Shown one piece after another: positions 1 through 64,000 of a DNA stretch of 64,000 bases. The stretch's first letter is position 1. Each line of letters opens with the position of its first letter. Source of the stretch: Utricularia gibba (Eukaryota > Streptophyta > Magnoliopsida > Lamiales > Lentibulariaceae); contig NEEC01000020.1 of the NCBI GenBank assembly GCA_002189035.1, positions 496,001 through 560,000 on the forward strand. The letters run 5' to 3'. Made by a program: the position numbers and the translations under genes. A model generated the notes under the pieces. The model ran no database searches. It saw only the letters and a list, made by a program, of their open reading frames with translations, and had not been told where the DNA came from.

Positions 1-140
1 ACTGGTTTCGTTGGTTTCATTTTTTTCATAGCTGAATAAATAAATATAATCGAATGTTCCAAGAAATCTAGAATATGCTTTGATATTTTATCTAAAAAGA
101 CAAAATTACCCTTTGACTATTTTTGACCCCATGTTGTCAA
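1..140 (+). repeat. Direct repeat copy A, cut by the left window edge
   Basis: This stretch is similar to 2898-3065. Both carry the order CTGGT-TCGTT, TTTCA, GAATGTTCCAAGAAA, GAATATGCTTTGAT, AAAGACAAA, CCCTTTGAC and GTTGTCA. The second copy lies just downstream of the small gene at 2393-2755. Copy A may therefore be the downstream flank of a duplicate of that gene sitting left of the window; this is inference. The match was found by eye and divergence was not measured. Confidence 0.6.
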
Positions 141-738
141 CAATTATCAAATTAAATTATTCCATAGGAGATGAAATTAAATTATTATTACATATAAAAA
201 ATAAACTCTACTTTTAATACTGGTTCAAACATTATAATTTCATCTTATTTTAAATCATCCAATTGTTTTACAAAATATTCATATATTAAAAAACACATTT
301 ACTAAACATACATATGTGAAATATGATTATTTTCAATAATCTGTATATTTTTCGAAATGAGACCACAACCATGCACATGACGATTTGGTATCATATTCCT
401 GCACAAAACAACACAATGTCCAGATGCATCCCGTCTGCATCGCGACATTGTTAACATTCATGTAGTGTAGCCTACTTCAAGCATTGATGGATCGGTTGGA
501 AGCCCTCCCAAGGGTGCGGGCCGGACTCTGAGAGGCCGCCATTGCCGACGACTGCAAGGTGAGTGGACAGGAGCACTGTTAGTGAAGAAGAAAAGGGTCA
601 TCCTTCTAAGTAAAAGGCACACAGTGAGAGAACGCACAGAGCATTTGGGGAGGTCCTTTTGCCGAGAGCTTGGGCAGAGAATCGCTTCATTGCAGATCAC
701 GCATCTGCTGTGAGAAAGTTTCCATCTTTAGAAGGTCT
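141..738. other. AT-rich spacer and 3' flank of the PPR gene
   Basis: Positions 141-360 are AT-rich with no coding signal. Positions 420-738 are more balanced in base composition and directly follow the PPR stop codon on the minus strand, so they probably hold its 3' untranslated region. A short minus-strand open frame at 458-700 has no recognisable protein character. Confidence 0.5.
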
Positions 739-1956
739 TCAGCTAGGGAGTGACAGTATGGATGCCATTGCTTGAATATGAGAAGGTGAAAAGGAGGGCA
801 CTCTGGTGAGAGCCAAGCTATATATACACTTCGCCTCGTCGACTTTTCTGTTATTCCACAAGCATTCGAGCAGACGCAGGATGGTATCCGCATTCGGAAA
901 CTGACTCTTCTGTAGACTATCTTTACATAGGGAGAAAGCCAGGTCTGCAAATCCAGCTTTGGAGAGGTGATGGACCATGGTTTGGCAGAGTTTCTGATTT
1001 CGCTTGTGGCCATTTCTGTGAAACTCAGAATAAACTCTGAGAGCCATACGGGCATTCCCAACTTTGAAAAAGCCCTTGATCACCAGCATGTATGTGACTT
1101 CATCAGGAGGATTTGCATCACTCCGACGCATATGCAGCAACCATTTATTAGCTTCCCAAGCACGTCCTTTATCCACCAGGAACTGGATCCTAACATTGAA
1201 GGTCACAACATTAGGCTCACAACCTCTAATAGCCATCAGATTCCAAAGTCCATTGGCAATTTCTGGCAAATATGCCTTGTAAGAAGCTGAGAGGAGGGAT
1301 GTATATGTAATGACATCAGGAGCAATTCCTAGTTTTTCCATGCCAACCATGATTAAATATGCTTTTTTCAGTAGATTCAAGTCACAGAAAGCCTTGATCA
1401 CAGTATTAACAGACACAATATCGATCTCGATTCCGAATTCAACTGCTACATCCCCTAGAAACCACTCGATGGCATCCGAATCATGGGATTGAGCCAGCAC
1501 CTTCAAAACAGCATTGAAAGATTTGACGGACCTTTTACAACTATACAAATGCATATTAAGAAAGGTATCGACAGCATGCTTACTCATTCCTGCTCTCCCG
1601 TACAGCATTATTATTCGAACTAGGAAACCTTCACGCCTTCCCTGAGGTAAACTCTTCTGATGCTCAAGCAATTCCTCTATGTAATCAAAACGGCCAGCCC
1701 CAGATAACCTAGAAACCATATCCTCAAATGCAAAGCGGTTCTCTATAACTAGCCTGTTGTGGGCATTGGCCTTAAATAGAGCATACAACTTTTCGGGATT
1801 CCTTTCGTGCTTCAGCTTCACAAGCGCAGGCTCATCTATACTACAACGCCGTACTTCGCTTTCACTAGTTCCAAAATGAAGGGATGAAAAACTAGAGGGG
1901 AATTCAGCACAATCAGTACCAACCCTGAGTCTGCGAACAAGACGCAAGGAGAGCAT
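739..1956 (-). CDS. P-class pentatricopeptide repeat protein, probably mitochondrial
   Basis: Intronless frame of 405 residues, typical of plant PPR genes. The first 30 or so residues are rich in Arg, Leu and Ser with few acids (MLSLRLVRRLRVG), which fits an organelle presequence. From about residue 145 onward there are five or so 35-residue helical repeats without the E or DYW extensions of editing factors. Repeat starts are visible at VKSFNAVLK, SVNTVIKAFC, ITYTSLLSAS, VTFNVRIQFL and VTYMLVIKGF. Such proteins bind organelle RNA in a sequence-specific way and act in processing, stability or translation. Length and position next to the polygalacturonase recall At1g80150 (from memory). The gene is divergent from the small gene at 2393, with about 440 bp between start codons. 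The RNA target cannot be read from the sequence. Confidence 0.88.
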   Translation of the reverse strand: MLSLRLVRRLRVGTDCAEFPSSFSSLHFGTSESEVRRCSIDEPALVKLKHERNPEKLYALFKANAHNRLVIENRFAFEDMVSRLSGAGRFDYIEELLEHQKSLPQGRREGFLVRIIMLYGRAGMSKHAVDTFLNMHLYSCKRSVKSFNAVLKVLAQSHDSDAIEWFLGDVAVEFGIEIDIVSVNTVIKAFCDLNLLKKAYLIMVGMEKLGIAPDVITYTSLLSASYKAYLPEIANGLWNLMAIRGCEPNVVTFNVRIQFLVDKGRAWEANKWLLHMRRSDANPPDEVTYMLVIKGFFKVGNARMALRVYSEFHRNGHKRNQKLCQTMVHHLSKAGFADLAFSLCKDSLQKSQFPNADTILRLLECLWNNRKVDEAKCIYSLALTRVPSFSPSHIQAMASILSLPS

Positions 1957-2238
1957 GTTTTAGAAAAAGCCCATGTGTGATTCCTGCGCCGGAATACAAC
2001 TCCCAGCCCCGAATTGCTCACTTTTGGGTTTTCGCCGTCACAGGTCCGCCTGAAAAGTACAAGAAATAGGAAAAGAAATGCGAGGATTCCGAAAATTCCG
2101 ACGCTCATACAGAGAAAATTAAAAGATTTACCTTCAAACGAATGACAAAGCAGCTGATCCCCATCGGCCGGAAGGGTGGGGTTGAAAGCGGAGCCGCCGT
2201 GCATACGCGTCATCTCGCCACTTTTACCTTGTGATTAT

Positions 2239-2254
2239 TGGGCTTTATTGGGCC
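2239..2254 (+). promoter_or_regulatory. Paired TGGGCT/TGGGCC site II-like elements in a divergent promoter
   Basis: TGGGCT (2239-2244) and TGGGCC (2249-2254) stand five bases apart between the PPR start (1956, minus) and the small gene start (2393, plus). TGGGCY site II elements are known TCP-binding sites frequent in promoters of plant housekeeping and organelle-protein genes. A shared role for both genes is inferred. Confidence 0.5.
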
Positions 2255-2392
2255 ACACGCGGCACAGGTGTCTCCACGCGTACAACTTATCCATTTCACC
2301 TAAATTTTCCCTTTAAATATGAATTCTCAGCATAAAGTGAAAGTGCAAAAGTATCTTCACCACTTCCCCAAATTGTGAAAACAAGGGCTTCG

Positions 2393-2755
2393 ATGGCGAC
2401 GTCAATGATTCTCTCCTTCTCCGCATCTCGGCTTCCGGTTGTTTCCTCCGCCGCATCGTCGAATCAACGGAAAACGGAATCCGGCCGCGGAAACAGCAAT
2501 TGGTGGACTCCGATCTTCGGCTGGCCGTCGGAGCCGGATTACCTACCCGGCGGAGGCTCTAAGCACGAATCGACGGCTGAGGACTCGGCTCCGGCTTCAG
2601 ATCTGGCGCGGACGGAGAGGAGCCTGTTCACGGGATGCTTCACGGAGGAGAAGGCGAAGGCGCTGCGAAAGAAGACGATTGAGACCTCGCATTTCCACGA
2701 CAGGTGGAATCACTCGGCGATCGCAGCTAGGCTGGCGTCGGACGTCGATCGGTGA
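2393..2755 (+). CDS. Small conserved plant protein of unknown function
   Basis: Single-exon frame of 120 residues from the ATG at 2393 (MATSMILSF). The in-frame extension upstream has only a GTG, so I chose the ATG. The N-terminus is Ser/Ala-rich and could be a transit peptide. Blocks that look conserved in plant unknowns of this type are WWTPIFGWPSEPDY near residues 36-49, a Cys-containing FTGCFTEEKAKALRKKT, and a C-terminal HDRWNHSAIAARLASD. There is no transmembrane segment and no catalytic motif I can name. I do not assign a function. It is divergent from the PPR gene. Its downstream flank (2898-3065) is repeated at the left window edge, hinting at a second copy there. Confidence 0.72.
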   Translation: MATSMILSFSASRLPVVSSAASSNQRKTESGRGNSNWWTPIFGWPSEPDYLPGGGSKHESTAEDSAPASDLARTERSLFTGCFTEEKAKALRKKTIETSHFHDRWNHSAIAARLASDVDR

Positions 2756-2897
2756 ACGAATCCGGCTTGACGCCGCCGTGCAAATCCGCCGACAATTCTC
2801 CGCTTTGTTTCGACTTTTCCGTTCACATGAAGATTAAATGCTTTTCTTGGTATTATTTTTAGTATGAACCGATGCATTTTCTCACTTGAACGCCGTC

Positions 2898-3065
2898 CCT
2901 GGTCTCGTTATTTGATTCATACAAGTGTTTCCTTTTTCATTTCAGCTGGAGAAATAATATACTACCGACTACGAATGTTCCAAGAAAATCGCGAATATGC
3001 TTTGATTTTTCAAATCACGAAAAGACAAACCTGCCCTTTGACCATTTGAGCCCACGTTGTCATGT
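2898..3065 (+). repeat. Direct repeat copy B downstream of the small gene
   Basis: Partner of the repeat at 1-140. It begins about 140 bp after the stop codon of the small gene and so may be its 3' untranslated or flanking sequence. Confidence 0.6.
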
Positions 3066-3623
3066 GATTCATATATAATTAAATTTCATATAATACTAAA
3101 ACTTGAGATATTTTATAAATTACTTATCAAATAATTTTTAAATTTTTTATTCACAAATTCATATTATATATAGATTGAAATCTTATAATATAAAAACAAT
3201 ACTATCCCACTAATATCATTTATATTTCTCTCCTTTTTATCAATGAATTCATTTTTATGTTTAACACTTTAAAAACATGTGATAATTAATTTTTCTTTAA
3301 ATAGAATTTCTGCAAAAACATATTAGTATGTGCTTAGTAGGATAGTTTAATTAATATTGTATTCGAATTATCTATGTTTAGATAAATATTTAGCATGTAA
3401 TTAAGATTAAAATTTTATTTGATACGTAATTTTTATATATAAATATATTTAAAATAATATTATGTTTAAATAACTAAATTATAATTTAGATTCTTTAACA
3501 AAATTCACTTAAAAAGTAAATTTCTTGATAAGAATAGCGCCGATGCATAGTTTCTACTTTCTACCCATCGACTGTAGCAAGCTGCTGCCACTCAGAAGCT
3601 AAGGTGTTGGTTTACATGGTAAC
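3066..3623. other. AT-rich spacer
   Basis: Strongly AT-rich sequence without a coding frame. The last 60 bp or so are less AT-rich and are probably the 3' untranslated end of the polygalacturonase gene. Confidence 0.5.
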
Positions 3624-6600
3624 TCACTGCAAACACTTGACGGGAGGAGAAGTGTCTGAAGCACTTCCATAAGCATGCACGCAGGTAACAGTCTCGGGGA
3701 CGCCTGGGAACGCAGGCTGTATGTGCACGCCCCTCATCTGAATGCCGGTGCACGGCGTCGAACTGCTGCACCTGAAGGTGATCGGTCCGGATTGGCACAC
3801 TGACGTTCCCCTCACTCCGATGAACCTCACGTTACTGATCTTCACGTTTGATTCCTGAAAAAGGAGCATCTCCCACGTAAGAATGAATCAAGGGGTGTCC
3901 AACACTTCAAGTTTCAAGACAGAGGTTGGCAACATGTAAGTGTAAGTAACTGTTTTTGTAGTAAAGTAGCATCTAGGAGGAGAAATAGCTCAGTTAATCA
4001 ATTTGCAGTAGTGATTAACCTATTACCAGAATGAGTTAAAGGAGGCAAAGAGAATGAATACCATGGTATGAACTAGCTGATTACTAAAACACTGCAGAAC
4101 TAAGTAATGGGAGAGTGTAATGACGTAGAATGTGAGAGGGAAAGACCAATGATAATAAATATGCAGTGGTAATTCACCTAGGTGAACCAGTTATTTGAAG
4201 TCATCAACCAGAGTATAAACAGGGTAAATTGAACGAGGCCAAGATTATGAAAAAGTAATTGCTTACTCCTACACCACAAGTATGGTCGCAGTAGTTCTGG
4301 TCGATGATGATGGGAAAATTCACTTGATTGAACTGTATGTCGGAGAAGATGATATTGCTGGCGGACCCTGAGCCACCCTGTGCAGAGCGTTCAAACGAGC
4401 TTATGTTAAGCAGAAAAAGTGTATACCAGCATTGGGGAATTGGAATTTTATCAAACATGTTGTGTGCACTACTAGCAAAGAGAACTACTTACCTTTCGTG
4501 TTTTGATCCTGACCCCATTCGCGGTCTTGTAGAAGCGGCAGTGATTCACGAATACAGAATGCACTTGTCCACCTCCACCCAAGCTCCCCACACTTGTCCC
4601 ATCAAAAGGAGAACATTACAAACAATAAAAACTTAACTGAACTCGACCTCAACCCTATAGATGAATACCTAATCCCATGCCCAGGGCCGCAACTAACATC
4701 TGTGATGTTGATAAACGAAGTCCCCTCGTTGATGGCGACGCAGTCATCCCCTTCAGTTCCATAAACAACACCAATTCAAGTTCCCAAAGAAAGCAAGAAA
4801 TACAACAATTGCGAGCAAAATGCATACCCGTCTTAATGCTGGAGTGCTGAATTAAGACGTTGTAGGCATTGGCGACGTCGATGCCGTCGGTGTTGGGGCT
4901 CTCCGGTACCGCGTTGATGTTCACATTCGTGATGGTCACGTGATTGCAGGTGGTGATGGAGATGTGGTTCCTTTGGCTGTTCAGGAACTGTAATTCCCCA
5001 ACCCACAAATTGTTGCAATTCAAAAATTTCGTCCCCTGAAACCACAAAAAAACCCTAAACCACAAAAAAAACCTAAACTCTACACGTTAAAATTAATTTC
5101 AATTTCGATATTATTTATACCACCAACCTAATTTTCAAAAATAATATAAACAAACAGAAATTTACAAAATTTATGTCCCCCTTGTCAGTCGGATTGGGTT
5201 ATGGAAACTAATTATTTTTGCAACATGATTTCTGAAAATAAAAACAGAAATAATTACCTCGATCAAGTAATTGCATTGTAAAAACCCTAAACTCTAAACG
5301 TCAAAATTAATTTTCAATTTGAATAATATTTAAACCACCAACCTAATTTTCATCAAATAAATAATCAAACAGAAATTTATAAAATTTATGTCTCCCCCTG
5401 TCAGTCGCATTGGGTAATGGAAACTAATTATTTTTGCAACATGATTTCTGATAATAAAACAGAAATAATTACCCCAATCAAGTAATTGCATTGTAAAAAC
5501 GGTAAACCACAAAAAACCCTAAACGTTGAAAATTAAATTTTCAATTTAGATAATATTTAAACCACCTACCTAATTTTTATCAAATAAATAATCAAAATGA
5601 AATTTCAAAAATTTCTCTCTCCCCCTGTTAGTCGAATTGGCTTTCGAAAACTAATTATTTTTACATGTAATTGAATTGTAAAAAAATAATTAAAAAAACT
5701 CACGGTTGGTCGGAGACGTGCGTCATCCTGCAATAAAATCATATGCAGAATTATTTAATATTCACTAATAAATAAGCGTGAAATAACAAAGACACGCCTT
5801 ACGTAGTTCCACCACGAGCTTCCTTGTCCATCTATCACACCAACTCCACTTCCCTTCACAATCAATCCATCGACGCCCATGAACTGTATCCATTCCGTTT
5901 TGAAACTGCTCCAGTTCTCTCTTGGTTGCGCTATCAGTTTTCCAAGTATCTGAATAAAAATACGAGTCCGATTTTCGGAAAATGTTATCGAAATAATTTG
6001 AATCGAATACACGGAATTAGAATAACGTGAATCCGACTATGGTTTGTATGGTCGAAAAACAGTTAGGATGTGGCTGTGGGATGATCCTTCGAAAGTTTGT
6101 ATTGATATTACATTATCATTCAAATTCTTATTGTATGATATTATTCGTTTATAATATTTATTTAAAGTTACATTTACTCTCCCCTCTATTTTAGTTGCTA
6201 TCAAACATGATGATATATGTTCTTATTTTATAATATTATTCACTTTGATCATCTAAATCTTATATTTAAAGTATTTAATATTCACGTTTCTAGGTTATCC
6301 ATTTCTATTATATTATCCATTTATCTAAGTTGAATGTATGTTTGTAATTAATGTGGGATACTAAGATTCCTAGTACCCGGATAGAATTTGGTTCCCTACG
6401 TCCCCCGAATGCATGCGAGCGATATATAAAAGAGTTAGCGTGAGTGTGTCACCTGGAAGTAGAAGCTCTTAGCTTTGCAGGGACCCGAAAACGTGATCGG
6501 AGACAAGAGGAGCGTCTTCCCGTACGGCACCGTCAGCGTCACACTCCCAGCCACCCTGCGGCACGCAGCAGCCCATGCAGAAGCCAGCGCCTGCGCAAAC

Positions 6601-6844
6601 CCAATTCAGATTCTTAGACGCGAGCTCGGCGAGCCACAACCAATTCAACGGCACTTGCTTGGGTATCATCCGTTCGCCCGTCGCCGACGACTCCGAAATC
6701 GGACACCGTGAGCGAAGCCGCCTCCAGGCCTTCCTCGTCGTCCTCCCAGTACAGCCCGTCCCACGGCGCTCCCGCCGCCGCGGCATGCATCCACCACACG
6801 CCGCAGAGAGCGTAGACGCAGACCACGAAAAGCCCCTGGAACAT
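3624..6844 (-). CDS. Polygalacturonase (glycoside hydrolase family 28), secreted
   Basis: Nine exons give 408 residues: 6844-6659, 6590-6453, 5949-5803, 5727-5704, 5035-4828, 4750-4669, 4592-4493, 4377-4267 and 3854-3624. All phases fit. The enzyme hydrolyses alpha-1,4 galacturonan in pectin in the cell wall. A signal peptide is visible ([18 protein letters not shown]). All GH28 signatures are present: NTDGID, GDDC, GPGHGIS and RIK. The usual RIKTWQGGSG block reads RIKTRK-GGSG across the exon 7/8 junction. Intron 1 (6658-6591, 68 nt) needs a GC donor (CAA|GCAAGT). Exon 4 is only 24 nt. Intron 4 carries a threefold repeat. An alternative start using ATG-AAT-AAG near 6900, with an extra tiny intron, is possible and would change only the first residues. 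It resembles the probable polygalacturonase At1g80170 (from memory). Confidence 0.88.
5040..5690. repeat. Threefold tandem repeat inside polygalacturonase intron 4
   Basis: Three diverged copies of a unit of roughly 220 bp, each with AAACCCTAAAC-like sequence, ACCAAC/ACCTACCTAATTTT, GTCAGTCG and GAAACTAATTATTTTT. The GAAACTAATTA landmark recurs near 5203, 5419 and 5646. The repeat accounts for most of this 668-nt intron (5703-5036). It is noncoding. Confidence 0.8.
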
Positions 6845-6900
6845 CTCCGGGAGTGAAAAGAGAGCGTCGGTTATTTGCGTTGGGACAGAAACATCGTACC

Positions 6901-8645
6901 TTATTCATCCTCGACACCAGCTTCGTCCGACAGAGCTTCGACTTCGAGTTGTACGGAATATATAGGAGTCAGAGAGAGCAGAGTCAACCATGAAATCTGC
7001 ATGTGGGAAGAAAAGGGTTTCGTCTTCTGAAAAACAGGAATTTCAAGGTAAACTATAATTAAATTAAATGGCATTTTTGTTGTCAATTTACGAATTTTTT
7101 CATGGATATTAAATATAATTACCATTTATGTGCTTGTATTTGGAATGAGATCGTCACTAAGTTTTCCTGGTTTCCTTGTTGCTTTTTTTATTCCTGTTTA
7201 GGTAAAAATATTATAGTAATTTAATTATGCCACATTTTTCAATATTCAAGATTAAGGATAAAATATAAAGGCTACTACACAGTTTAATTATGAATTTGAT
7301 GATTATCGATATTTAAATTAAATAATTAAAATATATTTATTTAATACATTACTTATAATGAAACACAAATCTTATCCCATCTCATAACTAGTAAAAAGAT
7401 ATCTTGATTTACATTAATTATATTGAATAATCATAATATTACTTAATTATTAAACTTCCTGATATTGTTTCAAATAATTTTTTTATTACATACAAGTACT
7501 TTATGTTCTAAAAAGAACAGAAATTTAAAAATATTTTTATTTTTAATAAACTAGAAATATACCATTTTTATTTTATTAGACATTTTAAACACATGATACC
7601 ATTTTTATCATGTCAGTTGGGGTGCACATCATTCTCTTTTTATGAGCATAGTATTAAAAAATTATTTGTACAATATTAATGGGACAGTCATATATCTTTA
7701 CTGTTTTTAAAATTGATACGATTAATTTCTATTATTTAATGAAAATGAGATGATTAATCCTCAACATATTGTACCATATATATTTAGTCTTTAATTATTT
7801 TTTATTTTTATTATTTAAATATCAGTTAATTTATCCATAATATTCAAAAATCAAATCTATTTGATCTTTATTTTTTTCATAATTTGATAAAATTCGTTTC
7901 ATTTTTTCAATCCATGTTTGGGCTCTATCCACACTCACCGATAGCGCCACCCGTCGCTCGAGCACGGGCGGCGGCGGGTGGTGCGCTGTGGACGGTGATC
8001 GGCGGCGGCCAATAGTGATCGGTGTTAGCCGGACGTCAGTCGACAATAGTAAAATTGAATTAAATAAAAAAAATAAAATTGGAGATCAATTGTATAAATA
8101 ATGTAAATATTGAGAATTATTTAAACAATAGAGAATAATTATAAATAGAATTGATTAAAACATTGTTTACGATGATCAATTATGGTATTTAGACAAACAA
8201 TGAATTCTATTCGCACAATTTTTCTAATATAAATCCTAATTTGAAGCCTAGTTTGTAGATTAATAATTTTTAATTTCATCATATTTTAAATATTGTTATC
8301 AAATATGATATAACATATAATTTCAATTTTGTTAGTTAAACATCATGTGAAAAACTAATCATTTTACTATTAAATTTATTTAAACTCAATTAAATTAAAT
8401 CATTTTTTTATAATAAACCAAATATATGATATTTTACATATAAAATAATTAAAAAAATACATATTTATAAATAAGCGCCTTCCCTTCCCCACTTCGGTGG
8501 CTTTGGCTCCACGAGCCACTGGATTAGAACGACGGTACGGAATCCACATATTTTCACAGTACGCTGCAATCTCACGAAATTCCATGTGATTCTTCACTGA
8601 GGAAAACTCGATAACTGCTTCTTTGAAATTTCGAGAGCTCATACA
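6901..8645. other. AT-rich spacer between polygalacturonase and DnaJ genes
   Basis: The first 200 bp or so are the 5' flank or leader of the polygalacturonase gene. Most of the rest is AT-rich with no gene. A GC-rich island at about 7918-8045, with CGGCGG runs, stands out. It may be the core of a degenerate mobile element, but I see no clear terminal repeats. Positions 8475-8645 precede the DnaJ start and are probably its promoter and leader. Confidence 0.45.
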
Positions 8646-11600
8646 ATGTCCGCCATCGCCGCCGCGCCGTCGTTAGTTTTGCCGCCGTCGTCCGTCTCTT
8701 CTGCTCAGAGGCAGCAGCGCGCTTCTTTTCCGCTTCTAGGCCCTTCGACGTCTTGTTTTATTGCCGGTAGTTCGCCATTTTTGCGGCTATCGTTACTCTC
8801 TGCCGCGCGATGGAGAGGAGGTGCATCTCGGAGGAGGTTTGGGAGGGCAGTTGTGGTTGCGGCAGCGGATTATTATTCGACTCTCGGAGTGCCGAAGTCT
8901 GCTAGTGTGGATGAAATTAAGACTGCGTATAGAAGACTGGCGAGGCAGGTGAGTGTGGAATAGATTTTGATTCTTTCTTACAATTGGATTCTTTGTGTGA
9001 TTGAGATGAAGGGGGTTTTCTGTACGCCTTTCCCAATGAATTGGAAGGTCTGTTATAGGATTCACAATATGTGCGTCGTCACTGAAAATAGAAGTTAACA
9101 TTGCTGTAGCAGTTATCCTGTTGTTGAGTAATGTGATAAATGATGTTTAGTTTTTGAATATGTAGTATCACCCCGATGTGAACAAGGAGCCTGGTGCGAC
9201 CGAAAAATTCAAGGAAATCCGAGCTGCCTATACGGTAAGAATTAAGGTTATCTGCATTTTTGTTTTCAGGATTTGTGATCAGTATGATCTCCTTGTTGCA
9301 TCGTAGATGTATGAATTGATATTGTTTAAAATTAATAAGATTTTAGGTGTCTGGGTAGCATTATTATATCTTTCAGAATTCTGAGTTACTGCATTGTCAG
9401 GTACTATCAGATGAGAAAAAGAGAGCCTTGTATGATCAATATGGGGAAGCTGGTGTGAATGGTAATATAGGCGGAGCTGGTGGTTATACGGTAATGTGAA
9501 ACTCTGCTGTACATGTTTTAGTTTTCATTGTGTGGAATGAATGCATAGTTCTCGAACTGGGGGCAAGATATCTATGGTAGAGTTCATTGTGAATAATTTT
9601 TTGGAATTTAACTGACTGCCCATTCATAGTTTTCTACCCCACAGTTCTGGCTTCAGATCAGATATATTTCTGCAAGCAATTTATGATTGCGTTTCTTTGT
9701 CCACCTTAATATGCTGTGGATCCAATGCCACTGTCTATAATCTGTTTCGGTGACTGACTAAATTTAGTGACCATATCAGATGGAACGATACTGCTAGCAA
9801 CCTGAATGCCTAAAGAATATACGTCTTTCCTGTTGCACATTGTCCATGACTTATGTGGTGATGCCTTTTTATTAATCTGCAGGCAAGGAATCCATTTGAT
9901 CTATTTGAGACCATTTTCGGTCCAGGGATTGGTGGATTTTCAGGAATGGATGCGTCTGCATTTGGTGGAACATCACGTCGAGTCACCAAAGGTCAAGATC
10001 TACGGTGAGTAAACACTTCCATTGTGAACTCTCTGTTGACATTTTTTGCCCTTTTCCTGCAATTTCTCAGTTGAGTTTGGGCATCTTATGCATGTTTTTA
10101 TTAATATCACCTAATTGGTCGAATTTTTGTACATAACTATAAATAATCATTCAATGTGTTCGGTGTATGTCTAGGTATGACTTGACATTGGAATTATCGG
10201 TTGCTATATTTGGGACTGAGAAAGAATTTGAGCTTTCTCATCTTGAGACATGTGATGCCTGTGCTGGAACGGGAGCAAAAGTGGGCTCAAAAATGAGAAT
10301 TTGCTCAACTTGTGGGGGCAGAGGTCAAGTGATGAGAACAGAACAGACACCTTTCGGCATGTTTTCCCAGGTACAGTACTGCATCAGCCAACATGAATGT
10401 AGCAGACATGGAAAACCGTTTGCTGGAAGGCTGCTCACTGCTTCTTTGGTATAAAATAGGTGTCTGTGTGCCCAAATTGTGGTGGGGATGGAGAAATGAT
10501 ATCTGAAAGCTGCCGTAAATGTTCCGGTGCGGGATCTGTTCGAGTTAGAAAATATATCAAGGTAAAAATCCCCCCTGGAGTGAGCAAAGGCAGTATTCTT
10601 CGAGTTTCTGGAGAAGGAGATGCAGGGCCTAAAGGGTATGCTGTGCTTTTCCTTACTAATGGAGGTGGCTGATTGTCAAACCTTTTTAATCCGAGAAACA
10701 TGCATTCCTAAGAGTTACTTCTATCGCTTCTGATCCTTGGTTGCACTTCGACAACTTTTGCTGATTTTTAAATATCATTCTGTTTCAGTGGCCCACCAGG
10801 TGATCTTTTTGTATACCTTGATATAGAGGAGATACCGGAGATACAAAGAGATGGCATAAATTTCTACTCTTCAGTCTCAATCGGCTATCTGGATGCCATT
10901 TTAGGTACCAACGCAAAGGTATTGCCTTCTTCAGCCTCCTATTCACATTCTTTTTATTATGTGTCTGTGTTTTCTGTTATCTGCAATCACCTGTACGTGT
11001 CTTAGGGCCACCAGAACCGAGGATGATATGATCTGCGATTTTGTTCATGCAGGGTCATTTTTTTGGCTATCGTTGCTGTGCCATCATTTTGTACCTTGTC
11101 ATCTGAGCCTTATGATTGTTCCTTTCTTTTCATTCATAATGAAAATTTTTTCCCAATATGTGGAAATCCCAGCAGATATTTTTGGATTATGTTTTTCTAG
11201 GCAGCACTATTTTTCTGGACTGTTTTGTTTATACTGGCGTCAACAAAATGGCTCAATGCCAATGATCTGATGTGGAATAGGTCAGGACTGTTGAAGGAAC
11301 GGCTGACCTATTGATTCCTCCCGGTACTCAACCTGGAGATGTGCTTGTCTTAGCCAGAAAAGGTGCAGCGAAGCTCAACAGGCCGTCGATACGTGGTGAC
11401 CATTTATTCACTATCCAAGTCACAATACCCAAGCGAATCAGGTAGCTCAATGCTCTACTTTTTAACATTGATGCATTTCTTCTGTCCACAGAACTGAGCC
11501 TTCGAGTGTTCACAGTTCTATCGGCACCCAAAATCAATAATTTTTCTGCGTACCTGACTAGAAATAGCATATGAAATACGTAACGAATTCCCATAAGTAA

Positions 11601-12083
11601 ATATGCTCAGCACACCCAAAATTGTGCAACATGGTTGTTTTGTATCCTTTATGTCAAGATGCTCACACCAATATCTGTTCTCAGTGCCAAGGAGCGTGAA
11701 CTACTTGAGGAGCTCTCCTTTCTAGCTGATGCCCCTGCTCAACGCACCAAACCTCGCCCAAAGCTGCAGCCCACTGGTGGGTGTTTCTAAATCTTATCAT
11801 GCTTATGACATCATCGCAGGCACTGATATTGCCTTCCCACATTTCGTTTCAGTTGTGGATGCAGCAACAGCAAAAGAAAAAGATGTCGCCAACAAAGAAA
11901 ACGAGCCGGAAGAACAAAACGACATATGGAAGGCACTGAAAGACCTTGCCGGGTACACTTTTTCCTCTCCACTACGCTCCACTTCCCGAGCCCCCCTGAT
12001 CACCATCCGTCACCCACACACACTCTTGTAATGGCAGGTCGGCTGTAAATGGAGCACTCAAATGGTTCAAAGATAACATGTAA
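8646..12083 (+). CDS. Type A (type I) DnaJ/Hsp40 co-chaperone, chloroplast-targeted
   Basis: Eleven exons give 494 residues: 8646-8948, 9166-9234, 9401-9490, 9883-10004, 10175-10370, 10460-10635, 10789-10918, 11281-11441, 11685-11776, 11853-11952 and 12038-12083. An N-terminal stretch of about 75 residues rich in Ser, Ala and Arg looks like a plastid transit peptide. The J domain follows (DYYSTLGV, then YHPDVNK with the HPD motif that stimulates Hsp70 ATPase). A Gly/Phe-rich linker comes next, then four CxxCxGxG zinc-binding repeats ([32 protein letters not shown]), and the C-terminal substrate-binding domain. The family delivers unfolded clients to plastid Hsp70. For exon 10 an earlier acceptor at 11819/11820 would add 33 nt in frame; I preferred the later, pyrimidine-preceded one. 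It is close in size and order to At1g80030 (from memory). Confidence 0.92.
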
Positions 12084-12774
12084 GCAAAGCACCTCTGATA
12101 TCCTACCTGATAAATATGCTCTGCTGCCTACTGGAGCCGCCCTGGGTTTCTCTCCTGGTGTTCTTTACGAACGTCCGCCGAGCTCTGGTTTTAGCAGCAG
12201 ATTTTTGGGTTTCACCTGAGAATGCATGACTGTAATTCTTTCATCCATTATCAACACACGACAACAAAAGCTGTGAGTCTTCTTGGCTTCTCTTTTTCTC
12301 AGCTTCTGTCATCCGCTCTTTTGCCCCACGGGCATTTTGACAAGTGACTGTTGCATGTAGTGTGGAGTGATTGTTTATGTATGTATGCACACATACATGC
12401 TCGTCTTGCTCAGGCGGACTCCAAGAACTCACATGCTGCATGTTAGCATCATGGACTCTGTCCCGTGCTTGAGATTGGGATCAGAAACATGAACGATTCC
12501 AAAATACTTGAAATCATTGGGATATCGATTTAGTTAATTTCCAGTGAAGAAACCACCAATGATACCCAAAATTACAAAACTATTCGAAATCATTGTGATA
12601 TTAAAAAAATATTTAAAATCATACTGAAATCATATAATTTAATTATTTATCACACTAATCTTCGGTCTTAATTTTTATGATATGATCACTCATCTCATCT
12701 GGTGAACTAGGGTTTCGACATCCCCCATCTCATCTCCAATTGCAACAAGTAGGGAGGGCATTAGGTATATAATA
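12084..12774. other. 3' flank of the DnaJ gene and spacer
   Basis: Positions 12084-12450 are balanced in composition and probably include the DnaJ 3' untranslated region. After that the sequence becomes AT-rich. No further gene is visible. Confidence 0.45.
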
Positions 12775-14515
12775 ATCTTCGGCCTTAATACCTGGACTGG
12801 GCAGCGTTAGCATCAAGGCCAAGCTCTATCCAGTTTGTGGGTTGGGCGTAGATGAGTGTTTGGGTGGGGCCGCAACCAATATTTGAGCTGGTCTGAATCA
12901 CAGTTTGGGTTGGGTTGTCAAATTCCTGGTCTGGGCCAAGTTAGCATCTGGGCCATCTATAGCAAGTTTTTGGGTTAGGCGTAGCTGAATGTTCAGGCCG
13001 GGCCCACTCCAACATTTGGGCTGGTCTGAACCAATGTTTGGGTTGGATCGTCAAATACCTGGACCGAGGCGCGTTAGCATCTGATCCAACCTCCAGCCAA
13101 TTTGTGGGTTGGGCATAGCTAACTGTTCGTGTAGGGCCACATACAATATTTGGGTTGGACCGTCAAATACCTGGACCAGGCCGCGTTAGCATATGGGCCA
13201 ATCTCTAGCCAATTTTTGGGTTGGGCGTAGCTGATTGTTAGGGCCGGGTCGCATCCACTATTTGGGTCGGCATATCCAATATTCAGACTGGGCCGCCTCT
13301 AGTGTTTGGATTGAACCGTCAAATACCTGGGCCGGTCCGCGTTAGCATCTGGGTCAACCTCCAGCCAATTTGTGGGTTGGGCGTAGCTGAGTGTTCGAGC
13401 CGGCCAAATCCAATATTCGGGCAGGGCGACCTCCAGTCTTCGGGCCGGGCCACATACAATATTTGGGTCGGAACGTCAAATACCTGGACCGAGCCGCGTT
13501 AGCATCTGGGTCAACCTCCAGCCAATTTGTGGGTTGGGCGTAGCTGGGTGTTCAGGCCGGACCGCGTCCAATATGTGGGCCGCGCCACCTCCAGTGTGTG
13601 GGTTGCATCGTCAAATACTTGAGCCGGTCCGCTTTAGAAACTGGGCAAACCTTCCGACAAATCGTGGGTTAGGCGTACCTGAGTATTAGGGCCGGGCCGC
13701 ATCCAGTGTTTGGGTTGGATCGTCAAATACCTGGGCCGGTCCGCTTCAGAATCTGGGCCAACCTTCCGCCAATTCTTGGGTTAGGTGTAGCTGAGTATTA
13801 GGGCCGGGCCGCATCCAGTGTTTGGGTTGGATCGTCAAATACCTGGGCCGGACGGAGTTAGCATCCGGGTCAACCTCATGTGAATATGTCGGTTAGGCGT
13901 AGCTGAGTGTTCGGGCCGGGCCACATACAATATTTGGGTTGGACCGTCAAATACCTGGACCGGGCTGCGTTAGCATCTGGGTCAACTTCCAGCCAGTTTT
14001 TGGGTTGGGCGTAGCTCAGTGTTCGGGCCGTGCCACATCCAATATTTGGGTTGGGCCACATCCAATATTTGGGTGGGCCGAATCCAATATTTGGGCTGAT
14101 CTGAAACAATGTTTGGGTTGGGTCGTAAATTCTTGGGATTGGTCGCAGTGGCATCTGTTCAAGCTCTATCCAGTTTTGGGTTGGGCGTAGCTGAGTGTTC
14201 GGGCCGGGCGGGAATCAATATTTGGTCTGGGTCGCATCCTATATTTGGGTTCGGCCGCATTGAAGGATCTGGGTTATGTCTTCAAATTCCTGGTCTGGGC
14301 CGCATTAGTATCTGGGCGAAGCTCTATCCAGTTTTTGGGTTGGGCGTAGATGAGTGTTTGGGCTGGGCCGAATCCAATATGTGGGCTGATGTGAAACAAT
14401 CTTTGAGTTGCGTCGTTGAATAACTGGACTGAGCCGCGTTGCTATATGGGCCAAGCGCTATCGAGTTTGTGGGTTGAGCTTAGCTGAGTGTTCGTGCTGG
14501 GTCGCATACAAACAA
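12775..14515. repeat. GC-rich degenerate minisatellite, about 1.7 kb
   Basis: A tandem array whose landmark GTTAGCATCTGGG-like block recurs near 12806, 12940, 13072, 13184, 13340, 13499, 13632, 13744, 13857, 13969, 14148, 14303 and 14433. Spacings run from about 112 to 179 bp. Units are built from shorter variants such as CCAATATTTGGGTTGGGC, GTCAAATACCTGGGCCGG and TGGGTTGGGCGTAGCTGAGTGTT. It is far richer in G and C than the flanks. Open frames on both strands simply follow the repeat and differ in phase between units, so I treat it as noncoding. Confidence 0.85.
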
Positions 14516-16707
14516 CTGCTTCTATATCTAGAAAACCGCTCAGGGTTCCTACTCAAAACTTTGCAAGTCCATAAATTCTTCTATGTCATGCGCTCACAGC
14601 AGTGGAAGCGAGCCAAAACATGATATTCGAAGACGCTGCGGCGAGAAGAAGCCATGCTATGAAAGCTGAAGAGATGGAGATTTGAAAGATGGCGCATGAT
14701 AGATGAGGATGCGAATGGCAGAACGGAGAAGAAGAACACCACAGCAGCAGCAGCAGCAGACGAGAATGGTCCTCCCGAGTTGGCTTCTCACCATTTTCTT
14801 GTCATAAATGAGAATGGGGCAGAGATGCAATCTGCCTACTCCCACCACTCTTTTGCCCCTCTTCTCAATTACCATTTCACTCCAGATTCCTTTTAAATAC
14901 AATTTCAGTAAAATACACAACAAAATAACGTAATCACCTATAAAACAAAATGTTATTCTTTTACAATATTGTTCGTTTTAAATATTAAATTATCACAATT
15001 TTATGTTATTTTCATGCCAAAAAAAATTCATACAAGATTATTAGGCATGCATATATTTTTAGATATGTTATTGTAATTTAATTTTTTATTAATAATTTAT
15101 CCCAAATATTTATTTTCTTGACAATTTAATTAGCTATAGTCATTAATATCATAATGGATATGAGCATGTGTCCGACCCGCGCAAATCTGGATCAAACCCA
15201 CCGAATTAAACGACGGTCAACGGGTTGACTCGTGGAATACGTCACCACAAGTACTTTTTTAGATGTTTTAATAATATATATAATTAATAAGATTCTCGGC
15301 ATCATAAATCCTCATTATTTATAAATTTTAAAAAATGGTCCTTCATGTTTTATTGTCATTTATATTGTTTAAAATTAATTTTCAATGATTTAATATTACT
15401 ATTTTTGTATAACTAGTCCTCAATAAATTTTGACAAAATTAGTCTCTAATTAATTATGTCTAGTTTATTAAATAATTGAAGATTAATTATATCTACTATT
15501 TAAACATTGATGAATAAAAAATATTTAAAATATAAAACTATTGTGATTAATTATGATGATCAATCAAATTTTGAGAACTATTTCATCGTTTGAAACGAAA
15601 TACATTATTTATATTAAAAATGAAGATTAATTTTATTAAAATGTCAAATATTAAGGTTTTTAATATAATTCCCTCGGAATTAATATATTTATCCGATGCA
15701 TGAATCCATACCCGCCCATATTACACAGATATGGGTCGAGTCACGGGTTGACCCGCAATCACACCCATATGTACCACATAGCAGCATAAGTGCGAGCTTT
15801 GACAGCTCATGGGTCAGCGAGGAACATATGATGACTTGGGCCACTGTGCACCAAAAAGGGCATGTACGGCACACGTCGGTTTGCTCCACTTTTATAACAT
15901 AAAAGTCCTGGATGGTCTTCCATTTTTCTTCTTTTTTTTTTTCTATTTTAAAATTGAAGACGAATGAAATTTACCAAAGTAAATTGGGTAATGAGGCCCC
16001 CCATTTGACCGGAGGGAAAAGGTTGGTTTTGTTTCTTTGAATGAGATTAATTTACACAAAAATGAATAATTTAAAAAATATGAATGTATTTTCTAGAAAA
16101 TAAAAAATAATATCGTATTTTACTGTCATATAATTAATAAAATTCATTTAATCTTATTGGGAGGTATAATCTATTTATATATTATCATTTACTAGACATA
16201 TAATTCATATTTATTATTTAATATAAAATAACCTTTAATATCTTATGAAACGTGTTATATACGCGGGAATCCCGAATTTTAAGGTTACGATCAACCACTA
16301 CAAATGCAAGTTGAGTGTATCCTTTGGAATTGAGTTTCAATCTTGATTTTAAAAATACAAATATCATTTTAAAGAACAAGTGAGGAGTTTTATCATGAAT
16401 TATTTTAAGTGGTTTTAATAAATCCCATTTAATAATTAAATTTATAACAAGAGAAATTTGATTTAATTAAATTTTCATAAATTTTATTAAAAATATCATA
16501 AATTTAAATCATAAATTTTATTTAATTATTTTCTAAAACCCATTTTGTGGGATAAAAAATTGGAATAAAATAAGGGGCGTATTTATGGTTTTAAAAAGAA
16601 AAGCAGCAGGAGCAGCATCAACCTTTGTCACTTTCTTGTTCAACTACCAGCGTGGTGCCATTAAACCTCTGCGGCTTCACCCACACCCACAACTCCAACT
16701 CCGACCC
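14516..16707. other. Spacer without a supported gene
   Basis: Positions 14640-14895 carry a 66-codon plus-strand frame with a short (GCA)n run and no recognisable domain; I do not call it a gene. Positions 14900-16560 are AT-rich, with an island near 15690-15890 that has a short open frame on each strand and no family character. Positions 16030-16090 repeat near 26865. The last 150 bp or so lead into the SAM-domain gene. Confidence 0.45.
16030..16090 (+). repeat. Dispersed AT-rich repeat, copy 1
   Basis: GAATGAGATTAATTTACA followed by AAAAATGAATAATTTAAAAAATAT-like sequence closely matches 26868-26925. It is probably a relic of a small mobile element. Edges are uncertain. Confidence 0.45.
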
Positions 16708-17337
16708 ATGGACTGGTTGTCGTGGCTCTCAAAATCCGATCTTGATCCCTCCCTCGTCCCCGAGTACGCCTACGTCTTCCACGACAACGAGCTCGACGCC
16801 GAAGACATCGCCTACTTCAGCCACGACTTCCTGCAGAGCATGGGGATCTCCAAGGCGAAGCACCGCCTGGAGATCCTCAAATTGGCCAGAAAGCAGAGAC
16901 GGGTGCGTTTCCAGTGGATGCTCTCCGCGGTGGCGCGCACTCGGAGCTTCCTGATGCACCGGATTCGCGGGATCGTCCGCCGGGGTGACCCGGCTGGGGC
17001 GGTGGTTGCGGTGAGGAACCACAGCCTGAGGTGGAAGCTGTCGATGATGCAGCGGGGGCAGGGGATCCGGTCTAGGACTGAGAATAACATGCTCGCTTCT
17101 GCTCCGAGGATGCTCATCATGCCCAAGCCGGCAGCGAAGGATGGTGACTCCGGGTCGAGCCATCGGTCGACGTTGCCGGAATCGGAGGTGATTGAGCCAG
17201 GTGAGGCGCCGGCCAGCCATCTCGATAGCAGCATCTCGAGCAAACTGGTCCCCTCCCCGGAAAGGGCGTCGTCTTTCTCCGGCGGCGCTCAGCCCCTCAA
17301 GTGGATCTCCCTGTTTCAGGACTTGAAACCCACCTGA
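16708..17337 (+). CDS. SAM (sterile alpha motif) domain protein
   Basis: Intronless frame of 209 residues from the ATG at 16708, which sits in a good context (ACCCATGG). An ATG 41 codons upstream is in frame but the added stretch looks like leader sequence. The SAM domain spans about residues 5-65: DWLSWLSKSDLDPSLVPEY, FHDNEL, EDIAYFSHDFL, then the typical GISKAKHRLEILKL helix. SAM domains mediate protein-protein and sometimes RNA contacts; the partner is unknown. The middle is basic and the C-terminus is Ser/Pro-rich ending in LKWISLFQDLKPT. The gene is GC-rich relative to its AT-rich surroundings. It resembles At1g80520 (from memory). Confidence 0.85.
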   Translation: MDWLSWLSKSDLDPSLVPEYAYVFHDNELDAEDIAYFSHDFLQSMGISKAKHRLEILKLARKQRRVRFQWMLSAVARTRSFLMHRIRGIVRRGDPAGAVVAVRNHSLRWKLSMMQRGQGIRSRTENNMLASAPRMLIMPKPAAKDGDSGSSHRSTLPESEVIEPGEAPASHLDSSISSKLVPSPERASSFSGGAQPLKWISLFQDLKPT

Positions 17338-18470
17338 GTGCTTCCGTTTCCTGGGTAATCGGGAAGTGCTCTTCTTGTACGCTGCTATTCTACGCCGTGG
17401 TGATTAATTATTCTTGATTTATTTATTATTTTTAAAAATTTTACAGGTCGGATCTGATTCACTATACAACTCAGAAAATAATTCTTATTTTATATTTAAG
17501 TTTTTTCTAGAGTAGGAACTGAAATTATAATTATAATTCTATTATGGTCGTACTATATATTAAATTTAGAAAAAGCTCTCAATAATTGATTTTAGTAGGA
17601 TTAAAAATTAAAAATTATACTACTTCGTTAATTTAAATGACTTTCAGATTACGAAAGTTTTTTAATCTTATATACATGAATTTATCTAAAATCACATTCT
17701 TATATTATTTTATTTTATATCAATTCTAATCCAAATAATTAAATAATATGTAAAAAATTAAGATATTTATATTATCTTTATTTAAGACTAGTAACATTTT
17801 TTTATTCTAATTTCATTTACAAATAGATGATCACGTCCCGTTTAAAAAGTGTCATTGTGGGCCGGGCCGTACGTCTCTAAGTCCACATACACTTCCTGGG
17901 CCTTTCTTTATGATGACGTGGTTTTCTTGGACTTGGACAGGCTTTCAGGTTAAATTATAGTATTTCTGCTTTATAAAATTAAGATAAAAAGAATTTAATT
18001 TATTCAATAAAGTCGATATAAAATAATTGATTTTTAATATCATATTTTCTTAATAAAATTACGTAAAGGAAGCAGAAATAAATCCCACCAATTACAAGTT
18101 ATTTTGTAAACTCACAAATTAAAACATAATATAATATTATTTTTTGGATTTAAAGGTAAAATTATAAATGATAGGATATCGAAATATGCATTAAACTGAG
18201 ATTGAGCTATGAAATGTAGTAACTCGGTATTTAAATAGATTGCCAAAGCAGGAAAGTCAATGGCAATTGATCGATCACCCGTCTCTTTGCATGAGTAACA
18301 TCAAAGGCCAACCCTCTCCCTCAGTTAACAGCTCAAAAATGAAAGCAGGGAAAGGAAAAATAACCGCTATTCCTGCTGGGTGGTCAAGAGAAGTACCTGT
18401 CTGTGGTTAAAACCAGTGATCTCTGATGCACAGAGGATTTTGTAATGTTAGCTTCTTCATGCTGGTGATA
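17338..18470. other. AT-rich spacer between convergent genes
   Basis: No coding frame. A small GC-richer patch at 17845-17945 includes GGGCCGGGCC and TGACGTGG. Positions 18240-18470 are probably the 3' untranslated region of the minus-strand gene that follows. Confidence 0.45.
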
Positions 18471-20511
18471 TCAGCTGATCCCAGAGACGAGTTCTGGGCA
18501 ATGTGTTTGTTCTTCAAATGGGATGTTCAGATCTGGAAGCATGAACTTCTGCTCTGGTAGATTATTTGAGGTGGGGCATGCGACGGGTTGCAATTTGATC
18601 TGTTCAAAGAAGTAGGAGGGCAGTATTAGCTTTGAAGTGTAGCCGAAGTTTCGTTCTCTTGGAGAGGAGAAAGTGGAGGTTCGTACCTGCATTCTCTTGA
18701 ACATGTCGTTCTTTTTGGTTTGCTCTTCCAGATGTAACCGCATTTGGGTTATTTCCTAAGGAAACAACAGATTGTATGGCATCAGAAGTTGGTAGAAATG
18801 CCGCATCTACGGTGCGACAGTAGCTTACCTTTTGCAACAGTTTTCTTTCCTTGAGCAGTGAGCTCTCTTCTGCCCTTAGCTCTGATAAGGTCTGCGAATC
18901 ATAAGAGAAGAGCCAGCAGACACGTTAGCCAACGTTTTCATCAATCCCTTATAAAGAGCAGCAACAGTTTGGGATGCTCACCTTCTTTCTGTTGGGTCTC
19001 TTAGAGCTCTTGCTTTCGCTTCCAACGTTAATCTGCCACACAAATCAGTCATCAACATGGATAATCAATCGCAGTCTCATCATATGAATCAATGCAAAAC
19101 AGAGAGGCCCTCCGTTCCAAGGACAAACAGGGCATCCATGTTGTCATAATTACCACAACAAGATAAGTTTGATCTCATAAATGAAGGTCACGCACACAGG
19201 CTTGACCACTCAACCAAACGCACAGGGAACAATCCAAAGAAAGGGTCTTTCGAGGGGCAACCAGATAATCAGCCCTTCATTGATTAGCCATTAAATGCAG
19301 CCGCCTCGAAGTAAAAAAAGAAAATGAGTTCACCAGCAAACCAAATACCCAACTGGATGGACACTGGGACTGCATTTATGTTCAATCTATACGCGAGAAC
19401 CTTGAATTACACCATTGGCGACATAATAGACGCCCCCCTACAAGTGACTGTAGAAGAAATGATTATACACAGATCGCAGACACTTCGCTTTCGTAATCGC
19501 TGGGGACGGGAAGCTCATGGGGAGAGGCGGAAGGAAAAGGACCCCAGAGAGCCTTGCGGCACAACAGAATCGAAAACGACGTCACGTTCAGGGGACAAGA
19601 ACAGACATGACCTGCAATCCAAAATGGATGCGCGATGATACGTTAAGTGATGGTGAACCCCACCACACCAGATAACCCCCAAAACGTGGAAACACCAAAA
19701 TCAACTCTCCAACGCAGGCCTAGCGTCACGAAGGACACGCTAACAACGTGTCGGCCCCTACACGAAATGACCTGACTACCCTTTCGGTGTAAATCACGCT
19801 CCTAAAAGGTCAGAAGTAGGGGTAAGTCATTTATCACCAGACTGCCTGTCAGGGGTTCAGGATAATGGTGTAATTTCACGGAAGGACACGCCACGGATAC
19901 TCCGGGGAGGGGTAAATGTGTCATTAGTGAGCACAGAGGCCGGTGGCCGGGGGACAAGTGCGCAAAAAATAGGTATGTGAATGGCGGAATCTGGCTTCAA
20001 CACACGCGTGGCAGTCCATATCCCCATGTCACAGGGGTATAAAGGTCAATTATACGTCGCCCGCTCCGAAGTAATAGCTGACACGGGGACCCTAAATGCA
20101 AATAATTCGTAGAGACGCCACCGCGCACGGCTACCGGAAAATCGAGGAAAATACTTTCCGTCGCCGGATCTCGCAGAAGCGACGACGATCGACAGATTAA
20201 ATAAGTGAAATATATTTTTGCGTTTCACGAACCTTAGATCTCACGCCTTTCTCGGGTGGGAACCGGCTAGACTCTACTTCGTAACCGCCGCCGCCAGATC
20301 CGCTAAACGACGTCGCGCCGCTCCACGTCAGCGGCGTAGAAGGGCTGGCTCTCTGTGCCTGCTTCACAGACCTAGATCGCCGCTGCCGTACGCTCCACTC
20401 CAACGGTAAGGGCGGCGACGGAGAGGAAGCGCCATGGAGACGCACGAGTAAGTCCACAACGAGCGTGTCGTCGCTCATGGCCGCCGCCACCCAATCGTCA
20501 GCGATTGTCAT
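18471..20511 (-). CDS. Small coiled-coil protein with a C-terminal DLN motif, function unknown
   Basis: Five exons give 196 residues: 20511-20233, 19032-18982, 18891-18829, 18755-18687 and 18599-18471, with all junctions in phase. Exon 1 is Ser/Pro-rich with a basic patch (RQRRSRSVK). Exons 2-4 form a basic stretch (SSKRPNRKK) followed by a predicted amphipathic coiled coil (LSELRAEESSLLKERKLLQK and on). This is reminiscent of, but shorter than, a bZIP, and no canonical N-x7-R basic region is present. Near the C-terminus is LPDLNIPFEE, a DLN-type EAR-like motif known in plants to recruit TOPLESS co-repressors. A nuclear role as a repressor or adaptor is inferred from that motif only. Intron 1 is long (1.2 kb). 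Position and motif recall At1g80610 (from memory), which is also uncharacterised. Confidence 0.78.
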
Positions 20512-21288
20512 AGACGCTGGACACGTCGTTGGCGCCTCTTTTCCGAGCTAGAGATAGAAAGAGAAGGAAAGGAGGCCAAGCAGCTGAAAATGGATTAGTG
20601 GTGGCAGAGAAAATCCGAGGAGCGGAGATTTGTATATATACCCTACTAATTTTTTTTTTAAAAGGGGAAATTAGAAAAAAAGCTACCGGGCCCACAAACA
20701 CACATTGCTGACTGTCTGATAGAACCCTTAATTTGAAATAGTTGATACATTTAACAACTAAATATTAAAATTAATTATTCAATAGAATTTTAAACAAAAA
20801 TTCCCAAATTATTTCTATACAAAAAATATTATAATTATTATTTTTCATTTAGCCAATTTTTCAATTTAAATAAATATTAAATTCGTAAGCCATCTATTAT
20901 TTTGAGCATATTCAATTATCTAATAGTTATTGTAATATTTCTAAAAATATTCAAAAATACTTATAAATTTACATAATTTCAAAAATACTTATTAATAATT
21001 ATGAATGTTTACAATTTTAAAACAAAAATAGAAATGGGGGGAATGTTTTTCGCGTAAATGAATTAAAAGGGAGGGCAACCAATGAGATGATACCACGTCT
21101 AGTCTATTGACCCGGGACAGAGTTCTCGCATTCGTTCATCTCCTCTCACTCTGTTTTCTCTCTTCTCCGCTTCTGCTACTGAGAGCTTTACGTGGCGAAG
21201 TGGCTTCCATTGATGAGTGGAAGCCCCCATGTTTACAGTTTACTATTCTTGAAGGTTTTCACGTAGAGTTCGCTTCCCTCCTCCACAC
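20512..21288. other. Divergent intergenic region upstream of the H+-ATPase
   Basis: Positions 20512-20700 are the 5' flank of the minus-strand gene. Positions 20720-21060 are AT-rich. Positions 21070-21288 are balanced and contain a CCAAT box (AACCAATGAG near 21078), consistent with the H+-ATPase promoter. Confidence 0.45.
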
Positions 21289-21294
21289 TATAAA
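21289..21294 (+). promoter_or_regulatory. TATA box of the H+-ATPase gene
   Basis: TATAAAAACC in a pyrimidine-rich setting, 129 bp before the start codon, leaves room for a leader of about 100 nt. Confidence 0.55.
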
Positions 21295-21422
21295 AACCAC
21301 TCTGCGTCTCACACTTTCTTTCCATCGCTTCACACTTCACTGTTCTGTATTCTTCGCTTCTGTTCGTATTCCGATTCTGAATCTACTGGAGTGTATCACG
21401 GTTTGTGTTCTGGGTTTGTGAA

Positions 21423-24400
21423 ATGGTGGAGGGAAAGGGTGATATCAGTTTGGACGACATTCGAAAGGAGAATGTTGATCTGGTTCGGAAGTTGTTTTTA
21501 AATTCCTTACTTTTTTTCCTTTTGTTTTTTATCTGCGATGGGGATTTGATTCTATGGGGGGAATGGGTATCAGGAACGCGTACCACTGGAGGAAGTCTTC
21601 TCGCTGCTTCAGTGTTTGAGGGAAGGGCTGAGTAACTCTGAAGCTGAGAGGAGGCTTCAGGTTTTCGGACCCAACAAGCTTGAAGAAAAGAAGGCAAGAA
21701 ATATCAAATGGGTTGCTGTTTCCTTGTAATTTCAGCATCATGATCGCGATTCGTTGTTGGTTAATGCAGGAGAGCAAGTTTCTGAAATTCCTGGGGTTCA
21801 TGTGGAATCCCCTGTCGTGGGTGATGGAGGCAGCGGCGATCATCGCCATTGTTCTCGCGAATGGACAGGTTTCCATTGAATACAACGTTTCGAGTTCCCG
21901 TCGGCGAGAACACGTGAATTATTTGGTATATGCAATTTCAGGGGAGGCCTCCGGATTGGGAAGACTTTGTAGGAATCGTGGTGTTGTTGATCATCAACTC
22001 AACGATAAGCTTCATGGAAGAGAACAATGCCGGTAACGCCGCAGCAGCTCTGATGGCGGGACTTGCTCCTAAAACAAAGGTAATGTCGAAACTCAGTAAC
22101 AGAAGGCAAAAAGGAGACTTCTCCTGTTACATTCAGTGATTACGCTTGCCTTTTTGTCAAAAGGTTCTCAGAGATGGAAGATGGAGTGAGCAAGAGGCTG
22201 CAATTTTAGTCCCCGGAGACATTGTCAGCATCAAGCTCGGTGACATCATCCCGGCTGACGCTCGTCTTCTCGAAGGCGACCCTCTCAAGATCGATCAGTC
22301 TGCACTCACCGGCGAATCCTTACCGGTTACAAAGCATCCGGGCAGCGAGGTTTTTTCAGGTTCGACTTGCAAACAGGGCGAAATCGAGGCAGTTGTCATA
22401 GCCACTGGGATCAACACCTTCTTTGGTAAAGCAGCCCATCTTGTAGACAGTACTCAGAATGTTGGCCATTTCCAGCAGGTACTTATCTGAGTGGTCTCAT
22501 CTTGATGCTCTTTTCCATCATTTTAACACGGGAATGGATATATCAGGTGCTCACTGCCATTGGAAACTTCTGTATATGCTCCATTGCTATTGGGATTGTC
22601 ATCGAGTTGATTGTTATGTACCCGATTCAGCATAGAAGCTATAGAGATGGGATTGATAATCTCCTGGTTTTGCTCATTGGAGGCATTCCCATTGCCATGC
22701 CTACTGTTTTGTCTGTGACCATGGCGATTGGCTCTCATCGTTTATCTCAGCAGGGCGCCATCACCAAAAGGATGACCGCCATTGAAGAAATGGCCGGAAT
22801 GGATGTGCTCTGCAGTGATAAAACAGGCACACTCACTCTCAATAAACTCACAGTGGATAAAGCATTGATTGAGGTCGCCGGAATTGATGTTTTTCTCATC
22901 TGGGCTTCACTCTGATAGTGATTTTTCTGATCCACTGATGATCCTGTTGTTCAGGTTTTTGCAAAGGATGTAGACAAGGAGCTCCTGATACTCCTGGGGG
23001 CTCGAGCATCAAGAGTTGAAAACCAAGATGCCATTGATGCTTGCATTGTTGGGATGCTGGCTGATCCAAAGGAGGCTAGAGCTGGAATCACCGAAGTTCA
23101 TTTCCTTCCATTCAATCCCGTTGAAAAGCGGACGGCTATTACCTACATTGATGGCAACGGGAACTGGCATAGGATCAGTAAGGGTGCTCCAGAACAGGTG
23201 GGGATATTCAACTCAATATGCATACCGCTTCCTGCTGCTGATCCTCTTGTTTATGGTTTCAGATCATTGAACTATGTGAACTTAAGGAGGATTTCAAGAG
23301 GAAGGTTCATTCGATCATCGACAAGTTTGCGGACCGCGGTCTCCGATCCCTTGCTGTTGCTCAGCAGGTAAGCAGGACTTAGTTTACTGTCAAATTTATG
23401 AACAATAAACAAACTGAAGTTCTTTTGTTGGTTTCATGTAAAGGTTGTACCTGAGAAGACGAAGGAGAGTGCAGGCGGGCCTTGGACGTTTGTTGGGTTA
23501 TTGCCACTTTTTGATCCACCAAGGCATGACAGTGGAGAAACCATCAAACGTGCCCTCAACCTTGGTGTCAATGTGAAGATGATTACTGGAGATCAGCTGG
23601 CAATTGGAAAGGAAACAGGTCGTAGGCTTGGCATGGGGACGAACATGTATCCCTCTTCTTCGCTCCTCGGCCAACACAAGGATGAAAGCATTGCTCATAT
23701 CCCTGTTGAAGAGTTGATTGAAAAAGCTGATGGCTTTGCTGGAGTCTTCCCAGGTAGATAGGCAATCGATCACCTTGCTCTCTTTGAGGCTTTTTCTTCA
23801 ATCTTGTTTGTTCCCCTGTTGTTTCCAAACTCAAAGGGATCCACCCCTCTTCGTGCTGCAGAACACAAGTATGAGATTGTCAAGAAGCTACAAGAAATGA
23901 AGCATATCTGTGGAATGACTGGAGATGGAGTGAATGATGCACCAGCTCTCAAGAAAGCAGACATTGGCATTGCAGTAGCAGATGCAACCGATGCTGCACG
24001 AAGTGCCTCGGACATAGTACTGACCGAGCCTGGCCTGAGTGTCATAATCAGTGCTGTGTTAACCAGCAGGGCCATCTTCCAAAGGATGAAGAACTACACA
24101 ATCTATGCAGTTTCTATCACAATCCGAATAGTGCTAGGCTTTCTTCTCCTTGCACTCATTTGGAAGTTCGACTTCTCGCCTTTCATGGTGCTCATCATCG
24201 CAATCCTAAATGATGGAACCATCATGACCATCTCCAAAGACAAGGTAAGGCCATCTCCAATGCCTGATTCTTGGAAGCTCAAGGAAATCTTCGCCACAGG
24301 CATCGTTTTGGGGGCCTACCTTGCTGTGATGACAGTGGTTTTCTTTTGGGCTGCTCAGGAATCCGACTTCTTCACTGTAAACACATACGAATAGACTCTT

Positions 24401-25355
24401 TATTTCAACTTCTTTTCAGTTTCATAGAGGAACCAATATGACAGATACAACTTCTTACTTTCAGAAACATTTTGGAGTAAGAGCCATCAAGGATCACCCC
24501 AAAGAGCTCAACTCAGCTGTATATCTACAGGTTAGCATCATAAGCCAGGCTCTCATCTTTGTCACTCGATCCAGGAGCTGGTCATATGTCGAACGACCTG
24601 GTCTTCTGCTCGTAGCTGCGTTTCTGGCAGCACAACTTGTAAGCAGTTCACCTACAGGAACAAAATTTCAATGCCAACATTACATATTTCATTGATCAAT
24701 GCCAAATGTTTCTCCCTTATGCAGATTGCCACTATCATAGCTGCGTATGCAAATTGGGGATTTGCTAGAATCCAAGCGATAGGTTGGGGCTGGTGCGGTG
24801 TGATATGGCTCTACAATATCATCTTCTACATTCCTTTGGACATTTTCAAGTTCATCATCAAATATGCACTTAGTGGCAAGGCATGGAACCACATGATTGA
24901 AAACAAGGTAAAAGTTACCTCTTCTTCCCTGGGAAAAAACCAATATCCAGTTTGTAACTCCAGCATTCCTCCATTTGCATAGACTGCATTCACCTCAAAG
25001 AAGGACTACGGCCGAGGTGAAAGGGAGGCACAATGGGCCATGGCTCAACGAACTCTTCACGGACTTCAAACACCAGATACCTCCCAGCTCATGAATGACA
25101 AGAATAACTACAGCGAATTGTCTGTGTTAGCCGAACAAGCAATGAAACGTGCTGAGATTGCAAGGTTTTTACTTGCTTCAACTTGGAATTTCCTCATACT
25201 AGAGTCCATGCCATCATTTCATCAAAAACTAATGCATTTTCTTCTCTATATATGCTAGATTGAGAGAGCTGCATACACTCAAGGGGCATGTGGAATCTGT
25301 GGTGAAACTCAAGGGGCTGGACATCGACACCATCCAACAAAACTACACGGTTTAA
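21423..25355 (+). CDS. Plasma-membrane proton-pumping ATPase (P3A type)
   Basis: Fourteen exons give 955 residues: 21423-21482, 21574-21693, 21770-21868, 21942-22079, 22164-22478, 22547-22873, 22955-23197, 23263-23367, 23444-23753, 23862-24376, 24465-24638, 24725-24907, 24983-25164 and 25259-25355. The enzyme uses ATP to export H+ across the plasma membrane. Landmarks are the actuator-domain TGES, the phosphorylated Asp in [45 protein letters not shown] and the hinge [17 protein letters not shown]. The C-terminal regulatory domain ends in YTV, the 14-3-3 binding end with a penultimate Thr. Intron 2 (21694-21769) needs a GC donor (AAG|GCAAGA), because the exon must continue [15 protein letters not shown]. 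Length and gene order point to an AHA9-like member (At1g80660, from memory). Confidence 0.96.
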
Positions 25356-25758
25356 TGGAGAGGACAATGAATCCAACGGAAAAGATAAAATAAACAAGAG
25401 AGGAGTAACAGAACCAAAGCGAAAGGATTTGGACAGGCAAAGCAAAAGGACTTGGGAAGATAAAGCCTTTCTCCTTGGGCATTTTTTTCTACGGCACTGC
25501 ACATCATTAGGTGCAAGGAAATAAGACCATCCAAGAGATGTGTTACTCCCAGGCATGTGATGGCTATCTTCTTCTTGTGAAACTCATTTGCGGTTGAGTA
25601 TATACCAATTTTGTTAGAAAAATATCATCTTTCCACTTCGTTCTTGATTCAAGTCATTTACCACTTGAGCTGCTACTCTTATTGCTTCCGTCAGCAACTT
25701 GAAAAAGGAAACTGAGGAACCCCATGTTTTTCAACATAATTTAAACTGAAGAAAAGAT
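25356..25758. other. Convergent 3' flanks of H+-ATPase and PLMT
   Basis: Balanced-composition sequence without a gene, probably the two 3' untranslated regions. Confidence 0.45.
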
Positions 25759-26648
25759 TCAAGATCGAGGATTTGCTCGAGTGGATGGATCTTCCTTACG
25801 TTCAACTGCGATCATAAGAAAATAGCCGGCAACCCAGAGAGAGATGTAAATGGGAGGCGTCCAACGAAGGCAGGCTATCAAGCTCATGATGGATCCTACG
25901 TACTGAGGATCTCTGATCACTCCGAAGGGGAACTCCGTCACCCATGGGATGCTCTTCCCAAATCGAACCCCGTAGTAAGTCCCCGACTCGCCGAGGAGTT
26001 GGTACACCCTGCAATAACGTGAACATAGATCAAGTTGTGGATCGGTGCAACAGTGAACACCAATAACCCTGATACAAGCACATCCCTGGTGCTTAAAAGC
26101 CATGAACACCAATAACGTGAAGATTGTTAGAGAAAGGCATTTTTATGCAATTCTCTGTTAATTCCAGGAACCAGCCATGGGTACTTAAAAGCTACAGAAA
26201 CCAGCCAGAAAATGTTCAAACTTGCTGATTCATTGCCGAATCAAACCCATACAGATCGCTCACTATGCAGTTTCTTCACGATAAACCAAACTTTAACTAT
26301 AATTGAAATGCATCAATCAAGCTTTCGCCTCAAACCCCCTAAACCCTAGCACATCAAATTCGAAGACTTCACCATAGCAAATAAAGCAAAAATGGGCCAA
26401 AACCTGAAATTGAGAAATTGCCCAGCCAACATCAGGGGCCAAAAGTAGAACGGCGGAGGCCAAGAGAAGGTGGATACTGTAAAGAGCGATACGAATTGGA
26501 CGAGTTTCAGAAAATGTGATACCAGGGCCATCACAGAGGAGGGGTCACGTCTAGATCCGCAGAGATCAACCCATTTTTTAGGATTGTTCCACAGATAACA
26601 GAAAAACGGGAACGGAGAAACAATCCCTAAACATGCAAGAATCCCCAT
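25759..26648 (-). CDS. PLMT: Phospholipid N-methyltransferase (PLMT/PEMT family), membrane enzyme
   Basis: Two exons (26648-26404 and 26008-25759) give 164 residues, the length I recall for Arabidopsis PLMT (At1g80860). The start is the MGILACLGIV methionine; an upstream in-frame region lacks protein character. The protein is almost entirely hydrophobic helices, as expected for an endoplasmic-reticulum enzyme. The family motif IRDPQYVGSIMSL (the R-x-P-x-Y-x-G type shared with ICMT and PEMT) and the C-terminal ERKEDP acidic pair bind S-adenosylmethionine. The reaction methylates phosphatidyl-monomethylethanolamine toward phosphatidylcholine. It is convergent with the H+-ATPase gene. Confidence 0.88.
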
Positions 26649-26867
26649 TTCTCCTTCTTCCTTGCAGGATCGCACCTTGACGAGCACAAGCTATGGTGGA
26701 AACTCTAACTGAAGGATGTTCTAAAGGAAATGCTTTTATTTATTTAAAGGAAATTTTTTCAATTTTCGATTTTCAAAATTGAGCATTGATTTTTTTTTCT
26801 TTTTTTTTATGTTCGATATACTAAGAAAGGGTTTGTCTGATATAATGTTTTAATTTATTCGATGTTA

Positions 26868-26925
26868 AATAAGAATGAGATTAATTTACATAAAAATAAA
26901 TGATTTAAAATATAAGTATATTAGT
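26868..26925 (+). repeat. Dispersed AT-rich repeat, copy 2
   Basis: Matches 16030-16090 in the same orientation (AAGAATGAGATTAATTTACATAAAAATAAATGATTTAAAATAT-like). It lies in the AT-rich spacer upstream of the PMEI gene. Confidence 0.45.
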
Positions 26926-27248
26926 ATTATTTAATAAGTATATTTATCAAAAAAAATTATAATTTTTTATATATAATATTACTAAAACGATCATAATAAA
27001 TAAATAATAAGTATAGTCTTATAATTTAAATTTTATGGGATTAACTATATCCACGTAGTATATGGGTTTGGATATCTAAATATATGATTAATATGTGTTA
27101 TTTAACGTAAACTCTATTATGAAACCTACGATAAGTGTGTTTTATAAACATGTGTAATCCGTACAATCCAACGTGGACTACTTACTATTTACGGAAGTGC
27201 TAGCTTCCACTATTCGCCTCCAAATTTGGAATGACATTTTCAACTTTG

Positions 27249-27556
27249 AATTTCATTTCCATTTGAGGGTGTAGGGTATGCAAAAACATTAACTACAAAA
27301 CCCTAATCTTCAACACTATTGACAATGGCATAATTTCACTTGGATTTTCATTTCCATTTGAGGGTTTAGGGTTTGCAAAAATAGTAACTACAAAACCCTA
27401 ATCTGGAACACCATATTGACAATGGCATAATTTCACTTGGATTTTCATTTCCATTTGAGGGTTTAGGGTTTGCAAAAATAGTAATTAAAAAACCCTAATC
27501 TTGAGCACTATTGGCAATGGCCTAATTTTACTTGAAGTTTTAATTCCATTTGAGGG
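27249..27556 (+). repeat. Tandem repeat of about 96 bp with telo-box motifs in the PMEI promoter
   Basis: Three full units and a fourth partial one. The landmark CATTTCCATTTGAGGG begins near 27254, 27349 and 27446, and a partial copy near 27543. Each full unit holds GGGTTTAGGG (GGGTGTAGGG in the first) and, about 30 bp later, AAAACCCTAATC, so telomere-like motifs occur on both strands. The last unit ends about 20 bp before the probable TATA element. Confidence 0.88.
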
Positions 27557-27578
27557 AACGTTGTCCCGTCGTCCGTAC

Positions 27579-27585
27579 ATAAATA
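27579..27585 (+). promoter_or_regulatory. Probable TATA element of the PMEI gene
   Basis: ATAAATA, 65 bp before the start codon, just downstream of the telo-box repeat array. A purine-rich (GAA)n leader follows at 27617-27640. Confidence 0.4.
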
Positions 27586-27643
27586 CTCCACAAGGCGCAC
27601 TGTAACCAAGCATAAGTAGAAGAAGAAGAAGAAGAAAGAAGCA

Positions 27644-28165
27644 ATGGGCGCCCGTTCGTTTTGCTGCTCTGCCTTTTTTATCCTGGTCTTGTTCCGTACC
27701 TTAGAGGTCTCTGTAGGAGACGAGACCCAGGAGCTGATAACAAGCATTTGTAGGCAGACGGACAACGTGGATTTCTGCACGTCAATCTTCATGCATAACC
27801 TCCCCCATGCGAGGGTGGATATCAGGGACCTGACGCGGATCGCCGTCTCCCAGACGTTGTTCTTCACCTTGGACAATCTCCAGTACTTCACCCAGTCCAT
27901 GAACAACGAGGCCAACCCCCAGAAGAAGGGTCTCTACGCCGTCTGCAAGACGACGTACGCCGCCGTCGTAGACGAACTGCAGGACGCCACGCTGGCTCTC
28001 GCCGAGGGAAACTACCGAACCCTCCTGTTCGACCTGGGGAAATGCGATCGGCCGGTGAAGGATTGCCAGAAGGTTCTGGGTGGGGACCTGGGGGTTCTTA
28101 CAAGGAACAGACGCAGCATCACTCTCCTTAGAATGTCGCTTATATCGGGACAGATGCTGGAGTAA
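27644..28165 (+). CDS. Pectin methylesterase / invertase inhibitor domain protein, secreted
   Basis: Intronless frame of 173 residues. A hydrophobic signal peptide is visible (FCCSAFFILVLF) with likely cleavage before residue 26. The mature part has the four cysteines of the PMEI/invertase-inhibitor fold: the CRQTDNVDFC pair in the N-terminal hairpin, the Cys of YAVCKTTYAAVVDEL, and the KCDRPVKDC pair region. Members block pectin methylesterases or acid invertases in the cell wall or vacuole. Which enzyme is inhibited cannot be told from sequence. It is divergent from PLMT and sits behind the telo-box repeats. A polygalacturonase lies in the same window, but 20 kb separates them and no co-regulation is implied. 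Confidence 0.85.
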   Translation: MGARSFCCSAFFILVLFRTLEVSVGDETQELITSICRQTDNVDFCTSIFMHNLPHARVDIRDLTRIAVSQTLFFTLDNLQYFTQSMNNEANPQKKGLYAVCKTTYAAVVDELQDATLALAEGNYRTLLFDLGKCDRPVKDCQKVLGGDLGVLTRNRRSITLLRMSLISGQMLE

Positions 28166-28302
28166 CAACGCCGGTAATCATAATCACCACATGATCAGAG
28201 AGCATTCAGGCTCAGTGTCCTCTCTTGTTTACGTGTTAGTTCTCATTTGCATGCATGCGAGAACGCCAACCCATTCCATTGTTTGGTCGGATTATATTTG
28301 AT

Positions 28303-31300
28303 TGGAATAAGCATTATAAATTATAACGTGAGTTTAAATAAACTTAGAATTATCGAACCGTTCCTTTTTAAAAAATTGAAAGCTATCGAACCGTGATTAA
28401 CAATAATGGAATCATGATTGATTATAATTTATTTTGTGTTTTGTAAAATGTTATTTGTTAACAATTAATCAGTTTTTACAATTTTTAACTATTTAATATA
28501 AATTTTATAGTATATTAATCATCTATTTTCTATATGAAATTTTTATTACAAATACAAAAAGAAAATCTCGTGAAAGCAGTGTTGTCCAAATGGGTTTCGG
28601 ATCTTACGAATTTGATAAAGATGGGCCACTGGGCCTAAGCTGTAGGTTTCTTTTTTCAATGGCATAGGCCCACTTAGGACGAACAATGTAGTATATACAT
28701 TAGTATTTTATTCTTCATATAATTGATCTCTATTATTTCGAATAACGAACATATTTAATTCAATAATTTTGGCATATTAATCAAATTAGTTCTCAATATT
28801 TTATAGAAAAATTTGTAAAAATAACACCTCAACTTTTAGTCAGAGTTTAACCTCCAAATTTCAAAATTGTAAAAAAAAAAAAAAACAGTTTAAGTTGTTA
28901 CATCTGTTTAACGAAAACCCAAAAAAATTTTAAAATTTTTAAAAAGTGATCAAACATAAGATATTAAGTATGCAATGAATACCTAGAAATGATAAATTAA
29001 AAATGAGAGATTAAATATATAAAAAAATATCAAAACAATTGTCAAAACAATACAATGAAGATTCAAATATAAGGGGTTAAATATAAAACTTCATAAATTG
29101 AGGGACAAACTGTTTATAAAAAATGTAAATTAAAGGGTCTATAATACAATTTTAAAACTTGAAGATTAGATTCTTTATATTAAATGTAACTTGTGCTGCC
29201 ATCGACAAACTTCACGCTTATTTTATATCACAAGTCGTTTTTATCTAAACTGTTTAAATATCAGACATAATTAGTTTTTTCTATTTGAAAACCGAACACA
29301 TTTAGTTTCCAACTTAAATCGACGTCATAAATCCCTATTATTTTTCATAATATCAACCCCACCGGTTGGGCGGGTGGGCGACAGGCAGTGGGCAAGTAGC
29401 CAAGCAATGGGGTGATAGGCAGTAGGTGAGTGGTGGTAGACAATAATATTTGAGATAAAAAAAATTATGATTTGATAATGAGAATCAATTTTTATATTAT
29501 TAAAATAATAATAGCTATTTTATGTCAAATTGTGAATTGAAACAATAGACAGTAATTTTATAGGGATTAAAAATACCAATTTTATAGATAGTATCGATCT
29601 TATATTTTAAATAATGAAAATGAATAATCATATATTGAAAAACAATTATGTTATTTGGACAAACAGTGATAGTTATACATTTAAATTTACTTATGATATA
29701 TTTTATGAATTGCTTATTTATGTTATGATATTACATTTTATTCTATATTTTTCCATACTTTTAATAGTTTTCATTCTAAAATTGATCTCATTATTTTCTA
29801 TTTCATGTGTTTAATATTATTTATCATATTATTAACAAATTATGTCAGTTTTTTATACTTGGAATTCATAATAATAATAATATTGTTTTTATCATTGGTT
29901 GTGAAGGGATACGATCACAATAATTAAAAATTGATTACCATACTAATGAGTGGCATTAATTTGTCATTATTTTCATATATTTTATTTCATATTGCACATA
30001 AATTAATAAATTACAAAAAAAATTTAAATTATAGCTAAGTGTGATAGTGAATTTTCAACAACAATAATAGTATTAATAAAATAATGCTGATGGTCACAAG
30101 GAACCATATTACTTAATATTAGAAGTTTTTTATGGAGCCAATATCCAAAAATATAATAAATAAAAAAGGAAAAAAATATTAGTTGATACCTGATAGCTAA
30201 GTGCCTTTTGGTAATTATTGAATAAAATGACACACCTGCAAGTTTTTGTTTCTAAAATTGGTATTAAATTCATCATACTCAATATACAAAAAAATTATAT
30301 TGTGTGTATATTATGACATTTAATATTTTTAATTTCAATTTGATATTATTATTTTTTATAATATAATTTAGAAGTTTTGGAAACAAAACGTTGCATTTTT
30401 TTAAATACCTACACCCATATTTTTTATTCTTTCTCAAATGGAAATCATTAGAATATGATTAATTGTATTATTGAGCAATGATATCATTTTTAATATTAAG
30501 CATAATGTTGATAATATTTTTTTATTTTATAGGTGATTATAAATGAAAAAAAGTTATAGTTGAAAATTATTTAACATTTATTGATTAATATATGACAAGA
30601 AAATATGTTATTTAATTTGACAAATAAATTAGTAATTATTAGGTTAAATTGTAAATTAATATAATTTTAAATTTTGAAAATAAAAATGTCATGTTTTCCA
30701 ATTAACTTAGTACCTTGGGGTGATTGCAATGTAAGGGAGTTTTGTTTGATCTAAATGAAGACATTAGGGTAATATGCCATTAATTACGCCAATTACTAAC
30801 TTTTAATTTTTGCATCTTACATTAAACTCTAAGTCCTATCTCTTGACTCATCTAAACACTATTTAAACACATATACCAAGTGCTATTATAAGTGTGCATT
30901 GGGTGTTAGGAAAACAAAAAAAAAACAAATTATGAAATTTATAGAATTGAAATGTATAGAAATTTGCTATATACAGGATATGGAAAAATTACCAAAATAC
31001 TGAAATTAGTATTTAAATATATATGTATAAAAGAACATTTAATAATTCATTTTTTAAAAGAAAATATTATATGGATTCCAAAAACTAAAAATTTATGCTA
31101 TTTCATAACTTCGAAATAAAAAAAATTAAGTTGAATTGATTGTCCATTGACATAATGCTAATAAATTCTCCTTTTTTATGTCACATTCATGCTTTAATTT
31201 TAATGTAGAAATTAAGTTTTGGGATCTCAGAAATAATCTCATTTACATTAATTTAATCTTTTTTTCATTTGTTATAATTTGAAAACCAAAGTTGCTACAT

Positions 31301-34300
31301 CCATTTTTAATGAAAAAAAAAATAATCTATTTGCTAAATTATCATTATTTGAAAAGGAGAATAACAGGGTGTTTGGTTTATAGAATTATGATAACGAAAT
31401 AAAATTTATTTGGATTTAAAGAAATTTGATATATCATTATTTTTTAATTTCATATAATTAATAGGTAAAACATGGTAGATTATGTAAAGGAAGTAGTGAG
31501 TGATGTAAGTTTAAATAAACTCACCTCTATAAGATTAAGCAAATCCCTTATAATCTCGAATTTATTTAAATCTATAAAGTAAATATAATATAATTTATAA
31601 TAGGGAGGGGTAGTAATGTTTTTTGAAATAATGGGAATAACAAATTCATCTAGTAAATGAGTTTATATTTTATATATGGATTAACAAATAAAAAATCTTA
31701 AAATATCTAATCTCTCATCAAACTCATAATTAACATATGACATAAAACCCTAATGAAAAACTTTATGCACCCTCATAGAAAAGAAGGAAATGGGAGTGCT
31801 TTGTGTTTAAATTTTCTAAATAATTTAAATTAATAATCAAAATAATTTTACATAACTATGTCTAGCATAATCAGATAAATCTACTAAACACATGCTAAGT
31901 TTAAATCCGCAAACTTCATTTTATTTTAAAATATAATTTAGAGTATTTTACAAATGTATTTTATAAAATATGTATTTAATTTGAAATTACATCTAATAAA
32001 GAAATGGAGGTTTGAATAGAAAAAAAATATATGTGGGATCACTTTGGTGCTCTCTGACCCACGCTACCACGGGGAGAATTAATTTGTTGGAATGGGCGAA
32101 TACCATGATGTAATAAATAATATTTTTTTATAATAACAAAAAATTATTTTTTTTTCTTGCCCTATGAGTAATGTGTGCAAATATCTATAAAAAATCAATT
32201 TTTATATGTGCAGCTTTCAATGGATGAATTAGAAAAGTGGTTATATATCAAATATTTTGTAAAAAAATTGATCATTTATGTGTAATTTTTTGGTTTAATT
32301 GTGTAATAAAAAAAGTGTCAAGTGATCATTTTTTTTAAATGACTCATTATCAATTGTCTCACTTCTTTCTCTAGTTACCATTACCTCTAGCCTCTGAATT
32401 TGCATTTATTTTTCATAATATTTGCATAAATCTAATTTAATTCAATATAAAAAAAATCAATTCAAAATTATAATAAATCATATAATAGCGATTCATACAT
32501 AATGATACATTAAACTAAAAAATTAATATTAAGGATTCTTATTTTTCTCACAAACATTTCACCAATTTTCTAAATGGTCCACGTTCATGTAATTAGGGTT
32601 TTTTTTGTTCTAAAAAAAATAACCGAATATTTAGAATAAAACAGAAAATGTATGATAATTACAGGTGTCAGGTGCTGGGGAAGGCAGCTCTAACAACTAG
32701 CTCTCAACTGTCACGTGCGAGATTTAAATGTAGATGACATCTGAGCATTTGCAACGAATACGCCATGGTAGTGATAAGATTTTCTAGATCTCGCCCCAAA
32801 CTCTCTGAATTTTAGGTTTTGACCCCAATAGTTTTCAAAATTACGTGAGTATCATTCATAATTCTTTTTTAAATTTCGTAGTGCTGATGTCAAATGAAAT
32901 TAAATAAAAATTTGAGAAAAAGAGGCCCATGATAAAAATGATTGATATTTATTGTGTCAAATTTGGTGTCATTTTGAAAAAGAAAAGAATGTGTCCTTGT
33001 TTGTAAAATGATAACAATATTGTACTTGATTAGTATTTATGGAATCAATGCACTTTCTCATTTGTGATAAAAGATAAAGATGGTTTATATCTATTCCAAC
33101 CTTAAAAGTATTTTTTCACTAACTACTTAATTTTATTCTTTAAATATTTCAAAAATAATTTTATTACAAAACACGTTCGATTTACGTTTTAAAAAGATCA
33201 TGAATCTAGAAGTGATTCTTAAAAAGTTATAAGAACTCAACTTCTATTTTATTAAAATCATTTTTATTCTAATATTTTTTAAAAACGAATATCAATATTT
33301 GATAACGGAATTATTTAATCTAATCCAAAAAACTCTAATAGTATTTTTTTAATAATCGTTTTCAAAAAATAAAAATTTAATTTTCTAGAAATTTAATAAA
33401 ACAAAAGTTGGATCCTTACAATTTTTTAAAAATAGAAAAATACTTCTACATTTTTTTAAATATAAATCATAATTTATAATAATTTTTTTTTAAAACGTAC
33501 AGAGTGGGGAGTCACCCATTACAAGACATGGGTTACATTTATTAATGTACATATTTTAATTGTTATCCGAAATAAAAAAGCACTTACTCTATCACGTGTG
33601 TAAATATTTTATGTTACTAAAAGAAAAAAATAAAGTTCCAGATTTAAACTTCTTTCCAAATTCGTCTTTCTAATTTAATATAAAAATTCTATCATGAGTT
33701 CAATTTAGAGTTAGATTCAGTTAGATAATGAATTTAATTTTTTTAATGACAATTTTCATTTTTCTGAATAAGAAATATAATTAAGAATAAATTTAGATTT
33801 CTTAACACATTCTGATATTAGTTACAACTACCAATGTTTAAAATAATGCACCCCCAACTGACAACTGTCCATCTAATTGACTTGTGGTTAAAGGGGTCAA
33901 ATGAAGATTTTCTCTTTTATTATATTTTATTATTTTTTTAAAAAGCATTTTGGGGGCCGGGCATCGGTCCTAACTACCTTTATAAACAACGTGTTGGACC
34001 ATTTTGTCATGATGCCCATTTTGTGGGCATTATGACATCCTGCACTGTCAAAATCCACCCTTTTTCCGGTTGTTAATCTGTATTATCAAGAAATATGGTG
34101 AAAAGAAAAACATTAGAGAATCAGGCTCCAATGTGAAATCGACCCACGTGCAAATCGCTTCATATTCAATGTGGGTTGTTCTGAATCCAGTACATGATAC
34201 GGAAGGATGATGGTTGTTAACTTCTTTATTTTGTAGACGAGTTTTCTTTTTCTTTTTTTTTTTTTTGAGGATGAATGGGGAGGAATCCGAAAGCACAGTA

Positions 34301-34670
34301 GAAATGGATATGCAAGATCTCAGCTGAAGAGGTGGAAAGTTTTTGCCAAAAGCAATTGTTACTCTCTGGCGTTTGGGGTTGGGGTTGCAAGTAAAGCTGT
34401 TGCGGGCGTAATCTGCTTGTCTCGAGTCGCTTTCTTGGCTTTAAATGCTATCTCCTCGCTTCCCACCCACCTCAAGCCAACTTGCTCTAGTCCAAGAAAG
34501 AAGGCCTTTTGATCATCTGAGAATCTGCATTCAGTTGTTTCTGAGGAGTAGTAGCTCTGAGGAAACCCGACTTGCATATATTGTGGGTCTTTTTCCAATT
34601 TATTTCCTTGTTTCTTCATCTTTAGATTGTTTCTGTTGCTGCCCATTTTTCCCAGAAATCAGGAAAGGGA
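28303..34670. other. Gene desert of about 6 kb
   Basis: Very AT-rich sequence with no frame showing family character, no tRNA-like cloverleaf and no coding match I recognise. Short open frames near 29614 and 30024 are low-complexity products of AT-rich DNA. A GC-richer patch at about 29360-29440 (GGGCGGGTGGGCGACAGGC) may be an element relic, similar in kind to 7918-8045. From about 34300 on, composition becomes balanced and the leader of the wax gene probably begins. Confidence 0.5.
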
Positions 34671-37479
34671 ATGAACATGGAGAAAGGTGAGATTTGTGGG
34701 ACAAGGGAGGCTCCTTTGTTCTCTTGGCCATGGGAGAATTTGGGTAAATTCAAGGCAAGGGAGCAAAACCCCTTTTCATCTTCTGTTCCTCTGTTCTTTA
34801 TTTTTTTAATGGTTTATTCTGTACTTTTCTGATTTCATTTTGGGTTTCTGGAGCAGTATTTGCTGTATGCGCCTTTGGTTGCAAAAGTTGGGTATGGGTA
34901 TCACAGGGGAGAACTCAGTGATGGAGACTGGTGCTTCCATGTTCTCAACTTGCTTTGTCTCAGGGCTTTAGTTCATCAGCTTTGGAGCTCATTTTCCTGT
35001 ATGTATTTCCTGAATCGAGCACGAAGAATCGACCAGAGAGGAATTGAATACAATCAAATCGACACAGAATGGCATTGGTACATTGCTTGGCTTTATGTTA
35101 AAGTTTTTCCCTTTTTGGTAAAAGTTTGATGCTCATTTCTGTGATACAAACTCAATGATTGTGCTCTACAACTGAACAGGGATAGCTTCTTCATCCTCCA
35201 TGCTGCACTTGCTGCATTCCTTATCTTGAGTTTCCCTTCCTTGGCAAACATACCCATCTGGGATTTCAGGGGTTTCTTCTGCTGCTTCATTCTCCACACA
35301 GTAATCTCTGAGCCTCTCTACTATTGGCTGCACAGACTGCTGCATACTTCTGATCTGTTTTCTAAATATCATTGGCTTCATCATAGCTCCAAAGTTATTC
35401 ATCCCTTCACAGGTGAAGGCTAAGGAGATTTGTTGTTTTCTGCACTATTTCGATTGTGGGGCCAAAGGTTTCCTGATGATTGCTTCTTTATGTGCCTTTG
35501 ATTGCAGCTGAGCATCTAACTTACTTTGAACACCTACTGCTCTGTGTTGTTGTTGGTATTCCATTGTTGGGAACCACTGCAATTGGTTACGGTTCAAGAA
35601 GCCTGATGTATGGCTATCTTCTGGTTTTCGACTTCCTCCGGTGTTTGGGGTACTCGAACGTCGAGTTCTTTCCAAGCCAGATCTTTGATGCCTTTCCTGT
35701 CCTGAAGCATCTTATCTCCACGCCAACGTACGTAGGCACTTTCATCTGAAACCTGTTGAACACAGAGATGCTGATGGTCTGTTACATGGTTTCATTTTGC
35801 AGATATCACAGCCTTCACCATTGGGAGATGAACTCCAACTTTTGCCTGTTCATGCCATTCTTTGATGAGCTGTGGAAGACGCAGAATCCGAAATCTTGGG
35901 AGCTGCAGAGAGAGTTCAGTTCAAGAAAAAGTGAGTTTCCTCTCCTTGAGTTGCTAAGTGATTTCAGCTGCCTAAGATACATTCCCAAATCAAACTGCAG
36001 CCACCAGAGTACCGGATTTCGTGTTTCTTGCCCATGTCGTCGATGTTATGTCATCAATACATAATTCGTTTGTGCTCCGATCCTTCCACTCGATACCCTT
36101 CAGTTTTAAGCCATATCTCCTCACATACTGGCCTGGCTCATATGTTACAATGCTGTTGATGTGGGCGAAGTCAAAGACATTCCTGTTCTCCTTCTACTAT
36201 CTCCGGGGAAATTTGTGCCAGACATGGATTGTGCCTAGATATGGTTTCCAGGTGAAGCTCTTTCTTCTCCTTGTCACTCGGAAGACGAATCAAAACCAGT
36301 TAACAGCATTGTGTCCTGTTCCCAGTACTTCCTGCCTTTTGCTAAAAAGGGGATAAACAAGCAGATAGAGGATGCCATTCTTAGAGCAGATAAACTTGGA
36401 GTGAAGGTCATCAGTCTTGCTGCGCTGAATAAGGTGAAGAAGTCCTCACCTTCATCTCACATGTACAGCAGGCATGCTCATTGCACTCAGTGATTTGATT
36501 GCAGAACGAAGCTCTGAACGGAGGTGGAGTGCTCTTCACAAACAAGCATCCAGACCTCAAAGTGAGAGTCTGCCATGGAAACACACTCACAGCTGCTGTT
36601 ATCTTGAACGATATCCCAAAAGAAGTTGATGAAGTATTCTTGACTGGGGCTACGTCTAAGCTGGGGAGGGCGATCGCTCTTTATCTTGCTCGTCGAAAGG
36701 TCAAAGTTATGGTGAGGACAGAAGAAACACTGACATTCTGAATCCAGCTGATTCACGAATAAATCTGCAACCTGTGTTTAAAATGTGTTCTCTTTCATTG
36801 CAGATGCTTACGACGTCGGCTGAGAGATTCACCAAGATTCAGAAAGAAGCACCACCTGAGTACCAGATGTATTTGGTCCAAGTTACCAAGTATCAGGCTG
36901 CCAAGCACTGCAAGGTAACAACACCATGGTTATGTTTGTTTCAGAAGGGTGTTTAACCGGAATTTGAGTATCAAAAGAGCGACTGAGATTCAGAAACTCA
37001 CCTAAGAGTACTGGAAAATAATTTTCAGACATGGATCCTCGGAAAATGGGCGACACCACAAGAACAATACGTTGCTCCCTCAGGAACACACTTCCACCAG
37101 TTTGTAGTTCCACCGGTGCTTCCATTCAGACGTGACTGTACATACGGGAACCTGGCTGCAATCAGGCTGCCAGAAGATGTTGAAGGGCTTGGCTCTTGTG
37201 AGGTACTCACACATGCACCACTCCTTATGCTCGCTATTCATGCTAGAGACGGGCATAGCACGCACCGACTGATTGCCATGCAAACTGAAACTGTTCCATC
37301 TGTGTGTTGAATTCTATCAGTATATGCTCAGACGAGGAGTTGTCCATGCTTGCCATGCCGGGGGGCTGGTTCACTTCCTTGAAGGGTGGAAGCACCATGA
37401 AGTTGGAGCCATTAATGTCGACCAGATTGATGTTGTCTGGGAGGCTGCACTCAGGCATGGCCTCAGACCTGTAGCATGA
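34671..37479 (+). CDS. CER3/WAX2/GLOSSY1-like cuticular wax biosynthesis protein
   Basis: Eleven exons give 631 residues: 34671-34754, 34857-35077, 35180-35412, 35508-35727, 35803-35930, 36001-36251, 36326-36433, 36505-36711, 36804-36914, 37029-37202 and 37321-37479. The N-terminal half is a membrane fatty-acid-hydroxylase-like domain with His clusters ([26 protein letters not shown]). The C-terminal half is the WAX2 domain ([73 protein letters not shown]). With CER1, CER3 makes very-long-chain alkanes from acyl-CoA at the endoplasmic reticulum. Intron 1 (34755-34856) needs a GC donor (AAG|GCAAGG). The start could also be the ATG six bases later. Length and the [11 protein letters not shown] block favour CER3 over CER1. 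Confidence 0.92.
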
Positions 37480-38330
37480 AAGCCATCACAGTACCTCAAT
37501 TCTTTTCTTCAACGCCTGGTTTCTTCGTTACACGACTTTCATTGTATTTTTAATTAAATAATCAACAAAACGAATAGCATCAGAAGAAGGTAATTCTGAT
37601 AATACCCTACGAAATATGAAAGACAGTAGTTCAACGCTTGCCAAATTCTATCTGAAATCATTCCAAAAATTCAGTTATGCATACTGAAAAGAGACGAAGT
37701 TCATAGAATGAACATATGTTCGGTTGTCGAGAGTCTAACTAGATAGTATTGGCATCATCTGCTTCATGTGAAATGCTTACGTTTTGATCCCGGTCTAACT
37801 GAGATCAATAGACTCTTTTTCATCATCCCGTTAACCAGATATGTGATTACACTCTGCTGGCACTACCTTGAGAAGACTTGAGAAGAGCCCTTTGTAGAAT
37901 CCTCGTAAGCTTTCAACTTTATAAGTTCTCAGAAATAATCCCACGTGCTGCTGTACGATGCACCACCACTCTCAGAAATTCTGTTCCAATATGACAATAG
38001 TTTCAAATTATCAAAGCTTTTATGTATCATGATACCCTATTGCTGATAAAATAACATGACCAAATAGGGAGAGATAGACAGAAGAGGGGGGAAATCTTTC
38101 AGTGAAGGAATAATACAGATCGCCTTCTCTTTATACCAGAGTAATCCATTGGCCATGTTGACTATGCTAACAGCTGGTAACAATGCTTGAGTCATCTGCT
38201 AACACAAAAGAATTTCTTTCCAACCATCGAATCTAAAGAAAGAGGACATACATCCAAAACGGGACATAAATAAAGAAACTGCCACGACTGTTTTACGCAG
38301 AATGCATCCATTGTTCTCCATACCAGTAAC
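37480..38330. other. Spacer between the wax gene and the carrier relic
   Basis: Balanced composition. The first part is the wax gene 3' flank. I looked on the minus strand for the second and later exons of the EF-hand carrier (see 38331-38607) and saw none. Confidence 0.45.
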
Positions 38331-38607
38331 CTGGAAATTCTGTACAATTCAAGCACCTTATCATCCATATACTTCCTAAACTCCTGAAACTCAGCCTTCC
38401 CAACACGATTCGCATCACACCCCAAAAAAACTCCCTCGCAAACCTATAATCCGCAGGAAATTCCATCACCGAAACCCCCTCTTCGATCTGACCTGAATCT
38501 AAATATCCTGCGTTACTCGAATCGAAAAAACTGAACATATCGCTAACCCTCACTTCCCTCTCCTCCCCCGTCTCTCTCAAAGCGCAGAGAACGTGCTCCA
38601 TCGTCAC
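38331..38607 (-). pseudogene. Truncated first exon of an EF-hand mitochondrial ATP-Mg/Pi carrier (APC/SCaMC type)
   Basis: Reading from 38607: MTMEHVLCALRETGEEREVR, then an EF-hand-like loop (FFDSSNAGYLDSGQIEEG). After a one-base frame break at the A run 38424-38430, a second one follows (CDANRVGKAEFQEFRKYMDD) and ends LELYRI before a donor-like CAG|GTTACT. This matches the N-terminal calcium-sensing part of plant APC carriers. A single extra T in the coding strand would restore one continuous frame. The rest of the carrier is missing from both sides of the expected direction, so I call a relic. It could instead be a short transcribed EF-hand gene with a sequence error. Confidence 0.6.
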
Positions 38608-40297
38608 GGTAACCCCGTTTTGCTTTACCGGAGCACAACGTCCGGTGGGTCCGCCACCCGCGGTGAGAAGCTCCCACGCGCCTAGGCAAGACTCACGGAA
38701 TTGGGATTTTTCATAAATTACAGGTGCGATTTTTTCCCTGTTTTTGGTAATAAAAATATATATTAGTTTATTGCAAAATTAAAAATTAAAATAAGAAAAA
38801 AAATTGTACTTTCACGAGGAAAAAACCTTGGCGGGCTTTCGCAGACAAAAAAAAAAAAAAAAAAAAAAAAAAAGGAAACTAGGGCAACCATCATGTTCTT
38901 CCTCCTAGAGGTAAATTCATGATCCCGTTTCCGCTTATCTCGGTAAGACATCCGTCGATTAGTTTGTTCATTGGTAATGCTGATTGAGAATTGGTATATT
39001 GTTTCAGCTTTTGTTTTTTTCTGGTTTCACGGTGCGGTACGTATTCCATGTTTCTGCTATAGGTTTTTAGTTTTTTTTGGGGGATTTCTGTTCTGGACTG
39101 AGCTAAACCTGCCCATTTGCTTATTCTTTGATGGATTTTTGAGACGTTGAGTTAGAATGGTGTATGGCGGGATAAAAAAAAAAAATCTTTATAAGGTGGT
39201 GCCAAAGCAGATTCACTGTCTTTTTTCTGAAGAAGTTTTTTCCTTCAGAAGAATCACTGGAAATGGAGTAAGGAATTGGGGTTTTTGTAGATTTGCATTA
39301 CCTTGCTGCGTTTATTCTATTTGATAGTATAAGGCAGAATAAAGCTTACTGTTTCATCATTTCTTCTCTGAAATGGAATCTCTGATTTTGATCCTTAATT
39401 GCTTATTTTTTTTGTATGAGTTTTTTATTTTTACGAAATACCTCTGTGTGAGGTGGTTTTATTTTTTCATGGCTTGATAGACACTTACACTCATCATTCG
39501 TGTTACAGATGACTTCAAAATATTTGATAGCATTGCAGTTTGCCCTACCTCTCCAGAAATGGTATGCTCTTTTAATCTTGAATACTTTTTTACCATAAGA
39601 GTATGTTCATTAGTCCATTTGGGGAACCACCTTTCACACAACCATGAATTGTTGATCAAACAGCATATGATAACCTAAAAGCCATTTTCCCTGTGAAGTG
39701 GTGTTTAGGGGGAATTGCTTATGTGCTAGGATTTTCGTCCCATCTTGTGTTTCCTCAATAAATTTGGTGTTCTTTCGGTTCTTAATTGGTTCCATCATTT
39801 GATCCATTTCGCCACTATGTTTTTATTTTCTGTGAGTTTTGTTCAAGTTAAATTCAAAGGATAGGTCATAATTGGACCTACATGTGCTCCGTGATTCATG
39901 CTAATGCATCAGTTGCTTTCTTAGGGTCCAAAGATTTGAACTTTCTTCTGCTTCATGAATTTGGAGGGACGGTGAAAAGCCTAACTTCAGTCTGAACGCA
40001 ATAGTAAAGCGAATTCAATAATTTTCTCCTTGCATCACGGATTTTTTCAGCAGTCCCTCTGTTAATTCTGTGGAATAAGATTCATGCACATGGTAAGAAG
40101 AGATATCATAAAGGTATTTTTGAACTTTCTTACCTGTTTCCCTATTTGTGTAGTGCTTTGGGCCCACGACATTCAGTGTAACTCGTGTATTTTTTGGGCA
40201 TGTAGATCAACTTTTGTATGGAGTTAAGGGATCATCTTACGTGGAAATGTTGATACACTGAGGCAAAAGAATTTATTTAATCTTATCGGTAAGGGCA
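38608..40297. other. Region upstream of the TAF1B-like gene, probably long leader with introns
   Basis: T-rich, intron-like sequence with several GT and AG sites but no coding frame of note. A 27-base A run lies at 38847-38873. The TAF1B-like transcript may start here and be spliced in its leader; this is inference. Confidence 0.4.
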
Positions 40298-42573
40298 ATG
40301 GCTCGTGTAGTTGAACATTATTGCGAAGCTTGCCGTGCTGTCACTCCTTTTACAATGTCGGATGATAGCTTCTACTACTGTGGATGTTGCTCTTCACAAG
40401 CAGATGATATTGTTGATACTGGCGTTGATGAAGATCAAGTTTTTCAACACTACACAGGCACAGGCAATTTTCGGAGCCGTGCATCTAACAATCTGATTGC
40501 CGCTGAACCTGTATCTCAAGTAAAATTAAGTGAATCTCAGTTTTTAGATCTTCCTACTGTTAACCCAGATGATGCTGGAGATATTTTTGGCGATGGATAT
40601 GAGCCTTACAGTCCAAGAGACATTGAGTTGGCACAAAAAAGCTATACATATGAGGAATATTATACTGAGATTAGGTCAAGATACCTCGCAGGTCTTCAGA
40701 TTATGATCCAGTTGCAATGTCAGGTTTTAGTCGAGGAATATAATGTCAGCCCTTTAATCATTGGTCTTGTTGGGCCACTGTGGCTGAGGTTTCTCTCCTC
40801 CACAGAGATTATGTCTGCTGACTGGTCAGAACGGGCTGTTCATGATTCTGAGTCTCAGAACCAAGGTGAGAGCTCAATGTTTTCTGTGCTCTGAAGTCAG
40901 TATTATCACTCCTTAAAATTTGATCAAGAAATGTTTCAGTTCAATGAACTAGGACAAGTTTCTTATTGCTTGGGTTTTCCTGTTTTATTTTGTAGCTGAG
41001 GTGGAAGAGTTCCAACCCAGTGCTAGTCTAGGTGGAGAACCGGTGAATATTTATGGGAAACGCTTAGTACTTGTGTGGTATAGATCTCTGAAGAAAACAG
41101 TACCAATATCTATCACCCTGGCTCTCTCTTTCCTTGTGTGCCATCTGACTAGGGAGGCTGTCATGTCGTCTGATATTTTGAAATGGGCTCTTGAAGGGAA
41201 GCTTCCTTATTTTTCTGCTTTTCTTGAGATTGGAAAGAAGCTTGGACCGGCCTCCGGTGCATGCTCATTCCGCGACAGCTTTATGTTTAGACCTGTCCAG
41301 TTTATTTCATTGCAGAGTTTTGAGTCCATGGCAGCTGGTATTGCTCAGAGAATTTCATTGGAGTTGCCTCCTATTAACTTTTATGCTGCGGCTTCTCGAT
41401 ATTGCAAGCAATTGTGCCTTCCCGAGAGGGTAATACTTCCTACCGCCTGCAGGATATGCGAATGGGCCATGCCTCCAGAATTATATCTCTCAGTTTGTGA
41501 GTCAAGGATCCCAACCCGTGCCTGTGTGATATCAGTTTTGATTGTGGCAGTCAGACTTTATTTTGACATAAATGGCTATGGTGTTTGGGAGTCCACTGTA
41601 TCAGATCCACAGTCACCATTGTGGTTGAAAAATAAAGGTGGTTCAAGAGATGGCAACAACGACGTCTCGAGATTGATCAGTCTGGAGTTTCTGAAGATTC
41701 TCAAGGAGAAATACATTAAACCAGACAATGCACCTGGTAAAATTTTTTTCGGAACTTGATGAAAATGTTTTTGTTTCAAAAAGTTCTTCTTTTGTCTCTA
41801 GAAAGCTTTTATCAGCATTCCGCTGCCTGCAGATTGTCACTCTGACCTGGATACATATCTTCAATACTGTAGAGAGGTGGTCTTCTCTGGATTATGGCCA
41901 TCCAGAGATGATGTCGGGGAGGAAAGTTTGATCAACGGATTCTGGGATGCTTTTAAGAACAAGGTAGCTGTGTTTGATTACATCTTCAACAAACTAATTC
42001 TCTACAGGGAAATCCGAACCGCATCTGTGTTTTTTTTTTTTTTTTTTTTTTTGCTTGCAGAGACCACTTGATCAAGAAATGGATCATCTCGGAAACAGCC
42101 ATGAGGAAGGTGGATTAGAAGAAGCCAATGAATTCATAGATGGTCGGAGCGATGATCCCTTTGCTGAAGCTGGTTTTCAACCCGATGAAAACAAATGCAT
42201 CATGGATCATTTCAGTTTTAGTGGCTGTGAAGAAGAAGCTTCGGTGGGTGGGCGCCGGAAAGAGTCACTAAGGGAGAAGGTGGTGATGCAACTGAAGTTG
42301 GACATGAACGAACATGGATTCCTGTACATCCCACCAAGGGTTAACATCAAAAGGCGAGACTACCTCCATTACGCACGGAGAAGGAAAGAAGTGTACCTGT
42401 ATGCAGTACATGCGGATTACTACATCATACTTCGATCCTTTGCAATGGTTGCACAGGTCGAACCCAGAGTGATGCATAATGAGGTTTTGCGGTTTGAGAG
42501 GCGACTGCATTGGCTCGAACAGAGAATGGATGGGGGGCCTGGAGTGAACACTAATGGCATCTCAGACCACTGA
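40298..42573 (+). CDS. RNA polymerase I initiation factor TAF1B/Rrn7-like (MEE12-like)
   Basis: Four exons give 650 residues: 40298-40865, 40996-41736, 41833-41963 and 42061-42573. The N-terminus has a zinc-ribbon pair, CEAC at residues 9-12 and CGCC about 20 residues later. A cyclin-fold-like middle follows (GLQIMIQLQCQVLVEEYNVS, ILKWALEGKLPYFSAF, the PPINFYAAASRYCKQLCLP block). TAF1B/Rrn7 is the TFIIB-like factor that places RNA polymerase I on rRNA gene promoters in the nucleolus; Arabidopsis MEE12 (At2g02955, from memory) is needed for embryo development. The exon 3 acceptor is uncertain: an upstream acceptor (exon from 41802) would keep a conserved-looking ESFYQHSAAC but then hits a stop. 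A 22-base T run (42031-42052) precedes the exon 4 acceptor. Confidence 0.82.
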
Positions 42574-43054
42574 CGTGTTCCAAACCATATACCATTTCCA
42601 CATTGGATTGGGGCTGCTGCTGTATGTTGAAAATGTTGAAATGAAATTTCCATAGGAGAAGGGTACAAGCTGAGCCTCATTGAACTGTTTTACCCTATGC
42701 AGCACCCGACCTGGAGCAGACGAGACATCGAAGCTATGACTGCAATCGTCAGAGCTCATCAAAACATTTGATACCCTTGTGAGTCACATAGTGAATAGGC
42801 ATTTGATCCTGCACTCATGGCTGATCGAAGCTGCCCCTTTTTTCCTTTTTGCAAAACAATGACTTTTTACTCTGTTCTATAACTTGATTCTACTTGAAAT
42901 ACATCAAAACTTCAAGCAAGCCATGCTCAGTCGATTTCTATAAACGGTTCGATGCATAAACAACTACCAACCCAACCTTACGCAAGCATCTACAGGATTT
43001 CAGATAGTAAAGCATCCGATTCTTGACTTAGTGGAGGATGCATAAGGATATCCA

Positions 43055-43604
43055 TCACTGGTCCCTCATAGCTGCACTAAGTTTATCGAATACAGTCTGG
43101 AGAGTTACCTCTTCCACAACAACGATTTTGTCCCTAGACTTTGATCCGGAGGCTATGGAAACTTGACGCCTTTTTACTCCGATAACCTGTTCATAAAAGA
43201 ATAAGCTTAAGAAGATTGCTTACAATGTTTCTTTGTGAAGTGCACGAATTGGGGTAAAGGGCAACATTACAGAGCTAATAAAATCGAGGATTGCGGCATT
43301 GGCTTCACCGTCTTTGGCGGGAGCATCAATTTGGAGTCCCAACGCTTCATCGTTAATATCTGGTGAAAACCGGAGAAATAGGGAAGCTGAATGGTTGAAG
43401 ATCGAACAAAAATAAGGTCTCCGATACGATTAGCTGTCTCACAATACCGGTTATGGCGGCAAGCTTGGAACCGGGCTTGGCGTAGACGGCGATCGAGACG
43501 GAGGTTGGAGACAGAAGACGTAAGCAACCCGGATACACCGCGGCGGCCGTCGCCTCCTCCGGCTTTCCCTTCGATTTCTTCTTCAACTTATTGACTGACG
43601 ACAT
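43055..43604 (-). CDS. DUF167 / UPF0235 family protein
   Basis: Three exons (43604-43448, 43359-43271 and 43186-43055) give 125 residues. A Lys-rich N-terminus is followed by the DUF167 core: [17 protein letters not shown], then [23 protein letters not shown], then [19 protein letters not shown]. The family (YggU in bacteria, C15orf40 in humans) is widespread and has no established molecular role. It is divergent from the NOT2-like gene (43605-44304 between start codons) and convergent with the TAF1B-like gene. Confidence 0.85.
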
Positions 43605-44304
43605 GAAGCCAGTTCGACGATATCTCCTGTCTCCAATTTAAATCAGAATATATGTAATTATTATATTTCAAATAATATTTAAAAATTCAAAATATTTAAA
43701 GACAAGCACACGTCATTTTTCTCCAGTGTTCATTCTTTTAGTCCAACAGAAAGAAGATTCGAGTCGCTCCATCGTCTCATTCCCTCGCTGAACCCCATTG
43801 GTCGGGATCCACATTCGGCGGAGTTATCAAGAAGTCGCCGCTTTTCTTTGCGAAGCGGCGGCATTCTTGGAGGTTTCGACAGTTTTCTTGGTTATTTTTC
43901 CGACGGAATTTTCGGTTTCTGTAGTGCCGTAGAAGTATCCGTTGTGTATTCTTGTTTCTTGCGGATTTGGTATCGGAAAACCATGTTTCTTGCCTGGATT
44001 CTTGTAAGGAACATTGTAGGCGTCGTCTTAGTGATGCATGCATCGTATCTTTTGATTTTTGGTGTATGCGGACAGATTATGTTGTTGCGCGTGAGTGTGC
44101 ATGTTTTGCTGTTTGTTTCTTGTGTAGTCGTGATTTTTACTGTGAGTTCTTTTATCCTATTATCGCGTCGAAGTTTTCACTTTGTTTATAATTGGCTTCT
44201 TCTCGCAGATTGAGTGTCATTTTCCGTTAGTGTCGAGCGGTTTAAGAGTTGAATGAAATACGGCAGGCGGTAATCGTAGAGGAGCTCCGTTTTTACTTCG
44301 TCGC
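43605..44304. other. Divergent promoter and leader region (DUF167 / NOT2-like)
   Basis: About 700 bp between start codons. The left 130 bp are AT-rich; the right part (from about 43740) is balanced and T-rich, probably the NOT2-like leader with an intron. Open frames at 43848-44213 have no family character. Confidence 0.45.
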
Positions 44305-47300
44305 AATGTCTGGGTTTTCAAATGTACTGTTTTGTCATTTGATGCATTCTGGTATTTTCACTCGATCTTGTAATGCCGTTTACATTTGATGCTTGCTCAT
44401 CATGCAGTCTTCGCTCAGTAGTTCCACATCAGGCGTTTCTGGCAGCTCTATTCGCTCATATTCTTCACCCTATTTTGTTCGGCCGGATTATGGTACCGCT
44501 GCCTTTTATCCCTCTGGTGAGTGAGGTGTTAAATCTGACCTGTTTGTAGCATACATTTTGTCTCATTTTACTAAATAAGTTATCAATGCGTAGGAAATTT
44601 ACAAGGACCACCTAACATTCGTGGGAATTTTAATGCTCCATATATGCCCAGTTCACCTGGTGTTCAGGGATCTTACAGAAACATTCCATCGAATGTAGTC
44701 CAGCATTCTATTGGAAACCTTCATGGCGGACAATTTGATCCAAATAGCCTCCCATTTACCCCTTCTTATGGTAATTCTCAGGTGATGGGGAATACAGGTG
44801 CTACGAATTTCATTGGAAACCAAGGATATGACAGTAGCACATTAGGTTACCGGCCTTATGTTCCAGGTCTACCTTATGTTCCTGGGGCTCAAATCACTAC
44901 GTCAGTAGGGAATGTAGTTGGTGGCATGAATTTTGGAAGAAATTTTAGCGCTGGGAGTGGACTTCCTCCATCTGGAGTATATCCACGCCCAAATTTAACT
45001 GCTGGCATTAGTGCAGGAAATATGAATGTCCAGGGAGAAAATAGGATGATGCTGAATGTGCCTCAACAAGGTAATACTATTTCCCCTATAGTGTCCTTCA
45101 CCACGTAATCTATCATTCCTCAATAAGCTTGCTGTTTTTCCACCATGGTAGTAGTGAATGGCATCATTTGTTGCTTCAATATTGTGTTCAGAACAATGAT
45201 TTGGTTCCCCTTTTCCTGCGACAAAGTATATGGAAAAAATTGGATGCTTTCTGTTCAGGTACCCCGCAGGTATTATCAATGCCTAGCAGTTCCTATCCAA
45301 ATGCAGGTGGGCCTTTACCACAAAACCAATCTCAGCCAATTAACAATTTTTCTAGCACGGCTATGCCAAATGATGCGAATTCCAGTGATGGTCCCTCTAT
45401 TGATACGATTCGTTCCCCTCAGTGGCCAAGCCGTCCCAGCTCAACTGGAGGAACTCAAGGACAGCTTGGTATTTCTTTATATTTTTCTTGTCTAGGCAGC
45501 AAATGTCCCATCATTTCCTTTTTTTTTAATGAGAAATTGAATTTGATGCAATGCAGGTTTGCCTTTGCAAGCTGCTAGTCCTACTGTTCAGCCAACTCCA
45601 GAATTCAACATACTAAATGAGAATTTTCCACCTTTGGGATCAAAAGGTTTGTATGCTCTCTTTATTCATTTGAAGGGAATCCATTTTATTATACTTCACC
45701 ACACCTTTCTGCATATTCTTTGGACGCACATTGATGGTCTATGTTTGCCAATCGAGTGAACCATGCAGTGTCAGTGATCATGCATTCACTTATGATGTAG
45801 GGGGGGTGTCCTAGTCTATTTTTAGATCTGTATTCACTTTTTCAACATCAGACATTTAGCCCTATGCTTCTCTGAATCGGTTAATGTACAAATCATGTCA
45901 AATGCATTCTGTCCTTCCATGCACCATGCCTTTTCATTCTGGAACCCAAACTGGCGATAATGGATATCATGGAAAACATTGTCTCTAGTTAGTTTACAGA
46001 ATTGATCATTGAAGGAATACTAGTTTTCTGCAGGCAGCAAAAATGATTTTTCTGTCGATCTACAACGAAAAGAACAAGTTCATGATAGTTCTGCACCAAT
46101 AGGGATGCAACGTCCACAGTCTTCTGTAGGAACTCATTTAGAAGTCCTGCATAAGTTTTAGCATATTTCCTCAGAGCATGTAACATAGGAACTGACATGC
46201 AGATGGGCAGCCCTTCTGGCGTCAACATAAGGCCATCCCACACGTCACGTTGGCCAAAGCAGCAACAGAAACAAGCTTCCTCAGCAGGTGCCAGTACAGC
46301 GTCCATTTCTGATGCTACCAACAAACTGCGTGGTCCAGATATGCCGTCGCACTCTAGTTCTCATTCACAGGTAAGCACCAATTTTCTATATTGAAGTGTT
46401 TAGATTACTGAAGACTCCACTTTGAAAATTCGCTCATGCTTCTAATTACTACAACATTAAATTTATTAGCATGATCACTTTCCTCGGCTACAAGTTTTTT
46501 CTTCTGTTTTCAATGCTTCTAGGGCAGTGCCGCCTCACCCGGTGCAGGAGCACGACCTGTGAATTCTTCAGGGTCAATGTCTGGCGCAGCAAGGTCAGGC
46601 AAACAGGTTTTGCCACAATACCAGCAGCAGCATCAAACTCAGCTTCCATTTCGCACTCAGCAAGCAGCCGATCAGCCGGCGTACCCATCAACTTTTCAAG
46701 CATCATCTACTCATGCATTGGATGTGCCACAATACCAGCAGCATCAAACTCAGCTTCCATCTAGCACTCAGCAAATGCCGGCCGCCAATCAGCCTTATAG
46801 AGATCAGTCGGCGTCCTCATCAACTTTTCAAGCATCTACTGATACATTTGATTTGCAGGGTCTAGGCAGTGTCATGAGAACGAGCAATCCTGATTTGGAT
46901 CTTCTGTCACTTGGAATTGACCTCACCGATCTCGGACTTGATATGAGTTCTTCTGAAAGCCTTTATAGAACATTTGCTTCACCCTGGTCAGATGAGCCTC
47001 TAAGGGGAGACCCAGAGTTCACTCTTCCCTCATGTTATGCCACTCCAACTCTACCCTTAACGGTGAGCATTTCCTTCCTCATGATGTTCTCCTTTGCAAG
47101 CATTGTATTGATGACATGCTCTTTTGTTGCAGCCGGCGAATTTCCCTAGATTCCAGTTGCTGACACTCTTCTATATTTTTTATAGGTTGCGTTTCTTCTG
47201 AACATGCTACGTTTTTCATCCGAATTTTTCACTGCACACACATGCGCCCCTTTGTAACTTGTGTTGTTATGCAGTATGCCAAGGGATGAAGCTCAGCTAC

Positions 47301-47707
47301 TCGCCGCAAAAGAACTGTACGTTTTTTCTTCATCCTCCGTCGTTTTAATCAACGATGGTGATAATGCAGTCATCCTAATGCGTGCCTGCTGCATCCAGAT
47401 ACGACAGGGGCTGGTTCTTCCACAAGGAACTGAGACAATGGCTTTCTAGAGTGCCCACCCAGGAGCCTCTTGTGAAAACACCTTCGTACGAAAGAGGTGT
47501 GTACTTCTGTTTCGATGAGACTTCATGGAAGTTCACCCACAAGGTATTTCATCACTCGTGCTTTTCGAATCCTTTTATTCGATGCAACGGACGCATAACC
47601 TCCTCCTTTTCCAAGCGTTGAATCAATCCATGATGGCTGTGCAGGATAACTTCATTCTCCAGTATGATATGGTGGCACCGCTGCCAACTCTCCCGCCGCC
47701 GGCGTAG
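44305..47707 (+). CDS. CCR4-NOT complex subunit NOT2 (VIP2-like)
   Basis: Twelve exons give 668 residues: 44305-44322, 44408-44516, 44594-45070, 45259-45468, 45557-45646, 46034-46125, 46203-46370, 46523-47062, 47133-47185, 47275-47316, 47399-47543 and 47645-47707. A long N-terminal region rich in Ser, Gly, Gln and Pro, probably disordered, contains NENFPPLGSK and LDLLSLGIDLTDLGLDM. The C-terminus is the NOT-box domain (LTLFYIFYSMPRDEAQLLAAKEL, YDRGWFFHKELRQWLSR, PLVKTPSYERGVYFCFD, NFILQYDMV). NOT2 is a scaffold of the CCR4-NOT deadenylase complex and, as NOT2/VIP2 in Arabidopsis, also affects transcription and small-RNA biogenesis. Exon 1 codes for six residues only. Exon 8 holds an internal duplication (46611-46852). 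Confidence 0.92.
46611..46852 (+). repeat. In-frame tandem duplication in the Gln-rich part of NOT2
   Basis: TGCCACAATACCAGCAGC at 46611 recurs at 46725. Both copies encode PQYQQ(Q)HQTQLP, then TQQ, then STFQAS, with the second copy slightly longer. The period is 114 nt, so the frame is kept. Confidence 0.85.
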
Positions 47708-48622
47708 ACCGTTTCGCCTTCAGGAATACTAGTAGCAGCAGTGTAGGCCCGAGTGAAGATTCATTCTTTTGAGGCCTTGGATGGATCCAAATATGCTCCT
47801 CCTCCTCCCCATTTGCGGGTAGTACAACTGGTATGTGAATAAGCAGTAGTACAGAAATAGAAGAATCTACTCCCATTTTTTGCAGGCCTTTAGGTCTAAC
47901 ACAACAGGGAATGATAGTGACATGTTGAGATCACTGATTTGAGTAGTGTGTGGATAGCTGGCCACTCCAAACAACACACCCACTCAATCTATATAAAATG
48001 GTTTCACGGGCGACGGCCAGCCGAGCGTGAGCAGTTTACCACTTGCACAAGAAACTCCACATTAATGATCTTGAAGTTTAATAAAAGGGTGACTTTAGTC
48101 ATTACTACGCGATTCCAATGTTCAAGAAACCGAACCAAAAGCCTCCGGAACCCGAGTAATGCATTGGGTTCGAACCTGCTACTTCTAACTCAGTCATAGG
48201 AAATTGGCGCACAGCATTCACATAAACCCCAAAGTTCAATGCATCTCAACTCAAATAAGCATTTCCGATGTGGGATCTTCTCATGCTACAGCATCCACCA
48301 AAGACAACTTATTCACGACAAAAACCAATGGAATAAGCACAAAACCAACACTTCCAGAAACTGATAAACACTTCACTCTGATGCAGGCTTCTCTCTATAC
48401 ATGGTGAAATTTTTACGTATCGATACGTAACTTCCTGGAACCCTCTGTTCAAGTCCGCCATGGCAGCAGAGATGGTCTAGGGACAAAACCAGCCAAGCAC
48501 CACCACCACATTGCTTGTTACATACAGCCCTTGTGGCTTTATCGACTCGCCTCGAAGAGTTGTTCTGTATGGAGCAGGTTCTTACATCTACTGGATTAAA
48601 CTCATAGCTGGGGTTGCAAATA
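47708..48622. other. Convergent 3' flanks (NOT2-like and At1g01500-like)
   Basis: No gene. The sequence is balanced and probably made of the two 3' untranslated regions. A minus-strand frame at 48373-48684 overlaps the last exon of the next gene in another phase and is not supported. Confidence 0.45.
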
Positions 48623-49872
48623 TCAGAAAAATCTCCTCCTGAAGTTCCTCGTTGTGGCTTGATACGATCGCATGAGGAGGCCAACGCCTATTCCAACACC
48701 GAGGCACATACCTAATCCTATTCCTACACCCACCCTTACTCCGGCATTAAACCATGAAATTTGGCCGTCTTCATCAGCGTACATCATGTCTTCTGAGTAA
48801 TACCGGGGAGGAACCTTCCTCTCTGAGTCGTCATCATCATCATCAGACTTCATGAAATGCAGAAATAAGAAGTCAGCTGGGCAATCATCATGAAAGCTAC
48901 AAGAACAATAATCAAGGACAGAGTATGTGGATCAATTTTTTCTCAACATCAGAAGAATGGCATCTGGAGACCAGAAAGCTTCAGTTATACTCGAAGAAAA
49001 CAATGGTTTCTCTACTACACCAAATCTATAAATCTCTTAAACATGATAATGAATATAGGTTCTTCTTCAACTAAGAAAAGAACAGCATGCCTGAAATGCT
49101 TTACATAATTGAACAATAGCAAGCGCGATCCTAATAATCTCCCACATTCGGAATTATAAAATAATGAAAAAGAGATACACAGAAGCATAAAATTGCTTAC
49201 AGGAAACTTTATTTGGCTTATCAGACCATTGGTTAAATTCCTCTGCCTCTTTCCAAGCTCTTCATCCTCCGGTATGGCATCAAGCATTCCCTGTCTCAAC
49301 ACCTTCTTCCTTGGGCTAATCGAAATCATCTTACTTAGGATGACCGGGGCACCGGAGCAGCAGCCAGCCACATAAACCTCGATCGACGGAGAGGAAATCC
49401 AAGACCCAGGTTGAAAAAGGTTAGAATGGCCAGTCACGGTAGCACCGGTAGCGGCGTAGCAATCCATACTCCACCTAGTTCTCGAATCATTCTCCATCGT
49501 AGATTCATCCCTTTCCAGAGACCCACATAGAATCAAATCCGAATCTTTCCTGTCTTCACACACCTCGATTTCTACAACACCGGATATCTTTACGCTATCC
49601 GTACTCACATACGTAACCTCCGACGAATCCCTATCCACCAGATCACGCCGCAGAGTTATCGACACCTCATCAGATGAAGGCACTCTCGCGCCATTGATAT
49701 CCAGAAAAACACCCACTTCCCTGCGGAGATAACGCAGAATCAGATGCTCTGGGAGGCTCTCCACCGCGCAAGGAACAACTCTGACGTAAAACAACCGTAT
49801 TTCTAAGCATCCTCCGGAGAAAGCCCGGGTCTTGTAGATCGTTAACTGTAAGTTTTCCTCCCCTCGTTCCAT
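48623..49872 (-). CDS. Uncharacterised protein, At1g01500 family
   Basis: Two exons (49872-49201 and 48847-48623) give 298 residues. The N-terminal two thirds form a beta-rich soluble domain (LEIRLFYVRV, DINGARVPSSDEVSITLRRD, CYAATGATVTGHSNLFQPGSWISSPSIEVYVAG split here by motif). Exon 2 starts with an acidic run of six Asp coded by GAT repeats. It ends in a glycine-zipper helix, GVRVGVGIGLGMCLGVGIGVG, which is probably membrane-inserted. The database label 'erythronate-4-phosphate dehydrogenase family' seen on Arabidopsis At1g01500 (from memory) is not supported by any dehydrogenase motif I can see. It sits next to ACC synthase, as At1g01500 and At1g01480 do in Arabidopsis. Confidence 0.82.
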
Positions 49873-50493
49873 TCCGAAATCATCAAACTAAGAACCACCG
49901 CATAACACTGATTCGATCACCGGAAGCATCGAACAATATGAAGAATTCCGGATTCCAGGAAACTGGGTTGGGAAATCAAGATTAGAGCGGATAATTTGAG
50001 ATAAGCGAGGCCAGGAGAAAGGAGAAGCGCGTGGTTGCTATGCGCGCACGTGAGCGTGGGAGATTTCCATGATGGCCGCCAGCTGTCGCGGAGGATTAGC
50101 GGTAGATACGGTGCTTAATTAATTTAGGTATTATATTTAAATCACTAAAATAATTTTCAGCCGCAAATATCAAATACATATATTTATGGATTTACACTAT
50201 TTAGTATTTAATTATAAAAGTATTTTAATTTTTTATAATATTTAAATTAATTTAGATTATATAAAATTAAATTAAATTAGATAAGTGTTTGAATTTTTGC
50301 AAATAAAAGGCTTAATATATCGATTTAAAATGTTATTTATTTAAATATAAATACAGCCTTACTTTAAATAGATAAATTTTAAAATCACTTCTAAATCAAT
50401 TAGTTTATTTTATTATAAATGTTGTTTAAAAATTAATTTTTTTAAATATAAAAAAACTTAATTCAAATAATCGCATAACAAATCAATCACTCC

Positions 50494-52647
50494 TTAAGTC
50501 CGAGCCCTAACCATCTGCGATCGAGGCGAAATCACCCTCGGTGACGGCGCCGCCCCCTCGTCGAACAACCGCGGCGGAAAGCTCAGCCGCAGGTTCTTCA
50601 CCGGCGATGCTCTCTCCGATTCCCCCTTCTTCACAAACGCCTTGATTCGCCGTAGCGCGATCTCCATCGTTTCATCGTCCATATTCGCGAAGCAAACCCG
50701 GAACCATCCTGGTTCATCGCAGTGAAATGCCGATCCCGGCGAAACATTAAGCTTCACTTCACTCAAGATTACCCTCCACAGCTCCAATTCTCCGGCGAAA
50801 CTCGCTGCTCTCATCAATTTCCTCAGATCCATCCAACAGAACAGCCCAGCGTTGCTGTCAACGCATCCGAGTCCTAGTTCCTGAATTCCCTTGACAAATT
50901 TGTCGTGCCTAATTTGAAGCCTCCGCCGACTCTCCGACATCAAATTCGCGACGAATTCCTCATCGGAGAGCATCTCCGCCAGCATATACTGCGTCTGCGA
51001 CGAAACCAGACCGAAACTCGACATCTTCCGAGCGCAGGCAACCACTCGGTCATTATAGGAGTACACAATTCCGACTCTGAAACCCGGAACCCCCAGATCC
51101 TTCGACAAACTGTACACAATGTGGATCAGATCAGTATCGCATTGAACCTCCTGGATGATTTCCGCTACGCTGATGAAACCTGGGCGGCGGAAGACGGTTG
51201 CGGCGTAGATCTCATCACAGACGAGATGGATTTGCTTGGCATTGATGAAATTGACGAGCGTCCTGAGAGTTTCGGCCCCCAGCGTTGTGCCCAAGGGATT
51301 CGAGGGGTTCGTGAGGATCAAGCCCTTGATTCTGATGTTGGCACTCAGCGCATCTCGGTACGCCCGCTCCAGAGCCTCCGCCGTGATCTGGAAATGGCTG
51401 GAGCTGGTGCAAGGTACTGGTATCAGCTTCACCCCCGTCCTCCATCTCAGGTCTCTGTCAAACCTGAAATTATCCCAATTTCAGTGGAAACAGATATTTT
51501 GCATTTTTATAGCATGAAAATTGAATAACTAAATAAAGTTCAATTAATTCAATTTAATGTAGCGATAGGAGGCCGGTTCAATTCAGAACCAATGAATCCG
51601 GTTCGGTTCCAAATTCTAAAATTGGAGATGAATTCAAATAAATAATAATTTAAAAACATAATTTTTTTTAAAAAATAAAAAGATTAGAATTTTTGGTTTT
51701 GGAGCAACCACCAAAATACGAGTAATTTGTACCTCAAAAAATGCATAGATTTAGAAGTAATTAGTATTTCTAAGAAATTTCAGTATTCACGAATGGTTAT
51801 ATTTTATTAAAATCAATATTTGAAAATTATATATTTTTCATAAATCACAACTATATACCAAGATTCTTAGAAATAATAAGAATTTTAAATTTATGTTATA
51901 TTTAAAATATATAATAATAAAAATATTTGATTGTGTTGAAATTTGTGGAACTAAACGTGGGGAATCTGAATCAGAGTGACTGCATGGCGGAATGATCGGG
52001 GAAGATAACGGAAGGAGGGTGTACCCAGGGTAGTAAGGAGTAGGGACAAGGAACGCATCGCCGGGGTCAGCTAAGCAGAACATGATCATCTCGTTTGCGC
52101 CGGTGGCTCCTCCGGCCATCACTACGCGCTCAGGATCGAAGCCGACCCGCCCGCCTCTCGCCGTCAACATGAACTTCGCCACCGCCTGAGGAACGGTCCG
52201 CCATTGCGGGAATGGAATGAGCTTCTGTTCTGTGAAAGAGCTAAGAAGATGAAGGAACGCATGGATTCACTCACAGTTCTGAAGCGAGGCAGCCCATGGT
52301 AGTCTTGAAACAGAGCCACGTTCTTGAACGCATGGATTCCCTCCTGGCTGCATATTGAAGCCCTGGGGTTCCTCTCCACCCACTCCTGTATCAAGTCGAA
52401 GCAAAGCTACCAGAGCAACAGAGATTTAGAAAATTTGAGGTATCAGAAATCTGATTGGAGGTCACTAGTCAGTCACCTGGTTCTCTGCTAGCCCCATTTG
52501 AATCACTCCAAGAGGGTTTTCGTGGGGGTGGAAGGGATCACTGTCGTACGCTTTCCATCCATCGAAGTAAGGCGAATCCTCTCCGTGCTGCTCGCCACCG
52601 GCGATCATCGAAAGGCGGCACTGTGTTCTCCGATGCCCACCTTCCAT
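50494..52647 (-). CDS. ACS: 1-aminocyclopropane-1-carboxylate synthase, type 1
   Basis: Four exons (52647-52477, 52406-52275, 52185-52025 and 51463-50494) give 477 residues. This PLP enzyme converts S-adenosylmethionine to ACC, the committed step of ethylene synthesis, in the cytosol. Visible blocks are [45 protein letters not shown] and the PLP-lysine box [14 protein letters not shown], then [10 protein letters not shown]. The C-terminal tail has LRLSF, a CDPK target type, and several Ser-Pro sites (SPRVISPRS), the MAPK targets that stabilise type 1 members such as ACS2 and ACS6. The start is the first ATG after a TATA box at 52721-52726; the tail residues before [13 protein letters not shown] are variable in the family. 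Intron 3 is AT-rich and 561 nt long. Confidence 0.94.
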
Positions 52648-52720
52648 TCTCAGCAACCCAAGAAGAAGAAGCAGAAGCAGGAGGAGGGTAATGACTGCGT
52701 TTCAGGAAGTGGGGGGAGGC

Positions 52721-52726
52721 TTTATA
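52721..52726 (-). promoter_or_regulatory. TATA box of the ACC synthase gene
   Basis: TATAAA on the minus strand (CCTATAAAGCC), 74 bp before the chosen ATG at 52647, which favours that ATG as the start. Confidence 0.55.
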
Positions 52727-53568
52727 GGCAACAGAGACGAGGCACATGCGAAAGAAAATTCAACCACCACCTGCACCACACACAGGAGATGAAGCTTCGG
52801 GGCGCAGAAGGCAGAAGCCATATCGGGAAAGGTCGGTCCCCCCATCGCTCATTCCAAAACTCAAGCTAACATTCAGTGACGAGAATGGAAACCTGCGATC
52901 TCCGGTCAAAGCCCCCTCCCCCACGGCTGACCGCCGGTATCCCGCGTGAACATTCTTCTCACGTATCATCGCATCTAATGGGATTTCCAATTGAATCCAA
53001 AAATCAAAATTTTCGTAATATATTTGAAAAAAAATTCAAGAACATTTATTTAAAATTAAAAAATGGAAATTATTCCAAGATTTCAAATGATATTCATTAA
53101 TAAAGTTACATTACATTTGAATTTCCTAAGTTGTGGAATTTTGTTAATTTGATTTTAAAAAAATAATTGACTTGAAATTTTTTTAAAAAATGGATGGCCT
53201 AATGTATTAATTTGAATAGAACTAAATTTAACAACATATATGTCAGAAAAATGATTATTTTAATATTAAATATTTATTTTATTATATGAGATAATAATAA
53301 ATGATTGCTTTTATTTAAAAATATTTCTTCTATTTAACTTTTTTTAAAAATTAGATATTCAATTTCTCTTTTATTAGAAGTGTATCTCAAAAGTATTTTT
53401 GAGAAACATAATCAAATATGCCTTTTCTTTTTCAAGATCCAAACATTAAGTATTAAAATCCATCTATTAAAAAGTAAAGCCTAGAGTTTTATCACTAAAA
53501 AAAGATATTAACTGTACTCATGAAGACATTCCAAGAAAAGATAAAGTTTTTAATTAAAAAATCAAACC
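52727..53568. other. ACC synthase upstream region and AT-rich spacer
   Basis: Positions 52727-52960 are balanced and probably the promoter. Positions 52990-53560 are strongly AT-rich with no gene. Confidence 0.45.
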
Positions 53569-54020
53569 ATGGTAAAAGATGGGAAAAATAGTGATGATGA
53601 TGGCATGGTGAATCAAACAATGGTGAAGTATGATAAAACTAGTGATGATAATGATGATGGTGGTGGCATGGTGAATCAAACAATGGTGAAGTATGATAAA
53701 ACTAGTGATGATAATGATGATGGTGGTGGCATGGTGAATCAGACCACGGTAAAAGATTGGTAAAACTAGTGATGGATGGCATGGTGAATCAAGCCATGGT
53801 GAAAGATGAGAAAACTAGTGATGACAATGATGGTGGTGGTGGCATGGTGAATCAGACCATGGTAAAAGATGGGTAAAATAGTGATGGATGGTATGGTGAA
53901 TCAAACCATGGTAAAATATGGATAAAACTATTGATGATTATGATGACATGGTGAATGAATGCATGGTAAAAGGTGGGCAAAAGTAGTGATGATAATGATG
54001 GCATGGTGAATCAAATCATG
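53569..54020 (+). repeat. Minisatellite with alternating 63- and 50-bp units
   Basis: GGCATGGTGAATCA-like starts occur near 53602, 53665, 53728, 53778, 53841, 53891, 53945 and 54000. The first units are 63 bp and nearly identical, then 50, 63, 50 and about 55 bp. The long unit keeps an open frame of 21 codons (MVNQTMVKYDKTSDDNDDGGG), but the 50-bp units break the frame and there is no gene context, so I do not call a protein. Confidence 0.85.
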
Positions 54021-55254
54021 GGTAATTGAGAGTCTGTCATGTGATTCCAAAATCTACCTACTTGGTTACAATAATTGTACCAAGGGTTGAATGGATGGTG
54101 GAATTAGTGGGGTGCATTTCATTTTACTTTTTACTAGGCAGAAGCATGTGAGGGATAATGTTCATATTAAATATTTATTTTTATTCATATTATATGAAAG
54201 ATTGTACAATTTAACCAGTGATAAAATATTATCATGATCTACATTTTTTTGTATAATATTATTTATTCATATATTTATTTTTTATGGTTTTACATTCATA
54301 CATATTTAAACACGAAATTTTCAAATAGTTATAAGTCTTGAAATTATCTCAAACTCGATATATTTAATTTTAGAATTTCAACTAAGTATATTTTATGTTA
54401 AAAAAAATTCTCATATAAGTTTTCATTAATTATTCTATTTAAACACGTTCTCGTAAACTCTAACACACTACTTGAAGGCCGTCCTGCTGGCACTTTGGGG
54501 AAAAGAGGAGTGATGGGAATCGGTGTCTGTTTTCTGGAAATGGAGGGAGGGGTTTGCATTATTGAGGCGACGCGTAGGGGGAAATTCCCGTCAACGGTAA
54601 AATCAAATGCGACTGGAGATGGAATGAGTGAATGAATGCACGATCAGGTTAGTTACCGGTCGACTTCTCCGGTGACCGGCGATGGATGACTGATAGCCGA
54701 AGTACCACCGCAGAGCCCGGATTTCTGTAATGTGCGTGGTGTCGGGGGTTTCTCCGATCAAGTCTCGTTGATTTCCGGCAGGTGGGTAACCAACACATCA
54801 TGGCTCGCGAATCACACTTCCCACCGACATAGCACGTTTTCTTACGCCACTAAACCGGCTGGTTCGAAACGGTAGCGGTTTCCGGTTCTCGTTTTTGAAC
54901 CGGAAATGAAACCCGATACAAATTTTAAATTCTTTTATGATAATTAATCCATCTAAATAATTTTTATTTAAATTCAAATAAATTAATTTGTTATCCTAAT
55001 TATGTAACAAAATATTTATTATTTTGATATATGTTTTGTATAGACGTGATTAATTGATATGAAATTAATTATTTGAGATAAAATAAATCCACTTTATAAA
55101 AAATATTATTTAAACAAAAAATATTCACATATTTTGGTAATTAGATTTATATTTAAATTTATATAAAATATTATCAAAATAATCACATAATTTCTAAAAT
55201 GTTTAAACAGAAGTATCAGCCTCGTGAATCTTCATCAACTGATGGGCAGTACGG
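54021..55254. other. Spacer without a supported gene
   Basis: AT-rich except for 54470-54900, which is balanced and has no long frame. At 54845-54905 the sequence CCGGCTGGTTCGAAAC with CCGGTTCTCG and GAACCGGAAATG resembles the CCGGTTCGGTTCC patch in ACC synthase intron 3 near 51598. Both may be remnants of one element type. Confidence 0.4.
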
Positions 55255-56658
55255 TTACTCAGCTGCATTCTCAAGCTTCTCAGCTGCTTCCGCCGCTGCA
55301 GAGGCAGCTTCCCCTAATCCCATCTTCTGCAAAGCTTGAAAGAGTCCCTCTACATCTGCAGCAGCAATCTTGTAGGGTGTATGAGACGGTCCAGGGAAGG
55401 AGCCGCTAACCACTTCGTCTCGATACTGGACTAGCGCCTTGTTGATGATCTCTCCTACACGGGCGTACTGCTTACAGAACTTGGGAGTTACCTGAGAGAT
55501 CATTCCTGTGGCTCAGTTTGAAGTGTTTGGTAGGCTGAGTGTGAAGATGGATGGATTGGTTGGTTACCTTTGCGTGATGGGGGTGTTGAAGCATTCCTAG
55601 TAGATCGTGGTAAACTAGAACCTGCAGGAGGATTAATGCATTGAGTTCATGAGTGCTTTGTAGCAGAATGAAGTGTAGTGTTGAGTAACCTGGCCACTGC
55701 AAAAGGGACCGGCTCCGATTCCGATGGTCGGGATTTGAAGGGCGGAGGTTGCTGCAGCGGCAACAGGGGAGGGAACACATTCTAACACGACGGCGAAACA
55801 CCCCGCTTCTTGTAGAGACAGGGCAGTCTCCACAACCTTTGCAGAAGGAAGTTCAATTGTCACAAAATGGGAGCATGCGTATATATCAGCTTCAGTTGAG
55901 TTCCCTACCTTTACAGCACTTTCGACATTCTTGCCTTGAGGCCTGAATCCCCCGAGAACACTGATGGCCTGAGGGTTAGACCAACATGGCCCATAACCGC
56001 TATCCCTGCTTCGACGATTGCCTTGGCAGCTGTGATCCGGGATGGTGCTCCGCCTTCCAATTTGATTGCATCCATTCCACCTTCTTTCAGAATTCTCACA
56101 GCCGTATCAACAGCCTGGATGAAACGAAATGATCATTTGATGCTTAATTTAGGATTACTGGTTCATCTCCTGCAAGCAGTTCACATGAAAGTGCACAAAC
56201 GGCATTCATAAAATCAAGACCTGATTAGTGCTGGATTCGTAACTGCCGAAGGGCAAATCGCCCACCAACAAAGGTCGCTTAGCGCCGCGGGCAACGCTGC
56301 GGCAGTGGACAAGCATTTCTTCAACCGTGATCGGAAGAGTGGTGTCGTGGCCGTGAACCACCATTGCCGCAGAATCGCCCACCAGGCAAATGTCAATTCC
56401 AGCGGAATCCAGGCAGACCGCCGAGGGATAATCGTAAGCCGTTACCATTGTAATGGGCACCGAGTTCTTGTGCTTCTTTCGGAGGTGAGCCAGGGTGACG
56501 CGCTGGTTGAAATTTTGAGGCGTCGGCCCGCCGTACACAGCGTCTTCTGGGACGTTGCTCATGCATCGGAGAAGCAGCGAATGAGGATATTTTTTGGTGT
56601 TGCGAATGGTGGGGCTGAAGAGAGACCCAGCCTTGGAAAGCAGACCCCGGAGCACCAT
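55255..56658 (-). CDS. Ketopantoate hydroxymethyltransferase (PanB), mitochondrial, with a one-base frame break
   Basis: Five exons (56658-56221, 56114-55909, 55836-55690, 55620-55567 and 55491-55255) would give 360 residues if one base is missing from exon 2. The enzyme transfers a hydroxymethyl group from methylene-tetrahydrofolate to alpha-ketoisovalerate, the first step of pantothenate and CoA synthesis. Motifs are [52 protein letters not shown] and the metal/substrate block VVLECVP. The N-terminus ([14 protein letters not shown], Arg-rich) fits mitochondrial import. Exon 2 is 206 nt where 207 is needed: after HVGLT the frame shifts at the G run 55973-55975 and hits a stop. The shifted frame then reads a normal [19 protein letters not shown] to the splice site. 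Exons 3-5 are intact. I treat it as a real gene with a recent mutation or base-calling error. It is divergent from the reticulon gene. Confidence 0.88.
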
Positions 56659-56807
56659 GGCGGCCGCGTTCCCGGAGAGACGGCGACTGCGATTTGAAGG
56701 GCTGCACCTCCGTCGGAAACGGTTGAAGCATTCATTTGGCACGCCATTCGAGCAATAATCGCATTCCGAGATAATTTCATATCAACCGAGCCTCCTCAGT
56801 ATGAGCC

Positions 56808-56833
56808 GGGCCCATTTATAATTATTTGGCCCA
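56808..56833. promoter_or_regulatory. Paired GGCCCA elements in the KPHMT/reticulon divergent promoter
   Basis: GGGCCCA (56808-56814) and GGCCCA (56828-56833) lie between the KPHMT start (56658, minus) and the reticulon start (57071, plus). GGCCCA is the complement of the TGGGCC site II element. Confidence 0.45.
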
Positions 56834-57070
56834 TTAAACAGCGAATCTTGGCCATCCATTCTTTTCGCTGTCCTTAGATCCAGGTCGTCCGATTACGATA
56901 CCGAACCTGTCCAGTGTCCGGACTGCGATTACTTTCCCGAACCAAACTCCGAAGCGGATCCATCGTAAAAACATCTTACTTCTCCCACACACTTGATTTC
57001 CCCCCATCGCTTGCTTGTTCCGGAAGTTCTTCATTTTCAGCAGTTTTCCGGCGTTCGTTGACCAACTACA

Positions 57071-58453
57071 ATGGCGGATCAAGGAGAGATCTCTGCGTCG
57101 TCGGTAGATGCAGTGATTGATTCCACGGCGGAGAAGATTGCAGCTACCGAAGATCTGTCGAAGGTTCTGGAATCGAGTGTTGAGCCTGAGACCGCAGAAC
57201 ATCCTGAAGTAATCGTGGCGCAGGAGAGGGAGCTGTTGAACTTGTTCGGCCGTAAAAAGCCTCATCACAAATCTGTATGTGGAGTTAAGCGTAAGTGCAC
57301 TCTGCTCCACTTCCGATTATCCGCTGTACGGCTGTAGGTGTTAATGATCGCCGTCGTAACACGAGTTTCCTGAAAATACGAAAGCATGTTTATTTTTTTC
57401 TGCAGCTTTTGATGTTTTCTTGTGGAGGAAGAAGAAAATATCTGCTGCAGTGCTTGGGGGAGCAACAGTTCTTTGGGTTCTGTTTGAATTGCTGAATTAT
57501 CATCTGACGAGTGTTGTATCCCATGTCTTGATATTTTCCATTGGATCGCTGTTCTTGTGGTCCAACGCCTCTATCTTCATTCACAAGTGAGGATATTGAA
57601 CTTCTTTCAGTTAAGCTGCTCCATATGTTTTTATGTAACTTCGGTTAACATTTATTTACAGGCGACCTCCGCATATTCCAGATGTTCGTCTTCCAGAGGA
57701 AGCGTTTGTTGAACTCGCTTCCATCTTTCGTGAGGAAACCAATCGTGGTCTAGCTGAGCTTCGAGACATTGCTTCCGGACAGGATGTTAAGAAGTTCCTC
57801 ACTGTAAGTCAAACCTTATTCCAACTCTGCAAAATCCCTTCCTTCACTTCCTCAGTGATTCCTGGTTCTTCTGCTGCACTCATCGATTGTGACTATGAAC
57901 TCACAATTGCCACTTCACCACAAAACTGTCACACGATTGGAAAAACAGAGAGATGCCTTCGTCACCATCTTCCAGGAAAACCTTGTGAAACGATAGGCCA
58001 TACAACAAGTTTGTGCCTCTGGTTTCACAAGGAGAACCAATTTCGGCAAAGGCATCTTCCTGTTTTTGCAAGAGGGTTGTTAGTAAAATGGGAACCAGTC
58101 TTGACTCTGCATCCAATCCTTGAACACCAGGTTATTGCTGCCCTGTGGCTTCTCTCAATAGTGGGCAGCTTCTTCACCTTCTTGACACTGGCTTATATCC
58201 GTAAGTCCGCGATGCCCGTGTGCGCATTACACATATTCTTCTTCCCATTCACTCAACATCTGTTCTTCTACCACCCAATGTTTCAGTGTTGGTGGCGGCG
58301 CTCACGCTCCCTGTCCTGTATCAGAAGCATAAGAACGAAGTGGACTCCCTTGCGGAGAAGGCAGTCTCTGAGCTCAAGAAACAGTATGATGTCCTGGATG
58401 CCAAGGTTCTGAGTAGGATTCCGAGGCTGCCATTGGACAAGAAGAAGGATTGA
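57071..58453 (+). CDS. Reticulon-like protein B (RTNLB), ER membrane shaping
   Basis: Five exons (57071-57290, 57406-57586, 57662-57803, 58131-58200 and 58287-58453) give 259 residues. An acidic N-terminus of about 60 residues leads to the reticulon homology domain: [28 protein letters not shown], two long hydrophobic hairpins ([13 protein letters not shown]... and [20 protein letters not shown]), and the closing [15 protein letters not shown]. The wedge-like hairpins curve and tubulate endoplasmic-reticulum membrane. The C-terminus LPLDKKKD has a lysine-rich end. Together with KPHMT and the bZIP gene, the order matches At2g46110, At2g46170 and At2g46270 (from memory), suggesting an RTNLB5/6-type member. 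Confidence 0.92.
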
Positions 58454-59543
58454 ACTCCATGGAAAGCTAGTGGCCAACACAACTCAGGTTCCATTCCTTT
58501 TCCCTTACGCTCTTCTTTTGTTGTCTGGTAGTAGTGTGGTTTCTTATGTAAATGGAATTTAGGCTGTGCAAATTGGAATGCGTTCATGATTGCATGTTTA
58601 TATTAAATAAAATTTGTAAATTAAATATTTGATAAATAATAATATTTAATATTATGTGTTAGATACATGCAGAAGTCATTTATTTATTCATTGAATTAAT
58701 CTTTATTTATTTATTAAATTATACTCTTAATTAGAAATAATGATATACAGCATCAAGGTTTATTGGATCATCATCTTTTCATAGCAATTTGTGATGGTCC
58801 AAAATGAGTTTTGAAACAATGTGTTTTAGATAGTGTAAATTATCATGATTTAAAAGATATCATATCGAAAGCGAATAATATATAAAAACATCATTTGTTT
58901 GGAGACATCTCTCAAATGAGAACACACAATCAATTGTAAGATTTCATTAAAAATCTAAAATAATATGTTATTATATCGTATTGAATAATTTACTAATATT
59001 ATATATAAATATAATTATAAAATTTCTCTCAAGTATATAAATAATTATTTTTTTAAAATAAAGCATAAATTAGTGGTAAATTATGTTTAAAAACTTTTTA
59101 TTTTAGAACCCTTCGCTATTTATCAAAATTGCACATCAGTCACAAACTCTTGATAATTTCAGTTTGTCACCTGATCTCAACCCTCTCGAGTGGAGGACTA
59201 AAGCCCAGATCTTGCGCTTTATTCCAGTTGGGCCGACCCCACATCAATGGCAAAAGCGTCTGCCCAAAACCCGTATTATGATTCGGATCGACCCGATGAA
59301 TTGAATTCACAATACCAGCTTCATTTAAATGGATCGGGATCAAAACCCGTCCCATAGTAATAATATGTGTTAATTTTTTAGCGTTTAGGGGTTGTGGTAA
59401 AAAAGTTTAATTAATAATATTTTTTTAATTACTTAATGGACTCGGCGATGAGCGGCGTGTCCTTTGGGCGTGGACGCGGGAGTCAACGTCAATCATTTCC
59501 CTATCATGGTCGCTGAGGATAGCACTTTGTAACGTCTCGCCGC
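58454..59543. other. AT-rich spacer
   Basis: The 3' flank of the reticulon gene, then AT-rich DNA. A GC-richer island at 59165-59360 has a short minus-strand frame with no family character. Confidence 0.45.
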
Positions 59544-61368
59544 CACGTGGCTCGATAAGATAAACTATTGAATAAATCAAAAACAATTTTCTAATTCATA
59601 AATTTAAATATTATCAATTTCCAAAATTTGTCAATATGTACTCTAAATCCTAAATCTTGAAATCTAAACCTTAAATTGTAAACCCTAAATCTTATACACA
59701 ACATGACAATGTTAATAACAAAAATAGAGCATCGGGTTTTTTTAGAAAATATTATAAATGGTGTGGGGTATTTTTGTAAGTTTCTCTATAAATTATTAAG
59801 TGTTTTAAAATAATAATCTTTACGAAAAAAATACGTAAATTTTAACAAATATTTCATTTCTATATGATATTTTCGTAATTACATCTAATTTCGAAATCAT
59901 TAAAATATATTCTTTATTAATTTTCAGCTTATTTAAATTAATAATTAAATAATAACGTGCTGACAGGTGGACCAATCAGCGACACCCAGGCATCTATATT
60001 ATTACCCTGATTCACGTGGTCTGCCGACCTCCGTGACAGATCAGCCTCCTGGTCCGGAGGGCCCACATGGCTTCTTCAGTCGTACTTTGCCCTGTCGTGT
60101 CCACGTGTTCGAAGATCTCCGTCGGTTGGTATTTTGCCACGTGTGAGTTTGCTGCATTTCTTTTTCTCTATTTAAATGGAAATAATAATTTCGATAATGT
60201 TAAATATTTTTTAAAATTACTGTCGATGTTGTCTGGTGTGGGTTTTTTAAATAATACCACGAATTTGTCTCTTTTTATTTGGTAATAATTCGAGGAGTAC
60301 GGGGGCCCACCGCCCCGGACTTGAACGCCCCCATCAAATCCAGTTAACTTTCGTCGAAACATGTGGATGTAAAAGGAATTTAAAAAGAAGAGAGACACTT
60401 CGGACACGTGCCTGGTTGAAGGATCCGTCGACAAGGAACACGCCGCGTCGATTGCGTCACAGTCGTACACGTGGACGGTGGATTTGACGTCTCACTATAC
60501 CTGATTGGACGGCGTTGCATTTGCTTTCTATGTTTTTGCAAGAATGGCTCCATGCTCTTTCGATGATGCCAGCGGATCCGTACTATTTAAATGATGAATC
60601 TATTCAATGCTCAACCACGACCAGGCACTGGTTTGGATTGACTCCCAATAAAACCTTCACTAAATATCAAAATATCGTATAAAGAAAATATATCGTAATA
60701 TTTGATATCAGATTTAAACCCGAATATATACGAATATTGGAATAAGATTACTCAGTATCTAAATGGGAAAGAATGTAACATAATAGAGTTTGAGACGATG
60801 TTTTGTATTGATTACGAATGGAAGAGTGAACTTACTAATGTTTTATGAAGATTTTTTTTGAAAAATATAGAATCGTAAGAATTATATATCCAAAATAGAT
60901 AATATTTATGATTTGTGATATTATATGAATTTAATAAACTTTCATGTTTTAAAAAAAAATGTACTTTGATTCTTAAATATATGAATTTAATCTTTTAAAC
61001 CTCCTTACCAAATGTGACCTTATATTAAACTTTTTATCATGCTAATGCTATTAATCTAATAATAATAAATAATAAATAAATGATTGACTTGTGAAAAAGA
61101 ATGTTGATGTCATATATACAAGTTAAAATAATATTCTCCATGAATAAAATTCAATTTTGATGATGATGACGTATTTAATACAAAAATATGAAAAAAATAA
61201 TTATTCTTGTATAATAAAAGTAACACATTAGGGGAAATTGCTATTTATAGATTTATTACCTAATTAAAAACTGATTTAAAAGAATATGAAAAAAAGAAGA
61301 AAAGGAATTTGCAGTTTTCCCGTGTCGTGATTGGATATGTACCAACTATTTGCACGCAAAGACACGTG
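59544..61368. promoter_or_regulatory. Cluster of seven CACGTG G-boxes upstream of the bZIP gene
   Basis: CACGTG occurs at 59544-59549, 60013-60018, 60102-60107, 60138-60143, 60405-60410, 60468-60473 and 61363-61368. Several have G-box contexts such as GCCACGTGG and GACACGTG. Chance alone predicts fewer than one in this length. G-boxes bind bZIP G-box factors and bHLH proteins. The downstream gene encodes a G-box-binding bZIP, so auto- or cross-regulation is a reasonable inference. Confidence 0.6.
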
Positions 61369-62492
61369 TAAGATGACGTGGAGTTGTGCCTCGGCGGTCC
61401 TCCTTTCTTCTTCTTCCTCCTCCTCCTCCCATCGCATTCTCTCTCTCTCCCCCTCTCAAAAGCCTCACAGAGCTCCACAAAACGATACTCGGAGAAAAAT
61501 ATTGGACAAAAAAGGAATTATGTGATACAAATGTCATCAATATAGTTTTCTCGAGCTTCCCACAACCTCGGCTGCTTCTAATCTAGCCAAGTAGGCACAA
61601 ATCTCAGGCTCATTACCTTTTTTTTTTCCTTTTTCTTTTTCTGCGGCCTTGGTTGATCACCGTATTTTCGTCTGGGTTTTTACTGTGTGACTATTTGGGT
61701 AGAAGGGGTTTTGGTGTTCCCAGTTTCTGTAATTTGATGAATGGTTTTGTGGGTTTGTTGCAATGTACGATTGTTGTTTCTAGGGATTGTTGACAATCCT
61801 TTCTTTTTTTTTTTTACTGGTGTAACAGAGTCACTGTGGTTCATCATCCTTTAGGTTTATGGATCGGGGATTTGGGTGCTTTGGGAGGACAAAATTGACT
61901 TTAGGAACTGGTTTTAACCGAACCATGTCCCGGCATACCAAGTGGGCTTAGAGTTGTCGGCAAAGGGAGAGGTTTAGCGGTACTGGGTTGTAGCTAAAGG
62001 ACGATAAAACCCTTTTTTTCGATGTTCCATTCTGGCTTGTTTATGATGTTTCTCAAGTGTCAAGTGGCATCTTTTTCTATGGGAAGGCAGGGGGTATTGA
62101 ATTGAGGGTAACAGAGATCTGAATACCTTTTCAAGGGAAGCAGGGTTTTTTGTTTTCGCATCCTGGTCAGTCAGTGTTTATGATCGACCTAGTCTTTCAT
62201 CTTGGGCTGGTGAAAGTTTTTTGGAAACATTGGCACTGATTGAGTAACTTTTTAGCAAAACTTGTCTTCATATGTTGATTTTATGCGATTATCTTTTATC
62301 ATGGTATAATTTTTTCACAGCCCTGTTATCACTCCTTGCATTGAACATTTCTGATTTCAGGTTTGGGTGCCACACCTGTCGTGCTTGTATGCCATATTCT
62401 CTGAGTTCAACGGTCTGTGGTTATTATATGTAATGCCCTGAAAGGAGAATCTTGTTTCTGCCATTGAGTAGGAAAGATCAGGAGGCTGAACA
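61369..62492 (+). other. Leader region of the bZIP gene, probably with an intron
   Basis: A CT-rich stretch at 61400-61480 looks like the transcription-start region and 5' leader. CCAA|GTAGGC near 61589 and TTCTGATTTCAG|GTTTGG near 62360 are a plausible donor and acceptor for one leader intron of about 770 nt. The sequence between them is T-rich as in plant introns. Confidence 0.45.
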
Positions 62493-63985
62493 ATGGGAAA
62501 CAGTGGGGAAGAAGGAAAGAATGCCAAGAAGAATGATAAAACACCTCCACCTCCTGCTGTGAGCATATCTCCTACTTGTTATGTTTTATGATCTATGAAT
62601 ATTAGCTACTTGTCTTTGTGATCAAGATGACTTTGCTCTGCTGACTCTTTGTTTCAGACCGTGATGAATAACTGCCACGCTTATCCTGATTGGTCAACTG
62701 TTCAGGTGATCATCTTGCTACTCTGCCTCTGAAAAACTAGAGATGTCTTTGTGAATCATGCTTCGATATTCCTATCACTTTTAGGCGTTTTATGGTCCGT
62801 GCCTTGCAATGCCACCGTACTCAAACTCACCTGTAACCTCATCTCCTGCAACACCCCCTTATATGTGGGGTCCCTCACAGGTTTCGACGACATTTACGCA
62901 CTGTGAAATTCATGTAAACTGTGATAATGTATCATTGCTTAATTTGACAACATGGATCCCTTGTTTTTTCAGTCTATGATCGCTCATTATGGAGCTCCTT
63001 ACACTGCATTCTATGCTCCATTTGCACACCCTGGAGTTCCAGTGGTAACTTCCTCCAAGACATCAGCATCTTGAAAAAGGAATGCATTTTCCTCAATAGC
63101 TTATCATACAATTGTGTGTTTGTTTGCAGGCTGGGGGTGCTGCTCCTACCATGGAATCACCAGCCAAGTCAGCTGGGAATTCAGGTGAAAGAGTTCTGAA
63201 GAAGCATAAAGAGATCGACGGCCTTGCGATTTCGATAGGAAATGGAAGTGTTGATGACAATGATCCTCCAACTGAGCATCAATCATCTGACAGGTTTATC
63301 TCCTTTAATCCTTGCTTGGGGTGGCTTCTGTGTAGCCACTTCCTCTTTGCTCTGCTGCTGATTCACACTCCGGCATCCACAGTGAAGCAACTGATGGTTC
63401 TAGCCATGGAAGCAATGGCGGTTTAGCCAGAGTAAGCGTCTCTTCTGTAGCATAATGTTCGTTTTCATAGAATTGTTGCATTACTGTACTTGCATTCTAC
63501 ACAGACCGCCAAAGGTCACAGGAAGAGGAGCCATCAAACTTCTCCCACTAAAGGTATGAAGCCATAGACTGTAAATTCTCCATTTCCATGGTTTCTTATT
63601 CTTCGAAACACCGATAGAACCGCCAGTTTGATCTTGTCCTATTTATGTTTCAGAGCATGCGAAAGCTCAGAAGGAAAATGTGTTTCCCTCTACTGAAGCC
63701 GGCCGAGCATTCGACGCGGTTCCTTCGAATGCAACTGGAGAAAAATCAGGGAATGTATCTACTCCTTTGGACTTCAAGAGTATGAAGCCAACTCCAGTTG
63801 ATGCTTTGCAGCCAAGTCCTTCTGAGACATGGCTACAGGTTTGTTCTTAAGTGATCTATCAGTTTGATTTCACAACTTCTGTGCCTGATGTTTGCATCAA
63901 ACTGTAGAATGAGCAAGAACTGAAGCGGGAGAGACGAAAGCAATCGAACCGAGAATCGGCACGCAGATCACGATTGCGGAAGCAG
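62493..63985 (+). CDS. G-box-binding bZIP transcription factor (GBF type), 3' end outside the window
   Basis: Nine exons lie inside the window: 62493-62558, 62658-62705, 62785-62880, 62973-63044, 63130-63293, 63383-63431, 63505-63553, 63654-63838 and 63908-63985, coding for 269 residues so far. The N-terminus starts MGNSGEEGK and is followed by the Pro-rich GBF activation region (YPDWSTVQAFYGP, PPYMWGPSQ, GAPYTAFYAPFAHPGVP). The middle has KKHKEIDGLA and a Ser-rich stretch. The last exon holds the basic region RRKQSNRESARRSRLRKQ with the N-x7-R signature. The leucine zipper lies beyond 64000. Group G bZIPs bind CACGTG in light-, ABA- and stress-regulated promoters. Position next to KPHMT and reticulon favours GBF3 (At2g46270, from memory) over GBF2. 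Confidence 0.92.
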
Positions 63986-64000
63986 GTAATGGATCCCATT

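Follow-up and report, generated by a model that had tools for sequence, protein, structure and literature searches.

The seven CACGTG motifs (G-boxes) ahead of a bZIP gene in this Utricularia gibba window, by which we mean the whole 64-kb stretch of DNA that was analysed, most likely mark a preserved control region, possibly a self-regulating one. We assign a probability of about 0.6 to the reading that they form a two-part promoter of a GBF2/3-type bZIP gene (GBF, G-box-binding factor), which would be bound by ACGT-class bZIP dimers, with group-G GBFs and group-A ABF/AREB factors as the likeliest. Judged from the sequences of paralogs, the regulatory importance of the region is well supported; that conservation among them is centred on the boxes speaks for a role in controlling this gene. 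We infer that bZIPs bind here in vivo, with the GBF itself among the binders.

The gene starts with the ATG at 62493, and its 11 coding exons, joined from there to window-equivalent position 64474 (C317:560474), encode a protein of 389 aa. This protein combines an N-terminal MFMR domain (PF07777, E 7.5e-22, residues 1-93) with a bZIP DNA-binding/zipper domain (bZIP_1, PF00170, E 1.2e-19, residues 245-307), the combination that defines group-G (GBF) membership, so the GBF-type call made in the first-pass annotation holds. Over 68 bZIP residues, the window gene (C317) groups with the genes at C328:2.279 Mb, C375:2.705 Mb (C375b) and C412:0.568 Mb, with a split support of 0.989. These four share the signature KRERRKQ..QAEAE and stand apart from GBF1-like and bZIP16/68-like genes, which carry KRQ(R/K)RKQ..AEC. 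We take them to be of GBF2/3 type, an assumption made from features of the Arabidopsis proteins rather than from an alignment. In the bZIP region, C317 is identical to each of the other three at 47-48 of 68 residues, as against 60 of 68 between C375b and C412; therefore, only the latter two look like a recent pair. The U. gibba genome, of ~100 Mb, has undergone two recent whole-genome duplications (PMC8333044). Downstream of the bZIP gene, the minus-strand sequence at L011:2040-2960 resembles, as judged by eye, a class III (GH18) chitinase gene.

The features of the locus, in window positions, are the following.

57071-58453, plus strand: reticulon (RTNLB-type) gene, the upstream neighbour on the same strand, bounding the 4-kb intergenic region.
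59544-59549, no strand assigned: G-box 1, GCCACGTGGC, an ABRE on both strands; the most distal box, without an aligned paralog counterpart.
60013-60018, no strand assigned: G-box 2, TTCACGTGGT, without an aligned counterpart in paralogs.
60102-60107, no strand assigned: G-box 3, TCCACGTGTT, with weak local likeness to a differently ordered G-box of C375b/C412.
60138-60143, no strand assigned: G-box 4, GCCACGTGTG, 36 bp past box 3; a minus-strand ABRE.
60331-60478, plus strand: distal module, a CATCAAATCCA-TTAA stretch followed by the box A/box B pair, which aligns with C375b and C412.
60405-60410, no strand assigned: G-box 5 (box A), GACACGTGCC, also kept in C375b and C412.
60464-60478, plus strand: G-box 6 (box B), which together with its conserved flanks reads CRTMCACGTGKACGG and is shared by all four GBF2/3-type promoters.
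60671-60906, no strand assigned: segment of the AT-rich spacer that separates the distal module from the proximal one, matching dispersed repeats elsewhere in the genome.
61361-61381, plus strand: proximal module P, G-box 7 (CACGTG at 61363; GACACGTGT) plus TGACGTGG, with counterparts in all four GBF2/3-type promoters.
About 61390-61460, plus strand: CT-rich stretch, the putative 5' UTR start or TSS area as read from the sequence.
62493-64000, plus strand, running past the window to C317:560474: GBF2/3-type group-G bZIP gene, 11 modelled exons.

The first-pass annotation had described seven boxes within 1.8 kb, including two close pairs, where chance would give about 0.4, and this description proved accurate. 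The boxes start at 59544, 60013, 60102, 60138, 60405, 60468 and 61363 (interval 59544-61368) and make up half of the 14 CACGTG copies in the whole window. Measured start to start, the boxes of the first close pair (60102/60138) are 36 bp apart, those of the second (60405/60468) 63 bp, and 60013 and 60102 are separated by 89 bp. The assembly scanned (100.09 Mb in 516 contigs, of which contig C1 comprises 8.5 Mb) contains 25,810 copies, or 0.258/kb, and therefore 0.47 would be expected in 1825 bp, not far from the 0.4 of the first-pass annotation. Dinucleotide shuffles of the interval gave a mean of 0.14 and a maximum of 3, so that seven was reached in 0 of 5000; for the core (60013-60473, 461 bp, five boxes) the mean was 0.135, and five was likewise reached in 0 of 5000.

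Under a Poisson model, about 0.26 clusters of the size of 59544-61368 are expected in the whole genome. A negative-binomial model with overdispersion of 1.13-1.3 raises this to about 1-6 (~0.9 with the variance taken from the first 584 kb of C1, ~6 if the variance-to-mean ratio is 1.3). The seven-box cluster is thus rare even on the genome scale. Core-like G-box triples occur at about a dozen places genome-wide, and at 7 once a satellite is set aside. The genome also contains 319 G-box pairs with a gap of 0-30 against 206 expected, and 215 with a gap of 31-60 against 200 expected, a weak general tendency of G-boxes to cluster. A tandem satellite at C243:16334-29830 and C255:3827-12497, whose unit carries CACGTGGCACCGACGCGCGCGCC..., repeats perfect G-boxes many times over and inflates genome counts of clustered G-boxes. 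An origin of the cluster as a copied repeat was rejected: the whole interval has no second copy, and matches to dispersed repeats are confined to parts of the spacer.

Retention of the motifs in relatives, on which the first-pass annotation had made its reading depend, was examined among paralogs inside one genome, where it is evident both as clusters and as two aligned modules. Within 3 kb above the ATG there are seven CACGTG copies in C317, five in C328, five in C375b and six in C412, with a Poisson p of 1.7e-5 to 1.2e-3 per gene; no 3-kb window with five boxes was found in a 584-kb sample of C1. The four group-G genes of other types with a clear ATG (GBF1-type and bZIP16/68-type) have one box each. 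Two further GBF1-like genes with less certain starts, C413 and C1b, have three and two boxes scattered over 10 kb and no comparable cluster. Since the sister genes whose ATG is clear have a single box, the cluster follows the GBF2/3 subclade. That it might be private to the window locus had been suggested by an MFMR-family search, which found, beside the window gene, only GBF1-type and bZIP16/68-type genes with one start-near G-box each; this was overturned by a full-protein search that found the closest paralogs. Separately, the genes of the pairs C255/C375 and C4/C496 (bZIP16/68-like and GBF1-like) each retain a single CACGTG, located 770-890 bp ahead of the ATG. Because the sequence around this box is conserved between the two members of a pair, a start-proximal single G-box may be general in group G.

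Within the clusters, conservation is concentrated in the distal and proximal modules. In the distal module, boxes A and B are separated by 63 bp in C317, 61 bp in C375b and 65 bp in C412. The alignment score was reached by 0 of 500 randomised sequences for C375b and by 3 of 500 for C412; for C328, where the match is clear only for box B with its flank, 141 of 500 reached it, and the distal alignment of that gene alone is not significant. The proximal pattern, GACACGTGT..GATGACGTGGAGTTG, was matched in score by 0-1 of 500 randomised sequences for C375b, C412 and C328. The box form GACACGTGT is kept in three paralogs, C317 included, while C328 has GACACGTC in place of the G-box, and C375b and C412 have TGATGTGG as the second element. 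Genome-wide, the patterns CRTMCACGTGKACGG and GACACGTN{3,8}TGAYGTGG match solely in the four GBF2/3-type promoters; these four matches follow by construction, and the informative part is that no match occurs anywhere else.

Of the seven boxes, only A, B and P have aligned counterparts. The remaining ones have turned over, with the number of boxes roughly kept. G-box 3 (60102) was rejected as a third box shared with C375b and C412, the match being out of order and not significant (E 0.77-0.96). C328 has a close G-box pair upstream that is not aligned to the window boxes. Between B and P, C375b and C412 share a CACGTGGCCACGTG pair, a double G-box (CACGTGGCCACGTGGTTGAAGAG) whose 23 bp are the same in both genes and which is absent there in C317.

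The CT-rich stretch is likely the start of the 5' UTR, and a comparable arrangement follows the proximal box in the paralogs. Box 61363 would then lie immediately ahead of the start, with the six remaining boxes about 0.9-1.9 kb above it. As such, the boxes all lie ahead of the gene, as the first-pass annotation had it, but only one of them is near the predicted start. The distance of the other six is partly due to the repeat-bearing AT-rich spacer: box B lies 895 bp from the proximal module in C317, as compared with about 515 bp in C375b, 363 bp in C412 and 157 bp in C328. The upstream reticulon gene has a duplicate at C1:832521-833219, with 59-79% identity by exon and alignable 3' sequence. 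Its surroundings were checked for a lost GBF, and neither a GBF gene nor a G-box cluster was found beside it; that copy of the neighbourhood therefore lost the bZIP gene or never had one.

In our proposed mechanism, ACGT-class bZIP dimers would bind at two places, a proximal ACGT module just above the transcription start and, ~0.95 kb or more upstream (closer in the paralogs), a distal G-box-rich block, and thereby set the output of the gene. The likeliest occupants would be group-G GBFs, with the four paralogs regulating themselves and one another, and stress-activated group-A ABF/AREB factors alongside them. Group-G GBFs bind CACGTG, which would make auto- and cross-regulation among the four genes natural. 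The first-pass annotation had gone further, arguing from a product that binds this very motif to a locus wired for feedback. Since G- and C-boxes are not enriched in the promoters of Arabidopsis bZIP genes overall (PMC4012195), a motif-binding product alone is no evidence of feedback. The part of that reading that stands draws on the retention of the cluster in this gene type and on a published GBF3 parallel. Two features of autoregulated promoters were found here, namely an excess of the product's own motif upstream and retention of the motif in relatives, in this case paralogs.

The closest known system is the Arabidopsis GBF3 promoter, where DAP-seq peaks combined with motif scanning gave three bZIP sites at -116 to +1 and seven at -1312 to -701; GBF3 and other bZIPs were placed on this promoter, and self-activation was inferred (PMC12795827). 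It belongs to the same gene type as the window gene and likewise has proximal and distal blocks of bZIP sites, with self-activation proposed for GBF3. The resemblance is one of layout, and the GBF3 result comes from DAP-seq peaks and weight matrices. In addition, the distal block of the window gene is further up, at about -950 to -1900, separated from the proximal block by the AT-rich spacer with its repeat. By analogy with the published self-activation, feedback is plausible here, and the sign of the loop is more likely to be activation. W-box-rich WRKY promoters offer a second parallel, in that the motif of a family crowds its own promoters and leads to auto- and cross-regulation (PMC4012195); there the crowding is family-wide, whereas the present case, given the lack of bZIP-wide enrichment, is limited to one subclade.

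The strongest alternative is an ABA/drought-response array, in which group-A ABF/AREB bZIPs would induce the gene by binding to the boxes as to ABREs, with direct self-binding by the GBF unimportant. ACGTGKC is present on at least one strand in four of the seven boxes (59544, 60138, 60405 and 61363), and the retained proximal GACACGTGT form speaks for the same readers. Drought induces GBF3 itself, which has a role in ABA responses (PMC5567290). ABA-induced genes whose ABRE clusters are bound by ABF/AREB factors likewise have several ACGTGKC elements per promoter; the window promoter resembles them at the level of the motif, in four of its seven boxes. On the other hand, the DAP-seq-based Arabidopsis analysis has GBF3 itself among the binders of its own promoter, and B (TACACGTGGA), which is the best conserved of the distal boxes, does not strictly fit the ABRE motif. 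We regard an array without GBF self-binding as rather unlikely. The ABRE and GBF-feedback readings are compatible with each other, and ABF/AREB bZIPs are comparably good candidate readers of the sites; with four ABRE-type boxes and a drought-induced GBF3, their input is likely as well.

CACGTG is also a bHLH E-box, and GBFs work in light signalling. The boxes could thus be read chiefly by bHLH (PIF/MYC-like) factors or by HY5, under light or circadian control, and the fact that many bZIP and bHLH factors read G-boxes does count against our preferred reading. We consider this alternative improbable, at about the level of an outside chance. Two elements are bZIP-type rather than bHLH sites, namely the partner TGACGTGG, present in C317 and C328, and the GACACGTC form of C328, which makes bHLH input less likely; this evidence is modest and does not count against HY5, itself a bZIP.

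A chance cluster without a regulatory role is very improbable. With overdispersion, a handful of equally dense clusters may exist in the genome, and similar triples are found at about 7-12 non-satellite places. Nevertheless, all four GBF2/3-type paralogs are clustered and their aligned modules are centred on boxes, so that chance is already contradicted by retention. Least credible of all is a distal block serving another transcript, either an unannotated gene or the reticulon 3' side, for although the block is about equally far (~2 kb) from the stop codon of the reticulon gene and from the ATG of the GBF gene, the interval between the two genes has no Rfam match and only short ORFs as coding content, the paralogs have the same module upstream of a GBF with no reticulon match in the upstream stretch examined, and the C1 reticulon duplicate lacks the cluster along with the GBF.

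Altogether, the preferred reading, a two-part bZIP-bound promoter, bears on how transcription factors control their own genes. Crowding their promoters with their own motif is a standard route to feedback for transcription factors, and bZIPs as a family are reported not to take it; a cluster retained in one subclade, with the short elements B and P, would be a specific exception. More tentatively, we consider it possible, at somewhat less than even odds, that an old two-module G-box promoter wires the GBF2/3 paralogs into mutual auto- and cross-regulation and was kept through repeated duplications and box turnover in a plant whose intergenic DNA is compact, as an exception to the bZIP-wide non-enrichment. 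The window promoter agrees with what has been proposed independently in the literature for the drought-related regulator GBF3 of Arabidopsis, and may possibly be a self-regulated GBF promoter of the kind already proposed for that gene.
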